DNA from: Henriciella sp.
Lineage (GTDB): Bacteria; Pseudomonadota; Alphaproteobacteria; Caulobacterales; Hyphomonadaceae
Length of the DNA: 64,000 nt
Direction of reading: 5' to 3'
Assembly: GCA_017642885.1 (NCBI GenBank)
Contig: JAEPOM010000002.1
Location: 273,735-337,734, forward strand
Shown here: positions 1 to 64,000 of the stretch, piece after piece
Numbering within the stretch: the first letter of the stretch is position 1
Layout of the letters: each line of letters opens with the position of its first letter
Made by a program: the position numbers and the translations under genes
The notes under the pieces: model-generated
Seen by the model: only the letters and a program-made list of their open reading frames with translations
Told to the model about the DNA's origin: nothing
Database searches by the model: none

Positions 1-155
1 GGATAGCCCGGCAGCCAAGCTTCTCCGAATGCGATCACGTCGGGTTTGTCTTTTGCCGCCTTGTCGATCCAATCGAGCGCAATCTCGAGACTGGCTTGTT
101 TATCAAACAGGGCGGGCGCAGCCTGCACGGCACACAATCGAACGATATCAGTCAT
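1..155 (-). CDS. Carbon-nitrogen hydrolase (nitrilase-type), N-terminal part, truncated by window edge
   Basis: Reverse-strand translation from ATG at 155: MTDIVRLCAVQAAPALFDKQASLEIALDWIDKAAKDKPDVIAFGEAWLPGYP; the FGEAWLPGYP segment matches the nitrilase catalytic Glu region. Not in the supplied ORF track because it is partial. Confidence 0.8.
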   Translation of the reverse strand, partial: MTDIVRLCAVQAAPALFDKQASLEIALDWIDKAAKDKPDVIAFGEAWLPGY

Positions 156-226
156 GCTTCCCGATACGCACGATCAGACACGCCAATCAAGTCGATCACG
201 AAAAGTTTGGGTCAGTGTTGCCTGTC

Positions 227-1009
227 CTAAACAAGGTACTTCGCGCGTAGTTTGTCCGTTTCGGCGGTGCCGACGCCCAGGGTTTCTGCGAGATAGGTGT
301 CGACGCTTCCAGCCCGCTCGGTGATGGTGTCGAGCGCCCCGTGCAGGAATTCGGCGCTGACCCCGACGAAGGGATGATAGACCTCATCGTCAAAGTCCTT
401 GCCGATATGCTGATTGAACATGCGCGCCATTTCCGGCAGGCGTTCGGCGACATTAGCGGCTTCATTGGTGAGTTCGTAATCGGCGAAAATCGTATCCCGG
501 TCGACGCCGAGGACATGGTGCGTCAGGGCACACAGGATACCTGTACGATCCTTCCCAGCCGCACAATTCACGACGGCGGCGTCGCCCTCGTCCAGATCCG
601 CGAGCGATGAAAACCAGTCCGAAAACGTCTCAACATGCTGAGGCTTGAACGGCGCTTCGCGATAATAGTCGACCATCCAGCCGCGCGCTTGCGGCGCATC
701 AACCGCGACTTCTGAAAGGAAGCGGACGTGCGGCGCCTGGGCAGCATGCCCGAGGTCGCTGGAGAGAACCGTCACGCCTTCGACGGGCCAGCGGTGGCCG
801 TGGCGCTCACGCTCATCCGGACGACGCAAATCCGCCTGGATCTTGATACGATAGGTTTCAAGCGCCGCTAAATCGGCCTCGCTCGCTTCCCCGAATTGTG
901 CAGAACGAAACAGCGAACCGGTGCGAACTTTGGCACCGTCTGCACCCCGATATCCGCCAAAATCGCGAAAGTTGCGAACATTCTCGAAGCTTTTGACCCT
1001 GTCTTGCAT
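227..1009 (-). CDS. Tyrosine/serine protein phosphatase (DSP-like)
   Basis: CX5R signature VNCAAGKDRTG and N-terminal NFRDFGGYRGADG motif. Confidence 0.85.
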   Translation of the reverse strand: MQDRVKSFENVRNFRDFGGYRGADGAKVRTGSLFRSAQFGEASEADLAALETYRIKIQADLRRPDERERHGHRWPVEGVTVLSSDLGHAAQAPHVRFLSEVAVDAPQARGWMVDYYREAPFKPQHVETFSDWFSSLADLDEGDAAVVNCAAGKDRTGILCALTHHVLGVDRDTIFADYELTNEAANVAERLPEMARMFNQHIGKDFDDEVYHPFVGVSAEFLHGALDTITERAGSVDTYLAETLGVGTAETDKLRAKYLV

Positions 1010-1017
1010 GAGGTCTC

Positions 1018-2466
1018 CTATCTAAACGGTGGTTCGTCGAACGCGCGCAGTTTTCGGCTATGAAGAGCGGCCCCTTCACTAGCGAGCTTCTCAAGCGTCG
1101 CGACGCCGATCTGCAAGTGCTGCCCGATCGATTTTTCATAGAACTTATTGGCTGCACCCGGCAGTTTGATCTCACCGTGTAGCGGCTTGTCGGACACGCA
1201 GAGCAAAACACCATATGGCACCCGCAGGCGGAAGCCGTTCGCGGCAATCGTAGCGCTTTCCATATCGATCGCGATGGCCCGCGACTGGTTGAACCGGCGG
1301 GCACTGTCGGTGAAACGAAGCTCCCAGTTTCGGTCATCAGTCGTCACAACCGTACCCGTGCGCAGGCGCTTCTTGAGCGTTTCGCCGCTCTCGCCGGTCA
1401 CGTCCGCAGCCGCTTCCTGCAGGGCGACCTGCACCTCGGCGATGGGCGGGATCGGAATATCTGGAGAGAGCACATCATCCAGAACGTGGTCATCGCGCAA
1501 ATAAGCGTGGGCGAGGACATAGTCCCCGATCGTCTGGCTGTGGCGCAGTCCGCCGCAATGCCCCACCATGATCCAGCATTCCGGTCTTAGCACCGCCAAA
1601 TGGTCAGTGATCGTTTTCGCGTTAGACGGGCCGACGCCAATATTGACGAGCGTAATGCCGGACCCATCTTCTGCGGTCAGGTGATAAGCTGGCATCTGGA
1701 ACCGGCGCCATGGCGCATTATCGATCTGCTCGCGCGCATCCTTGGTTTGGCCATCCACCACGAGACCGCCAGCGACGGAAAGCTCCTTGTAGCGTCCGCC
1801 ATTGCGAAGCTCTTCGAGGCCCCAGTCGACAAAGGCGTCGACATAGCGATGATAGTTGGTGAACAGCAAATAGCGCTGAAAGTGCTTTACCGGTGTGCCG
1901 GTATAGTGCTGCAGGCGCTTCAGCGAGAAGTCCGTCCGCGGGGCATCAAACAAGGCCAGCGGGCGATGGTCATATGGCTCAAACAGTTCGCCGTCGGCGA
2001 TCTCGTCGCCAATATCGGACAGCTGAGGAGACGGGAACCATTTCGCGAGTTCTGCCGGGTTGATTTCGTCGAGGCCGTTGGCCTGCCCCTGCTCCCAGAC
2101 ATAGGCATAGGGAATTTCCGTGGTCGAACGCCGAACATGCACCGAAACATCATAGTCTTGCAGCAATAGCTCGAGCTGTTCACTCAAATACCGGCTGAAG
2201 AATTCTGGCTGTGCGATTGTGGTCGAGTAGGTGCCCGCTTCTGACATTTTGCCAAAAGCGCGAGAGATCGGCGGTGGCGGCCCGTCGGGATTATATTCGA
2301 TCACGAGCTCGGGATAGCAGAATGCGCCATCCGCGCGAGCATCTGGATCGGGTGTCTTACCGTCTCGGAGGAAGTCTTGAAGGGCAGAGCAAAGCGCATC
2401 GACCGCTTCTGAATAGAGCTTTTCCAGCTCATTTATTATGGTTTTTGTATTTTCTAGTTTTGTCAT
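1018..2466 (-). CDS. amn: AMP nucleosidase
   Basis: 482 aa; C-terminal nucleoside phosphorylase-like domain (IMVGHCGGLRHSQTIGDYVLAHAYLRDDHVLDDVL, AIDMESATIAANGFRLRVPYGVLLCVSDKPLHGEIKLPG). Confidence 0.9.
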   Translation of the reverse strand: MTKLENTKTIINELEKLYSEAVDALCSALQDFLRDGKTPDPDARADGAFCYPELVIEYNPDGPPPPISRAFGKMSEAGTYSTTIAQPEFFSRYLSEQLELLLQDYDVSVHVRRSTTEIPYAYVWEQGQANGLDEINPAELAKWFPSPQLSDIGDEIADGELFEPYDHRPLALFDAPRTDFSLKRLQHYTGTPVKHFQRYLLFTNYHRYVDAFVDWGLEELRNGGRYKELSVAGGLVVDGQTKDAREQIDNAPWRRFQMPAYHLTAEDGSGITLVNIGVGPSNAKTITDHLAVLRPECWIMVGHCGGLRHSQTIGDYVLAHAYLRDDHVLDDVLSPDIPIPPIAEVQVALQEAAADVTGESGETLKKRLRTGTVVTTDDRNWELRFTDSARRFNQSRAIAIDMESATIAANGFRLRVPYGVLLCVSDKPLHGEIKLPGAANKFYEKSIGQHLQIGVATLEKLASEGAALHSRKLRAFDEPPFR

Positions 2467-2526
2467 GGCCTCCTTTGCCGCAAACCCGTTTCGGGGTCAA
2501 CGGCGCGGGGCTGCACGGCATGGCAC

Positions 2527-4311
2527 CTATTCCGGTTTGATCCGGTAGAGCCTGACAACACCATCAGTCTCGGTCAGACCATCGGCGGGCTCCAGCCAAT
2601 CAGGAATATCGTCGCGGTTGAGGTGCGCCGCCAAGCCGCCCGGCCACATCTCGCCATAGCGCGTGGTCTCTCGCAGGCCTTTGCAAAACACGAGGTGGGT
2701 CGCTTTCAAGTCGAGCAATTTTTCATGTGCATGGTCAGCCGGAGCGATCAGCACCTCGTTCGATCGTTCCAATCCTTGAATATTGCGATGGTAGGGACCA
2801 GCAAAAACCGAATGCGGGGTTCGCGCCAGGATCTGCGGACCGAGATAGATGGGCGCCTGAATCCGAAGGAGCGGTTCCTTACGTATACTGGAATAGGCAG
2901 ATGGCGTGATGCATTCAACGTTCTTCGCAGGCGCCAGGCGGCTCGGAAACTGCGCTGATATGTTTTCCCAGGTAATCGGCGACAAGATGAGCACGGCGAA
3001 AATCAAACCGAGAAGCGGCTGCGCCCCGCCTTTCGCCCGCCAGCGCGCAAATAGCATACCGACCATCCACCCAGCCCCGATCGCCGCAAACACATGCGAA
3101 AAGGACTGCCCGCGGATCTGCCAGATGGTGGTCACGATGGACAAAGCGAACAAGAGTGCGAGCCCGATGCGCGCTGTCCTCTGGTCTTCGCTTGAAGTAA
3201 CGATCATCATGGTTGTCGCCAAGCTGGCAACGGCCAGAAACCCAAACACCCAGACCACGCGGCCCGGTTCTTCGGCGATCAAGATAGAGAGCGGCTTTGC
3301 CTCTCCGACCATGTTGAGCCAGGACAATCTCACTGAATCTGAGACTGTCGCATACGGGTCAGCCAGGCAGGCCGGATTGACCGCGATGATCACCGCCAGG
3401 GTCAACGCACCAGCGATTGCACCAGCGATGAGGCGTGTCCACCATGTGCCAAGCACTCCGCCGAAAACACCGAGGAGCATGAACAATCCGCCGCCGACCA
3501 GGAAACCAGCCCAGTGCGAGGTTCCATATGCGTCGCAGGTGAACCGGGCGGATGACCCCCCCGGCGCATCGAGTACGTAGAACAGGCAGGCGAAGACGAT
3601 CAGAGCAAATCCAAACACCCCCAGACGCACCCCTTCGCGATGTCCGCGAACAATCCAGAACAGGCCCATGATCGCGATCAACCCACCGACATAGGGCAAG
3701 GATTCAAGCGCGATCGAGAGCATCGCAGTCACACAAAGCGCGAGCACAATGCCAGACCGATTGCTCAGCGTCGGCGATAGTACTGCGGTAAACCCGGCCA
3801 GAGTAAGAACAACGACAAAGCCGTGATGATCGATCCTGCCCGGCCAAAAATTGAAAACCGCGGCAGAGGTGGCAAAGAAGATCAAGCCAAAGGCCTGCCC
3901 GGCTCTGTTCAACTGCAAACGCTGCATGATCTGGGTCAAAAAGGTAAATGCTGCGGCCAACAAAATCAGCGGCCAGACGCCAATTGCGAGCGATTCTGCA
4001 GCGGTTTGTCCAAGAAAAGGCCGCAGCACCAGGATCAGGCCTGCGATAAACAGATCCGGCAGCCGGGACCAATGCATCTCGCCGCCTTCCGGGGTCAGAA
4101 GACGGGCTTGGTCAACGTCAAACCAGCTTTGTCCATCGATCATGTCGCGAATTTGCTGCAGGCGCATCAAGTCGTCGGCATCAGGCATCCAACCTGCGAA
4201 CACATCGGTGATGCGCGGCAATAACATCAACAGAAAGGCCGCTGCTACGGCCCAGACCGCCCATTTACCATCAATAAGCCCGCCAGCAGGGCGAATGTGT
4301 GAAGACGCCAT
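2527..4311 (-). CDS. Polytopic membrane protein, probable GT-C fold glycosyltransferase (STT3/PMT-like)
   Basis: About 12 hydrophobic segments; acidic PDADDLMRLQQI after the first TM and PGRIDHHG motif resembling oligosaccharyltransferase GT-C proteins. Confidence 0.55.
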   Translation of the reverse strand: MASSHIRPAGGLIDGKWAVWAVAAAFLLMLLPRITDVFAGWMPDADDLMRLQQIRDMIDGQSWFDVDQARLLTPEGGEMHWSRLPDLFIAGLILVLRPFLGQTAAESLAIGVWPLILLAAAFTFLTQIMQRLQLNRAGQAFGLIFFATSAAVFNFWPGRIDHHGFVVVLTLAGFTAVLSPTLSNRSGIVLALCVTAMLSIALESLPYVGGLIAIMGLFWIVRGHREGVRLGVFGFALIVFACLFYVLDAPGGSSARFTCDAYGTSHWAGFLVGGGLFMLLGVFGGVLGTWWTRLIAGAIAGALTLAVIIAVNPACLADPYATVSDSVRLSWLNMVGEAKPLSILIAEEPGRVVWVFGFLAVASLATTMMIVTSSEDQRTARIGLALLFALSIVTTIWQIRGQSFSHVFAAIGAGWMVGMLFARWRAKGGAQPLLGLIFAVLILSPITWENISAQFPSRLAPAKNVECITPSAYSSIRKEPLLRIQAPIYLGPQILARTPHSVFAGPYHRNIQGLERSNEVLIAPADHAHEKLLDLKATHLVFCKGLRETTRYGEMWPGGLAAHLNRDDIPDWLEPADGLTETDGVVRLYRIKPE

Positions 4312-4392
4312 TAGTAATTTGCTCCCGGGGCCTTACCCGTCCTTAAGTATAGTCGCGCTATCGCATAGGGAGGTTACTGAAAGGCTTCACCC

Positions 4393-5370
4393 ATGCGCCG
4401 CGCCTTTGAAGGGTCCAATCCATACGCTCAAAGCGACGCCGCTGAACCCCGCATCGCCGTGACCATTCCGTGTTACAATGAAGCGGTGACGATTGCCAAA
4501 GTGATCGCCGATTTCAAAGCCGCCCTGCCCGACGCAGATATCTATGTCTTCGACAATAACTCGACCGACAATACCGCCCAGATCGCGCGCGATGCAGGCG
4601 CCATCGTTCGGTCAGAGCGCCGCCAGGGTAAAGGCCATGTTGTGCGCCGTATCTTCTCTGATGTGGAAGCCGATATCTACCTGATGGTGGATGGAGATGA
4701 CACGTATGACGCTACAGTCGCCAATACGCTGATTGAACTTCTCAAGCGCAATCATGTCGACATGGTCGTCGGCACCCGCGCAGACGTGACCAAGGATGCC
4801 GGCCGCGAAGGGCACGCGTTCGGCAACAAGATCTTCAACAAGATTTATGGCCGCCTGTTCGGTAAGCAGTTTTCGGACATATTCTCCGGCTATCGCATTT
4901 TTTCACGCCGTTTCGTGAAATCCTTCCCAGCCGTGTCCAGCGGTTTCGAGATTGAGACCGAAATGTCGGTGCATTGCAGCCAGCTCGGAATCTCCACGCT
5001 CGAACGGCCGACACATTACGGGGTCCGCCCGGATGACAGTCATTCGAAGTTGCGGACGTTCAGCGATGGGTTCCGGATCCTCGGCATGTTCGCCATGTTG
5101 GCCAAGGAAACTCGGCCTGCAGCTTTCTTCGGAGCGATCGGACTGGCGCTCGTCGCGCTTGCTGGCATTCTCGCCGCGCCGCTCGTCCTGACCTATTTCG
5201 AAACCGGCCTCGTCCCACGTTTCCCAACCGCGATTCTGGCGACGAGCCTTGTCATGATGGCCTCTATCTCGGCTGTCTGCGGATTGATCCTCGATAGCCT
5301 GGCGCGCGCGCGAACCGAGGCCAAGCGCTCCGTATTCCTCAGCTATCCGGCCCGGGACTGGACAAGATGA
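4393..5370 (+). CDS. Family 2 glycosyltransferase with C-terminal TM segments
   Basis: VTIPCYNEAVTIAKVIADFKAALPDADIYVFDNNSTDNT and DGDDTYD motifs, two C-terminal hydrophobic segments. Confidence 0.9.
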   Translation: MRRAFEGSNPYAQSDAAEPRIAVTIPCYNEAVTIAKVIADFKAALPDADIYVFDNNSTDNTAQIARDAGAIVRSERRQGKGHVVRRIFSDVEADIYLMVDGDDTYDATVANTLIELLKRNHVDMVVGTRADVTKDAGREGHAFGNKIFNKIYGRLFGKQFSDIFSGYRIFSRRFVKSFPAVSSGFEIETEMSVHCSQLGISTLERPTHYGVRPDDSHSKLRTFSDGFRILGMFAMLAKETRPAAFFGAIGLALVALAGILAAPLVLTYFETGLVPRFPTAILATSLVMMASISAVCGLILDSLARARTEAKRSVFLSYPARDWTR

Positions 5371-5759
5371 GCAGATTGCAAGTGAGCAAGTTTGCCCGAT
5401 TTGCAGGTGTCGGTGGCACCGGCTTCGTCGTCGATACAGGCCTTACATTGTTGCTCATCCATCGCGGTATCGATCCGTTCACATCACGCATCTTCGGTAT
5501 CCTGTTCGCGATGATCACCACGTGGCGGCTCAATCGCGCTCTGACTTTTGGCGCCAGCCGCACGAGTCAGACCAGCGAGGGCGCTCGTTACTTTATGGTC
5601 GCGACCCTAGCGGCGATCTTGAGCTACGCCATTTACACGGCCTTGCTCGTCAGCATTTCGGGTTTTCCACCGGCGCTTGCCATTGTTATCGCGGTCGGAA
5701 CCACAACGCTGGTCTCATTCCTCGGATATAGCCGGTTCGCGTTCAAGACCGCCGTCTGA
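5367..5759 (+). CDS. GtrA family membrane protein
   Basis: RFAGVGGTGFVVDTGLTLLLIHRG...TWRLNRALTF; 4-bp overlap with the upstream glycosyltransferase. Confidence 0.88.
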   Translation: MSRLQVSKFARFAGVGGTGFVVDTGLTLLLIHRGIDPFTSRIFGILFAMITTWRLNRALTFGASRTSQTSEGARYFMVATLAAILSYAIYTALLVSISGFPPALAIVIAVGTTTLVSFLGYSRFAFKTAV

Positions 5760-6810
5760 CCAGGTGCCCCATTTTGCGGCCGGGTTTGGCTTCGCGCTTC
5801 CCGTAAAGCGTCAGGATCCCGTCCGCTGACAAAACATCCGGCGGCACCAAGGCTTCCTCGCCCAGAAGATTCAGCATCTCGACATCATGATAGCGCGTGA
5901 CCGGGCCAAGCGGCCACCCGGCAACAGCGCGGATATGCTGCTCAAACTGACCCGTCGCGCAGGCTTCCGGCGTCCAGTGTCCGGAATTGTGGACTCGCGG
6001 CGCGAACTCGTTGGCGAGCAGTGTTCCATCTTCGAGAACAAAGAATTCCAGCGCCAGCACGCCGACATAGTTCATTGCATGCGCGAGCGCCTCAGCCGCC
6101 GCTTCGGCGCGCTTGGTGACATCTTCATTTAGGTCACTCGGCACGACCGAGCGTTTCAAGATTCCGTTCACATGCTCGTTGCGTGGCAGGTCATAGCAAA
6201 GCGTGTCTCCGACCGCGTCGCGAGCGATAATCACGGATACTTCCCGCTCGAACGGCACCATGGCTTCAAGAATACAGGGCGCGTTTGCAAGCGCCTTGTG
6301 AGCGGCCTCAAAATCATCGCCGGATTCAAGCCGAACCTGGCCCTTGCCATCATAGCCGTCGCGCCGCGTTTTCAGGATCCCGCGTCCGCCAAACACCTTT
6401 AGTGGCGCGGCGATGTCTTCAGGGCTGTTCACCTCGGCAAAGTCCGCCGTTTCAATCCCGCAGTCTCGCAAGAACGCCTTCTCGACCAGTCGATCCTGCG
6501 AAACTTCCAGCGGCTGTGATCCCGGGCGGACGGATATGCCGGCATCGATCAACGCCTTCGCAGCTTCGACCGGAACGTTTTCAAACTCGTACGTGACGAC
6601 ATCGCAGCCTTCGGCCCAGTCAATCAGCGCCTCGATATCGGTATAGGCACCGAGCGCGTGGCTGGCGGAAACGCGCGCTGCCGGACTGTCATGCTCAGGG
6701 CAATAAATCGAGACGTCAAAGCCGAGTTGGGCTGCGGCGCTCGCCATCATGCGCCCGAGCTGGCCGCCGCCAAGAATTCCGATCGTGGCGCCAGCGGTCA
6801 GAGCATTCAT
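5743..6810 (-). CDS. purK: 5-(carboxyamino)imidazole ribonucleotide synthase
   Basis: [27 protein letters not shown]-grasp; [13 protein letters not shown]. Confidence 0.95.
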
Positions 6811-7310
6811 GTCTGCGGCGTCTCCTGGACCGCGGCGGTCTGCGCCGCTCTGAATGCATCCAGCTTTTCAGCTACACTCGCATCCTCCAGCGCGATGATC
6901 GACGCAGCGAGAATACCGGCATTCGCTGCACCGGCCTCACCGATGGCAAGCGTCCCGACAGGAACCCCTTTCGGCATCTGGGCGATCGACAACAAACTGT
7001 CGATTCCGCTCAAGGCACGAGATTGTACAGGTACGCCGAGTACCGGGAGCGGCGTCATCGATGCGGCCATGCCGGGCAGATGCGCTGCGCCGCCTGCGCC
7101 CGCAATGATGACCTTCAGGCCATTCGCCTTGGCGCTAGTTGCGTACTCGTAAAGGCGCTGGGGCGTGCGATGTGCAGATACGATTTGCGCTTCATAGGCG
7201 ACACCAAGCTCGTCCAGGATCGCGCAGGCTTTCTCCATCACAGGCCAGTCCGACTGACTGCCCATGATGACGCCGACGAGCGGAGTATCACTATTCGAGG
7301 TTTGGGCCAT
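6807..7310 (-). CDS. purE: 5-(carboxyamino)imidazole ribonucleotide mutase
   Basis: [26 protein letters not shown]...[13 protein letters not shown]...[14 protein letters not shown]; real start at MAQTSNSD (7310), shorter than the supplied ORF; overlaps purK by 4 bp. Confidence 0.95.
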
Positions 7311-7432
7311 TCGGACCCCCCATCTCAAAGCGCGCAACATAGAAATCTCGCCTGCCGCGTCAACCACTGAGAGTCTTGCACAAGACTTGTGAAACACTGG
7401 GCTTCGCAGGCGAGTTCCGCTACGCTTCGAAA

Positions 7433-8158
7433 ATGCCTGAGTCGCTGGACAAGACCACAATGGATCGCCGTTATGCAGAACGCTGCCGGGCGCGCCGCGA
7501 TCTGCTCGCAGCGATTGGCCTCGACCCACAATCCTTGCCTGTGCGCGAGCGCGCCGCAATTGAGGCGCTGGCAGGGGAAGTGCTGAGCTTGCGCGAAGAC
7601 CGGGCTCGCCTGAAACACGAACTCGAAACCGCGGCGCACCTTGCCGACCGGGACGCGCTGTGCCCGATCTTCAATCGCCGCGCGTTCGAGCGTGAACTTG
7701 CCCGAGAGATTTCACTCGCTGAGCGGTATGGGACGCCGCTTTGCATGCTGTTTATCGATCTAGATCGGTTCAAGCTGATCAATGACCGATTCGGCCACGC
7801 GACAGGCGACACAGTGATAAAGCACGTCGCTGAAACGCTCGTCGAAAACCTCCGCCAGAGCGACATTGTTGGGCGTCTCGGGGGCGATGAGTTCGGGATC
7901 GCTTTTACCCACGCCGAGCTGTCAGATGCCAAGATCAAAGCGGCGAAACTTGAGTCGCTCATCGGCGCGATCGTGGTGCGAGATGCCGAGAATAACGGAC
8001 TCGAATCGGTCCATCTCGGGGCATCTTGCGGAGTCGCGGAATGGCGTCGCGGGCGCAATGCGGCAAGCCTGATCGCTGAGGCAGATGAAACCATGTTTCG
8101 CCGCAAAAACGAAAAAAAGCGGGCGCGCGAGGGCGCTGGCACGCAAGATCGTTTCTAA
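7433..8158 (+). CDS. GGDEF-domain diguanylate cyclase
   Basis: [20 protein letters not shown]...[13 protein letters not shown]; likely start MPESLDK (7433). Confidence 0.9.
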
Positions 8159-8260
8159 TTATAAATTCATCCCGGCCGGATCGTGACTCTGTCTTCGACC
8201 TATGGTTATCTGTTGCCGATAAGTCACAGAGTTCATTTCACGGAGAGAAGGAGCCTGCCT

Positions 8261-8428
8261 ATGTCGCTGCAAGGTCGAATCGAAGAGCTGAGAAAACGCC
8301 ATGAGCAAATCGACGAGAAGATCCACGAAGAGCAGAAACGACCGGCGGGCAATGACATCATCCTGAAAGATTTAAAGCGACAGAAACTTCGACTTAAAGA
8401 AGAGATCGGTATGTTGAGGGCGAGCTAG
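8261..8428 (+). CDS. Small YdcH/DUF465-like protein
   Basis: MSLQGRIEELRKRHEQIDEKIHEEQKRPAGNDIILKDLKRQKLRLKEEIGMLRAS; SD ggagagaaggag-like sequence upstream. Confidence 0.8.
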   Translation: MSLQGRIEELRKRHEQIDEKIHEEQKRPAGNDIILKDLKRQKLRLKEEIGMLRAS

Positions 8429-8489
8429 GCTCTGACATGTCGCACAAGCGCCCGGTCAGCGCCTGAGAAACGCTGACGGGAGCGCGCAA

Positions 8490-9260
8490 ATGGATAAACC
8501 AGTTACCCTGATCATCGGGCTTGGGAAAACGGTGGGCGAGTCTGTCGCACGCCGTTTTCTAGATGAAGGCCATGCGGTGCTTGCCGTCGATCCAGACACG
8601 GCGGCGCTTGACGAGCTGCGCAAGACAACCGGCGATAAGATCGCCTATCATCATGGCGCTACGCATACGAAACTTGGCCTGCGCAATGCAATGGCGGCAG
8701 CGTTGGAAACCTACAATTTCGTGGACAACGTGGTCTGCATCCCTCCGCTGCCGGAGCCGGATCGCCTGCTTGAACTGGAAATGGAAGATTTCGAATCGGT
8801 TCTGATGAAAACCGTCCGCGGTGCCGTTCAAACTCTTCGTGTGTTTACGCCGGAAATGATCGCTGAGCGACCCGTGACGGAGAATGCTGCGGACCGATCG
8901 CGCCAGACCGGTACGTTTACTTTCGTGCTCTCTCTTGGCGCGCAAATGTCCCAGCCGGGCTGGTTCAGCGAAAGCGCCTCGCAGCATGCCATTCTCGGCA
9001 TTGTCAGAGCCGCGGCGATTGAGCTCGCTGATGAAGCGGTCCGGGTAAACGCCATCATCGCCTTGCGCCCGCGTGCAGAAGGGCGCGAGCCTTGGTTGAA
9101 AGATCGCACACCGCTCGGCCGCCCGTCCATGGCCGAGGAAATCGCAGAAACAGCGGCCTTCCTGAGCAACCCCAACAGCGCGATCATCACCGGCGAAGCC
9201 ATCACCCTGGATGGCGGTCGCGGGCTGCTCTCAGGATTGATCGTCCGCGACGACGATTAA
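8490..9260 (+). CDS. Short-chain dehydrogenase/reductase family protein
   Basis: LIIGLGKTVGESVARRFLDEGHAVLAVD; C-terminal PLGRPSMAEEIAETAAFLSNPNSAIITGEAITLDGGRGL typical of SDRs. Confidence 0.85.
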   Translation: MDKPVTLIIGLGKTVGESVARRFLDEGHAVLAVDPDTAALDELRKTTGDKIAYHHGATHTKLGLRNAMAAALETYNFVDNVVCIPPLPEPDRLLELEMEDFESVLMKTVRGAVQTLRVFTPEMIAERPVTENAADRSRQTGTFTFVLSLGAQMSQPGWFSESASQHAILGIVRAAAIELADEAVRVNAIIALRPRAEGREPWLKDRTPLGRPSMAEEIAETAAFLSNPNSAIITGEAITLDGGRGLLSGLIVRDDD

Positions 9261-9275
9261 CGCTAGATTCCTTCA

Positions 9276-10484
9276 ATGCGCCAACTCGACATCACCTCGC
9301 CAGCGTTCACAGCCGCGCCGCATTCTGGGTTAGCAGAAGCGCTGCGGGATGGCCCGTTTGCACACGCCAAGATGCCGTTTCTGGGTAATGTCAAATTTGC
9401 GCTGACGCACGAGGCTGTCCACACGGTGCTCAAAGACACCGACAGATTCGCGGTGGATGCGCGCAATGCGGGACACAGGCGTGCGTTTGGTCTCCCGTTC
9501 ATCCCTAAATCTTTGCGCCTATTGTCCGAGAATATCCTGTCTCTGGATGATCCCGACCATCAGCGATTGCGACGCCTTGCGGACGCGCCGTTTCGAAGAG
9601 CGATGATCGAAGCTGGACGGGAGCATGTTGCGGCGCTTGTCGACGTCCATCTGGATCAAGTCGCCAGTGACGATGCGGCGGAAGTAGATCTAACAGACAT
9701 CGTCTTCCGGCCACTTCCGTTGAAAGTCATAAGCCAGATGCTCGGTCTGACTGATGCCGCACAGGACCGTCTGGCGCAGATTATGTCAGGCTTTTCCAGC
9801 GCATCGTCCACTTGGGGCATATTGCGAGCGCTCACCGGAATGGGCGGCGTGATCAAGCAATTGCGCGCCGAGATCGACTTGGCCCGCCGTGACCCTCGTC
9901 CAGGCCTGTTAGGCGATTTGATCGCAGCCGAAGCGGACGACGGCAAGATGAGCGAGGATGAGCTGGTATCGCTTATTCTGGTGCTTTTTGTCGCCGGTCA
10001 CGACACAACCACGAACCTACTTTCCAGCGGACTACACGCGTTGCAAACCGAACCAGGGGCGTGGGAAATCGCGAGGGGGCTGGATGCGGATGGGTGGCGG
10101 ATTGCTGTGGATGAACTCATGCGGTTTGCGATGCCGGTCTATATGACGAAACCACGATTTGTCATTCAAGACACAGCCGTTGCGGGCGTCTCTCTAGAGC
10201 GAGGAGAAAAAGTGATGGCGTTGCTGGGCGCTGCAAATCTGGACCCTGCCGTGTTCGACAACCCGCTCAAATTGGATTTAGGTCGACGACCCAATCGCCA
10301 CACCGGTTGGGGCGGTGGACCACACATTTGTTTGGGATTGCATTTGGCGAAGATGGAAGCAGAACTGACCCTTTCGAAGATCGTTGATCGTTGGCCGAAC
10401 TTGGCCTTAAGCGATAATCTTCGGTGGTCAAAACGCCTTGGCACACGTGGGTTTGAGCGCATTTGTGTGCGCTTGAATGCCTGA
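9276..10484 (+). CDS. Cytochrome P450
   Basis: I-helix VAGHDTTTNLL, haem-binding GWGGGPHICLGLHLAKME. Confidence 0.92.
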   Translation: MRQLDITSPAFTAAPHSGLAEALRDGPFAHAKMPFLGNVKFALTHEAVHTVLKDTDRFAVDARNAGHRRAFGLPFIPKSLRLLSENILSLDDPDHQRLRRLADAPFRRAMIEAGREHVAALVDVHLDQVASDDAAEVDLTDIVFRPLPLKVISQMLGLTDAAQDRLAQIMSGFSSASSTWGILRALTGMGGVIKQLRAEIDLARRDPRPGLLGDLIAAEADDGKMSEDELVSLILVLFVAGHDTTTNLLSSGLHALQTEPGAWEIARGLDADGWRIAVDELMRFAMPVYMTKPRFVIQDTAVAGVSLERGEKVMALLGAANLDPAVFDNPLKLDLGRRPNRHTGWGGGPHICLGLHLAKMEAELTLSKIVDRWPNLALSDNLRWSKRLGTRGFERICVRLNA

Positions 10485-10597
10485 CAGTTACGTAAAAGTT
10501 GTTTTGTGAGACGCCGGGAGCAAGCCTTTCTGTACGCGACTCGTCAATCTCGAACAGATAATCTTGGCTGCGCCAACATCACCGGGCTCGACTGCTA

Positions 10598-10636
10598 GAA
10601 AATCCCCCTCAAACCGGGTCTCGGTCGAGGGGGACT
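10598..10636 (-). terminator. Candidate Rho-independent terminator downstream of the CYP153-like gene
   Basis: Minus strand: CCCCCTC-gaccgagacccggttt-GAGGGGG followed by ATTTT. Confidence 0.55.
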
Positions 10637-10674
10637 TGCAAAGGCAGTACTGCCTTTTCTGGGAGGATTGGAAC

Positions 10675-12003
10675 TTATTTCGGGTGGCAGATTACCGGCA
10701 TCCAGGTGTAGCCTTTGACGAAGGCCCCTGAGGTCAGGGCTGGCTCGTCCAGGACCTCGATATGGCTGAAGCGCTCGAGGATCTCTTCCCAGAGAATCCG
10801 CAACTGAAGCTCGCCCAGGCGATTACCGACGCAGCGGTGGATACCGAAACCGAAGGACAAGTGGTTACGGGCCTGCTTGCGATCGATGATCAGGCGATTT
10901 GGATCTTCGTCCCAGAATCGCTCATCGCGGTTGCCGGAGACGTACCACATGGCGATCTGGTCGCCTTTCTTGATCGTCTTGCCGTGCATCTCGACATCTT
11001 CCAGCGCGGTGCGGCGCATGAAGGCGAGCGGCGTCTGCCAGCGAATAACCTCTGACACCATGTTCGGGATCAGCGATGGATCAGCTTTCAGCTTGGCATA
11101 CTCTTCCGGGAATTTGTTCAGGCCATAGACCGAGGCAGTCATCGAATTTCGGGTCGTATCATTGCCGCCTACTATCAGAAGGATGACATTACCGAGCAAT
11201 TCCATCGGCGCGAGGTCCTTGGTTTTCTCACCATGCGCCAGAAGGCTAATGAGATCGTTCTTGACCGGAATGCGCTTGCGTTCCTCGTACATGCCCATGA
11301 ATGCGGTCAGGCATTCGAGAAGCTCTTGCTTCCACTGCTCTTCACCGCCTGGGCAGATATCAGGATTTTCGCGGTTGGTCGTGACGTCGGACCATCGGGT
11401 TAGTTTGCGGCGGTCTTCGAATGGGAAATCGAACAAGGTTGCCAACATCATCGTGGTCAACTCGATCGAGACCGTGTCGACCCAATCGAAAGGCTCGCCA
11501 ACCGGCACCTGGTCGAGAATTTGCTGTGTCCGTTCGCGGATCAGCGGCTCGAACTCTTTCAGCATATTAGGCGCAACCGCCGGCTGAACGGTGACACGCT
11601 GCTCAGAGTGGCGCGGTTCATCCATCGCAATGAACATTGGCAGCTCGAAGTCTTCCAGCGGCTCGCCGAGCACGATCCCGCCATGCTCCCAGCTTGATGA
11701 AAAACGCTTATGATCGATATCGATCTTCATCACGTCTTCATAACGCGTGACCGACCAATATGGGCCGACAAAGCTGTCCGGGGTCCAATGCAGCGGATCT
11801 TCATCGCGCATACGTTTGAACCGGTCCCAGATCTTGCCCTGCCGCCAAAGCTCAGGATCGACAATGTCCAAGGTTTCCATATCCACTTCGGACGCGGGCG
11901 GAATGTCTGCATCGAACTCGAAATAGCCTGGGTGAAGCGGGTCGCGCACCGTAATTTTCGGGCGCTCTAAATTGTGCGGAATCTTGGTAAGGGTGTCTGC
12001 CAT
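10675..12003 (-). CDS. Cytochrome P450, CYP153-like (alkane/fatty acid terminal hydroxylase family)
   Basis: LLGNVILLIVGGNDTTRNSMTASVYGLN, PNMVSEVIRWQTPLAFMRRTALEDVEMHGKTIKKGDQIAMWYVSGNRDE, HLSFGFGIHRCVGNRLGELQLRILWEEIL: strongly reminiscent of CYP153A sequences. Confidence 0.92.
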   Translation of the reverse strand: MADTLTKIPHNLERPKITVRDPLHPGYFEFDADIPPASEVDMETLDIVDPELWRQGKIWDRFKRMRDEDPLHWTPDSFVGPYWSVTRYEDVMKIDIDHKRFSSSWEHGGIVLGEPLEDFELPMFIAMDEPRHSEQRVTVQPAVAPNMLKEFEPLIRERTQQILDQVPVGEPFDWVDTVSIELTTMMLATLFDFPFEDRRKLTRWSDVTTNRENPDICPGGEEQWKQELLECLTAFMGMYEERKRIPVKNDLISLLAHGEKTKDLAPMELLGNVILLIVGGNDTTRNSMTASVYGLNKFPEEYAKLKADPSLIPNMVSEVIRWQTPLAFMRRTALEDVEMHGKTIKKGDQIAMWYVSGNRDERFWDEDPNRLIIDRKQARNHLSFGFGIHRCVGNRLGELQLRILWEEILERFSHIEVLDEPALTSGAFVKGYTWMPVICHPK

Positions 12004-12041
12004 GTGTGCCTCCGGATACGCGGTCTGGGTCGCCGCAATTA

Positions 12042-12097
12042 TGACGCTGGCGTCAGCTTAACACAGCTCTTCAGAAAAAACCATGACGCATGCGTCA
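12042..12097. promoter_or_regulatory. Twin palindromic operator candidates upstream of the CYP153-like gene
   Basis: TGACGCTGGCGTCA (12042-12055; 6-bp arms) and TGACGCATGCGTCA (12084-12097; perfect 14-bp palindrome); same arms TGACGC/GCGTCA, centres 42 bp apart. Confidence 0.65.
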
Positions 12098-12111
12098 CTT
12101 TTTTAGAAGAT

Positions 12112-12600
12112 TCAGGTTGAGTATCGCTCATTCTGCGCGTTCCAGATCGCCTGCTCCATCGCCTCTTTGAGGGATTTACGTTCAGCCGGGGTCAAAAATC
12201 GACCGATCACCCAGGCGGTGCCCCCATAAGTCAGCTTCAGAACACTGGGGCGACGTTCGGGATACTCCAGGTGCACCCGCGTGAACGCGGTCGGCAGGCT
12301 GGCCGTGCGCGGCGCCGCGCCAGGTCGCTCATGCGAAAGCTCGATCTGTTCGGCGGTAATCCGGACGCGGGTTTCCTGTTTGAGGCTTCGAAAGCTCCAA
12401 CGAAAAGCAAACCAGATCGCCAGTGCATCAAGACCGAAAAAGCCAATAACCGGAAACGCGCCCATCGACACGAAAGAGAGCCCAGCGATGAAACTCATCG
12501 CAACCACAATGACCATCACCACGGTAAACGCCCGCGGGCTGAGCGAGCGGTTCGGCGTCAGAGTTGCATCGAAATATATGATCTGCTGCGCGGGCGACAT
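12112..12600 (-). CDS. DUF2244-type membrane protein
   Basis: IYFDATLTPNRSLSPRAFTVVM, two TM segments, ELSHERPG; likely start MSPAQQ (12600). Confidence 0.75.
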   Translation of the reverse strand: MSPAQQIIYFDATLTPNRSLSPRAFTVVMVIVVAMSFIAGLSFVSMGAFPVIGFFGLDALAIWFAFRWSFRSLKQETRVRITAEQIELSHERPGAAPRTASLPTAFTRVHLEYPERRPSVLKLTYGGTAWVIGRFLTPAERKSLKEAMEQAIWNAQNERYST

Positions 12601-12701
12601 GCGAAACACTATAGCGCAAATCTGCGCCCCGGCGACAAGCGCGGCCTGGCGTCGCAAGATTCGGATTTTCAGCACCGTTCAACTGCCCTACATAGCGACG
12701 C

Positions 12702-13445
12702 ATGACCGCAAAGACCAAACCCAGGCGCAAACGCGCCCCGCGCACCTTCGGAAAAGAAAAGGCCGCTGAGCTATTTGCCGAACTCGCCAAAGTGCGCCCC
12801 GATCCGAAAACGGAACTCGACTTCGTCAATCCCTACACTTTGGTTGTCGCGGTGGCCCTGTCTGCTCAGGCGACAGATGTCGGTGTGAACAAAGCCACTA
12901 AAGGCCTGTTCAAGACCGCAGACACACCGGAGAAGATGCTGGCGCTTGGCCTCGAAGGTGTCGAACAGCACGTCAAAACGATTGGGCTCTGGCGCAACAA
13001 AGCTAAGAACGTCATCGCGCTTAGCCAGATGATCCTGGATGAGTTTGACGGCGAAGTCCCGCAAACGCGTGATGAGCTGGTGCGATTGCCCGGCGTCGGC
13101 CGAAAGACGGCGAATGTTGTTCTGAACGAAGCGTTCGGGCAACCCACGATCGCGGTCGACACGCACATTTTCCGCGTCTCGAACCGTACCGGCCTTGCCC
13201 CGGGAAAAGACCCTGACCAGGTCGAGGCGAGCCTCGAACGCACAACACCGGATGAGTACAAACTCGGTGCGCATCACTGGCTGATCCTGCATGGCCGCTA
13301 CACCTGCGTCGCTCGGAAGCCAAAATGCTGGGACTGCTCAATCCGTCATCTTTGCAAGTTCAAGGAGAAAACGCCGGACCCCGCAAAAACCTCGTCGCTC
13401 GGTCCAAAGGCGCCGAAACGCAAAGCCCGCGCCACGAAGGCGTAA
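12702..13445 (+). CDS. nth: Endonuclease III
   Basis: Hh[45 protein letters not shown]; FeS cluster cysteines [17 protein letters not shown]. Confidence 0.96.
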
Positions 13446-13488
13446 GGAAGCGCTTGCGCCTCGCCTGTTTTCCTCGTTAAACGCCGAC

Positions 13489-14247
13489 ATGCTCAAGACC
13501 CGCATCATTCCCTGCCTCGATGTCAAAGATGGTCGCACCGTCAAAGGCGTGAACTTTGTCGACTTGCGTGATGCTGGCGATCCGGTTGCGCTCGCCAAAG
13601 CCTATGATGCGCAGGGCGCCGATGAGCTCTGCTTTCTCGATATTACCGCCAGCCATGAGGGCCGCGGCACTTTGCTGGACGTGGTCAGCGCCACAGCGGA
13701 ACAATGCTTCATGCCGCTCACTGTCGGCGGCGGCGTCCGGAGCGCTGAAAACATGGTGCAACTCTTGCGGGCCGGGGCGGACAAAGTGGCGATCAACTCC
13801 GCCGCTGTCGCAGATCCGGATGTTGTCGCGCGATGCGCCGCCAAGACAGGACGCCAATGCGTGGTGGTCGCTATTGATGCGCGCAAGACCGGCGATCATT
13901 GGGAAATCTTCACTCATGGTGGGCGCAAACCAACCGGCATAGACGCCGTTGAGTTCGCAAAAATGGCGGAGAGCAAAGGCGCGGGCGAGATCTTGCTCAC
14001 CAGCATGGACAAGGACGGCACCAAATCCGGATTCGATTTGCCGCTGACCAAAGCTGTGACCGATGCGGTGAATATACCAGTGATTGCCAGCGGCGGCGCA
14101 GGGCGTGCAGAAGACCTTGCGCCCGCGGTGCTCCAAGCCGGGGCGAACGCGGTGCTCGCGGCCTCGATCTTCCATTTTGGCGAAGTCAGTATAGAAGAAG
14201 CGCGCGCGGCGCTGACCAGAGCTGGCGCACCCGTTCGGCCACTTTAG
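13489..14247 (+). CDS. hisF: Imidazole glycerol phosphate synthase subunit HisF
   Basis: [33 protein letters not shown]; real start at 13489, inside the longer supplied ORF. Confidence 0.97.
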
Positions 14248-14256
14248 GAGACCGGC

Positions 14257-14607
14257 ATGACAGACAAACCGCTCGGCAGCGCTGAAGAGCTTGCGATCCT
14301 GATCGCACGCCTGGCTGAGACCGTGGACAGCCGCGTTGGCGGAGACCCAAAGGATTCCTACACGGCCAAGCTGCTCCAGAAAGGGTCTCTGCATTGCGGC
14401 AAGAAGATCGCCGAAGAAGGCGCTGAACTGGCCCTAGCGCTCGCAGCGGAAGGACGCAGCGAAAGCGCGTCAGAGGCAGCGGACCTGATCTATCATATGC
14501 TGGTTGGACTTCGCTCCAAAGGCGTCAGCTTAAACCAGGTAGCTTCGGCGCTTCGAAAGCGGCAGGGGATTTCGGGCCTGGAAGAAAAAGCATCACGGGA
14601 CGCCTGA
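14257..14607 (+). CDS. hisE: Phosphoribosyl-ATP pyrophosphatase
   Basis: SYTAKLLQKGSLHCGKKIAEEGAELALAL...EAADLIYHMLVGL; adjacent to hisF. Confidence 0.95.
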   Translation: MTDKPLGSAEELAILIARLAETVDSRVGGDPKDSYTAKLLQKGSLHCGKKIAEEGAELALALAAEGRSESASEAADLIYHMLVGLRSKGVSLNQVASALRKRQGISGLEEKASRDA

Positions 14608-14702
14608 TGGTCGATTTCTTCGCCTGGTATCGCCAGGGTTGATGGTCGTCTCATGACGAGACTTGATTGCAGCGATGATCAACCTCGCCTATATCAGTTT
14701 CC

Positions 14703-15065
14703 ATGCTTCGCGCGTTCACTTCTGTCTTGTGGCTGATTGCGGCCCTCGCCCTCGGGTTTGAGGCGGTCGCGCAGCCGTGTGACGTTCGCGCCGAGATTTC
14801 GGCCAATCCAGCACATGAAATGGTCAGCGACATGCCCTGCCATGACGGCAAGGCGATGGAGGCCAGTCATCAAACCCAAGGCCACGAGATGCCGAGCCAC
14901 GAAGGTCAAACCTGTTGTTGCGCCGCATTGCTCGGAAATGGCGTCACCACGGACGCACCGGACCTGGATCAGCCTGTCCCCGGCCTGACGCTGTGGGCGA
15001 TGCCGCTACCGGATTCTGCCAATTCCATTCTGCTTGAATATGAACCGCCGCCGCCGCGGGTCTGA
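14703..15065 (+). CDS. Small exported His/Met/Cys-rich protein, probable metal-binding
   Basis: Signal peptide MLRAFTSVLWLIAALALGFEAVA; HEMVSDMPCHD, HQTQGHEMPSHEGQTCCCAALL. Confidence 0.6.
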   Translation: MLRAFTSVLWLIAALALGFEAVAQPCDVRAEISANPAHEMVSDMPCHDGKAMEASHQTQGHEMPSHEGQTCCCAALLGNGVTTDAPDLDQPVPGLTLWAMPLPDSANSILLEYEPPPPRV

Positions 15066-15103
15066 TCCTTCGCTTTAAGGATCACCTCAAACAGGACACA
15101 CCA

Positions 15104-15751
15104 ATGAAACTTATCCAATATGCGAGCCTTTCGCTTGCGTTTGGCCTTGCAGTCTTCGCGCCCATCGCGGAGGCACGCCCGGTCTCTTATCCGGGCGGGT
15201 GGACAGTGATGCAGATGAATAATGGCGACATGTCAGCGGCCCATATTCACTATTCACCGACCTTCAAGGACTCTATTGGGCTCTATTCAGAGCGCAATTG
15301 GGGCGAGGACTGGCACTTTACCGGCGTGCAATACAATCGCCTGGTGAAGCGCTGGAACACGCCAACCTCACAGGCCAATCTCTATCTAAAAGCCGCAGCT
15401 GGACAGGCAGATCCCTTCGGGGATGGCGCCGATGTCGAAGCTGCAGGATTTGTCGGTGTTGGCGCTGATTGGGAGACGCGCCGCTGGTTCGTTTCCTATG
15501 AAGGCCGCGCCTACGATCTCGGGTTTGACAAAGACGCGCGTCAGTCGGCACGCATCGGCGTTGCACCCTATGTCGGTGATTACGGTGACCTTCATACCTG
15601 GCTCATGCTGCAGGTCGAAAACCAGCCAGAATCCGACACCCCCACCACGCTCACCCCTTTGGTGCGCTTTTTCTATGACGTCCAGCTGCTCGAAATCGGT
15701 TATACTCCCGAGTCTGAAGAGTTCATGCTGAACTGGATCGTCCGTTTTTAG
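15104..15751 (+). CDS. Exported conserved hypothetical protein in putative metal cluster
   Basis: Signal peptide MKLIQYASLSLAFGLAVFAPIAEA; same-strand spacing in the 14.7-16.5 kb cluster. Confidence 0.6.
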   Translation: MKLIQYASLSLAFGLAVFAPIAEARPVSYPGGWTVMQMNNGDMSAAHIHYSPTFKDSIGLYSERNWGEDWHFTGVQYNRLVKRWNTPTSQANLYLKAAAGQADPFGDGADVEAAGFVGVGADWETRRWFVSYEGRAYDLGFDKDARQSARIGVAPYVGDYGDLHTWLMLQVENQPESDTPTTLTPLVRFFYDVQLLEIGYTPESEEFMLNWIVRF

Positions 15752-15766
15752 AAAGGAACAGGACAG

Positions 15767-16099
15767 ATGAAAACTCTAGCAATCGCCCTCGCGGCGACCT
15801 CAATCGCCTTTGCCACGCCAATTGCGGGTGCACAGGAAGCAACATCGGCAGAGGCAGCTACCGCCGCACAAACCATGGTGACCGCAAAGGTCAACGGCAT
15901 GGTCTGCGACTTCTGCGCGCGCGCCGTCACGAAAGTCTTCGGCAAGGAAGACGCGGTCGAGAACGTCCACGTTGATCTCGACAATGGGGAAATCCACGTG
16001 ACGCTAAAACCCGGCGCGGAGATGGCGGATGACCGTGTTGAGACGCTGGTCAAAAAGTCGGGTTATGATCTCGTGTCAATCGAGCGCGAAACCGCATGA
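15767..16099 (+). CDS. Periplasmic heavy-metal-associated (HMA/MerP-like) domain protein
   Basis: Signal peptide followed by VTAKVNGMVCDFCARAVTKVFGKEDAVENVHVDLDNGEIHVTLKPG (CxxC HMA). Confidence 0.85.
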   Translation: MKTLAIALAATSIAFATPIAGAQEATSAEAATAAQTMVTAKVNGMVCDFCARAVTKVFGKEDAVENVHVDLDNGEIHVTLKPGAEMADDRVETLVKKSGYDLVSIERETA

Positions 16100-16500
16100 C
16101 CGCGCTTCAGGATGAGGTGAAATCGCCGAGCGTCCTGCCGGCGACGCTGGCACTCTTCACCTCTGCGACAACGCTAATCTGCTGCGCCTTGCCAGCCATG
16201 CTCGTTATGTTGGGCATGGGTGCCGTGTGGTCCGGCGTGATTGGCACAGTTCCTGGCATCACTTGGTTCGGGGCTAACAAGGGCCTGGTCTTTGCGGTTA
16301 CGGGCCTGGTGCTCGCAGCCTCAGGGGCTTGGCAATGGCATGCACGAACGCTGCCCTGCCCGGCTGACCCAGTGAAAGCACGAGCCTGCACGCGCTTGCG
16401 GCGGATCAGCTGGACACTCTGGGGGATCAGCGTCGCGGCTTTCTGCGTTGGCGGATTTTTCGCCTTCTTCCCAGGCCTCGCGGAAGCGTTGTTCCTCTAG
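16096..16500 (+). CDS. MerT-like small integral membrane protein
   Basis: TM1 with Cys-Cys pair (TTLICCALPAMLVMLGMGAVW), about 3 TMs, cytosolic CPAD...RAC cysteines; overlaps the HMA gene by 4 bp. Confidence 0.6.
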   Translation: MTALQDEVKSPSVLPATLALFTSATTLICCALPAMLVMLGMGAVWSGVIGTVPGITWFGANKGLVFAVTGLVLAASGAWQWHARTLPCPADPVKARACTRLRRISWTLWGISVAAFCVGGFFAFFPGLAEALFL

Positions 16501-16560
16501 GGCACAACTGGACAAAACGCTGCCGGGCGTTCACCGTTTGAAAAAAGCGGAGGACGCCCG

Positions 16561-16992
16561 ATGGCAAACCAACACGCAGTACCCGTCAAAGGCTACCAAC
16601 AGAACCTGCAATCCTGGTTCGACTATATGATGGAAGGCCACGACCGGACGCAATTATGGGAGATGCTGCACGAGGATGTCGTGTTTCGCAGTCCCGTCGT
16701 TCATACACCTCAGGAAGGGCGCGAAATCACTTTCGCTTACCTCTCAGCGGCTGGCAACACGCTCGGAAATGGCACTTTCAAGTATACACGCATCTTCGAT
16801 TGCGGCGACAAGGCCGTGCTCGAATTTGAAACAGAAATGGACGGCATCCAAGTCAACGGGATCGATATGGTCGAATGGGACGCGGACGGCAAAATCATCG
16901 ATTTCAAAGTCATGGTGAGGCCGCTCAAGGCGATCCAGACCGTTCACGCGGCGATGGGCAAAATGCTCGAGCAAATGAAAGCCAAGGCTTGA
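16561..16992 (+). CDS. SnoaL/NTF2-like protein
   Basis: 143 aa; LWEMLHEDVVFRSPVVHTPQEGREITFAYLSAA...FETEMDGIQVNGIDMVEWDADGKIIDFKVMVRP. Confidence 0.8.
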   Translation: MANQHAVPVKGYQQNLQSWFDYMMEGHDRTQLWEMLHEDVVFRSPVVHTPQEGREITFAYLSAAGNTLGNGTFKYTRIFDCGDKAVLEFETEMDGIQVNGIDMVEWDADGKIIDFKVMVRPLKAIQTVHAAMGKMLEQMKAKA

Positions 16993-17003
16993 ACCCGCCA
17001 ACC

Positions 17004-17525
17004 TTGTTGAGCCGCCGTTTGAGCCTCAAGCCCTGCGAAGTGTCCGACTATCAAGAAGTCGCAGACATGTGGGCCGACGAAGCGGTCGTTAAGCACATAG
17101 GTGGCCGCACGCGCGACGCGCAGGATGCCTGGTTTGCTCAGCTCCGAAATCGCGGCATGTGGCCTCTGCTTGGTTATGGCTATTGGATCGTTCGCGAGCG
17201 TCGGACCGATGTATTCGTCGGCGAAGTTGGTTTTGCGGATTTCAAGCGCGGGATCGAACCTGACATATCGGGACGTCCCGAAGCAGGCTGGGTGATTGCA
17301 AAATCGGCCTGGGGAAAGGGCTATGCCAGCGAGGCTGTGAAAGCGGCTCATGATTGGTTGGACGACACGATGCCTGGCCGGTCGACCTGCATCATTGATC
17401 CGGACAATTCAGCCTCAATCGCTGTCGCGCAGAAGGTCGGATACAGCGAAGTCGGTCCAACCGACTATCGCGGCGACCCTGTCTTGTTATTTGAGCGCTA
17501 CAGTACCGCGGCAGGAAAAAGCTAG
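17004..17525 (+). CDS. GNAT family N-acetyltransferase (RimJ/RimL-like)
   Basis: LKPCEVSDYQEVADMWAD...EAGWVIAKSAWGKGYASEAVKAAHDWL...DNSASIAVAQKVGYSEV; start probably a TTG near 17004. Confidence 0.8.
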   Translation: MLSRRLSLKPCEVSDYQEVADMWADEAVVKHIGGRTRDAQDAWFAQLRNRGMWPLLGYGYWIVRERRTDVFVGEVGFADFKRGIEPDISGRPEAGWVIAKSAWGKGYASEAVKAAHDWLDDTMPGRSTCIIDPDNSASIAVAQKVGYSEVGPTDYRGDPVLLFERYSTAAGKS

Positions 17526-17557
17526 CGATTCACGCAAAGCAGCGCTATTTAGGCTCC

Positions 17558-18520
17558 ATGGTTACGACATATCTCGACTTCGAAAAGCCGCTCGCCGAAC
17601 TTGAAACCAAGATTGCCGAGCTGGAAGCCGTTGCCGCCCAGGAAGGCGGTCCACAGATCAATGATGAGTTGAATAAGCTGAAGGAAAAGGCTGCCAAGCA
17701 GCTCAAAGACACCTATTCCTCGCTCAATCCATGGCGCAAAACCCAGGTTGCCCGCCACCCCGAGCGCCCTCATTTCACCGATTATATCAAACACCTGTTT
17801 GAGGACTTTCAGGAACTCGCGGGCGACCGTGTGTTCGGAAATGATGAGGCAGTCATTGGCGGCCTCGCCACGCTTAACGGCCAGTCCGTGGTGATCATCG
17901 GGCACGAAAAAGGCCGTACGACAGAAAGCCGCCTGAGGCATAATTTCGGCATGGCGCACCCTGAAGGCTACCGCAAAGCGGTGCGTCTGATGGATCTCGC
18001 AGACCGCTTCGGTCTGCCAGTGATTACTTTTGTCGACACGTCCGGCGCCTTCCCTGGCAAAGCCGGCGAAGAGCGCGGACAGGCGGAAGCAATTGCTCGC
18101 TCCACAGAGCGCTGTCTGACACTGAACGTCCCGATGATTTCGCTGATTATTGGCGAAGGCGGATCTGGCGGCGCGATCGCGATTGCGGCGGCCAACCATG
18201 TCCTGATGATGGAGCATTCGATCTATTCAGTGATCTCTCCGGAAGGCTGCGCGTCGATCCTCTATCGCGACGCGGCGAAGGCGAAAGAAGCCGCTGAAGC
18301 GATGAAGATCACCGCTGAAGATCTGAAAAAACTGAAAGTCATCGACGGCGTCGTCAAAGAGCCGGTCGGCGGTGCCCACCGTGCGCCAGAGAAAGCTATG
18401 CGTGCAGCTGGCAAAGCAATCGACAAAGCGCTTCAGACGCTGATGGCCCTCAGCCCGCAAGAGCTCAAGGCGCAGCGCCGCGAACGCTTTTATGCGATCG
18501 GGCGCGAGGGACTGAACTAG
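17558..18520 (+). CDS. accA: Acetyl-CoA carboxylase carboxyltransferase subunit alpha
   Basis: YLDFEKPLAELETKIAELE; RPHFTDYIKHLFEDFQELAGDRVFGNDEAVIGGLA; GEGGSGGAIAI. Confidence 0.97.
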   Translation: MVTTYLDFEKPLAELETKIAELEAVAAQEGGPQINDELNKLKEKAAKQLKDTYSSLNPWRKTQVARHPERPHFTDYIKHLFEDFQELAGDRVFGNDEAVIGGLATLNGQSVVIIGHEKGRTTESRLRHNFGMAHPEGYRKAVRLMDLADRFGLPVITFVDTSGAFPGKAGEERGQAEAIARSTERCLTLNVPMISLIIGEGGSGGAIAIAAANHVLMMEHSIYSVISPEGCASILYRDAAKAKEAAEAMKITAEDLKKLKVIDGVVKEPVGGAHRAPEKAMRAAGKAIDKALQTLMALSPQELKAQRRERFYAIGREGLN

Positions 18521-18618
18521 CGTTCGCGTCGGCACTTCGTTCTACATCTAGAAGGATCTCCGATCCGTAGCCCCGACGAAAGCCGGGCGCTATGAGGATG
18601 AACAGCAACCTTAAATTC

Positions 18619-18665
18619 GCCCGTATCCTCGTACGCAATCCCGATGCGCGCAAAGATACGGGATC
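18619..18665. repeat. Intergenic inverted repeat
   Basis: CCCGTATC (18620-18627) ... GATACGGG (18655-18662), beside ccccgacgaaagccggg-like palindromic sequence around 18570-18590. Confidence 0.45.
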
Positions 18666-18667
18666 CA

Positions 18668-18700
18668 ATAAAAAAGGGCGACCCAAGGGTCGCCCTTCTG
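18668..18700 (-). terminator. Rho-independent terminator of the downstream TonB receptor gene
   Basis: Minus strand: AAGGGCGACCC-TT-GGGTCGCCCTT followed by TTTTATT (11-bp stem). Confidence 0.8.
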
Positions 18701-18720
18701 ATTTGGTATCGAACCTGAGC

Positions 18721-21639
18721 TTAGCTGCCTGAGCCGCCAAAGCGCTTGGTTACGCTGACCTTGAACGTACGACCAAACGGGTTGTGCGTGTATGGATCAT
18801 AGTTCAGATCGAATGCCGCAAATGGTGGGTCTTCGTCTGTGATGTTGACCACAGAAAGGCCAAGATCCAGATCCCAGTCAGACTGCCAAGTGTAGAAGGC
18901 GTCAAATGTGGTTTGGCTGTCGATCGACGCACCGACATTCCCACGAGCTGAGCCAGGACGCTCATCATCATAAGAATCAGTGTGACGCATCACGCCGCGA
19001 AGGTTGTGATTGCCGAAGCCATAATTGGCCGAGACATTCGCCTGCCACTGTGGAAGTGAACGCGAGAAGTTTGAACGGTTGAACTGACCAACGCGATCGC
19101 CGCCGGAAATGACGACGCCCTCGATATCAAAGTCGCCAACGACATATTCGATCACGTAGGTTGTATCGAGCGCAAGCTCGAACTCACCGCCACCAATATC
19201 CCAGACGTTGGAAACCCGTAGATCGATACCTGAGGTCTCGATGTCCGGGCCATTGACCACGTTTGCGCGGATCCGCTCGATGCCTGATGCAACAGGTGCG
19301 GCTGGGTTGGCGAACGTGATCCGGTCGAGAATACCACCACTGGTCGCCCCACCGCCAAGCGCCGCGAGCGCCGAGTTCACAATTTCGTTCTGGTCTTCAA
19401 CGATGATCGGATCTGAGAAATCGAAATTGTAATAGTCAATCGACGCAACAAACCCGTCGTTCTCAAACAACGCGCCCAAGTTGAAGCTAAACGCGCTCTC
19501 TGGAGCGAGGTTCGGATTTCCGAATTGGTCAACCGCTTTGAAGGCGCCTGTTGGAGCGATGAACTGAAGCGTTGTACCTACGCCACCCAACTGGTTCAGT
19601 GTCGGCCCGCGGAATGAGGTCTGAGCAGAGCCCCGCAGAGCAAAGCTGTCATTCACCTGCCATTTGGCCGCAACCTTAGGGTCAAAGGTCGAACCGACCT
19701 CGCCGCCGTAGTCTTCGTAGCGAGTAGCAACCTGAACATCGACATTGTCGAAGAGAGGGATCTGCAATTCGCCGAAGACCGCGTAAATGGTCTGATCTTC
19801 ATCACGCGCGCTTCCGCCAGCGAGGAAGCTGAATGGACCTGTGCCAGTTGGCCCAGGCGTGATGGCAAGATTGCTCACAGCGTTTGGCGTCACCTTGAAC
19901 GTTTCTTGGCGAACCTGGAACCCAACAGCGTAACCAACAGAGCCACCGCCAGCTTCTACGTTGGACTGACCGGAAACTACGCCGTCGAATACGAGAAGGC
20001 TGGTTTCACGGTCATCGCCCACTTCGTCCGTCAGCCACTCAGCCAACGTGGCTGAATTTGCCAAAGAAGCATCAAACTGCGGGTTTGCAGTTCCATCGAT
20101 AGCATTTGCCGCAACGGCGTTCGAGAACGGGTTATAGTATTCACACCCACCCTGTCCTGCGACTGCACCCGTTGGAATAGCTCCTGTGATCGGATCTGAA
20201 CAAACCCCGAAACCGGCAAGCGCGTTGATGAAGCCCAGCGTGTAGCTGTCATTCGTGTAACGCGACCCTTCGGTTTTCGAATATGTTAGACCCAGTTCCC
20301 AGTTCGCACCGCTTTGGAACTGTCCAGACAGGTCACCTGAAAAACGATAGTGGTCATAAGACCGTGTTCCTTCCTGGGCACCGCCAGTGCCTGGGAAACC
20401 GCCCCAGCCGAACGAACGGCCAAAGAAAACCAGCGGGGTAACACCCAAACCACCTGTATCAGTCACAGGATCATATAGGTCAGGTGCGCCGCCCGAAAGC
20501 AACGGAGAATAGTCTGCAAACGTTGCAGCTGCCCACGCTGGGTTATCCGCAATGTACTGCACTAGGCCAGGGTGGTTCGGAAGCACGACATTACCGAACA
20601 GGGCTTGCGGTGGATAAGACGGTGAAGTCTTCCACTCTGGGACATCCGTATAACCGTAAAGTGCCTCGAGGTGCAGCTCAGTACCGCCTGAGAAGGTTCG
20701 ATTGTATTCGGAGAAGATCTGATAGCGCTCCTCTTCCTCTACAAGATTATCGAATTGGGTGAATTGGAAGCGGCAGAGCACACCGCCGTCTTCGCCACCA
20801 AGTGTCGAGCATTGATCATCCGAGTTTGCAAACGCTAGCGGCGTGGACGCAGCAGCGAGCCCAGTTGGAATATTCGGCGTCGCTACGAATGAACCTGGGT
20901 TGCCGATTGTTGACCAACCGCCGACAGGATTGTCTGCGAACGGGACAATGGCCCAGTCTTGATCAAGTAGTGGAGATTCATTGCGGAACTGATAGCCAAC
21001 CGACGTGACCCAGTTCCAGTTGTTACCTTGGAATCCATAGGCCGCTGAAACGTCATACTCGCCATCCGTACCGTCGAATTGCTGGAAGCTCGCAGACACT
21101 TCAAAACCATCAAGATCGTCGCGCGTGATGAAGTTCACAACACCGGCAATAGCATCAGAACCATAAAGAGCTGCAGCGCCGTCTTTCAGAACTTCGACAC
21201 GCCCAATCGCAGCGGATGGGATCATGTTCGTATCAACGAAGAGCTGGGCTTGCTCACCGATTGCGTAAGGTGCAGGCGACTCGCGGCGACCGTTGAGCAG
21301 CACCAGCGTCCGTGCAGGCCCGAGACCGCGTAGGTTGATGTTCGAAGTCCCCTCAAGGCCGTTTGAGGCGAACTGGTTGGTCTGCCCATCGACACCTGAT
21401 GAGACGCCCAAATTGCGGATCAACTCGGTAATCGATGGATCACCTTCAAGCTTCAGATCTTGCGCGGTGAGAACGTCCACCGGAAGCGCAGCGTCTTCTG
21501 GCGTGCCAGCGATGAATGATCCGGTCACCGTGACGGTTTGTTGACGCAGCTCATCGCCGCCTTCGTCCTGTGCGTGGGCCGCTCCGCCTGCCATTAGAGC
21601 AGCAAGCGATGCTCCGCATATGAGTTTTCTACTTAGCGT
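18721..21639 (-). CDS. TonB-dependent receptor
   Basis: Signal peptide MTLSRKLICGASLAALMAGGAAHA; plug TVTVTGSFI..., NLRGLGPARTLVLLNGRR; C-terminal FGRTFKVSVTKRFG. Confidence 0.92.
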   Translation of the reverse strand, partial: TLSRKLICGASLAALMAGGAAHAQDEGGDELRQQTVTVTGSFIAGTPEDAALPVDVLTAQDLKLEGDPSITELIRNLGVSSGVDGQTNQFASNGLEGTSNINLRGLGPARTLVLLNGRRESPAPYAIGEQAQLFVDTNMIPSAAIGRVEVLKDGAAALYGSDAIAGVVNFITRDDLDGFEVSASFQQFDGTDGEYDVSAAYGFQGNNWNWVTSVGYQFRNESPLLDQDWAIVPFADNPVGGWSTIGNPGSFVATPNIPTGLAAASTPLAFANSDDQCSTLGGEDGGVLCRFQFTQFDNLVEEEERYQIFSEYNRTFSGGTELHLEALYGYTDVPEWKTSPSYPPQALFGNVVLPNHPGLVQYIADNPAWAAATFADYSPLLSGGAPDLYDPVTDTGGLGVTPLVFFGRSFGWGGFPGTGGAQEGTRSYDHYRFSGDLSGQFQSGANWELGLTYSKTEGSRYTNDSYTLGFINALAGFGVCSDPITGAIPTGAVAGQGGCEYYNPFSNAVAANAIDGTANPQFDASLANSATLAEWLTDEVGDDRETSLLVFDGVVSGQSNVEAGGGSVGYAVGFQVRQETFKVTPNAVSNLAITPGPTGTGPFSFLAGGSARDEDQTIYAVFGELQIPLFDNVDVQVATRYEDYGGEVGSTFDPKVAAKWQVNDSFALRGSAQTSFRGPTLNQLGGVGTTLQFIAPTGAFKAVDQFGNPNLAPESAFSFNLGALFENDGFVASIDYYNFDFSDPIIVEDQNEIVNSALAALGGGATSGGILDRITFANPAAPVASGIERIRANVVNGPDIETSGIDLRVSNVWDIGGGEFELALDTTYVIEYVVGDFDIEGVVISGGDRVGQFNRSNFSRSLPQWQANVSANYGFGNHNLRGVMRHTDSYDDERPGSARGNVGASIDSQTTFDAFYTWQSDWDLDLGLSVVNITDEDPPFAAFDLNYDPYTHNPFGRTFKVSVTKRFGGSGS

Positions 21640-21872
21640 CATATATTCCTCCGTGAAAATTCTAATCAACTGTCATTATTCTCCGTCTCTCGACGGCGCA
21701 GTCGCCCCAATGAGACTAGGCAAGTAAACGCCACGTAAAAGAGGGTTCTTATGCTGCGCCGCAACACGGTTAGGATGACAGCGCTGACGATTATCCCCCC
21801 GTTTTGCGCTCAGGCCCGAAATTATGCCAAATATCCCTATGAAAACCGCTGTATTCGCGATTAGATAGGCGC

Positions 21873-23276
21873 ATGACGCCCCCTATTCTGGAAATTTCTT
21901 CCTTCTTCGCAGATGCAGCAGAGCCTGCCTCGTTTCCACAGACTGTGTTGCGCTACAGCAACACGCGTTGGGCAGAAAAACTTGGCCTGACTCTAAGTGA
22001 CGCGACGGCATGGACTCGCCACTTCGGACGCTTCGAATCGTTGCCCGGAAATCTCGAGACTCCGCTGGCGCTGCGTTATCATGGGCACCAATTCCACGTT
22101 TATAATCCAGACTTGGGCGATGGCCGCGGATTCTTGTTTGCTCAGCTGCAGGATAAAGCCGGGCGCTGGCTGGATCTTGGCACCAAAGGATCTGGCCAAA
22201 CGCGCTGGTCTCGGCAGGGGGATGGCCGGCTGACGCTGAAAGGCGGCGTCCGGGAAGTACTGGCCGCCAGCTATCTCGAGGCGCTCGGTGTGAATACGTC
22301 GAAGATTTTCAGCCTGATTGAAACTGGCGAAGATCTGCATCGCAATGATGAGCCCTCGCCGACTCGATCGGCCGTGATGGTCCGCCTAAACCATTCGCAT
22401 CTGCGTTTCGGCACGTTTCAACGCGCTGCCTACCATGACGATACCGAGGCCATGGCGGCGCTGATCCAGCACGTGATCAAACACTATTATCCAGACTGCG
22501 CGGACGAGGCTCTTGGCAAGGCCACGCCGGCCCTTTTCGAGCGGATGAGTGCGGCGACCGCTCGCATGATCGGTCAATGGATGGCGGTTGGCTTCGTGCA
22601 CGGCGTCATGAACACGGACAATTTCAATATTACCGGCGAGACGTTCGACTTTGGCCCCTGGCGGTTCCTCGAGAAGAGCGATCCCAATTTTACCGCCGCC
22701 TACTTTGACAGTCAGGGCCTCTATCGATTTGGGCGGCAACCCCCACAGGGCCTCTGGGCGCTGCAGCAGCTTGGCGGCGCCATGAGCCTGGTCGCCGATG
22801 CTGATGATCTCTCAGCTGCAATGAAAGTGTATGAACCGGCCTATCAGGAGAGCTTTGCAGCGCACACAATGGCTCTGCTTGGCTTGAAACGCGGGAAGGT
22901 GCTGCGCGACGACTTGCTCTTTTTGCAGGATTTCTATGCGTGGATGACCGAAAGCGACGCCACCTGGCCGCAAGTCTTTTTTGACTGGTTCGGCGGAGCG
23001 GCGAGCGCCGACCGGGCGGCGCGCAGCCCGCAAGCGGCGCTCTATGACGCCGAAGCCTTCGGCAAGATCCGAACGCAACTTGAAGCGCGCACGCCGGATC
23101 GACCAGAGCGGCTTCAGCATCCCTACTTCCAGGCTGACCGCCCCGCAGACTTGATGATCGACACGGTTGAGGCCTTATGGGTCCCGATCGCTGATGGCGA
23201 TGACTGGGGCCCGTTGAATGCGCACCTGGACCATATTGAGCGGGCGCGTCAGGCTTATGACTGGGACCCTGTGTGA
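21873..23276 (+). CDS. selO: SelO/YdiU family protein adenylyltransferase
   Basis: LRYHGHQFHVYNPDLGDGRGFLFAQLQD...DLGTKGSGQTRWSRQGDGRLTLKGGVREVLAASYLEALGV; HGVMNTDNFNITGETFDFGPW. Confidence 0.95.
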   Translation: MTPPILEISSFFADAAEPASFPQTVLRYSNTRWAEKLGLTLSDATAWTRHFGRFESLPGNLETPLALRYHGHQFHVYNPDLGDGRGFLFAQLQDKAGRWLDLGTKGSGQTRWSRQGDGRLTLKGGVREVLAASYLEALGVNTSKIFSLIETGEDLHRNDEPSPTRSAVMVRLNHSHLRFGTFQRAAYHDDTEAMAALIQHVIKHYYPDCADEALGKATPALFERMSAATARMIGQWMAVGFVHGVMNTDNFNITGETFDFGPWRFLEKSDPNFTAAYFDSQGLYRFGRQPPQGLWALQQLGGAMSLVADADDLSAAMKVYEPAYQESFAAHTMALLGLKRGKVLRDDLLFLQDFYAWMTESDATWPQVFFDWFGGAASADRAARSPQAALYDAEAFGKIRTQLEARTPDRPERLQHPYFQADRPADLMIDTVEALWVPIADGDDWGPLNAHLDHIERARQAYDWDPV

Positions 23277-23632
23277 GCGCGTTTCCAGCCGAGTGCGTGA
23301 CCGGCGGCGAGCATCGTGCCGCCGACGACGGTCAGGAGCGTTTCGAAATCGTGCATTGGCTCGACAAACGCGCCGGCGACGAGAAGCCATAGCCCGCTGA
23401 CGATCAATGCTGTCACAGCTGTGTTGGCCGCAGTTGAGCTCAGCCTCAGAAGCGAAAGCGGGAATGCAGCGACGACAAACGCTTTGTGAAGCCATTCCGC
23501 CTCGGCCCACATGCCGACGATTGGGAGACTCGCCGACAGGATTGGAAGGACCAGACAGTGGACGAGGCACAGGCCAGAGAGTGAGATCGCCAAGCCGTCT
23601 ATCGTCGCTGCTTTGTGGGCACGGGTCGCCAT
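23255..23632 (-). CDS. MerC domain-containing membrane protein
   Basis: ATIDGLAISLSGLCLVHCLVLPILSASLPI, 4 TMs; starts at the stop of the ZnuD-like receptor. Confidence 0.82.
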   Translation of the reverse strand: MATRAHKAATIDGLAISLSGLCLVHCLVLPILSASLPIVGMWAEAEWLHKAFVVAAFPLSLLRLSSTAANTAVTALIVSGLWLLVAGAFVEPMHDFETLLTVVGGTMLAAGHALGWKRAHTGSQS

Positions 23633-25746
23633 TAGAATGCTACCCGAATGCCAACCCGAATATTTTGCCCTGGCGCCGGGGCAACGTCTTTCAGGACTGA
23701 CGTGGCGTAGCGGACTTCTTCATCGGTCACGTTTCGCGCTTCGATGAACGCCTCGGTGCCATCGGCGCCGATGCCAAAGTCTGAAAGGTCAACTTCGCCG
23801 CGCAAATCAAGCGTCGTGTATCCATCGGTCACCAGTGATCCTTCACCCGCATCGACTTGGTCTTCCGCCACTGTGATCGCCGCGCCGAGCTCAAACGCGC
23901 CCCATTCGGCGCTCGCACCCGCATTCAGGGTCACGGGTGGAATGAAGGGAACATTACTACCGCTATCGAGGTCGCCTTCAACGAAATCGAGGCTGGCATC
24001 AAAGGCCCAGTCTGCACCGAGCGGACCCGCATCAATGTAGTAATCCGCGTAGATCTCGCCGCCATAGAAGCTCGCGGCTTCCTGGGTGAACGCGAAGACT
24101 GGCAGTCCATCTGCCTCGTCGCTGACAACACCATCCTCGAACGCCAATCCAGGCGTCAGATAGATGAAGTCATTGAAATCTGTATGGAAGACGTTGACCC
24201 CAATGCTGCCATTGTCACCGCGCCAGCGCGCTGTGGCTTCGAGGTTCAGTCCCGTTTCCTTGCTCAGGGTCGCGTTGCCAACTTCGAACTGCTCCGTCGC
24301 GAGGTGTGGACCGAAGGCGAACAATTCACTCTCATTCGGGGCGCGCTCTGCATAGGAAACCTGTCCTCCGAGGAAGAGGCCGGAATCATAGTGCTGATGG
24401 ATACCGATCGAGCCACTGAGCAGGTCGAAATCGGTCGAGCCCATGTCGATATTGTCGATCTCGACCATCTCAACGCGCAACCCACCTTCGACACCGAAGC
24501 CGCTATCCCATTCCTGTGTTTCGTAGAGAAACGCGCCGAAGGCCTGGGTGTCAGTCTCGGATAGGAAGGCTTCTTCGCCCACCGCATCCAGAGTCTTGTC
24601 GATAAACTGGACGCCAAACGCCCCTGCGAATCCGCCTATCTCATGTCCGAGTTCCAGGCGCCCTTCGACCCCTTCTGAATCGAACACGGTGCCAGCCTCA
24701 CCGGGGGCTTCGAACTCTGTGTGCTCATAGTCGACGATCGCGAGCGTACCGGTCACATCTGTCAGAAAGCCATTATTGACCGAGACACCGCCGCGGACAT
24801 CAATTCGCGTTTGCTCAAGGTCGATGAACGGATTTTCTTCCTCTTCTTCCTCATCGGCATGGTCTTCGCCGTCTTCTTCGCCATGCTCATGTTCATGACT
24901 GTGGCCCGGCAGGCCATACTCGGAGGTTTGCTGGCGTACCGCGACCCCCAGGAATGCATTATCACCCACCCAGCTCAGACCTGCAGCGAGGGTCTGTGTT
25001 TCAACGAAAGAGTTTTCCAGCGTGTCGCGGACTTCCTCTTCTTCCTCGTGATCTTCATCACCGTGGTCTTCTTCTGCTTCCTCAAGCGCCCGTTGCAGGG
25101 AAGATTCAGCGAAGTCCGGAATGTCGTAATTGTCGAAGTCGCGTTGCGAGGCTGACAGGCTCAGCACGAAATCGCCCGCCACGAACTGTCCGCGGCCCGC
25201 CAGCTCGCTGCCTTCATTTACGCTGTTATAGCCAGCGAACACATCGCCGGAGAAAGCTTCGTCGGGCTTCTCTTCCGCAATCAGACCGTCAATAACATTC
25301 ACGACGCCGCCAATCGCCTGACCGCCATAGGCCAGCGCTGCCGGGCCGCGCAGGATCTCAATCGCTTCTGCATCTATACCGTCCGCAGAAACCTGGTGAT
25401 CTGGAGACGCGGCAGACGCGTCGATCACGCCAATCCCATTTGTCAGAACCTGGACGCGCTCTGCACCCAGCCCGCGCAGGACCGGGCGGCTCGCCCCCTG
25501 ACCAAAGAAGGTCGTGGAGACTCCCGGTTGGCGATCGAGTGTATCGCCCAACGTACTTTGCAGGGTTTCTAGCAAGTCTTCTCGATCCACCCCGGTGGCC
25601 TTGCCGATCAATTCATCAGCGGCGCGATCCGGACCGGGCGTGGTGACAATGATCGTCTCCTCGCGACGCTCATCATCAGATTGAGCCTGAACCAGTGGGG
25701 CCAGCACCAGAGAGGAAATAGAAGCCAGAAGGAGGATGCGCGACAT
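23632..25746 (-). CDS. TonB-dependent receptor, ZnuD-like (probable zinc/metal uptake)
   Basis: Plug GVDREDLLETLQSTLGDTLDRQPGVSTTFFGQGASRPVLRGLGAERVQVLTNGIGVIDASAASPDHQVS; metal-ligand loops EEDHGDEDHEEEEE and GHSHEHEHGEEDGEDHADEEEEEE. Confidence 0.88.
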   Translation of the reverse strand: MSRILLLASISSLVLAPLVQAQSDDERREETIIVTTPGPDRAADELIGKATGVDREDLLETLQSTLGDTLDRQPGVSTTFFGQGASRPVLRGLGAERVQVLTNGIGVIDASAASPDHQVSADGIDAEAIEILRGPAALAYGGQAIGGVVNVIDGLIAEEKPDEAFSGDVFAGYNSVNEGSELAGRGQFVAGDFVLSLSASQRDFDNYDIPDFAESSLQRALEEAEEDHGDEDHEEEEEVRDTLENSFVETQTLAAGLSWVGDNAFLGVAVRQQTSEYGLPGHSHEHEHGEEDGEDHADEEEEEENPFIDLEQTRIDVRGGVSVNNGFLTDVTGTLAIVDYEHTEFEAPGEAGTVFDSEGVEGRLELGHEIGGFAGAFGVQFIDKTLDAVGEEAFLSETDTQAFGAFLYETQEWDSGFGVEGGLRVEMVEIDNIDMGSTDFDLLSGSIGIHQHYDSGLFLGGQVSYAERAPNESELFAFGPHLATEQFEVGNATLSKETGLNLEATARWRGDNGSIGVNVFHTDFNDFIYLTPGLAFEDGVVSDEADGLPVFAFTQEAASFYGGEIYADYYIDAGPLGADWAFDASLDFVEGDLDSGSNVPFIPPVTLNAGASAEWGAFELGAAITVAEDQVDAGEGSLVTDGYTTLDLRGEVDLSDFGIGADGTEAFIEARNVTDEEVRYATSVLKDVAPAPGQNIRVGIRVAF

Positions 25747-25759
25747 GTTTTTTAACTCG

Positions 25760-25773
25760 TGTTATGTTATCAC
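25760..25773. promoter_or_regulatory. Possible Zur-type operator (tentative)
   Basis: TGTTATGTTATCAC 14 bp upstream of the ZnuD-like start; AT-rich, TGTTAT-type half-site with imperfect dyad. Confidence 0.3.
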
Positions 25774-25946
25774 TTTTCATGGCTATCTATCGCCTCTCCC
25801 CGTCTTGGCAAGTGAAAAATCAAAATATGACCAAATGAGTTTTCGCCCCATCGTCGCGGCATGCTTCGCTGCGCCGCAGCAAAACCCCGTGACTTCCCCA
25901 AGGGCGCGCCATAAATAAGCGTCATCAAATATTGGAGGACTCGGTC

Positions 25947-27632
25947 ATGGATGGATCGGCCACTGTGCAAGACAATCAGGTGCTCGCTGGATTGACCGAC
26001 CTGTTACAGGACGCCGTCACCGCATCCGATACCTATAAGTCCGCTTTGCACGAGAAAGTCAGTGCGGTGCTTGCGCCCGAAGGCAAGATCGATCGAGCAG
26101 CCTTCTCCGCCAACCAGCACCTGGCCCACGGCTATGGCTGGATCGTTACCTATATCGAGACGCTGCGCGAAACCGCCAATTGGACGACCCGACTGGAAGC
26201 GGATGGCAAGCTTGGCGAGATTGATGCGCTGCTCGCGCAGATCCTGTTCAGCAAGTATCTCGCGGATTTGGTGTCCGGCGTCCCAATGAACCAGGGCGAG
26301 ACGATCCGTCCGCACGAATTGGACGCGCTTGCTGAAGTCGACACTCTGTTCAAAACCCCTGCCGTGCACACCTTGATCACCAAGGGTCTGACGCCGGACA
26401 GCATGGCAGCTGCCGCGGCGCACCTCCCCGATAGCCTGGGCCGCGCGACGGTTGAGAATACCGGCGAAGACGAAACCATGTCGATGATCCGCGATCAGTT
26501 TCGTCGCTATACTGAGGACAAGATTGCTCCTTACGCACACGAATGGCACCTCAAGAATGATTACATCCCGATGGACGTGGTCAATGAGATGGCGGAGCTG
26601 GGCGTGTTCGGCCTGACCATTCCAGAAGAGTTTGGCGGTCTCGGCATGGGGAAAACGGCGATGTGTGTCGTTTCCGAAGAACTCTCGCGCGGATATATTG
26701 GTACCGGTTCACTCGGCACGCGCTCGGAGATCGCAGCAGAACTGATCCTCATCGGCGGAACCGATGCCCAGAAAGAAAAATACCTGCCCGCCATTGCCAG
26801 TGGCGAGATCTTGCCCACTGCAGTCTTTACAGAACCAAATACCGGGTCGGACCTCGGCGCGCTCCGGACCCGCGCGGTGAAAGATGGCGACACCTACAAA
26901 ATCACAGGCAACAAGACCTGGATCACGCACCCGGTCCGCGCCGACCTGATGACCCTGCTGGCGCGCACCAATCCCGACACGAACAATTTTTCGGGACTCT
27001 CGATGTTTCTGGCTGAGAAACCGCGCGGCAGCGACGAGCAGCCTTTCCCGGCTGAGGGCATGACCGGCGGCGAGATCGAAGTCCTCGGCTATCGCGGCAT
27101 GAAAGAGTACGAAATCGGGTTCGACGCGTTTGAAGTGCCGGCAGCAAACCTGCTGGGCGAGACAGAAGGCATGGGCTTCAAGCACTTGATGGCAACATTT
27201 GAGTCGGCCCGGATTCAGACCGCCGCCCGCGCCGTTGGCGTTACCCAATGCGCCTATGAACTTGGTCTTCGTTATGCGCTTGATCGCAATCAGTTCGGTC
27301 AGGCGATTTTCAAATTCCCACGTGTGGCCAACAAGCTTGTCATGATGGCGGCGGAGTTGGTGGGCATTCGCCAGCTGACCTATTTCTCGGCCCGTCAGAA
27401 AGACTCAGACAAACGCTGCGACCTGGAAGCCGGCATGGCCAAACTACTTGCCGCCCGTGCCGCCTGGGCAGCCGCCGACAATGCGCTGCAAATTCATGGC
27501 GGCAATGGGTTCGCTCTGGAATACCCGATCAGCCGCGTGCTGCAGGATGCTCGCATCCTCAACATTTTCGAAGGCGCCGGTGAAGTTCAGGCCATGGTCA
27601 TCGCCCGGCGGGTTGTGTCGGAGAGTAATTAG
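25947..27632 (+). CDS. Acyl-CoA dehydrogenase family protein
   Basis: FGLTIPEEFGGLGMGKTAMCVVSEELSRGYIGTGSL, TEPNTGSDLGALRTRAV, IHGGNGFALEYPISRVLQDARILNIFEGAGEVQ. Confidence 0.93.
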   Translation: MDGSATVQDNQVLAGLTDLLQDAVTASDTYKSALHEKVSAVLAPEGKIDRAAFSANQHLAHGYGWIVTYIETLRETANWTTRLEADGKLGEIDALLAQILFSKYLADLVSGVPMNQGETIRPHELDALAEVDTLFKTPAVHTLITKGLTPDSMAAAAAHLPDSLGRATVENTGEDETMSMIRDQFRRYTEDKIAPYAHEWHLKNDYIPMDVVNEMAELGVFGLTIPEEFGGLGMGKTAMCVVSEELSRGYIGTGSLGTRSEIAAELILIGGTDAQKEKYLPAIASGEILPTAVFTEPNTGSDLGALRTRAVKDGDTYKITGNKTWITHPVRADLMTLLARTNPDTNNFSGLSMFLAEKPRGSDEQPFPAEGMTGGEIEVLGYRGMKEYEIGFDAFEVPAANLLGETEGMGFKHLMATFESARIQTAARAVGVTQCAYELGLRYALDRNQFGQAIFKFPRVANKLVMMAAELVGIRQLTYFSARQKDSDKRCDLEAGMAKLLAARAAWAAADNALQIHGGNGFALEYPISRVLQDARILNIFEGAGEVQAMVIARRVVSESN

Positions 27633-27663
27633 CGGTTTGCTGGTGCCCATATGGGAGACCAGA

Positions 27664-28341
27664 ATGGAACTGAGATCATTTGGACCGGCAGTGATTCTCG
27701 CTCTATCTGCCTGCGCGACGTCGCACGCTGCGCCTTCTTCGCTCGAAACGCAGCTCGATGAGCTCCTCAGCTGGTTTCCAGGCACCTATGAGAACCACCA
27801 GCAAGTCTACCGCCAATCGATCGCAGACTTACCTGCTTCAGAACGCCATCGTCACCGTCACCACACGTTCCAACCGGTTTCCATTGCGGGCATTCCGGGG
27901 CGTCAGATATACGCTCAGCAATATCAGTACTATGATCCAAAGGACCTGTATCGCCAGCGCGTTTATTCCTTCACTGTGAATGAAGCCGAACAGGCTATCC
28001 AATTGACCATCTACACACCGAACGAGCCGGGCGAGCTGACAGACATGCATCTCGATCCCGCAAAACAGGCGGCACTTTCAGTCGACGACTTCTTCTTGAA
28101 ACCGGGATGCGAGGTCTACTGGAAGAAACGAGATGACCAATATGAGGGTTATCTGAAAGACGGTGCCTGCTCGTATTATTCCGAGCGCTTTCAGACCGAG
28201 ATCTTTCTCAATGAGACCTTGGTCATGCGAAAAGATGCTCTGCTGCTGGATGATTCCGCCGTCGACGGTGATGGTAATCTGATCTTCGGGGCAGCTGAAA
28301 ATGGGCCGAGCATCAATCTCAAATACGACGCCTGCGACTAA
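27664..28341 (+). CDS. CpeT/CpcT (DUF1001)-like lipoprotein
   Basis: Lipobox-like LALSACATS; LDELLSWFPGTYENHQQVYRQS...IYAQQYQYYDPKDLYRQRVYSF...FFLKPGCEVYWKKRDDQYEG...CSYYSERFQTEIFLNE. Confidence 0.78.
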   Translation: MELRSFGPAVILALSACATSHAAPSSLETQLDELLSWFPGTYENHQQVYRQSIADLPASERHRHRHHTFQPVSIAGIPGRQIYAQQYQYYDPKDLYRQRVYSFTVNEAEQAIQLTIYTPNEPGELTDMHLDPAKQAALSVDDFFLKPGCEVYWKKRDDQYEGYLKDGACSYYSERFQTEIFLNETLVMRKDALLLDDSAVDGDGNLIFGAAENGPSINLKYDACD

Positions 28342-29747
28342 GACCGCGGTGAGTTGAACGGAGCTTCAGCCCGGCGGCGAAGCAGAGGGAATTTCATCCC
28401 CTTGTCCGGATCAGATTTGCCGCTCTCATATCGTCCCACCAGCCTGTAGGCGAGCCAGAATCCAAGGATCCCGAACAGAACCCCGCCCAGCGCCTGTCCA
28501 ATCAGAACGCCGGGAGCGCCGCCGAGCTCAGCACCGACATAGATGAACGGCACCACGCCGATCGTGTTCTTGCCCCAGTTCAGGAAAGTGGAGAACAAGG
28601 GTCTGCGAAGATTGTTGAACGCCGCATTCGAGACGAACAGCGTCCCGTTGAAAATGAAGAGCGGCGCAACGGCGATAGCGAACCAGAAAATGATCTGCGC
28701 ACCTTCCTCGCTGAGGTTGAAACTGGCGGAAATGGCGCTGTTTCCCAGCACCAGGGCCAGCCAGATCACAACGACATAGGCGGCGGTAAACTGCACCGAC
28801 TTGATCAGGGTTCCGCGTACCCGGTCGAACTGTTTTGCGCCGAAATTCTGTCCAATGATGGGGCCGACTGCGCCGGACAGGGCGAAGATCACACAGAAGG
28901 CGAGCGGTGTAAGACGACCCGCCACTGCCATCGCGGCTACGGCAGGGTCTCCGAATTCGGAGACGGCCCTCGTGACAAACCCGTTGCCGAAGGGCGTTGC
29001 CACATTGGTCAACATGGCCGGGGCCGCAATCGCGACAATCGGCTTGAGATCTGTCTTGAAGCGTGCCGCATCGATCTTTGCGAACCCGCCATAGTGGCGC
29101 AAGATCGGATAGAGCGCGGTTAGCATGGTCGCGAAACGAGCTGCCACCGACGCATAGGCTGCCCCATCAAGACCCAGGCCAAACCCGAAGATCAGGATCG
29201 GGTCGAGAATAGCATTCACTGCCCCAGCCGTTAGCGTCACCGTCATCGCCCGTCGCGCATCACCATGCGCGCGCAGGATCCCTGTCGCCATCATCCCGAT
29301 CGCGCCGATTGGCATCACCGTTACGACAATCCTGAAATACCGCACCGCCAGATCCAGCGTGTAGCCCTTAGCCCCGATCAGGCTGATCAGAACCGGCGCA
29401 TAGATCCAGCACAACACAGCGAGGATGGAGGTGACGACAATGCCGAAGACCAACACGCTCGTGGCGATCTTTCGGGCTTCGTCTGCGACCCCCTGCCCGA
29501 GCCGCTGCGCCACCAAGGCGCTCGTGGCGATTGTCAGCCCGATAGAGACCGAGAACGTGAAGAACAGTACGGTCCCGGCAAACCCCACGGCAGCCGCAAG
29601 CTCCTGTTCTCCCAACATGGAAATGAAGAGCAGGTCCGCGAAGTCAACCAGAAAAATGGAAACAAGCCCGATGCTCGCCGAGGCGGACATGATACTGATA
29701 TGACGCAGCAGGTTGCCTTCCAGAAAGATCGCCTGCTTGTTCGCCAT
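28338..29747 (-). CDS. MATE family efflux transporter
   Basis: 12-TM; LLFISMLGEQELAAAVGFAGTVLF...ALVAQRLGQG...GAVGPIIGQNFGAKQFDRVR; start MANKQAIFL. Confidence 0.92.
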   Translation of the reverse strand: MANKQAIFLEGNLLRHISIMSASASIGLVSIFLVDFADLLFISMLGEQELAAAVGFAGTVLFFTFSVSIGLTIATSALVAQRLGQGVADEARKIATSVLVFGIVVTSILAVLCWIYAPVLISLIGAKGYTLDLAVRYFRIVVTVMPIGAIGMMATGILRAHGDARRAMTVTLTAGAVNAILDPILIFGFGLGLDGAAYASVAARFATMLTALYPILRHYGGFAKIDAARFKTDLKPIVAIAAPAMLTNVATPFGNGFVTRAVSEFGDPAVAAMAVAGRLTPLAFCVIFALSGAVGPIIGQNFGAKQFDRVRGTLIKSVQFTAAYVVVIWLALVLGNSAISASFNLSEEGAQIIFWFAIAVAPLFIFNGTLFVSNAAFNNLRRPLFSTFLNWGKNTIGVVPFIYVGAELGGAPGVLIGQALGGVLFGILGFWLAYRLVGRYESGKSDPDKGMKFPLLRRRAEAPFNSPRS

Positions 29748-29979
29748 ACTATGTCCCGCTCGAAAGAAGACTGCGCGCGCTCCCAACAAGGCGGCAGCTG
29801 ATCTATATGGAGCCTAGTCTCTGATTTACGATCATGCGAGCGAGAAAAATTTACAACTGTCGCTTAGCCACAACCTTCCAAGGCGTTAACGGGGCCTGCG
29901 GGAATTTCTTCGGTCGGTTGCGGAATCTCAAGTGATATTTGCGATGCTGCCCCTCGGGATCGGATTTTGGGAGACAATC

Positions 29980-31011
29980 ATGGACCTGAGTTTCAAGCGC
30001 GCATTCGCAATATTTGCTTTGATCGGTCTGACAGCCTGCGCGCCGGGCAACATGTTCGATGGCGAAGGCAGCGGCGAAGTCATCGCCCCTGAGACGCCGC
30101 TCGTGGTCGCGGATGGGGAATATCCGCCCAGAATGAATCAGGTCTCGGTCGGGCAACCACACCTCACTTCTGCGCAACTGCCTGCTGTCTTCGAAACGGT
30201 GGATGCTGAGCCAAATTGCCGGATGCCTCGCCCCAGTCGCGACGCCAAACTCGCCTATGTCTACACCTATGGTGGCGGGGTGAAGACGCCACTGCACTAT
30301 ATCGCCGACGGCGCGGATGCCGAGCAGATCGCGGCCCGAATGGCTTTCACCAAAGAAGTCGCCAAGCAGGTGGCACGCGAAGGCGGCTTCGTTGAAGGAG
30401 CTGTCGCTCGCCAATTTGCGAGTTTCGCCAAAGGAAATTCGGTCGAATGGGCAACACGCGTTGATGTCCTCGTCACAGAAACTGAGGCGCCGGTCTTTCT
30501 GGTTCTCACTTCATACAATGCCATTCTTTGGAACATTCAGCTCGCCCCAGGCGCTCAGATCGACGGGATTGTCGTCAGCGCTTATGAAGGCGGCGCCATC
30601 GCCAACGGCGCCAGTGCCCGGCGCACTGGATTCATGGGTTTTGATGGCTCGCCGAACCGTTCTTGCCGCCTCGATGGTCGCGGCAAACCTGTCCCTACCG
30701 AGGTCCGTATCGCCGGTGCTAAAGACCTCAATCCCGACTTCGATCCGCGTGGTTACAAAGAACGTTGGGACGCTGAGTATCGAGATGCTCAAAAATTCTT
30801 TTCCGTCGATCTTCGTCAAAAAATCGGCAAGTCACCAACATGGCTTCTCAACGACGCGCGCGGAAACAGCTTCCAGGCCGTGCTTGTAGGCCCAACGCCC
30901 AATGAGCCCTTTGTACAACAGCCCGTCACTCGGCTTCAGGTCCCCTCCTACGTCGCCCCGTACTGGGGAACTCGCAAAGGAGCGTTCAAGTACTTTGGAT
31001 TGGATTCATAA
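29980..31011 (+). CDS. Conserved hypothetical lipoprotein
   Basis: MDLSFKRAFAIFALIGLTACAPGN lipobox; no confident domain recognised. Confidence 0.65.
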   Translation: MDLSFKRAFAIFALIGLTACAPGNMFDGEGSGEVIAPETPLVVADGEYPPRMNQVSVGQPHLTSAQLPAVFETVDAEPNCRMPRPSRDAKLAYVYTYGGGVKTPLHYIADGADAEQIAARMAFTKEVAKQVAREGGFVEGAVARQFASFAKGNSVEWATRVDVLVTETEAPVFLVLTSYNAILWNIQLAPGAQIDGIVVSAYEGGAIANGASARRTGFMGFDGSPNRSCRLDGRGKPVPTEVRIAGAKDLNPDFDPRGYKERWDAEYRDAQKFFSVDLRQKIGKSPTWLLNDARGNSFQAVLVGPTPNEPFVQQPVTRLQVPSYVAPYWGTRKGAFKYFGLDS

Positions 31012-31035
31012 ACGCGATAGAGGGATCCAGATAAA

Positions 31036-31641
31036 CTAGTCGCACGCAATACGGCTGGCGCGGAGCTTGAATTGAGGCACCCATTCGCCGCCATCATCCT
31101 GGACGTAGCTGACGCGATACCAGTGATCAGCATCTTCGACGGTGAAGTCCGCCACAAGTTCAACCTCAGTGGGATAAACCCGCCACATTGTGAGCTTGCC
31201 GTTCCGCATCTCAGCCCGCAAGTCTTGAACCTGAGCCCCGCTCGTTGCGACCCACATCATCTTCCATTCACCGGATGCTGTATCGAACATTCGAACATTC
31301 ACGCCCCGTGCCGATCCCGGCTCAAGGCCAGGATCGGGATCATACCATTCGTCTGTAATCATCATCCCGCCCATGCTGTACCAGCCGTTCCATCTGGCGC
31401 GTGGACCAGGTCGAGGCGGAGACCAGCCCGTGGGCAGCATGATATGGCTCGTTATTTCGAAGTCTCCGATTAGAAACGCGAATTGCTCGAGTTCTGCAGG
31501 GGCTTCGGCGTGCGGAGTCCCATAGTCGCACCTTGGTGCAATTGGCTGCAGCTCACTTTCGTCAGCACTTACGGGCGTCGTACATGCCGCCAGGAAGAAG
31601 ACTGCCAATACTGAACTGATAAGTTTGGTTTTGGGCCGCAT
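31036..31641 (-). CDS. Hypothetical lipoprotein (DUF1579-like)
   Basis: MRPKTKLISSVLAVFFLAACTTP lipobox; LEQFAFLIGDFEITSHIMLP...RWNGWYSMGGMMITDEWYDPDPGLEPGSARGVNVRMFDTASGEWKMMWVATSG. Confidence 0.65.
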   Translation of the reverse strand: MRPKTKLISSVLAVFFLAACTTPVSADESELQPIAPRCDYGTPHAEAPAELEQFAFLIGDFEITSHIMLPTGWSPPRPGPRARWNGWYSMGGMMITDEWYDPDPGLEPGSARGVNVRMFDTASGEWKMMWVATSGAQVQDLRAEMRNGKLTMWRVYPTEVELVADFTVEDADHWYRVSYVQDDGGEWVPQFKLRASRIACD

Positions 31642-31791
31642 AATATCCCTTCCCGGTGTCGGTACAGCGTACGAGCAGGCGAAGCGCTCGGCAAGGCTTG
31701 GCCGGGAAAGCGTCGCGGCCAGCGCACACACTCTATTAAGGCCAGTGATGGCATACTCCAGCCAAACCTCGTGTGAAGTGGAACCAAACGC

Positions 31792-32604
31792 ATGCGCTTT
31801 GTCCCTATTCTGATTGCCGCAACCTGCCTGGCTCTGCCGGCTGGTGCGACCAAACCCACTCCGGAAACACCGCCGAGCGCGCCGGGGGATCAGGCTCTGG
31901 CCGGAGCGCCGCTTGTGGTGCAAGAAAATACCTATCGGTATGGTGACCTTCTGCGTTCTGAACCTGCAAGCAGCGTCGATGCCTGCGCGGAGGCCTGTCA
32001 CCTGGATGCCCGCTGCGTCGCCTGGTCGATGACACCTGCAGTTTACTCCGTTGAAGGGCGCTGCGAACTGAAATCCAATCCCGGAGCGGCTTCTTATCGG
32101 CCCGGCGCGGTATCCGGCATATCGGAATCAGTGCGCATGGAGCCTGAAATGCGCTACCAGGTCCGCCTTCCAGAAGGCTATCAACCTGCACCTGAAGTCG
32201 TGGAAGAACTGCTGGGCGCCGAAGCCCCTACCCCCATACACATGCCGGATTTGCTCGGCGCGACTGAGACAAGGGTTTCGGCAGTGATGAAGGCGCCGGC
32301 TGCGCCCGCATCACCGGCCGCTCCCGCCGCGCCGGTCGAAACGATTGAGCCGGTTGAAATGGCGCGTATGGCCCCGCCGCTTCCTGCGCCGCCAGTTGCT
32401 GCTCCACCCCTTCCCGCTCCACCGACTGAGCCGGTGACGCGAATTGCAGACACGCCGCCTGCCCCAACCAAAGCAGCGGCTCCGATTTCGTTTAGACTGA
32501 CACCGCTCAAGCCGACCCCGGGTGCACTTCAGCTTCTGGCGCCTGCACCGAGTGAAAAAGCCGAAGCCTTTACAGCCCAGGCCGCCTCAGACCCAGGCAG
32601 TTAA
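31792..32604 (+). CDS. Exported PAN/Apple-domain protein with Pro/Ala-rich C-terminal region
   Basis: SSVDACAEACHLDARCVAWSMTPAVYSVEGRCELKSNPG; then low-complexity APAAPAAPVETIEPVE...PPLPAPPVAAPPLPAPP. Confidence 0.7.
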   Translation: MRFVPILIAATCLALPAGATKPTPETPPSAPGDQALAGAPLVVQENTYRYGDLLRSEPASSVDACAEACHLDARCVAWSMTPAVYSVEGRCELKSNPGAASYRPGAVSGISESVRMEPEMRYQVRLPEGYQPAPEVVEELLGAEAPTPIHMPDLLGATETRVSAVMKAPAAPASPAAPAAPVETIEPVEMARMAPPLPAPPVAAPPLPAPPTEPVTRIADTPPAPTKAAAPISFRLTPLKPTPGALQLLAPAPSEKAEAFTAQAASDPGS

Positions 32605-33518
32605 TCGTCGCGATTGTTGCGCGATTTGCGCTTGCGATACTCATCGATCTCTTTTGATTTGTCGCGATTGGGCTTCGCGCCGCCGCGTCCAACAAAGCTC
32701 CGTCCCTTGCGGATCGGCTTGCCATCTTCATCCGTGAGACGCTTCGGCCGCGGTGGCAGAGACGCCGCAATCAAGGTTGCGCGCTCTTTCGCTTTCAGGG
32801 TCCGCCACTTGCCAATCGGAAGATCGCCGAGGTTGAGCGGGCCGATGCGGATTCGCTGAAGATCTGTCACACGCAGACCGACAAGATCGCACATACGCCG
32901 GATTTGGCGCTTGCGGCCTTCCTTCAGGATAAAGCGCAGCACCTGGCCCTCTTCACGGGTCACCTTGGCCGGTTTGAGGCGGCGATTATCAAGCGTCAGC
33001 CCGTTGCGGAGCAAGGTCAATCGCCCTTCCTTGATCTCACCTCTAACGGTGACGAGGTACTCTTTCTCGAGGCTATGCTGGGGGCCGATAATGGCTTTGG
33101 CGAGCACGCCATCCTCGGACAGGAGGAGGAGGCCGTGAGAATCCTGGTCCAGCCGTCCGAGCGGCGCCAGACTGGCCGTCTTGCCCGGGCCGCGACTGCC
33201 ATCCGTCGCGTTGCTGGTCTTGAGCAAGCGAACCGCAGGCACCTGCCCGTCTTCCGGTTGCGCAGAGACATAGTCGACGGGTTTATTCAAAACCGCGGTG
33301 AATTTCTCGGCTATTGCGCGCTCCGCCACATCCGTCAGCGTCAGAGTCTGGCCAGGCTCGATCTTGTGCCCAGGGCGCTCAATGACCACCTCATCGATGA
33401 TGACGCCGCCAGCCTCTATAAGCGCTTCCGCTTCACGGCGCGAACATAGGCCAAGCTCGGCCATCCATTTGTTGACCCGGACCGGCGCATTGCCGCGATA
33501 GAGATGCTGATCTGCCAT
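32601..33518 (-). CDS. RsuA-family pseudouridine synthase (RluB/RluF-like)
   Basis: S4 domain VRVNKWMAELGLCSRREAEALIEAGGV; LAPLGRLDQDSHGLLLLSEDG; EGRKRQIRRMCDLVGLRVTDLQRIRIG. Confidence 0.93.
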   Translation of the reverse strand: MADQHLYRGNAPVRVNKWMAELGLCSRREAEALIEAGGVIIDEVVIERPGHKIEPGQTLTLTDVAERAIAEKFTAVLNKPVDYVSAQPEDGQVPAVRLLKTSNATDGSRGPGKTASLAPLGRLDQDSHGLLLLSEDGVLAKAIIGPQHSLEKEYLVTVRGEIKEGRLTLLRNGLTLDNRRLKPAKVTREEGQVLRFILKEGRKRQIRRMCDLVGLRVTDLQRIRIGPLNLGDLPIGKWRTLKAKERATLIAASLPPRPKRLTDEDGKPIRKGRSFVGRGGAKPNRDKSKEIDEYRKRKSRNNRDD

Positions 33519-33643
33519 GTCGGGCGGTGTGGCCAAGCTGAGCGATAACGTCAATCAAGAATTTCCACCCACAAATACCAGAAAGAGATATTCCCTTTTG
33601 CCCCGACTCCCTGCTAAAGGCGGGCGCAAGAACAGGAGCGACC

Positions 33644-34306
33644 ATGAAAACCGCTGTGATTGTCTTCCCCGGCTCAAACTGCGACCGCGACGCCCAAGTA
33701 GCCTTGCGCCAAGCAAGCGGACAGGATCCGGCTATGGTCTGGCACAAGGATGGAACGATCCCGGATGGGACCGATCTCGTCATGGTACCTGGTGGATTCT
33801 CCTATGGCGACTACCTTCGCTGCGGCGCGATGGCGGCGAACAGCCCGGTGATTGCACAGCTCCACGCGCATGCAGAACGCGGCGGTTACATCCTCGGCGT
33901 TTGCAATGGCTTCCAGATCCTGTGTGAAACGGGCCTGCTGCCAGGCGCTTTGATGCGCAATACCAGCCTCGATTTTGTCTGTCGGCCGCAGCAATTGAAG
34001 ATCGAGAGCACCAATAGCGCCTTCACCAGCGCGTATGGCAGCACATCAGAGATTTCGATTCCCATCGCACACCATGACGGCAACTATGTGGCTGACGATA
34101 CGACACTGGACACGCTCGAAGGCGAGGGCCGTGTGGCCTTCCGCTATGTCGGCAATCCAAACGGCTCGGCACGCGATATTGCTGGCGTGATCAGCGAAAA
34201 TGGCCGGGTCCTCGGCATGATGCCTCACCCCGAACGTGCGATTGGCGGACACGAAGGCGGCACTGATGGCACGGCAATGTTTGAAAGCCTGATGGCGGCG
34301 GCCTAA
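33644..34306 (+). CDS. purQ: Phosphoribosylformylglycinamidine synthase subunit PurQ
   Basis: [56 protein letters not shown]. Confidence 0.97.
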
Positions 34307-34342
34307 CCCAAGCCTGCTTTCCAAGTCCCATCTCGCCTGATT

Positions 34343-35569
34343 ATGATGGAATCAAAAGCGGGAGCGGTGTCGAACATGAGTTACCTTCAGGAATCCAGGG
34401 ATGCTGGACGCGAGGTTTTTCCAGATCTGGCCCGGGCCTTCGCTCTGTTCGGAATTTGCGTGGTCAATGTTGGGATCATGTCCTGGCCGATGATGACGGG
34501 CTATGGCGAAAGCGCCGTCCACGCCGCGCAAGATCAAGCCGCGTTCTTCGCCGTCGGTGCCTTGTTCATGGCGAAATCTTACACCTTGTTTTCGTTTATG
34601 TTCGGCGTCGGGTTTGCCTATCAAATGCAATCGGCAGAACGCAAAGGTGTCGGATTTTCAGGGCGGTACTGGCGGCGCATTATCGGCCTGCTGATCTTCG
34701 GTCTGATCAATGTCGCGTTCTTGTTTCAAGGCGACATTCTGGTGATGTATGCCATTCTCGGCTCAATCCTGTTCCTGTTTCGAAACGCCAGCCCGCGCCT
34801 GTTATCGGGTTGGGCGATCGCGATCTATTCGGTTCAGGTTGCCTTTGTCGCTCTGATGGCGCTCGGTTTCTGGGCGTGGGAAGCGTTTGATGGTGAGAAT
34901 TTCACACTCAAAATGGGCACTATGTTGGAGCAAGCCGACAACGCTGCTGAGGCGTTTCGCAACGGCTCCTTTGCCGATGCCATCGCCCAGAGATTTGCGG
35001 ATTGGTCAGGGTTCATCACATTTGGCATGCTGATGCAGGGCATTGGCGCATTGGCGTTTTTCCTATTCGGATTTTCGGCTGTGAAGCGGGGCACGATATC
35101 CAATCCTGCGGCGCCGTTCTGGAAACGTAGCCGGCATGTATTTTTACCTATCGGTCTGGTTCTCAGCGGCGCCGGCGCCTGGATCATGCTGCAAGGTCAT
35201 GGCGGAATGAACCCAACAATGATGGCGGGTATGACCTTAATCATGCTGGGAAGCCCCTTCTCCACAGCCGGGTATCTGGGTCTGATCGCAAAATGGGCGG
35301 AAACCCCCAGCGGAACGATCAAAACGTTCCTCGCGCGCGGCGGCACGTCCTCTCTGACGGCTTACTTGATGCAGGGTCTGATCCTGTCCTTGATCTTCAA
35401 TCCGTATGGTCTCGGTCTGTTTGAACAATTGGGTGCTGCGTCCGCCATCGCGCTGGCCGCGATCGTGGCCATTTTCACCATCGCATTCGCCAGCCTGTGG
35501 CGAACTTTGTTCAAGCGCGGACCTCTCGAATATGTGCTTCGCAGTTGGACCTATATGGGGTCGCGATAA
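34343..35569 (+). CDS. DUF418-type membrane protein
   Basis: [26 protein letters not shown]; polytopic; C-terminal GTSSLTAYLMQGLILSLIFNPYGLGLF...LWRTLFKRGPLEYVLRSWTYMG. Confidence 0.82.
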   Translation: MMESKAGAVSNMSYLQESRDAGREVFPDLARAFALFGICVVNVGIMSWPMMTGYGESAVHAAQDQAAFFAVGALFMAKSYTLFSFMFGVGFAYQMQSAERKGVGFSGRYWRRIIGLLIFGLINVAFLFQGDILVMYAILGSILFLFRNASPRLLSGWAIAIYSVQVAFVALMALGFWAWEAFDGENFTLKMGTMLEQADNAAEAFRNGSFADAIAQRFADWSGFITFGMLMQGIGALAFFLFGFSAVKRGTISNPAAPFWKRSRHVFLPIGLVLSGAGAWIMLQGHGGMNPTMMAGMTLIMLGSPFSTAGYLGLIAKWAETPSGTIKTFLARGGTSSLTAYLMQGLILSLIFNPYGLGLFEQLGAASAIALAAIVAIFTIAFASLWRTLFKRGPLEYVLRSWTYMGSR

Positions 35570-35622
35570 AGGTCAGCAAAAACGCTCTAGCGAATCCCTC
35601 GATCTAAGGGTAAAGCGCGCGC

Positions 35623-37938
35623 ATGACTGACACATCCGCGATCATCGCCGCTATGCAGGCCGAACAGACCGAGACAGACGCCTCAGGACACGGCATCAAT
35701 GCCGAAGAATGGGACCGCCTCGTCACCCGCCTGAACCGCAAGCCGAACCTGGTTGAGCTCGGCATCTATTCGGTGATGTGGTCGGAGCATTGCTCTTACA
35801 AATCCTCACGTCGTCACCTGTCCAAGTTTCCGACCAAGAACAAGCACGTCATCCAGGGCCCGGGCGAGAACGCGGGCGTGATCGATATTGGCGACGGTCA
35901 GGCGGCAATCTTCAAAATGGAGAGCCACAACCACCCGTCCTATATCGAACCCTATCAAGGCGCCGCGACTGGCGTTGGCGGTATCCTGCGGGATGTGTTC
36001 ACGATGGGCGCGCGCCCGATCGCATTGGTCAATGCGCTCCGCTTTGGTGATCCGAGCCATCCCAAGACGCGCAGCCTCGTCGCCGGCGTCGTCGCCGGTA
36101 TTGGCGGTTATGGAAATTGCGTCGGCGTCCCGACTGTCGCCGGCGAGACAGAGTTCCACTCTGGCTATAATGGCAACATCCTCGTCAATGCGATGGCGGT
36201 TGGCCTCGCGGATCAGGACAAAATCTTCTACGCCCGCGGCGCGACGCCCGGCAATCCGATCTTCTATGTCGGCTCAAAGACCGGCCGCGATGGCATTCAT
36301 GGTGCGACCATGGCCTCGGCCGAGTTCTCAGAAGGCGACGAAGACAATCGCCCAACCGTTCAGGTCGGTGACCCGTTCACCGAGAAATTGCTGATCGAGG
36401 CCTGCCTCGAGCTCATGGCCACGGACGCCATCCAAGCCATTCAGGATATGGGGGCAGCGGGCCTCACCTCGTCCTCGGTCGAGATGGCCGATAGCGGCGG
36501 CGAGAATGGCGAAGGCATCGGCGTTGAGATGGACCTGGACAAGGTCCCGCAACGCGAAACAGGCATGAGCGCCTATGAGATCATGTTGTCGGAAAGCCAG
36601 GAGCGCATGCTCATGGTGCTCTACCCCGACAAGATCGACGTCGCCAAGAAAGTCTTCGAGAAGTACGATCTCGACGCTGAAGTGATCGGCATGACTACGG
36701 ATACAGGCCACATGGTGCTGAAGCAGTTCGGCGAAACCGTGTGCGATATTCCCGTAGCACCGCTGGCCGAAGACGCCCCGAATTATGATCGCCCTTGGGT
36801 CGAACCTAAGAAACGCGCGCCGCTGGATATGACCACCATTCCGGAGCCCGAAGATTACGGCGAGGTCCTGCTCAAGCTGATGTCCTGCCCAGACATGGCC
36901 TCCAAACGCTGGATCTGGGAGCAATATGACCGCCACGTGATGGGCGACACTGTCGATAGCTCGCAGAGCCAAGGCAATGCCGCCATCGTCCGCATTCATG
37001 GCACCAATAAAGCCCTGGCGATCACCTCGGATTGTACCCCGCGCTATGTTGCAGCTGATCCCTATGAAGGCGGCAAACAAGCGGTGGCCGAGGCGTATCG
37101 CAATCTCTCAGCCGTCGGCGCGAAACCGATTGCGATCACTGACAATCTCAATTTCGGCAACCCGGAAAAGCCGGAAACGATGGGCTATATCGTCAAGGCA
37201 ATCGAAGGCATGGCCGAGGCCTGCCGCGAGCTGGACTTCCCCGTCGTGTCAGGGAATGTCAGCCTCTACAATGAGACGGACGGCATCGCGATCCCGCCAA
37301 CGCCCGTTGTTGGCGGGGTGGGGTTGATTGAAGACCTGGACAAGGTGGCGACGCTGAAAGGCGCGCAGGCTGGAGATGTGCTCGTCCTCATCGGAGAGAC
37401 CAAAGGACACCTGGGCGCGTCGCTGTATGCGCGTGAAATCCTGGGCCTGGATGGGGAAGACGCCGGACCGCCGCCGCCGGTGGATTTGGACTATCAAAAG
37501 GCGCGGGCAATCGATGCTTCAAGCTTGTTTGATCGACCAGAGCTGAATGCCATGCATGACGTGTCAGACGGCGGTTTGCTCGCCGCCGCAACGGAAATGG
37601 CCTTGGCGGCCGGAATCGGCGTGGAGCTTTTCAGTACCAAAGGGACGGTGTTGAGCGATGTCCATTCTATGATGGTGACGAAAAAACCGGCGGAGTTGAC
37701 CAAAGCCTTATTCTCCGAAGATCAAGGGTGCTACCTCGCCGCGGTAACACCGACAGCTGAAATCCTTCAATTCATGTCGGCAGCGACAAGCCGAGGTTAC
37801 GAGAACAGCTACCAGATTTTTGGGGTTTTTGGGGGTGAAGGAATCTTGGTTGAGGGAGCGTTGAACCTACCCCTTTCCCGCCTACGTGAAGCCCACGAAG
37901 GCTGGTTGCCGAATTATATGAGCAGCGTCGACGCGTAA
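35623..37938 (+). CDS. purL: Phosphoribosylformylglycinamidine synthase subunit PurL
   Basis: [67 protein letters not shown]. Confidence 0.97.
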
Positions 37939-37950
37939 GAAAATTCCGAA

Positions 37951-38040
37951 GATACCTGCGAAGGCAGGTATCCATGGCCGATCAGATCGTCTTGCTTGCA
38001 ATTGGAATGAGCTCCATGGACCCCTGCCTTCGCAGGGGTC
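37951..38040. repeat. BIME/REP-like pair of palindromes
   Basis: GATACCTGC-GAAG-GCAGGTATCCATGG (37951-37977) and, inverted, CCATGGACCCCTGC-CTTC-GCAGGGGTC (38014-38040). Confidence 0.75.
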
Positions 38041-38060
38041 AGCGAACGCCAATCCACACC

Positions 38061-39527
38061 TTAAATCAGCTCATAATCCTCAAGCTTCACGTCTGACACC
38101 GCGGCGGCGTAGTCGCGGGTATGAGAGGACCAGTTCTGGGTGATTTTGCCGTGCTCATTCTTGTACCAGCTATTGCAGGCGGGATCGGCCCAGACCGTCT
38201 TGTCGAGATCGGCTTGAACCTCGGCATTGAACCGGTCCTGCGCGGCCCGTGTCGGGACCATTGCGGCCTTGCCCGCTTCACCGAGACCATCCAGCGCCTT
38301 GACCGCATATTCGACCTGACGCTCCAGCATGAAGGTGATCGCGTTATGGCCGAGATTGGTGTTCGGGCCGTAGAGCACGAACAGGTTCGGGAAGTCAGTC
38401 ACCGTGATGCCGAGATAGGCTTCCGGATAATCGCTCCAGACCTCATTGAGGTGTTTTCCGTCCCGACCCTGAACATCGACTGACCAGCGCCAGCCCGTCG
38501 TCTCGAACCCTGTGGCGAAAGCGATGGCGTCGAGCTCATAGTGCGTGCCAGAGACGGTCTTGATGCCGGCCTCGGTGATCGCCTCAATTCCATCGGTCTC
38601 AAGCGTAACATTGTCCCTGGTCAGGGCCGGGAAATAGTCGTCCGAGATCAGGATACGGCGACAGCCAATCGGATAATCTGGGGTCAGCTTGGCACGAAGG
38701 TCTGGATCTTCGACTTGATTCTCCAACTGGTTCATCGCGATCCGGTGATAGGCGGCGCGTCCTTCCGGGGTCCATTTAAAGGCTTGCCAGAAAAACGTGT
38801 CGGCTTGCTCGTAAATGATTTGACGGTTCATCGCGCCAATCTTCATGGCAAGCTCGGGATCCGTCCCAAGCAGAGCCCCTTCCTCGGCGCTCATCGAGAC
38901 GTCATTGCGCGGAATGACCCAGTTGGGGCTGCGCTGGAATACGACCAGTTCCCCGGCTTCCTCGGCAAGTTCCGGAATGACCTGCACGGCGCTGGCCGCG
39001 CAGCCAATTATTCCGACGCGCTTACCTTTCATCTCGATCGAATGGTCCCATTCAGCCGTGTGGGTTACCGCGCCTTGAAAAGTGTCCTTGCCATCAATCG
39101 CTGGCCAGTTCGCCCGGTTGAGCTGACCGAGGGCGCCGATCACGGCATCGCCCGTATAACTCGCGCCGCTGGCTGTCGTCACAGTCCAGGTCCGGCTGGA
39201 CTCGTCCCAGATAGCGGACGTGGCTTCGTCAGAAAGGTGGACATTCGGGCGCAGCTGATAGCGGTCAACGATCTCTTCCGCATAGGCCTGAATCTCACCG
39301 CCTTGCGGGTACGCGCGGCTCCAGTTCACCGACAGGGCAAAACTATATTGGTACAGCGCGACGGGGACATCGCAGGCCACGCCGGGATAGGTGTTCTGCG
39401 CCCATGTGCCGCCGACTTTGTCCAGCTTTTCGACCATTGTGAAACTGTGCCCAGCTTCCTGCAGCTTGATCGCCGCGCAGATCCCGCCGAGCCCCGCACC
39501 GATAATGATGACATGCTTGCCTGCCAT
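38061..39527 (-). CDS. FAD-dependent monooxygenase, Baeyer-Villiger type
   Basis: GAGLGGICAAIKLQEAG; fingerprint FQGAVTHTAEWD; second Rossmann VGIIGCAASAVQVIPELAEEAGELVVFQRSPNWVIPR. Confidence 0.9.
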   Translation of the reverse strand: MAGKHVIIIGAGLGGICAAIKLQEAGHSFTMVEKLDKVGGTWAQNTYPGVACDVPVALYQYSFALSVNWSRAYPQGGEIQAYAEEIVDRYQLRPNVHLSDEATSAIWDESSRTWTVTTASGASYTGDAVIGALGQLNRANWPAIDGKDTFQGAVTHTAEWDHSIEMKGKRVGIIGCAASAVQVIPELAEEAGELVVFQRSPNWVIPRNDVSMSAEEGALLGTDPELAMKIGAMNRQIIYEQADTFFWQAFKWTPEGRAAYHRIAMNQLENQVEDPDLRAKLTPDYPIGCRRILISDDYFPALTRDNVTLETDGIEAITEAGIKTVSGTHYELDAIAFATGFETTGWRWSVDVQGRDGKHLNEVWSDYPEAYLGITVTDFPNLFVLYGPNTNLGHNAITFMLERQVEYAVKALDGLGEAGKAAMVPTRAAQDRFNAEVQADLDKTVWADPACNSWYKNEHGKITQNWSSHTRDYAAAVSDVKLEDYELI

Positions 39528-39620
39528 GCCGCGCCTCCTCCGATGTCTTCTTTATTTAAAGACAGGATGGCCGAACCCCTGCACTTGGCAAGGGTCACGC
39601 GAGGAGAATTTGGACCTGAA

Positions 39621-40472
39621 TCAGGTGCCGCGAATGCCTTCCCGCGCTGGGTGGGCCGGATAAACGCCGAGGATTTTCAGCGACGAAGAAAAGAACCCAA
39701 GCTCTTCCAGTGCCAGCTGCACAGATCGCTCATTCGGATGACCTTCAATCTCAGCGTAGAATTGCGAGGCGTTGAACGAGCCTTCAATCTGATAGCTCTC
39801 CAGTTTGGTCATGTTGACACCATTCGTCGCAAACCCGCCAAGCGCCTTGTAGAGCGCCGATGGAATATTGCGAACCTGGAACAGGAAAGCTGTGACTGCG
39901 CGGCCATCTTCGGGCGTGATGTCCATGGGCTCCGGCGCCATGATGACGAAACGCGTCGTATTGTGGCTCGCGTCCTCAATATCCCATGCAAGGATTTCGA
40001 GCCCATATTCCTGAGCTGCAAGCGCAGGGGCAATCGCCGCTGTCTTTGGATCCTTGTTTTCAGCGACCCGCCTCGCTGCACCTGCCGTGTCTGCGGCTGT
40101 CACTGCGGCGATACCGTGCTTGCGTAGATAGTTTCTACACTGCCCCAAAGCCATGACATGGCTATAGGCGCGCTCAATGTCGTCAACCTTTGAACCCGAC
40201 ATTCCCATCAGCTGGAACTTGATGCGCATGAAATGCTCGCCAATCATGTGCAGCGTGGTGGCAGGTAAGAGGTGATGGATATCCCCGACCCGCCCGGCAA
40301 TCGTGTTTTCAACCGGGATCATGGCAAGTTGTGCGTCGCCGCTCTCGACCATGGCGATGACGTCTTCAAACGTCCGACACGCCACCGCATCATATTGAGG
40401 GTACACTTCACGGCAGGCGATATGGGAATTCGACCCGCGCTCACCCTGGTATGCGATCTTACCTTGCGCCAT
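39621..40472 (-). CDS. pheA: Prephenate dehydratase with C-terminal ACT domain
   Basis: IAYQGERGSNSHIACREVYP; MIPVENTIAGRVGDIHHLL; ACT domain IPSALYKALGGFATNGVNMTKLESY. Confidence 0.95.
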   Translation of the reverse strand: MAQGKIAYQGERGSNSHIACREVYPQYDAVACRTFEDVIAMVESGDAQLAMIPVENTIAGRVGDIHHLLPATTLHMIGEHFMRIKFQLMGMSGSKVDDIERAYSHVMALGQCRNYLRKHGIAAVTAADTAGAARRVAENKDPKTAAIAPALAAQEYGLEILAWDIEDASHNTTRFVIMAPEPMDITPEDGRAVTAFLFQVRNIPSALYKALGGFATNGVNMTKLESYQIEGSFNASQFYAEIEGHPNERSVQLALEELGFFSSSLKILGVYPAHPAREGIRGT

Positions 40473-40666
40473 GTTTCTTGCGCCCTTTTTGCTTTGGTTC
40501 TCGCCTTACCGACAACCAATTCGATGTGAACATTCAGTTACCCAGACTGCGCTCATTCGCCGCTGAAAAACCGGTACGCGCGATCTGCCACATCTGTGTA
40601 TATTGATCGCAAGGGAATAGCGTGCCAGAAGGCGCGCGCAAGACTTGAAATTTGAGGGATCACCTG

Positions 40667-41530
40667 ATGGGCGAGCTCGGACTGAACAAGATTTTTGGAG
40701 CGCTATTGGCGGTAGGCCTTGTAGTGCTGGGCCTGAAGGAAGTGTCGACTATTGTGTTCGGCGGCGGACATCATGGCCACCATGAGTACGAATCACTGAA
40801 CCAGTGGGCTGAAGAAAACTTCCACGGCTACCGTATCGATATCGCTGAAACCGGCGGCAGCGGTGTCGTTCCTGAGGAAATCTACGACCTTGGCCTGTTG
40901 CTTCTCGGCGCCGACCTGGCCGTTGGTGAGCGAAGCTTTAAAGCCAAATGCGCCTCCTGCCACACGATCGAGGATGGCGGCTCAGACGGAACCGGACCAA
41001 ACCTTTACGCAACTCTGGGCGCTGCCAAGCAGAGCCACGCCGGATTCAATTATTCCGGCGCTCTGAGCAACACTGAAGGCGACTGGGACTGGGAGCGTAT
41101 GGATGCCTGGCTCGAAAACCCTGGCAGTTACGCGCGTGGAACGAGCATGGCTTTCGCTGGCTTAAAGCGGGACAATGAACGCGCCAGCGTCCTCGCGTAT
41201 CTCGCCTCTTACAGCCCTGATGCACCGCCACAACCTGAACCGCTTCCTGAAGTCACCGCTGAAGGCGACGCTGAGGAAGCTGCTGGCGATCTCGCCGAAA
41301 CCGATGAAACGGTTATCGATGGCGCCGTTCAGGATGCGACTGAACTGGCGGAAGACGCGGCGATTGAAGCAGAAGCAGCCGCTGACCAAGCCATTGAAGA
41401 AGCCGCGGATGCCGGTACCGACGCAATTGCTGATGCAACCGCGGCAGCTGAGGACGCGGTCGATACCGTAGCGGACGCAGTGGAAGATGCGGCCGAAGAC
41501 GTGACTGACGAACTTACCCCTGTGGAGTAA
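40667..41530 (+). CDS. Membrane-anchored c-type cytochrome with acidic Ala-rich C-terminal tail
   Basis: N-terminal TM; FKAKCASCHTIEDGGSDGTGPNLYATLG (CxxCH); distal Met AFAGL; about 75-aa A/E/D-rich tail. Confidence 0.88.
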   Translation: MGELGLNKIFGALLAVGLVVLGLKEVSTIVFGGGHHGHHEYESLNQWAEENFHGYRIDIAETGGSGVVPEEIYDLGLLLLGADLAVGERSFKAKCASCHTIEDGGSDGTGPNLYATLGAAKQSHAGFNYSGALSNTEGDWDWERMDAWLENPGSYARGTSMAFAGLKRDNERASVLAYLASYSPDAPPQPEPLPEVTAEGDAEEAAGDLAETDETVIDGAVQDATELAEDAAIEAEAAADQAIEEAADAGTDAIADATAAAEDAVDTVADAVEDAAEDVTDELTPVE

Positions 41531-42371
41531 GCCAGTCTGGCCTGACGCCAACACTTTCAGATAGATCGATACGGCGGGCTCGTGTGGGCGCGCCGTATTC
41601 ATTTGCGATCCGCTCAATGGCCGGCTCTAACGGCTCCGCCATCGTGGTCATGAAGGTACCGTTCGAGTGCAAAAGCGTTTCTGCATCGAGCATGATTCCG
41701 ACATGCCCTTTCCAGAAGATAAGATCGCCGCGGCGCAACGCACCTGGCCCCCGCCAATCTGAGATCTCATTCCCAAACCACTCGCTCTGCATGTCGCTAT
41801 CTCGAGGCGCCTGAACACCGCACGCGGCAAACGCGATCTGCACGAGCCCCGAACAATCCACGCCGAGACAATCGCGACCACCCCAGAGGTAGGGCGTCCC
41901 AATTAACTGCTCGGCGACGTCCGTTGGATCGGTTTCCAGGTCATCAATCGGAGCTACCAGATGCTGTGCGATCCAACCCGCGCGTTCAAACTCTAGGTAA
42001 CGCCCGTCCTGCTTGCCCGTCGCAGTAAGTTGCGCCCCGCGACCCAAAACGAAATTTGCTGCCGCGGTAACGCCGGGTCCGGCATAGGTGTGGAGGCGCG
42101 GTGCTATGATCCGGTGTGTGGGGTTTAGAACCGGTAGGGACAAAGCCTCGACCAGAACCCAACCCACATAGTGATCCAACTCGCTCTGAACGAGCGCGAA
42201 CTCACCATCCTCATGATGCAGAAGGACAACTTCCCCGAATAAGACCTGACTAATTTGGGTCGCATCCGGTTCGGGGTGCTTGCGCATCGCGGTCACGCCC
42301 GCGCTAACCTGGAACCGCGTACGCGATCCGCCAGACGGGAGGGTCAGTCGAGCATCATTGTAAGGCAGCAT
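41514..42371 (-). CDS. NlpC/P60 family cysteine peptidase with SH3-like N-terminus
   Basis: PYLWGGRDCLGVDCSGLVQIAFAACGVQAPRDSDMQ; LRRGDLIFWKGHVGIMLD. Confidence 0.93.
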   Translation of the reverse strand: MLPYNDARLTLPSGGSRTRFQVSAGVTAMRKHPEPDATQISQVLFGEVVLLHHEDGEFALVQSELDHYVGWVLVEALSLPVLNPTHRIIAPRLHTYAGPGVTAAANFVLGRGAQLTATGKQDGRYLEFERAGWIAQHLVAPIDDLETDPTDVAEQLIGTPYLWGGRDCLGVDCSGLVQIAFAACGVQAPRDSDMQSEWFGNEISDWRGPGALRRGDLIFWKGHVGIMLDAETLLHSNGTFMTTMAEPLEPAIERIANEYGAPTRARRIDLSESVGVRPDWLTPQG

Positions 42372-42426
42372 CTAGCACTCCGATTACGCTGTAATCAGGA
42401 CTATAGACCGAAAACCAAGGAAAAGT

Positions 42427-42816
42427 TTAGGCGACCGCGCGGCCGAGATCGACTGCTGGTGCAGCGCTCTGCTCGCCAGCTTCAGCCGCTTGGATTCGCC
42501 CACCAAAGTCGCGGAGCCAGTTCATTCCTTCAGTCGTCCGCTCAATATGGACGCTACGAAGATCATTCTCATCCGGAATACGGCGAATAAAGTGGCTCTT
42601 CTCCAACACGTCCAGAGCACGGGTCACAGCCGGTTTCGCGATGTTTAAGTGACCAGAAAGTCCGCGGACTGTGTGTGGCCCGGGGGTCAGCGCCACCGTC
42701 ATGAGAACGGCCTGCTGGCGCGCGGTCATGTCGGACTCGTCGGAACGGACATAGTCCGTGAGCGCACAACGCCAAAGATCCAAGGCTTGTCTCTGTGTCA
42801 TCGCCATTTCGCTCAC
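42427..42816 (-). CDS. MarR-type winged-helix regulator
   Basis: MTARQQAVLMTVALTPGPHTVRGLSGHLNIAKPAVTRALDVLEKSHFIRRIPDENDLRSVHIERT. Confidence 0.87.
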   Translation of the reverse strand: MSEMAMTQRQALDLWRCALTDYVRSDESDMTARQQAVLMTVALTPGPHTVRGLSGHLNIAKPAVTRALDVLEKSHFIRRIPDENDLRSVHIERTTEGMNWLRDFGGRIQAAEAGEQSAAPAVDLGRAVA

Positions 42817-42882
42817 CTCATTTCATTTGGTAAACGAATCAGAATCCGATTTGCGACTCGCGTAAAGAGTCCAGAATTAATT

Positions 42883-43329
42883 TTACGTCTCGCGCGATTT
42901 TTTCAAACCCGGCAGGGTGAACATGGCGAGCTTCAAGCTCTCTGCGATCCGCTCGGCCCGCTCCATAAAGTACGGCACCACGTCAGGTGTCGGCGCGAGA
43001 TCGCGCACAGTCGTCTCGAATACGCCGAGCCAGAGCGAAAAATCTTCCTTTGCAACGCCTGTCAGCTTCTGATGTGCCGGGACAGGTTTGCCGGAGTATC
43101 GCCCGGTGGTCAGCGCGACCGAAGACCAGAAGTCCTTCATCTTAGGCAGGTGCTCATTCCAATCATCAATGGTCTTGGCAAAGATCGGCCCGAGGCGCTC
43201 ATGCGCACGGATCCTGCCATAAAACGTCTCAACAAGATCAGAGATGAAGGCGTCATCAATCCCCATCGCGGTCGCCCGAGCCTGAATCTCAGCGCGACGC
43301 TGCTGAGCGCTACGAACGCGATAGGTCAT
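42883..43329 (-). CDS. Group III truncated haemoglobin
   Basis: FYGRIRAHERLGPIFAKTIDDWNEHLPKMKDFWSSVALTTGRYSGKPVPAHQKL. Confidence 0.9.
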   Translation of the reverse strand: MTYRVRSAQQRRAEIQARATAMGIDDAFISDLVETFYGRIRAHERLGPIFAKTIDDWNEHLPKMKDFWSSVALTTGRYSGKPVPAHQKLTGVAKEDFSLWLGVFETTVRDLAPTPDVVPYFMERAERIAESLKLAMFTLPGLKKSRET

Positions 43330-43398
43330 TTGTCTTCAGCCTCCATGCGAGGGGCAGAGCGCGCACGAAACGCGCCCTGCATCCATACGTATAAACCC

Positions 43399-44997
43399 CT
43401 AGAAGCTGAGCACTTTCGCGTACCGCACATGCGGCAACGCTTTGAGTTGTTTTATCAGGTCCACTGTCGGTTCGGTATCTATCCCGATCAAGGCGATGGC
43501 CTCACCTCCGGCATCGGTTCGGCCGAGATGGAAGGTTGCGATATTGATATCTTCCTTTCCGAGAAGCACTCCGAGCGACCCGATAAAGCCAGGTTGATCG
43601 AGATTGTTGACGTACAGAACCGTTGGGCTGAAATCGCCCTCTAGTGCCATACCCTTGACCTCGACAATGCGGGGCTGGCCAGCAATCAGCGTGCCCGCCA
43701 GCGAGCGCCAGCCAGGATTTGGGTCGTTCTCGGTCCGCTTGGTAAGAACCTTGATCCGGATCAGACTGTCATAAACCGGACTATCATCAGTTTTCGACTC
43801 GGCCAGTTTGACGCCCGTATCCTGCAAAATTGCCGGGGCTGAGACCATATTCACATCTCCGCGGGATGCGCGCAGAAGACCCGCCAACGCCGCGGCGGTG
43901 AGTGGCTTGCGGTTGAGCTCACTTACTTCGCCTTCATACTCGATCACGACTTCTTCGAAGCCGTAATCGCTGATCTGTCCGGCAAACATTCCGAGTTTCT
44001 CCGCCAACATCGCAAACGGCTTCAGACGCGGGGCTTCGTCCGCAGTAATAGAGGGCATGTTGAGCGCATTGGTTACCGCGCCTGTGAGGAGGTAGTCGCT
44101 CATCTGCTCAGCCACCTGCAAGGCCACGTTTTCCTGTGCTTCCGTGGTCGCAGCGCCGAGGTGCGGCGTGGCAATGAAATTAGGGGCGCCGAACAGAACG
44201 TTATCCTTGGCCGGCTCTTCTGCGAACACATCGAAGGCCGCTGCCGCGATGTGCCCAGACGTCAGGAGCTCAGCCACCGCGGCTTCATCAACCAGACCAC
44301 CGCGTGCACAATTAACAATGATCACGCCCTTCTTGGTCTTGGCGAGGGCGTCTGCAGACAAAATGTTGCGAGTCTGCTCTGTCAATGGCGTGTGCAGCGT
44401 GATCGCATCTGCGCGGGCGAGCATAGCATCGAGGTCTTCAGCTTTTTCGACCCCCAACTCGATGGCGCGTTCCTCTGTCAGGAACGGGTCATAAGCGAGC
44501 ACCTTCATTTGCAGACCCTTGGCGCGTTCGGCGACGCGCGCGCCGATATTGCCGCACCCGATCATCCCGAGCGTTTTGTAAGACAGCTCGGTTCCCATGA
44601 AGGCTTTCTTTGGCCAATCGCCAGCCTGGGTCCCAGCATTCGCAGCAGGGATCTGCCGGGCGGCTGCGAACATCATAGCGATCGCGTGTTCGGCAGTCGT
44701 AACGGCGTTTCCGAACGGTGTGTTCATCACCACCACGCCCTTGCTGGTGGCGGCTTTGATATCGATATTGTCGACACCAATTCCGGCCCGACCGATCACT
44801 TTGAGATTGTCCGCCGCTGCGATGACGTCCGCATCTGGCTTACAAGCTGATCGAACAACAAGGCCGTCAAATTCGGGAATCTTGGCAATCAGCTCATCCT
44901 TGCTGAGGCCAACGGCGGTTTCTGTTTCAAGGCCGCGATTGTGGAAGATCTCCACAGCCGCCGGGGCGAGTTTGTCTGCAATCAGAACTTTAGGCAT
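43399..44997 (-). CDS. serA: D-3-phosphoglycerate dehydrogenase
   Basis: VLIADKLAPAAVEIFHNRG; GMIGCGNIGARVAERAKG; C-terminal ACT domain; start MPKVLIADKL (44997). Confidence 0.97.
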   Translation of the reverse strand: MPKVLIADKLAPAAVEIFHNRGLETETAVGLSKDELIAKIPEFDGLVVRSACKPDADVIAAADNLKVIGRAGIGVDNIDIKAATSKGVVVMNTPFGNAVTTAEHAIAMMFAAARQIPAANAGTQAGDWPKKAFMGTELSYKTLGMIGCGNIGARVAERAKGLQMKVLAYDPFLTEERAIELGVEKAEDLDAMLARADAITLHTPLTEQTRNILSADALAKTKKGVIIVNCARGGLVDEAAVAELLTSGHIAAAAFDVFAEEPAKDNVLFGAPNFIATPHLGAATTEAQENVALQVAEQMSDYLLTGAVTNALNMPSITADEAPRLKPFAMLAEKLGMFAGQISDYGFEEVVIEYEGEVSELNRKPLTAAALAGLLRASRGDVNMVSAPAILQDTGVKLAESKTDDSPVYDSLIRIKVLTKRTENDPNPGWRSLAGTLIAGQPRIVEVKGMALEGDFSPTVLYVNNLDQPGFIGSLGVLLGKEDINIATFHLGRTDAGGEAIALIGIDTEPTVDLIKQLKALPHVRYAKVLSF

Positions 44998-45532
44998 CTG
45001 TTTCTCCAAAGCGCCAATCGGCGCGATCTAGTCTGTGAACAAGGCAGTCATCGTCTTCATCAAACAGACGACGACCAATCGGTCGGAAGCCCAGGCGCTG
45101 ATAGAAGCGGTGGGCATCCGTGTTGGAATTCAAGGGGTCAATCAGGATGGCTTCGACCAGCCGATCAGCGAAGGCCATATTGATGGCGGTCGTCATCATC
45201 TCCGTACCATAACCTTTGCCGAGGCAATCGGATTCACCAATCCAGATATCCATTGCGCGCAAATTTGGTGGGCAATCTTCACCCCAATAATGCGTGCGCT
45301 CCAGCGCCGGGTCGATGATCTGCATGGCTCCAATCGGGCGGCCACTCAGCTCAGCTATGAAATAGGCACTGGCAGGATCGTCACCCACAATCTCGTCGGC
45401 CCAGACCGCGTCTTCAAACGCGATATCAGCCTCCGGATCATCGGTGGTTGCGGCGATCACATGCGGCTCGCGGTCCCATCTCTGCAGATGAGGCACGTCC
45501 GCTGTCGTGGCAGGTCGAAGAATAAAGGTCAT
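44990..45532 (-). CDS. GNAT acetyltransferase, AAC(6')-like
   Basis: LRPATTADVPHLQRWDREPHV...MDIWIGESDCLGKGYGTEMMTTAINMAFADRLVEAILIDPLNSNTDAHRFYQRLGFRPI; 8-bp overlap with serA start. Confidence 0.82.
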   Translation of the reverse strand: MTFILRPATTADVPHLQRWDREPHVIAATTDDPEADIAFEDAVWADEIVGDDPASAYFIAELSGRPIGAMQIIDPALERTHYWGEDCPPNLRAMDIWIGESDCLGKGYGTEMMTTAINMAFADRLVEAILIDPLNSNTDAHRFYQRLGFRPIGRRLFDEDDDCLVHRLDRADWRFGETDA

Positions 45533-45550
45533 GGCCGGAGCCTGGCTTAT

Positions 45551-46714
45551 CTAAAGCGCTGCGAGCTCTTCCGCGAACGTCCAGTCGAGCCACGCCGTCA
45601 GCTTGGCGACATCGTCTGGCTCAACGGTAGCTCCGCACCAGATACGCAATCCGGGAGGGGCTTTTGCATAGCCGTTCGCGTCGTAACAGGCCTCTTCATC
45701 CTCCAGCCGTTTCATCATTCTTTTGATGAAGTCGCGCTGAGTTGGTTCGTCCATTTTGGCGAACGTCGGATGCACGATGGACAGTGTCACGCCGGAATTT
45801 GACCGCACCGCATCATCGGCGCACAGGAACTCAATCCAGTCGGTCTTGGCGACCCAGTCTTCGAGAATTTGAAGCGAGCGATCAGAGCGGGCCTTCAGCC
45901 CCTGATAGCCGCCACACTCTTCCGCCCAATCCAGCGCTTGAAGATAATCTTCCGTGCACAGGAGGGAGGGCGTGTTGATCGTATTCCCTTCGAACAGGGC
46001 TTCGTTCAGCTTACCGCCTTTGGTCATGCGGAACAGCTTTGGCAGCGGACGGTCTGGCTTGTAGCTCTCAAGGCGGCGCACCGCATTCGGCGACAGGATC
46101 AGCATGCCATGAGCCGCTTCCCCGCCGAGCACTTTTTGCCAGCTATATGTCACGACATCGAGCTTTTCCCACTCCATGTCCTGCGCAAACACAGCCGAGG
46201 TCGCATCGCAGATGACGACGCGATCAGGGTTTGGTTTGATCCAGTCTGCGTTGAGAACGCGGACGCCAGATGTGGTCCCGTTCCAGGTAAAGACGATGTC
46301 AGCATCGTCGCGCGCCTGCTCAAATGGTGGCAGCACGCCGTAATCGCCGACATGAATATTGCAATCTTCGAGTTTCAGTTCATTGACGGCGTCAGTGACC
46401 CAGTCCTTGCCGAAGCTTTCCCAGGCAAACACGTCCACCGCGCGCTGGCCGAGCATAGACCACATGCACATCTCAACCGCGCCCGTATCGGAAGCGGGAA
46501 CGATAGCGACACGGTAGTCTTCGGGCAGGCCGAGAATATCCTTGGTTCGTTCAATTGCCTGCTTCAGCTTGGCTTTCGCAGTCGCAGAGCGATGCGAGCG
46601 ACCAAGGGCGGCAGATTGTAGTTTTTCGAGAGAAAATCCGGGGCGCTTGGCCGTGGGTCCGGAAGAAAAATGCGGGCATGCAGGGCGCACGTCCGGCTTT
46701 GCGACGTCAGTCAT
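45551..46714 (-). CDS. serC: Phosphoserine aminotransferase
   Basis: RPACPHFSSGPTAKRPGFSLEKL; TYSWQKVLGGEAAHGMLILS; start MTDVAKPDVRP (46714). Confidence 0.95.
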   Translation of the reverse strand: MTDVAKPDVRPACPHFSSGPTAKRPGFSLEKLQSAALGRSHRSATAKAKLKQAIERTKDILGLPEDYRVAIVPASDTGAVEMCMWSMLGQRAVDVFAWESFGKDWVTDAVNELKLEDCNIHVGDYGVLPPFEQARDDADIVFTWNGTTSGVRVLNADWIKPNPDRVVICDATSAVFAQDMEWEKLDVVTYSWQKVLGGEAAHGMLILSPNAVRRLESYKPDRPLPKLFRMTKGGKLNEALFEGNTINTPSLLCTEDYLQALDWAEECGGYQGLKARSDRSLQILEDWVAKTDWIEFLCADDAVRSNSGVTLSIVHPTFAKMDEPTQRDFIKRMMKRLEDEEACYDANGYAKAPPGLRIWCGATVEPDDVAKLTAWLDWTFAEELAAL

Positions 46715-46775
46715 CTGTTTTACTCCTATCCTTACAGATAGGCTGGCCCTCGTTGGGGAAGGCTGGCCCACGGCG
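46715..46775 (-). promoter_or_regulatory. serC leader RNA, candidate serC-type cis-regulatory motif
   Basis: Minus strand CCTATC-TGTAAG-GATAGG hairpin (46725-46742) overlapping the SD (GATAGGAG), preceded by two GGGCCAGCC repeats (46741-46749, 46761-46769). Confidence 0.5.
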
Positions 46776-46818
46776 CATATGGAGCAGCTATGGGCAGATA
46801 GCAAGGGGGTTTAGGAGT

Positions 46819-46854
46819 GATCAGTTCGCTTTTGTCGGCGAACTGATCTTTTTT
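46819..46854 (+). terminator. Strong Rho-independent terminator-like hairpin on + strand
   Basis: GATCAGTTCGC (46819-46829) - TTTTGTCG - GCGAACTGATC (46838-46848) then TTTTTT. Confidence 0.6.
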
Positions 46855-46888
46855 GAGTGACCCCTTGCGCCTATGGTTTGGTCAGAAC

Positions 46889-47506
46889 CTACTGATCCTT
46901 GGGGGGCATCCCATAAAGCGGGCGGACATCATCAGGCACAAGACTCATGTCGATGATGATTCCGCGTTCAGCCCCTACGCGACCGACAATTGCGCCTATC
47001 TCTGGCGGGGTTAAGTCACCAGCTGATGCCACCTCCATCGCAACGGCATCGAAAAAGTCGTCAAACTCTCCTTCTGAGGTTCCGACAAGCAAAGTCGCAT
47101 CGGTGTCGCCCGCGTTCCACAGTGCATGTGAGCCGCCGCGGGGCAGCATGACCAAACCACCGGGCGAGATCATCTTCCGTTCACCGTCGGCCATGAACGT
47201 GACAGTGCCTTCCCTGACATAAAAGAACTCATCTTCATGCGCATGAGTGTGGGGCGGCGCACCAGCACTGTTTGCGGGAACTTCGATCTCGAAAAGACTA
47301 AGGCCCGCCTGATTGGATGATGCATCTGCCAACCGCGTGGTCGGATGTAGCGGAAACTGGATCGCTTCTCCTTCGCCCGAATCGATCATTAGCGCAGGCT
47401 TCGGATCAGCCACACTCGATGTGTCGTCTGCGAAGCTGGATGATGTGCACGCCATGAGTGCGACCGCCGAAACCCCGATCAGCGCGCTGCTAGAAATAAA
47501 TGTCAT
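46889..47506 (-). CDS. Cupin-domain putative lipoprotein
   Basis: Lipobox-like VALMACTSS; FEIEVPANSAGAPPHTHAHEDEFFYVREGTVTFMADGERKMISPGGLVMLPRGGSHALWN. Confidence 0.88.
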   Translation of the reverse strand: MTFISSSALIGVSAVALMACTSSSFADDTSSVADPKPALMIDSGEGEAIQFPLHPTTRLADASSNQAGLSLFEIEVPANSAGAPPHTHAHEDEFFYVREGTVTFMADGERKMISPGGLVMLPRGGSHALWNAGDTDATLLVGTSEGEFDDFFDAVAMEVASAGDLTPPEIGAIVGRVGAERGIIIDMSLVPDDVRPLYGMPPKDQ

Positions 47507-47513
47507 TGTGAAT

Positions 47514-47544
47514 CCTCCCTCAGTTTTGAGCAGGATGAGGGAGG
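47514..47544 (-). promoter_or_regulatory. SD-sequestering leader hairpin of cupin gene
   Basis: Minus strand CCTCCCTCA-TCCTGCTCAAAAC-TGAGGGAGG then ATTCACAATG; the 9-bp stem contains the SD GGGAGG. Confidence 0.6.
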
Positions 47545-47650
47545 TTTGTTAGTCCTGCAAGCTTCACGCTGGGGCTCTAACCGTTTTTTCGCTCCGAACT
47601 GGCCGGTTAGAAGCGAAAGCTTCAATCCAACCTCGGGGGCTGCTTGATGC

Positions 47651-47686
47651 AAAAAAACGCGCCCTCGCATCTTTGCGGGGCGCGTC
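47651..47686 (-). terminator. Rho-independent terminator of response regulator gene
   Basis: Minus strand ACGCGCCCCGCAA-aga-TGCGAGGGCGCGT followed by TTTTTT. Confidence 0.75.
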
Positions 47687-47709
47687 TTGAATTCTCACTC
47701 ATTGGCGGA

Positions 47710-48144
47710 TTAGGCCGCGGCAGCGATGCGTCCTTCTGCTCCTGGCATCTGGTCGAGCAGGAAGTCGTGGAAAGTTTCGGCACGCTGGATAAAGCGATTG
47801 AAGGGTAGTTTTGCTTTAAAGATCGCAGCGGGAGCAACATTCGCCCCGCACTTCAGAGCAGTCTCGACGGCCTGGTCTCGCTCAGGCTGGGCTGAACAGA
47901 CCGCGATGCGGTGTTTACCCATATTGGCGACCCGCGCGATGGTCATGTCACCATCGAAGCTGTCAGGCAGAGTCAGATCCAGGACGACCAGATCGAAGCG
48001 TTCCAGACGCAGGCGGTTTTCCGCCTCCATCAGGGTCGTTGCCATTACCAGATCAACTGGCACACGTGCCCGAGCTGCTTTGTCTGCTGCTACCAGCAGA
48101 AGGTCACGCACCGGTTCGTGATCTTCGACCCAAAGAACTTTCAT
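47710..48144 (-). CDS. Stand-alone response regulator receiver protein
   Basis: KVLWVEDHEPVRDLLLVAADKA...FDLVVLDLTLPDSFDGD...RIAVCSAQPERDQ...GANVAPAAIFKAKLPF. Confidence 0.82.
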   Translation of the reverse strand: MKVLWVEDHEPVRDLLLVAADKAARARVPVDLVMATTLMEAENRLRLERFDLVVLDLTLPDSFDGDMTIARVANMGKHRIAVCSAQPERDQAVETALKCGANVAPAAIFKAKLPFNRFIQRAETFHDFLLDQMPGAEGRIAAAA

Positions 48145-48369
48145 CTAACTACCCTATGTAAGACTCTACTCTGTTTTCCCCGGCGCTTCTCGCCTGCCCT
48201 CTTCTGAACACACTTTGCCACCGACGGATTACGGGATGGTAAAGCGAAAGTGACCAAAGTGTTGACAATGCTACAGATTCAGCCGCGCTGAGACCTGTCG
48301 TCGCCAAGCTGGCACGAACTGTGATAGAACACTCACAATGGCCGTAGATGCCAATGGAGACAGGACTTT

Positions 48370-49272
48370 ATGGCGGGAAAAACCCTTCCAGCTGCAAGCA
48401 CACATGCCGCCTTTTTGGCCGAGCTGGAGGCCAGTGACGACCATATTGTCGATCGACTAATAAAAGAAAGATGCCCGAGTTTTGTCGATCATTGGAGCTG
48501 GACCATGGTTCGTCCGCTGCTTTATTCGGTGCTCGGTTATGACCGCGCCTGCCGGATGGCGGACTATTTGCAAACGCTGAATGGCGGCGACAGTTTCGAT
48601 CACCTAACTCAGGAACTGTCTGTCGACTTGACCCTGAATGCAATCGAAAGAATGCCGAGAGAAGGTCGCCTAGTCGTAGCGGCGAATCATCCAACCGGTC
48701 TCGCCGATGGTGTTGCTGTCTGGGATGCCTTGCGCCGGGTGCGTCGGGATATCGTTTTCTTTGCCAATGCGGACGCTTTGCGCGTAAACCCCGGATTCTC
48801 AGATGTCCTGATCCCGGTCGAGTGGGTGATCGACAAGCGCTCACCCGCCAAGACCCGCGAAACGCTGCGTCTCGCCAAGGAAGCCTTTGCCGAAGAAAAA
48901 TGCGTGGTGATCTTCCCGTCCGGAAAACTCGCCAAGAAAATTGATGGCATCCTGACCGAGCACGAGTGGATGCCAACCGTTGTCAGCCTGGCGCGAAAGC
49001 ACAAGGCCCCGGTCCAGCCGCTCAATCTGCAAGCCAAAAATTCCTGGCTCTATTATCTGCTGTCCAACGTGAATGGGGAGCTTCGCGACATCACGCTGTT
49101 CCACGAGCTTCTCAATAAGCGCGGCAGCCCGTTCGAAATGACGTTCGGGCCGCTGATCGAACCAGAGCGTTTCGATGGCGACGCGGCCGCGCACACTCTG
49201 GCGCTCCGTGAGTATGTCGCAACCCACCTCACGGCAGGCCACGACACTGAATTTATGTCAGTTGAGGACTAA
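48370..49272 (+). CDS. PlsC-like acyltransferase
   Basis: [50 protein letters not shown]. Confidence 0.82.
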
Positions 49273-52022
49273 GCCTGCTTCGCGCCTGCAGATAGCGAGC
49301 CGTGGCAATGCTTGTACTTCTTGCCGGATCCGCATGGGCATGGCGCGTTGCGCGGGGTGTTGGCCCACTTTTCTTCGGCTTGCGCCACCATGGAGTGCGG
49401 GGCCTGTTCAGCGACGCCTTGCGGGGTTCCGGGGCGCTGGTTTTCACCCGTATCCGGATCGAGGCTGGTCTCGAACGTCTGCTGCGGCGGAGTTGGCACC
49501 GGGCGCGGCTGCGGTGGTTGAACCTGCGCATTCATCAGCCAGCGCGTTACTTCAAGACGCATCTCTGACAGCATGTCATAGAACAGCTTGAAGGCTTCTT
49601 CCTTGAATTCGTTCAGCGGATCCCGCTGACCATAGGAGCGCAGGTGAATGACTGAGCGCAACTGATCGATCTGCTGCAAGTGCTGGCGCCAGCGGCCATC
49701 GAGCACCTGAAGCAGGATCTGCTTTTCGATCATCCGGAACTGACCATCCGCGGCCAGTTGGGTTTTCTCGTCATAAGCGGATTTCGCGGCTTCATGCATA
49801 CGTTGCGACACTTCTGCATTGGCAACACCTTCTTCGGCGGCCCAATCAGCGAGCGGTAGTTCGAGGCCCAGCAGCTCCTGGCAGCGCTCGCTCAAACCGT
49901 CCGTATCCCAAAGTTCAGCGTGCGCTTTTTCCGGCATGTGGTGTGCGACGATCCCGTCAATCACCTGGTCCCGCATGTCTTCAACTTCTTCCAGCACGCT
50001 GTCGGCATGCATGAAATCGATACGCTGCTCGAAGATCACTTTGCGCTGGTCGTTGATGACATCGTCATATTTCAGGACATTTTTCCGAATGTCGAAATTG
50101 CGCTGTTCGATCTTTTTCTGCGAGGTTTCGATCGCCTTGTTCATCCAAGGGTGAGTGATGCCCTCGTCTTCCTTGATGCCGAGGCCTTTCATGATCGAAT
50201 TTAGACGCTCTGCCGCAAAGACGCGCATTAGATCATCTTCGACAGAGATAAAGAATTTCGACTTGCCCGGGTCACCTTGTCGACCTGTTCGGCCGCGAAG
50301 CTGGTTATCGATCCGCCGGCTTTCATGGCGCTCGGTGCCGAGGACATAGAGTCCACCCGCTTCAAGCGCGCGCTTCTTGGCCACTTCGATCTCGGCTTTG
50401 ATCTGATCCGTGATCAGCTGCAATTCGCCTTCGGACGGTTCGTTACCATGCTTCTCGACATGCTCTTCAACCGCTTTCGCGATGCGCATCTCAAGGTTGC
50501 CGCCGAGCTGAATATCGGTTCCGCGGCCAGCCATATTGGTGGCAACCGTAATCGCACCAGGAACACCGGCATTAGCGACAATTTCGGCTTCCTGCGCGTG
50601 GTGGCGCGCGTTCAGAACTTTATGAGGGATTTTTGCCGCCGTCAGATAGGTCGAAACGATTTCTGACTTTTCAATAGATGCGGTACCCAGCAAGACCGGC
50701 TGCCCTTTAGCGCGGGCTTCGCGGACCTCTTCGACGATTTCTTTGTATTTTGCAGCGGCCACACGATAGACGACATCATCATCATCGATCCGTTGAATCG
50801 GCTTGTTGGTCGGCAGCTCGAACGTTGAAAGCCCATAAATGTCGGCAAATTCCGGGGCTTCGGTCATCGCTGTGCCGGTCATACCAGCAAGCTTGTCATA
50901 GAGACGGAAATAGTTCTGGAACGTGATTGATGCCAGAGTCTGGTTTTCCGGCTTGATGTCGACGTTCTCTTTTGCCTCGATCGCCTGATGCAGACCTTCC
51001 GACAAGCGACGCCCTTCCATCATGCGACCGGTGAACTCATCGATCAGCATGACCTGATCATCCTTGACGATATAGTCTTTGTCGCGGTGGAACAGTTTGT
51101 GCGCTTTTAGAGCCTGATTCGAGTGATGAACGATCGACACGTTGGCGGGATCCCATAGTGACCCTTCCAGGATACCTGCTTCTGTGAGCAGGCTTTCCAT
51201 TCGCTCCAGTCCCTCTTCGGTGAATACGACCGAGCGCATCTTCTCATCGAGATCGATATCTTCGTCATCGAGTTTGGGAATGAACTGGTCGATGGTTCGA
51301 TACAGTTCAGAGCGGTCATCGGTTGGACCCGAAATAATCAGAGGCGTCCGCGCTTCATCAATAAGAATAGAATCGACTTCATCGACGATTGCGAATGAAT
51401 GACGTCGCTGGACCATCTGATCCAGCGAGTATTTCATGTTATCGCGCAGATAATCGAACCCGTACTCATTATTCGTTCCGTACGTGATATCGCAAGCATA
51501 GGCGTCGCGGCGTTCTTCATCGGACATGCGGCCGCCACCCGGCACTTCTCCGCGGATCACTCCCGTTGTTAGGCCAAGGAAGCCATAAAGCTTGCCCATC
51601 CATTCGGCGTCGCGCGCAGCGAGGTAGTCGTTCACGGTAATCACGTGAACGCCTTCGCCTTTCAAGGCGTTCAGATAGACGGGCAGCGTCGCAACGAGCG
51701 TTTTACCTTCACCCGTGCGCATCTCTGCGATGGCGCCATTGTGAAGCACCATACCGCCGAGCAGCTGGACATCAAAGTGGCGCATACCAAGAGAGCGTTT
51801 TGCCCCCTCTCGGACGACAGCAAACGCCTCGTCCAGAATATCATCCAGAGTGGCACCGTCGGACAGGCGCTTGCGAAATTCATTTGTTTTCGCGCGCAGC
51901 GCTTGGTCAGACAGCGCTTCGATCATCGGCTCGAGCGTATTGATCTTCTGAACACGGCGACGAAGCGGCTTGAGCTTGCGATCGTTGACTGAACCGAAAA
52001 TCTTTTGCGCAAAGGATTTCAT
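49269..52022 (-). CDS. secA: Preprotein translocase subunit SecA
   Basis: [36 protein letters not shown]-terminal zinc-binding [18 protein letters not shown]. Confidence 0.98.
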
Positions 52023-52192
52023 GGGAGGCTGTACCACACTGTTTGAACGGACCCTGAAACCACAAATTTCTTTCCAGGATATGGACGCGTGTTAAATGCA
52101 TCCTGAACAAGTCTCTCGACCAGGACTTCAAGCGGACTTAAGAACGCCGCATACGCGTGTCAATCAGGCGAATGCCGCAAAGGAATGCCGAT

Positions 52193-53125
52193 ATGCTTGA
52201 GAATTTCCGCTCTATGGGCGTCGTGATTGCAGCGACCGCCATTCTAGCTGGCCTGACCGCCTGCGATTCCGAGCCGCCCATTGCAACCGTGACCTCAACC
52301 TATGAGGGTGAGACCGCTGCGATTGTGAACGGTGAGCCGATCTATTTCAGCGATGTTGAACTGGAGGCCGTGGCCCAGGGGCAAATCGAACCGGGCTCAG
52401 AATTCACGACCAGCCATCCCGAGTATCATCAGGCGCTTGAGCAGTTGATCGATCAGAGGCTTTTGGCTCAGGAAGCACTGGCCAGAGGGCTGGACCAGGA
52501 TCCAGCGGCGCGGCGGAGGCTGGAGTCCGGTCGCGAACGCCTGCTCGGAAATATCCTCGTTGAAAGCCTCGTCGCCGGCGAAGTGACCGAGGACGCCATC
52601 GATCTGATGTATGAGGAGCAAGTCAAACTTCAGCAGCTCGACGACGAAGTTCGTGTGCGGTTCATTCTGGTCGAGACGAGTGATGCCGCAAACGCCATTC
52701 AGGCGGAACTCACAGATGGCCGGGACTTTGCTGAAGCCGCCCTAGCGCACTCTACTGATACAAGCACGCGTCTTGATGGCGGCGATCTGGGCTGGGTCAA
52801 TCCGAATGAATTGGCCGATCCGTTTCCTGCGATTATCGGCGATACCCAAACCGGGTCATTCTCCGGTCCGTTCGAAACCTCTCGCGGTTGGAACATTCTG
52901 AAAGTCGACGAACGCCGTACCAAGCCGCCTAAGACCAAAGCTGAAATGCGGCCGGAGATTATTACCTTTCTCACCTTCACTCAGATCAGCGACATCTTGC
53001 GCGAGCTTCGCAATTCGGCGGACATTCAGCAACGTGATCCAAGTGAGCTGCTACAAGACAGAGAGACAGCATCCGAATCCTCTCCGTCAGACGATGCTTC
53101 CGTTCCAGAGACCCCTGAAGAATGA
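52193..53125 (+). CDS. PpiC/parvulin-type peptidyl-prolyl isomerase lipoprotein
   Basis: AILAGLTACDSEPP lipobox; VRFILVETSDAANAIQAELTDGRDFAEAALAHSTDTSTRLDGGDLGWVNPNELADPF. Confidence 0.88.
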   Translation: MLENFRSMGVVIAATAILAGLTACDSEPPIATVTSTYEGETAAIVNGEPIYFSDVELEAVAQGQIEPGSEFTTSHPEYHQALEQLIDQRLLAQEALARGLDQDPAARRRLESGRERLLGNILVESLVAGEVTEDAIDLMYEEQVKLQQLDDEVRVRFILVETSDAANAIQAELTDGRDFAEAALAHSTDTSTRLDGGDLGWVNPNELADPFPAIIGDTQTGSFSGPFETSRGWNILKVDERRTKPPKTKAEMRPEIITFLTFTQISDILRELRNSADIQQRDPSELLQDRETASESSPSDDASVPETPEE

Positions 53126-54372
53126 ATCTGAAACCCTCCCCGTTTGCGCCGGCCCGGTTCCCCGACTTGCCCGAAGTGAAAGGCGTGCGCGCCGCAACCG
53201 CGTCTCGCGGATTCTACGCGGGCCGCGGGGAACCACGCGATGATGTATTCCTGTTCGCATTCGACCCGGGAACGACCTGTGCGGGCGTATTCACTCAATC
53301 TTCCACTGCCTCAGCCGATGTGAGGTGGTGCCGGGACGCGCTGGCCGCGAGCGGCGGACAAACGGCCGCTTTGGTCGTAAACTCCGGCAACTCAAATGCG
53401 TTTACCGGCGCAAAAGGCGTGCTCAAGAATGACGCCACGCTGGCCGCCATGACGACAGCACTTGGCTGCGAAAGGGACGCGTGTTTTCTCGGTGCGACAG
53501 GAGTGATCGGGGAACCCCTTCCCGATCCGAATTATGTCGGCAGCATTGTCCCGCAAATGGCTAACGTGCTCGATACACCAGATTGGCAGGCCTGTGCGCG
53601 GGCATTTATGACCACTGACACATTTGCCAAAGGCGCAGGATTTGAACGGCGCATTGGCGATCACGACATCGCCTTTTCCGGCATCGCCAAAGGCTCAGGC
53701 ATGATCGCACCAAACATGGCGACCATGCTGGCATACGTCTTCACCGACGCCGCCGTTTCACCAGAGATCCTGGACCGAGCGTTGAGAGCCGCGTGCGACC
53801 AGAGCTTCAACGCGATCACGGTGGATAGCGACACTTCGACCTCTGACAGCCTGATGGTTTTCGCCACGGGCGCCACCGGCGATGCTGCGATCAGTTCAGA
53901 AGCTGACCCGCGCTACTCCACATTCGCCGCTGCCCTCTCAGATATTTGCCGGGAGCTCGCCATGCTCATCGTCAAGGATGGCGAAGGGGCGAGCAAGTTC
54001 ATAACGATCCAAGTTGATGGTGCAGTCTCGGACGCATCGGCGCGAACTATCGCCGCCGATATTGCCAATAGCCCTTTGGTGAAAACCGCCCTTGCGGCCA
54101 ATGACGCCAATTGGGGGCGCGTCGTGATGGCGGTTGGAAAATCGGGCGAGCCAATCGATCTGGACGCGCTGTCGATCTGGTTTGGTGATGTGCAGGTTGC
54201 TGAATCGGGCGGGCGGTCAGAGGACTATGACGAAGCCCGCGCGAGCGCAGCGGTAACCGAGCCCGAGATTACCATCCGTGTCCGCGTCGGAACCGGCCCG
54301 GGACGCTCAACAGTATACACATGTGATCTGACGCACGCCTATGTCGACATCAACGGAGCCTATCGGACGTGA
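53122..54372 (+). CDS. argJ: Bifunctional glutamate N-acetyltransferase/amino-acid N-acetyltransferase
   Basis: KGVRAATASRGFYA; VNSGNSNAFTGAKG; GIAKGSGMIAPNMATMLAYVFTDAAV; DSDTSTSDS. Confidence 0.97.
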   Translation: MNLKPSPFAPARFPDLPEVKGVRAATASRGFYAGRGEPRDDVFLFAFDPGTTCAGVFTQSSTASADVRWCRDALAASGGQTAALVVNSGNSNAFTGAKGVLKNDATLAAMTTALGCERDACFLGATGVIGEPLPDPNYVGSIVPQMANVLDTPDWQACARAFMTTDTFAKGAGFERRIGDHDIAFSGIAKGSGMIAPNMATMLAYVFTDAAVSPEILDRALRAACDQSFNAITVDSDTSTSDSLMVFATGATGDAAISSEADPRYSTFAAALSDICRELAMLIVKDGEGASKFITIQVDGAVSDASARTIAADIANSPLVKTALAANDANWGRVVMAVGKSGEPIDLDALSIWFGDVQVAESGGRSEDYDEARASAAVTEPEITIRVRVGTGPGRSTVYTCDLTHAYVDINGAYRT

Positions 54373-54803
54373 AGGTCGTCTATGTTGTCGCGGCCGCCCT
54401 TATCAATCCTGATGGAAAGATACTGCTGGCGCGGCGCCCGGAAGGGAAAGCCATGGCAGGATTGTGGGAATTTCCAGGTGGAAAGATTGAACCTGGCGAG
54501 CGTCCGGAGCAGGCTCTCACGCGCGAATTGGCCGAGGAATTGTCCATTACAGTTAGCGAATGCGACCTCAATCCGTTGACATTTGCCAGTCACACTTACG
54601 AGAAATTTCATCTTTTTATGCCCTTATACTCCATACAAAAATGGAGGGGGACACCACTTCCAAATGAAGGACAGCAACTGGCTTGGGTCACCCCAGACGA
54701 GTTGCACAACTATCCGGCGCCTGCCGCAGATATTCCTTTGTTTGATTTCCTGGTGGCCAGAAATAGAGCGGATGAAGATGAGCGTAGATCTGAAAGCCCT
54801 TAA
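54369..54803 (+). CDS. mutT: 8-oxo-dGTP diphosphatase (Nudix)
   Basis: Nudix box GLWEFPGGKIEPGERPEQALTRELAEELSI; 4-bp overlap with argJ. Confidence 0.93.
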   Translation: MKVVYVVAAALINPDGKILLARRPEGKAMAGLWEFPGGKIEPGERPEQALTRELAEELSITVSECDLNPLTFASHTYEKFHLFMPLYSIQKWRGTPLPNEGQQLAWVTPDELHNYPAPAADIPLFDFLVARNRADEDERRSESP

Positions 54804-54966
54804 GAGACTGTCTCGTTGCGAAGCGGGTGCCACGGCGGTGGAGTATGGCCTGCTAATGGCCTTGATGGCGCTTGCCTTGATTGGGGCGCTCAACGCAACC
54901 GGCTCCGGCACGCAGGACAAATGGGACGGTGTCTCAGAGGATGTCGGCGACGCTATGGGCGCCTGA
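54772..54966 (+). CDS. Flp-type pilin
   Basis: MKMSVDLKALKRLSRCEAGATAVEYGLLMALMALALIGALNATGS; Flp processing region GATAVEYGL; overlaps mutT 3' end out of frame. Confidence 0.82.
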   Translation: MKMSVDLKALKRLSRCEAGATAVEYGLLMALMALALIGALNATGSGTQDKWDGVSEDVGDAMGA

Positions 54967-55066
54967 CCCGAGGCACATCCCAGAACCGTTTCCGGCCTAT
55001 AGCGCGGCGGCGCGGCTTGACCAAAAAATAAATCCCGGCAGGTTCGCCCTTCAATTGGAGGGTGCC

Positions 55067-56236
55067 ATGGCCGAGGTTCAGCCATTCAAAATCAACGTCC
55101 CGCAGTCCAAGCTGGAATGGATTCGCAAACGCGTTTCGAAGTATAAATGGTTCCCGGAGCCTGTTGGACTTCCGGACTGGCAGCTCGGCATGTCGACGCC
55201 GGTCCTGAAGGACCTGCAATCCTATTGGCTGAAATCCTATGATTGGCGCGCGGCGGAAACGGCGCTCAACTCGCAACCGCAATTCACCGCAGAGATCGAT
55301 GGGCTCCAAATCCATTTCCTTCACATTGTTGGAGAAGCGGGAGGCAATCGCCCACTGCTCTTGACGCATGGTTGGCCGGGATCGGTATTTGAATTCTATG
55401 AAGCGATTGGTCCGCTGGCGTTTCCCAGCCAGCATGGCGGAAACGCTGAAGACGCGTTTGATCTGATCATTCCATCCCTGCCGGGATATGGGTTCTCCGC
55501 GAAGCCGGCGGCACCGCTCGGGCAACGTGCGACGGCCGCGATTTGGGATAAGCTGATGCGCGATGCGCTCGGCTATGACACTTATCTCGCGCAAGGTGGA
55601 GACTGGGGCGGAATGATCACGTCCTGGCTCGGATTGGATCATGGCACCGCGGATGGGAAGGGCGGCTGCGAGGCGATCCATCTCAACATGATCGGCCTGC
55701 GCCCCACACCTGCAACCCCGCAAAACGAAGAGGAAGCGGCCTGGCTGCAAGCGTCGCAAGCGGCGATGCAGGCGGAAGGCAGCTATCTGATGCAGCAAGC
55801 GACAAAGCCGCAAACGCTGGCCATGGCATTGATGGATAGCCCTATGGGGACGGCAGCCTGGATCCTCGAAAAGTTCCACACCTGGAGCGATTTGAGAGGG
55901 GGCGACCTGTTCAAAATCTACTCTCGCGACCAGCTTCTGACCAATCTGATGATCTATCTGGTGAACGATGCCATCGCGACGTCTGTCTGGTATTACGCGG
56001 CCTTCTTCGGCGAAGGCGGCAACGCCCTCCCGGAAGGCGTTCGTTGCGAGACACCAACTGGCTTTGCCAACTATCCAGGCGAAACGGTCTATTTCCCGCC
56101 GCCCCGCTCCTGGTGCGAGCGGGCTTACAATATGACCTATTGGCGTGACCAACCACATGGCGGCCACTTCGCCGCGATGGAGGCCCCGGATCTGTTCGTG
56201 GCCGACATCAGAGAATGGGCTCGCTCGCTGAGCTAA
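55067..56236 (+). CDS. Epoxide hydrolase family alpha/beta hydrolase (EHN domain)
   Basis: MAEVQPFKINVPQSKLEWIRKRV; LLLTHGWPGSVFEFYEAIGPLAFP; AQGGDWGGMITSWLG. Confidence 0.92.
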   Translation: MAEVQPFKINVPQSKLEWIRKRVSKYKWFPEPVGLPDWQLGMSTPVLKDLQSYWLKSYDWRAAETALNSQPQFTAEIDGLQIHFLHIVGEAGGNRPLLLTHGWPGSVFEFYEAIGPLAFPSQHGGNAEDAFDLIIPSLPGYGFSAKPAAPLGQRATAAIWDKLMRDALGYDTYLAQGGDWGGMITSWLGLDHGTADGKGGCEAIHLNMIGLRPTPATPQNEEEAAWLQASQAAMQAEGSYLMQQATKPQTLAMALMDSPMGTAAWILEKFHTWSDLRGGDLFKIYSRDQLLTNLMIYLVNDAIATSVWYYAAFFGEGGNALPEGVRCETPTGFANYPGETVYFPPPRSWCERAYNMTYWRDQPHGGHFAAMEAPDLFVADIREWARSLS

Positions 56237-56239
56237 CGT

Positions 56240-58399
56240 CTATTTCCGACCTGGGCGATACGTGCGGGACGCATTGGCTTCGATATCAGCGCGTTCCAAC
56301 AAAGCCGGACGCCATTCTTCAGCCGCGAAGAGCGGGGCCTGATCGGCGAAGTGAGGCGAGCTCTCATCCAGGGTCGCAGCGCCGAACTGATGGATGACAT
56401 CCGCTTTCTGATTGCCGTCTGCATCCCATTCGACAATCGCGATCCATGTGTCGCCAGCATTGGCCTTCAGGATCCCATCGTCGCCAACTTCAGCTGGATA
56501 GATCGCGCGCAATATATCGGGGCCGCCGCTGACCGGAAGGTTCACATCTCCGCGGATCAGACGATTGACCTCCCCCCATTCCGGATCGATCTGACCGTAA
56601 TGGAGATTCAGATACTCAACCGCCTGGCGAAATGCGTCGGCGGGTTCTGGCGCCGGTATGCCTGTCAGTTTCTCGGTCACCGAATGAATGGTTGTCAGGA
56701 CACCCAAAGCAGCGTGGCGATCGGTTTTGCCGGTGGAGTAGGACCAAGCCGCAAGATGTTCGGCTGCCGCTTGCAGGTCAGTGTCCGCGCTCCAGTCCTC
56801 CGCCAGCACCGCCTGTATCGTTCGATCGGCGGCGGACCCTCGCGCATAACTATTGTCAAACTTGATCGCCAGAATTGCGTCGCGGGTCATTGGTGAGATG
56901 CCATCCGTGAGCTCGACGATACGCAGCGAACGATTGGTCTGGTCGGTCTGCAAGCCCATGCTTTCGGGAAACATATCGGGTCGCAGATTGTCGGGTCCAT
57001 CGGTTGCCGTGAACGGTTCATTGTTCGCGTCAAAGACCAGCCCCGATTGCGGATTGAGCAGGATCGGTACGCGGTCATACGGCAAGTAGCCATCCCAGAT
57101 CAGGTCGGTGCGGTCGCCGGGTATGTCCTTGGTCCAGTCCCAGCCCGGCGCGCGATTGGGGTATTGCCCATTGTGGATCATCGCAATGACGCCGTCTTTA
57201 TCGGCATAAATATAGTTAAGCGCCGGGACCGCGTGTATCGCCATAGCGGCGTAGAACTCGTCCCAATTGCGCGCCTTGGCGGTACGCATGCGCTGTTCGG
57301 TCTGACGCATCGCGCTCATCCCGGCATAGCGGACGGCATAGGTGCCAGTACTCGATCTTATGACGGGTCCATGCTTGGAAGAGAGCACGTCCTGTTTCAC
57401 CGTCAAAGCAAACGGGCCCCAAAGCTTCACTTTGAGCTTTGCGGTCTCGATTTCGAGATCGACCCACTCGCCATCGAGTTGGTATTGGTCAGGATTATCC
57501 GGATTGATGGTCAGCACGTAAATGTCGGCAAGATCCGGTTTGCTGACCGTGTTCGCCCATCCAAGATGGCGATTGAATCCATGCAGGATCGAAGGCGATC
57601 CAGGGAAGACGCCGCCATGAATGTCGAGGCCCTCTTCGGACACCATATGCGCTTCCCACCATGCGACTGGTCCGGTCATTGGTTGGTGGGAATTGATAAT
57701 CAGTCTTGTGGTGTCGTCGCCCGATCTCTGCGGTGCAACCGCGAAGGCATTTGACCCGCGCGGCGGCGCAGTTTTCGGACCCACCAGCCAGGCACCGCGC
57801 CCAGCACCGGGGTCAAGCGAAACACTCTGGATCCGTTCGTCATTATAGACGTCGAGCAGCGTCTCATCGAACCCGTAGAAAAAAGGCGTCCGAAACAAGG
57901 ACCCGGCGAAAATGTCCTGCGGCTTGAACGGCGCCAACCCTTGCCACGTCGCGTCCGGGTTTTCAGCCGCGTACAAATTCAGACCATCCGCATAGGCCTG
58001 AGCGTAGGCTTTCACATCCGTTGGGACGTCGCTTTCATAGCTTGCATCGATCGTATCCCAAACGTTTAGCAGCTCGATCAGGTAATCCGTGCGCGCCGCA
58101 TTCGCCCCTTTGTACCGGCCGAGAACGCCGCGGGTCGCCGCGACGGTTTCCTGGATCGTCTCGTAGTCGTCTTCGGCATGGGCGTAGGCAAGACCGAAGG
58201 CGGCATCATTATCTGTTTTGCCAAAAATGTGCGGCACGCCCCAATTGTCGCGAATAATCTCGACATCATAGTTGGCTGCAGCGGCTGACAGCTCTTCCGC
58301 CTTGGGAGTCTTTGGAAGAGGATCCCATGTGTAAACGCCCGCGCCAAGTATGGCCACGAGGCACAGGGCGCCGAGGCCCAGCAGGATTTTCTTGATCAT
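56240..58399 (-). CDS. Penicillin acylase family (Ntn-hydrolase) protein
   Basis: NYDVEIIRDNWGVPHIFGKTDNDAAFGLAYAHAEDD; autoprocessing site GSNAFAV; NSHQPMTGP. Confidence 0.93.
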   Translation of the reverse strand: MIKKILLGLGALCLVAILGAGVYTWDPLPKTPKAEELSAAAANYDVEIIRDNWGVPHIFGKTDNDAAFGLAYAHAEDDYETIQETVAATRGVLGRYKGANAARTDYLIELLNVWDTIDASYESDVPTDVKAYAQAYADGLNLYAAENPDATWQGLAPFKPQDIFAGSLFRTPFFYGFDETLLDVYNDERIQSVSLDPGAGRGAWLVGPKTAPPRGSNAFAVAPQRSGDDTTRLIINSHQPMTGPVAWWEAHMVSEEGLDIHGGVFPGSPSILHGFNRHLGWANTVSKPDLADIYVLTINPDNPDQYQLDGEWVDLEIETAKLKVKLWGPFALTVKQDVLSSKHGPVIRSSTGTYAVRYAGMSAMRQTEQRMRTAKARNWDEFYAAMAIHAVPALNYIYADKDGVIAMIHNGQYPNRAPGWDWTKDIPGDRTDLIWDGYLPYDRVPILLNPQSGLVFDANNEPFTATDGPDNLRPDMFPESMGLQTDQTNRSLRIVELTDGISPMTRDAILAIKFDNSYARGSAADRTIQAVLAEDWSADTDLQAAAEHLAAWSYSTGKTDRHAALGVLTTIHSVTEKLTGIPAPEPADAFRQAVEYLNLHYGQIDPEWGEVNRLIRGDVNLPVSGGPDILRAIYPAEVGDDGILKANAGDTWIAIVEWDADGNQKADVIHQFGAATLDESSPHFADQAPLFAAEEWRPALLERADIEANASRTYRPGRK

Positions 58400-58404
58400 T
58401 GGAC

Positions 58405-59088
58405 TCAGACTTTCACGGGGGGTTCAGTGTGAGATGCCGTATTCCAGATCACTTCATCAGGGGCTTGCAGCATCTGCATGTACATGTCTTTTGGGTAGGC
58501 TTGATGCGGTTTATCCGGATCGTACGGAGGCTGCTTCACGGCGCCGCCTTCGCCATCATAGGGGTCCGGGTTCTGGTATTGCTCGGCTTCTTCAGCATTG
58601 ATGCCAGCTTTTTCCAGAACTTTAGGATCAATCCAGGCCCTCTGGTCAATCTCCTCATTCGAGGTCGCAACCTCAAGCGTCAGGCTTTCCGGACCGCCGA
58701 AATAAATTGACTGGCACATCCCATGATCAATCGGACCGATCACGTTGACGCCCTTCTTTCGAATTCGGTCTCGAATAGCGACCAGCTGGTCGGGCGTGTC
58801 CACCTTGAAAGCGAGGTGCTGCATGGTCCCTGGCGCGCACGCGCCAGCGCCGGTGCCGGAATGCGTTACCCCGATTTCGATGGGAATGTCCTTCGCCGCT
58901 GGCAATTGGACAATCGAGAAATAGCAATCATCGTCGAGGTGCATGAAAGCATGTAATCCGCCCGGCACACCGTGCATATCAAACAGCGCAGACAGCTTAC
59001 ATCCCATCACGTCCGAGAAGAACTCAATATGGGTTTTGACATCCGCTGACATGATCGCGATGTGGTGAATCCCCGTTGCTTTGACCAT
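58405..59088 (-). CDS. VOC/glyoxalase-fold dioxygenase-like protein
   Basis: MVKATGIHHIAIMSADVKTHIEFFSDVMGCKLSALFDMHG. Confidence 0.85.
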   Translation of the reverse strand: MVKATGIHHIAIMSADVKTHIEFFSDVMGCKLSALFDMHGVPGGLHAFMHLDDDCYFSIVQLPAAKDIPIEIGVTHSGTGAGACAPGTMQHLAFKVDTPDQLVAIRDRIRKKGVNVIGPIDHGMCQSIYFGGPESLTLEVATSNEEIDQRAWIDPKVLEKAGINAEEAEQYQNPDPYDGEGGAVKQPPYDPDKPHQAYPKDMYMQMLQAPDEVIWNTASHTEPPVKV

Positions 59089-59167
59089 CAGCCATACTCC
59101 TTGTCTTTGCGTCATACTGGACTCCCCGGGGGAAAGCGCCAAGTCTTGACCACGCGGGAGGCGAGCT

Positions 59168-60328
59168 ATGAGTGAATTGATCCGTGAACCCTATCTGGTG
59201 CTGCATCAGGAGTCGTCTAGCTTCAAGGACGTTTATGGCGGCGCTGGCGCGACAGTCGTCGTCGAATGTATGAGGATCTATAAAAGAGGCTCCACGTCGA
59301 AATCCGTGATTGTGTTCTCACACCCGATCGGCTCTGGCGCGTTCCTACCTCTGGTCTCTGCGCTCGCGCATGCCGGGCACCACGTCATCTATTGCAACCC
59401 TCGCTATCGCGGCAATGATACAGCACTGATCATGGAAAAATGCGTCGCCGATCTCGGGGCCTGCCTGAGCCATGCGCGTGAGAAGCTTGGCTATGAGATA
59501 ATTGTTCTGGGCGGCTGGTCTGGCGGCGGATCGCTGTCTCTGTTGTATCAGGATCAAGCCGAAAACCCGACCCTTACCCACACGCCTGCTGGTGACGCCT
59601 ATGACCTGACGGCTCTGCCTCTACCGCCTGTGCAAGGGATCATGCTGCTAGCCGCGCATATCAGCCGGGCCATGACGCTCACAGAATGGATCGACCCGTC
59701 CATCACAGATGAAACCAAGCCGTTCGAGCGGTCGGCTGAGCTCAATATCTACGATCCCGACAACCCCAATCAGCCCGCTTACACCGCCGCCTATGAGGCG
59801 CGATATCGGGCCGAGCAGATTGCGCGCAATCGGCGGATTACCGCCTGGGCCCAGCAGACATTGGAAGACCTACGCAAGTCCGGGGAACCAAATGCTGAGC
59901 GCGCCTTCACGGTACACGGAACCATGGCGGATCTGCGCTGGACGGATCCAAGCCAGGATCCTTCCGATCGCAGGCCGCATGAATGCTATCTCGGCGTTCC
60001 GAAAGTCGCGAATGACGGTCCGGTCGGCCTGGCGCGGTTTTCAACCCTGCGCTCCTGGCTCAGCCAATGGGGATATGACACCACCAACGCCACCGGGCTC
60101 GGCAATGCAGAGCGGATCACCTGTCCCGTCCTGGTCATCAACAATACGGCGGATCTCGCCTGCACGCCCAGCCATGCCCAGCGCTTGTTCGATGCAGTCG
60201 GGCACGATGACAAAGAGCATCACGACATCAAGGACGCAGATCACTATTACATTGAGCGCCCCGGCCTTTTGCCTGTGGCAGTCGGGATCTGTTCGGACTG
60301 GATGTCACGCAAAGGGTTTGCGAGCTGA
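59168..60328 (+). CDS. Alpha/beta hydrolase
   Basis: IVFSHPIGSGAFLPLVSALAHAGHHVIYCNPRYRGND; LGGWSGGGSLSLLY nucleophile elbow. Confidence 0.8.
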   Translation: MSELIREPYLVLHQESSSFKDVYGGAGATVVVECMRIYKRGSTSKSVIVFSHPIGSGAFLPLVSALAHAGHHVIYCNPRYRGNDTALIMEKCVADLGACLSHAREKLGYEIIVLGGWSGGGSLSLLYQDQAENPTLTHTPAGDAYDLTALPLPPVQGIMLLAAHISRAMTLTEWIDPSITDETKPFERSAELNIYDPDNPNQPAYTAAYEARYRAEQIARNRRITAWAQQTLEDLRKSGEPNAERAFTVHGTMADLRWTDPSQDPSDRRPHECYLGVPKVANDGPVGLARFSTLRSWLSQWGYDTTNATGLGNAERITCPVLVINNTADLACTPSHAQRLFDAVGHDDKEHHDIKDADHYYIERPGLLPVAVGICSDWMSRKGFAS

Positions 60329-60370
60329 CGCGCGCTTGGCGTTGTCTCGCCGTTCCGATAGAGTTGCGAC

Positions 60371-61129
60371 ATGAATGAAGCTTCGGTCCTTGCCCAGCAC
60401 ATAGGCGCCGCCGACCGCGTTGTCGTGTTCACCGGCGCTGGCATCTCCACCGAAAGCGGTATCCCCGACTTTCGGTCGCCTGGTGGTGTCTGGTCGAAGA
60501 TGCAACCGATCTACTTTCAGGATTTTGTGTCTGATCGAGAGGCGCGGCGAGAGAGCTGGCGGCGCGTGTTCAATCGCACCGAAGGCTGGACCGGTGCAGA
60601 ACCGAACGCAGGGCACTTCGCGATCTCCAAACTGGTTGAGTTGGGCAAGATTACCAGCGTCGTGACCCAGAATGTCGACAATCTGCATCAGAATGCAGGG
60701 GTCCCGGATGAGAAAGTCATCGAGGTGCATGGCAGCGCATCCTACGCCAAATGCCTGCAGTGCGGGAAACGCTATGAGTACGAAGCTCTGAAGCCCCGCT
60801 GGGAGGCTGATGAGGATCTTACCTGCGACTTCTGCACAGGATTGTTGAAATCCGGGACGATTTCGTTCGGGCAGGCCATGCCCGAAGACAAGATGACGTT
60901 CGCAGAGAGCGAGGCGCTGTCCTGCGACTTGATGATCGCACTTGGATCATCGCTCGTCGTCTATCCGGCAGCCAATATCCCGATCATCGCCAAGCAAAAC
61001 GGCGCGAAGTACATTATCGTCAATCGCGAAGAAACTGAGCATGACGTCTATGCCGACGCAGTGTTCAATACCGAAATCGGCCCCTTGCTGCGCGAAACCA
61101 TGACAGAGCTGGATCTACCCCTCTCTTGA
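60371..61129 (+). CDS. cobB: NAD-dependent deacylase (sirtuin)
   Basis: VVVFTGAGISTESGIPDFRSPGGVWSKMQPI; TQNVDNLHQNAGV; CxxC zinc ribbon. Confidence 0.95.
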   Translation: MNEASVLAQHIGAADRVVVFTGAGISTESGIPDFRSPGGVWSKMQPIYFQDFVSDREARRESWRRVFNRTEGWTGAEPNAGHFAISKLVELGKITSVVTQNVDNLHQNAGVPDEKVIEVHGSASYAKCLQCGKRYEYEALKPRWEADEDLTCDFCTGLLKSGTISFGQAMPEDKMTFAESEALSCDLMIALGSSLVVYPAANIPIIAKQNGAKYIIVNREETEHDVYADAVFNTEIGPLLRETMTELDLPLS

Positions 61130-61363
61130 GCAGGTGCACAATTGGTTTGAATCGCAACTATACGACACGGATTCACGCCTCAACATCCCAATAGCTACAT
61201 CAGCGGCATGACTGCGCTGTCGCTCCCCTTTTCTAGATCACGGATATGTGCTTTGAGGATCTCCGTTGCACTGCACAACACCTCTTTACCCGAGGGCAAG
61301 CAGTACCCATATGTGCATAGCAGGCGGGGCCTGCTGTGAAATATCCGATAGGGAGGGCGAGCT

Positions 61364-61729
61364 TTGCTGGTCAATATGTTGAAGGGTAAACTCCACGCGG
61401 CAACTGTGACGCAGTGCGACGTATATTATGAGGGATCGGTTTCTATCGACCAGGATCTCCTCGACGCCGCCGGTATTCTGCCCCACGAGCGCGTAGATAT
61501 CTGGAACATCACAAATGGCGAGCGGATCTCCACCTATGCGATTGAAGCCCCACGTGGCTCTCGCACGATTGGCGTTAATGGCGGCGCGGCCCGCAAATTT
61601 GCGATGGGCGACCGCGTCGTGATCGCAGCGTTCGTCCAGATGGAAGCCGAACTCGCGCGCCAGCATAAGCCACACGTGGCACTGATGGATGAGCACAACA
61701 ACATCAAGACACCGAGCGCGGCTTACTAA
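61364..61729 (+). CDS. panD: Aspartate 1-decarboxylase
   Basis: [34 protein letters not shown] with GS autocleavage site; TTG start at 61364 with ggaggg SD upstream. Confidence 0.95.
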
Positions 61730-61768
61730 GCCGACCCGAATTCAAGCACAGTTTGAGATGCTTGGGAT

Positions 61769-61795
61769 AAGCCCGCCTAATTGGCGGGCTTTCTC
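61769..61795 (+). terminator. Rho-independent terminator of panD
   Basis: AAGCCCGCC-TAATT-GGCGGGCTT then TCTC; overlaps the end of the convergent SIMPL gene. Confidence 0.6.
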
Positions 61796-62619
61796 AATTC
61801 GAACACAACATTGACGGTTACAGAGTAGCCGACTTCGCCGCTCGCAATCGGCGTCGATCGATCCATGCTGCGCGCTTCTGCCATCATCGCCATAGGCTGC
61901 GGGCGCATACCGCCACTTTCGGCAATCGTGACGACCCGTGCGACTTCGTAACCAGACGCTGCCGCATAGAGCTCAGCCCGGGCGATCGCTTCTTTCATAG
62001 CGATATCGCGCGCCGCATTCTTGGCCGCCCGATCATCCTCCAGAGCGAAGTTCAAGCCGCTAAACGTGTTCCCGCCAGCCGATACCAGCGCGTCCATGGT
62101 CTCGCCCAGATTGTCGAGATCTCTGACCTTCACGGTGAGCTGGTTCGACGCCTGATAGCCGGTCAGGCGCGGCTGACCGTTGTCGCGATTGGAGTAATCA
62201 TATTGCGGCTGCAGAGAGAAATTCGAGGTCTGCATGTCACGCCGGTCCACGTCCGCTGCTGTGAGCGCATCGAACACGCCATTCATCGCCGCCGAGTTCG
62301 CCGTCATCGCTTCCTGAGCGGTGGAGCCTTGTGTCTGCACGCCTGCATTGAGGAAGGCGATATCCGGCTCGCGATTGACTGAGCCCTCAGCCGAGATGCT
62401 AAGCGTGGTCTCTGGCTGGATGGAGTTTGGATGCGTGGTTTCGATCGGATCAGCATTCGGCGTGATCGTTGGTTCCGGCGCAGAGGCCGCCGCCAACTCC
62501 ACGGGTTCTGACCCGGTCGCCGTGCTTTCGCCGGACTGACCGCCGCCACAGGCTGCCAGGGTCACCAGAGCCAGGCCCGAAAACCCGGCCATCAATCCAC
62601 TTTTGTACGTCACTGTCAT
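61777..62619 (-). CDS. SIMPL (DUF541) domain lipoprotein
   Basis: LVTLAACGGG lipobox; TTLSISAEGSVNREPDIAFLNAGVQTQGSTAQEAMTANSAAMNGVFDAL. Confidence 0.9.
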   Translation of the reverse strand: MTVTYKSGLMAGFSGLALVTLAACGGGQSGESTATGSEPVELAAASAPEPTITPNADPIETTHPNSIQPETTLSISAEGSVNREPDIAFLNAGVQTQGSTAQEAMTANSAAMNGVFDALTAADVDRRDMQTSNFSLQPQYDYSNRDNGQPRLTGYQASNQLTVKVRDLDNLGETMDALVSAGGNTFSGLNFALEDDRAAKNAARDIAMKEAIARAELYAAASGYEVARVVTIAESGGMRPQPMAMMAEARSMDRSTPIASGEVGYSVTVNVVFELRKPAN

Positions 62620-62720
62620 GCGTCCCTCCATGAGGTTCAAAAAACTTGCAGTCTCTATTGAATTGCGCCATTGCGGCGAGATCAAGTCTGGCGTTTTATA
62701 CTTGCGTTCATCTTGAACAA

Positions 62721-62797
62721 GGGCCTGTAGCTCAGTTGGTTAGAGCGGACCGCTCATAACGGTCTGGTCGGGGGTTCAAGTCCCTCCGGGCCCACCA
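62721..62797 (+). tRNA. tRNA with anticodon CAT (probably tRNA-Ile2; tRNA-Met not excluded)
   Basis: Cloverleaf GGGCCTG TA GCTC AGTTGGTTA GAGC G GACCG CTCATAA CGGTC TGGTC GGGGG TTCAAGT CCCTC CGGGCCC ACCA; encoded CCA. Confidence 0.92.
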
Positions 62798-63928
62798 CTC
62801 CGCACTTTGGGACGCGGCTATCCCCTAACAGTCTGAACGGCAAAGATATTTTCTCCTTTTCTACGGTTCTAAATCCTGAACCTCGTTTGTATGGAATTTG
62901 ACCGCAGAAGGACAGTTTCAGGACGGCTCTTCGGTCTTCATACCGTCCATTTCTCCAAATTTCACAAGGGTTTGCGAGAAACGCCAACGCGGTTCTAGTT
63001 TTTGACTTAAGACTGCCTTTTGGCGTTGTGCGAGTCTCCAGTTGTTCTCCTAGTTGGGCTTTCCGTTTCTCAAGTTCTGTAATGCGAGCTTCATATGCGG
63101 AGATTAGAGTTGGACTCTCTGCTTGAACCACACGGTCCACTAAGCCTGAAATCTGCTGATCAGCTTGATTCAGTTCTTTCTTGATGGAAGCGGCAAGCGC
63201 TCTTTGAGAAACCGTGTTCTGTTCGAAGATATCTTTGATCATTGCGCCGACCAATTCGACAAGCGTGCGGCTGGGCTGAAGGGATTTCAGCAAAGTTTCA
63301 AACTCGCCTTCTAGATCATCTCGGCGAATAGATTTGCCGTAGCTTTCGCATCCCTTTGTGCCGCACAGGTAGTATGGGTAACGTTTGGATCTGCCTCGAC
63401 TGAAGCTCGAATACAGTGGCGCATCGCAATCCCCACAGGTCACAAAACCGCGTAACGCGAAGTCCTCACCGGAGTTTGCTCTTTGAGGGGCATGCGAACG
63501 ACCCGCGAGACGGTCCTGAATCTTCAAATGCGTCTCATAAGAAATAAGCGCAGGGTGGCGACCTTTTCGAAGGGAAACGCCCCACGGCTCATAGAGCAGA
63601 TATCCCGCATATAGAGGGTTCGCTAAATGGTCTCTAATAGAAGAAGCCGACAACTTACCCGTTGGGGATGGATAAGCCGGATGATTTTCTAGATATCGCT
63701 TCACCTCGGCTTGCGTCGTCAATCGCTCGCCCGCAAACGCCTCTAACGCTTCCGACATGGCTGCGGCTGCTGGTTCGTTTCGGATTAGAACATTGCCCCC
63801 GCCTTTTTGTTTTTTCCATGTGTATGCGGGAGGAGGAGGAAACACCGCATATCCATTCAACAGCCGGGCGCGCATCCGATTCACAACCTGCTCTGAGTTC
63901 TTCTGAGAGTGGTGTTGCGCCACTGGTC
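62754..63928 (-). pseudogene. Serine recombinase, N-terminal catalytic domain missing; C-terminus reads antisense into the tRNA
   Basis: AQHHSQKNSEQVVNRMRARLLNGYAVFPPPPAYTWKK, LANPLYAGYLLYEPWGVSLRKGRHPALIS, zinc ribbon CGDCDAPLY...YYLCGTKGCESYGKS; ends VVGPEGLEPPTRPL*. No resolvase domain upstream before 64000. Confidence 0.8.
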
Positions 63929-64000
63929 TGCCCCACTGAGGTGGTCCACCGGTTTTGTTAGTCCGGCGGTTTCCACGTAGCAGCGATCATGCTGCTACCT
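63929..64000. mobile_element. Terminus of an IS-like element (body beyond window)
   Basis: TGCCCCACTGAGGTGGTCCACCGGTTTTGTTAGTCCGGCGG begins exactly where recombinase homology stops; resembles an IS end in style (not verified). Confidence 0.5.

Follow-up and report, generated by a model that had tools for sequence, protein, structure and literature searches.

Conserved palindromes upstream of a Henriciella CYP153 gene are candidate operators of a dispersed alkane and fatty-acid oxidation regulon

Two 14-bp palindromes located upstream of a CYP153-type cytochrome P450 gene are probably (probability roughly 0.6) operators, with the core TGACG-N4-CGTCA, of a dispersed alkane/fatty-acid regulon that would be repressed by a trans-encoded TetR-type dimer, whose gene lies on contig C33 of the host genome, and released by an acyl compound. 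Judged by comparison across related genomes, the palindromes are real, conserved regulatory sites, and we infer from these comparisons the direct binding, the sign of control, the ligand, and the transcription start.

RESULTS

Two palindromes in the window

The window, the whole 64-kb stretch of DNA that was analyzed, contained the following features around the palindromes.

12084..12097, no strand assigned: putative distal (ancestral) operator TGACGCATGCGTCA; a site of this type precedes 58 CYP153 genes
12042..12055, no strand assigned: putative proximal operator TGACGCTGGCGTCA, which reads TGACGCCAGCGTCA along the gene strand; 11 of 58 loci have it
12059..12065, minus strand: -10-like element TGTGTTA, starting 18 nt past the distal operator; predicted function
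12075..12080, no strand assigned: T-tract (gene strand) bordering the distal operator on its downstream side; GCGTCATGGTTTTTT kept in the ortholog alignment
12100..12105, no strand assigned: A-tract (gene strand) bordering the distal operator on its upstream side; AAAAAA kept in the ortholog alignment
12009..12013, minus strand: GGAGG, read from the sequence as the CYP153 ribosome-binding site; GGAGG conserved in the alignment
10675..12003, minus strand: CYP153-type cytochrome P450 gene (442 aa; PF00067, PDB CYP153A7), the putatively controlled gene
12112..12675, minus strand: DUF2244 gene (PF10003), co-oriented, upstream, and outside the regulon

Both 14-mers, with the arms TGACGC/GCGTCA, lay within the 108 bp that separate the stop codon of the DUF2244 gene (12112) from the ATG of the P450 gene (12003-12001, minus strand), 38 bp (proximal) and 80 bp (distal) upstream of that start codon. 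The arms and the center-to-center distance of 42 bp given in the original prediction were confirmed on the window sequence, and the pair were the sole matches to the motif in the window, even when two mismatches were allowed. The closest PDB match of the P450 was CYP153A7 (3rwl; E 7.6e-148, residues 37-440), which bears out its earlier description as CYP153-like; by this match the enzyme is a CYP153-type hydroxylase with predicted activity on alkanes or fatty acids. A different, second P450 gene (9276-10484, plus strand), convergent to the CYP153 gene and following an SDR gene (8490-9260), had no motif copy.

Motif frequency and conservation

Motif copies were sought in genomes by pattern searches, with the reversed pattern as the control. 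The whole host genome (3.66 Mb, 71 contigs) contained six exact copies and none of the control pattern, and the 29 genomes of the host's genus contained 198 copies of the looser pattern TGACRCNNGYGTCA and 10 of its control. In favor of functionless products of chance, the motif is short, and shuffled sequences gave 5.4 matches per window at up to two mismatches; the enrichment in the genome and the genus, together with the footprinting at CYP153 genes described below, argues against this reading, which the conservation refutes and to which we give next to no weight.

In a sample of 80 CYP153 loci from named genomes, the distal site preceded the CYP153 gene in 58, beginning 71 to 179 bp ahead of the start codon; its conservation extends over dozens of species of related bacteria. 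Its arms were perfect in 55 of these 58 loci, with 11 different values of the two central bases, and both the A-tract and the T-tract flanking it were conserved in the ortholog alignment. A -10-like element, T[AG][TC]GNTA, was recognized in 46 of the 58 loci and in all 46 began exactly 18 nt past the distal site; its columns were near-invariant in alignment A1, and the leader downstream of it varied in length despite the fixed distance between site and element. This fixed promoter position gives the distal site the signature of a protein-binding site. The original prediction had proposed both a genome-wide motif search and footprinting upstream of CYP153 orthologs, and had held that random occurrence or a lack of conservation would count against it; neither was found. 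CYP153 paralogs of these assemblies (L064 and L067-L071) had no such site.

The proximal site was found in 11 of the 58 loci with a distal site, always exactly 42 bp from it, and its distribution over the CYP153 tree calls for three or more gains or losses. Since so few loci carry it, the two-operator arrangement is lineage specific and the single distal operator is the general part. The two-operator switch originally proposed is thus upheld as regards the palindromes as conserved operators, and not as regards the pair as a general design. Reckoned from the -10-like element, the distal site would be centered at about -38 and the proximal site at about +4, that is, over the start point of transcription, which is predicted near 12053. 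Two contigs (L057 and L058) were labeled Candidatus Sulfopaludibacter (Acidobacteria), and their CYP153 genes were nested within Hyphomonas on the tree; these assemblies are probably mislabeled or contaminated.

The distal palindrome might instead be the intrinsic terminator of the DUF2244 gene and no operator. It lies 15 bp past the DUF2244 stop codon between A6 and T6 flanks and, on both strands, resembles a weak, bidirectional terminator hairpin, with a 5- to 6-bp stem followed by T6 in the manner of a hairpin with a U-tract. However, the arms were invariant, with no compensatory covariation, in 55 of 58 loci; the box and its flanks were kept in Ponticaulis loci, where the upstream gene is divergent; and the motif recurred at promoters of unlinked genes. 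These three observations contradict termination as the cause of the conservation and make the terminator reading highly improbable, although the distal site may possibly have a side role as an insulator.

Genes preceded by the motif

Elsewhere in the host genome, exact or near-exact sites preceded, among others, the genes for a ferredoxin reductase (a P450 redox partner), followed by a 2Fe-2S ferredoxin (C69); a Coq4-like protein (C8); a fatty-acid desaturase (C44); an aldehyde dehydrogenase (C2); a GMC oxidoreductase, divergent from an enoyl-CoA hydratase (C4); and an FMO-like monooxygenase (C11). A further site, on C66, fell close to the point where a coding frame ends and was 35 bp ahead of a DUF1365 gene. 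Among eight genus genomes inspected, one of which (G020) was partly read, sites preceded the CYP153 and ferredoxin-reductase genes in all eight, the Coq4-like gene in six, and the desaturase gene in five. Additional targets in other family members were acyl-CoA ligase and aldehyde dehydrogenase genes, and alcohol/aldehyde dehydrogenase genes were preceded by the motif in some related genomes. Taken as predicted targets, these genes support a dispersed alkane/fatty-acid oxidation regulon that reaches past the P450.

The promoters differed in layout. In 10 of 12 ferredoxin-reductase promoters, the operator was placed within the 17-nt spacer between TTG[AC]AA and CATG[AT]A, a repressor-like placement, and the Coq4-like promoters resembled the CYP153 promoter in having the site, then a T-rich stretch, and then a -10-like element. 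A separate perfect palindrome, TGACACCGGTGTCA, was found in several relatives (L226, L227, and L234; G002, G030, G035, G037, G042, G049, and G053) ahead of a conserved gene for a large secreted/outer-membrane-like protein or a GDSL lipase gene; another regulator may be responsible for it.

A candidate regulator on contig C33

The CYP153 neighbors that were scanned comprised DUF2244, endonuclease III, HisF, P450, SDR, GGDEF, and PurE-like genes, in agreement with the original statement that no regulator gene is adjacent; nor was there among them an AraC-type gene beside CYP153, the arrangement looked for as a mark of CypR-type control. The regulator would therefore be encoded in trans. The survey for it covered the TetR family, with 21 TetR_N matches in the host genome, and singled out the gene at C33:179390-180013, whose product scored 56.7 bits against TetR_N (PF00440; curated cut-off, 24) and which is followed by a hormone-sensitive-lipase-like gene (PF07859).

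Each of three further genus genomes that were checked, among them the small, regulon-keeping genomes G024 and G027, had an ortholog of the C33 TetR gene, and the gene was counted in 29 of 29 genus genomes, in 4 of 4 motif-bearing genomes of the family's other genera, and in none of 4 motif-poor ones. Its co-occurrence with the motif was seen first in 61 genomes and again in a second draw of 200. In these 200 genomes of the order, there were 3.46 motif copies per genome with a C33-type TetR and 0.71 without one, counts that disregard shared ancestry, against 0.20 and 0.12 copies, respectively, of the reversed control. The 154 previously unused genomes gave 3.32 and 0.78 copies, again irrespective of shared ancestry, and the association held within each of three families, kinship inside the families being left out of account. 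Some TetR-bearing genomes (G058, G074, and G094) had few or no motif copies.

The promoter of the C33 TetR gene itself carried a palindrome, TGACRNNNYGTCA (TGACG-N3-CGTCA), with a variable center and mostly of the form AAAGTTGACGNNNCGTCA, in 28 of 30 orthologs. This 13-bp form was also located at the TetR promoter in four genomes of another family and was missing in several more distant orthologs. Across the host genome TTGACGNNNCGTCA was not enriched, so that it marks the TetR promoter and not a second regulon, and the exact 14-bp motif was absent from the promoter of every host-genome TetR gene, where autoregulation would place it. The TetR promoter and the regulon motif had the half-site in common, with a spacer of 3 bp at the regulator's own promoter and 4 bp at the targets.

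By co-occurrence and the shared half-site, the C33 protein is the best candidate for the TetR-type regulator that had been suggested as an example; its binding is presumptive, and both palindromes are probably bound by this unlinked regulator. Another trans-acting protein, such as a MarR, a GntR, or another TetR, might own the operators, with the C33 TetR binding its own N3 site only and co-occurring with the motif through lifestyle. The difference in spacer length and the restriction of the survey to the TetR family leave room for such a protein; we consider it distinctly unlikely, given the same half-site at the C33 TetR promoter and a co-occurrence that was replicated in unseen genomes and inside families.

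Proposed mechanism

Under the preferred reading, a TetR dimer on the general distal site would cover the -35 region of the CYP153 promoter (center at about -38), and in the host lineage a second dimer site on the same face of the helix would cover the start point (about +4). At the ferredoxin-reductase promoter, the dimer would sit between the -35 and -10 elements. The bound dimer would exclude RNA polymerase and thereby repress, until an alkane-derived acyl compound (a fatty acid or acyl-CoA) released it. Release would raise jointly the P450, ferredoxin reductase and ferredoxin, the desaturase, and the Coq4-like protein, as well as alcohol/aldehyde dehydrogenases in some species. The regulator would also act on its own gene by way of the related palindrome TGACG-N3-CGTCA; for this, a single dimer would have to read both the 3-bp and the 4-bp spacer, which is the chief weakness of the model.

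Repression is favored on the ground that, from one promoter to the next, the site falls at a different place within the polymerase footprint. Activation at the -38 promoters is possible, since a clear -35 element is absent there, and the same TetR might be a dual regulator that activates the CYP153 and Coq4-like genes from -38 and represses where the site is within the polymerase footprint, as at the ferredoxin-reductase gene and its own gene. The lack of a recognizable sigma-70-type promoter at CYP153, the strictly fixed distance from site to -10 element, and the similar layout of the Coq4-like promoter are all consistent with this, and TetR-type FasR offers a precedent for an activator (PMC7382501). 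However, where the site stands with respect to the -10 element varies from promoter to promoter, and the second site, at about +4, is in keeping with repression, so that we regard dual control as unlikely. As a tentative extension, held at low confidence, an acyl-responsive TetR-type global regulator may operate in much of the alphaproteobacterial order, with one dimer, two spacer classes (N4 at targets and N3 at its own gene), and repression or activation according to site position, tying membrane desaturation and the Coq4-like protein to alkane hydroxylation by CYP153 and the electron chain that serves it.

Relation to known systems

The characterized CYP153 regulators covered in a review are AraC-type (CypR; Alcanivorax borkumensis and Dietzia), and the TetR-type AlkX of Dietzia represses the AlkB-type gene alkW1 and responds to fatty acids (PMC8784404). 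CypR resembles the regulator proposed here in controlling a CYP153 alkane-hydroxylase promoter in trans; unlike the present TetR-type candidate, with no regulator gene nearby and an inverted-repeat site across the regulon, it is an AraC/XylS-type activator. AlkX is likewise a TetR-family regulator of an alkane hydroxylase, and it is lipid responsive, but it is encoded within an alkB-type operon of an actinobacterium, whereas the present CYP153 system is alphaproteobacterial and its putative regulator is encoded elsewhere; this likeness is one of description. The C33 TetR shares its family with FasR and the Bacillus-type FadR, which are acyl-CoA responsive, and aligned to the FasR model almost from end to end (residues 16-201 of 208 aa; E 5.9e-11). 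The resemblance is weak, with scores far under the family cut-offs, and the protein is a member of neither the FasR equivalog (NF053731; 42.5 bits, cut-off 330) nor the Bacillus FadR equivalog (NF053878; 48.3 bits, cut-off 200) of NCBIfam.

Literature searches, carried out largely outside subscription journals, returned no paper containing the motif strings or describing the present regulon. The regulon is new, and the type of system is already known. CYP153 enzymes are important bacterial alkane oxidizers and biocatalysts; with the conserved operator, the set of genes, and the TetR candidate specified, their regulation can be tested directly in Hyphomonas, Henriciella, and Ponticaulis. The operator/TetR pair could yield a new biosensor part for alkanes or fatty acids, and the Coq4-like and desaturase targets hint that alkane use is linked with quinones and membrane lipids.

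Other regulators and their palindromes

Three other regulators were rejected as owners of the motif. The TetR L180, which shares an operon with the host's second CYP153 gene, was missing from many genomes rich in the motif and has a palindrome of its own, TAGGGTN4ACCCTA; the TetR L181/L099, whose gene is preceded by the motif in one relative, has a different palindrome-like sequence in its promoter; and a MarR gene beside a site in G046 had no ortholog in the genus.

The second CYP153 gene overlapped or abutted the L180-type TetR gene (L193:8252-10269, on contig C33; also in L135, L152, and L170), with a conserved palindrome of its own, TAGGGTNNNNACCCTA, just upstream, forming a separate regulatory module; in some species, this CYP153 gene stood directly before a ferredoxin reductase gene. 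Another TetR gene, represented by L252 (C11:146104) and L099, had a TGAACAATTTGTTGATCATTCA-type palindrome-like promoter sequence in common with a homolog in a distant genome, the protein of which was 49% identical.
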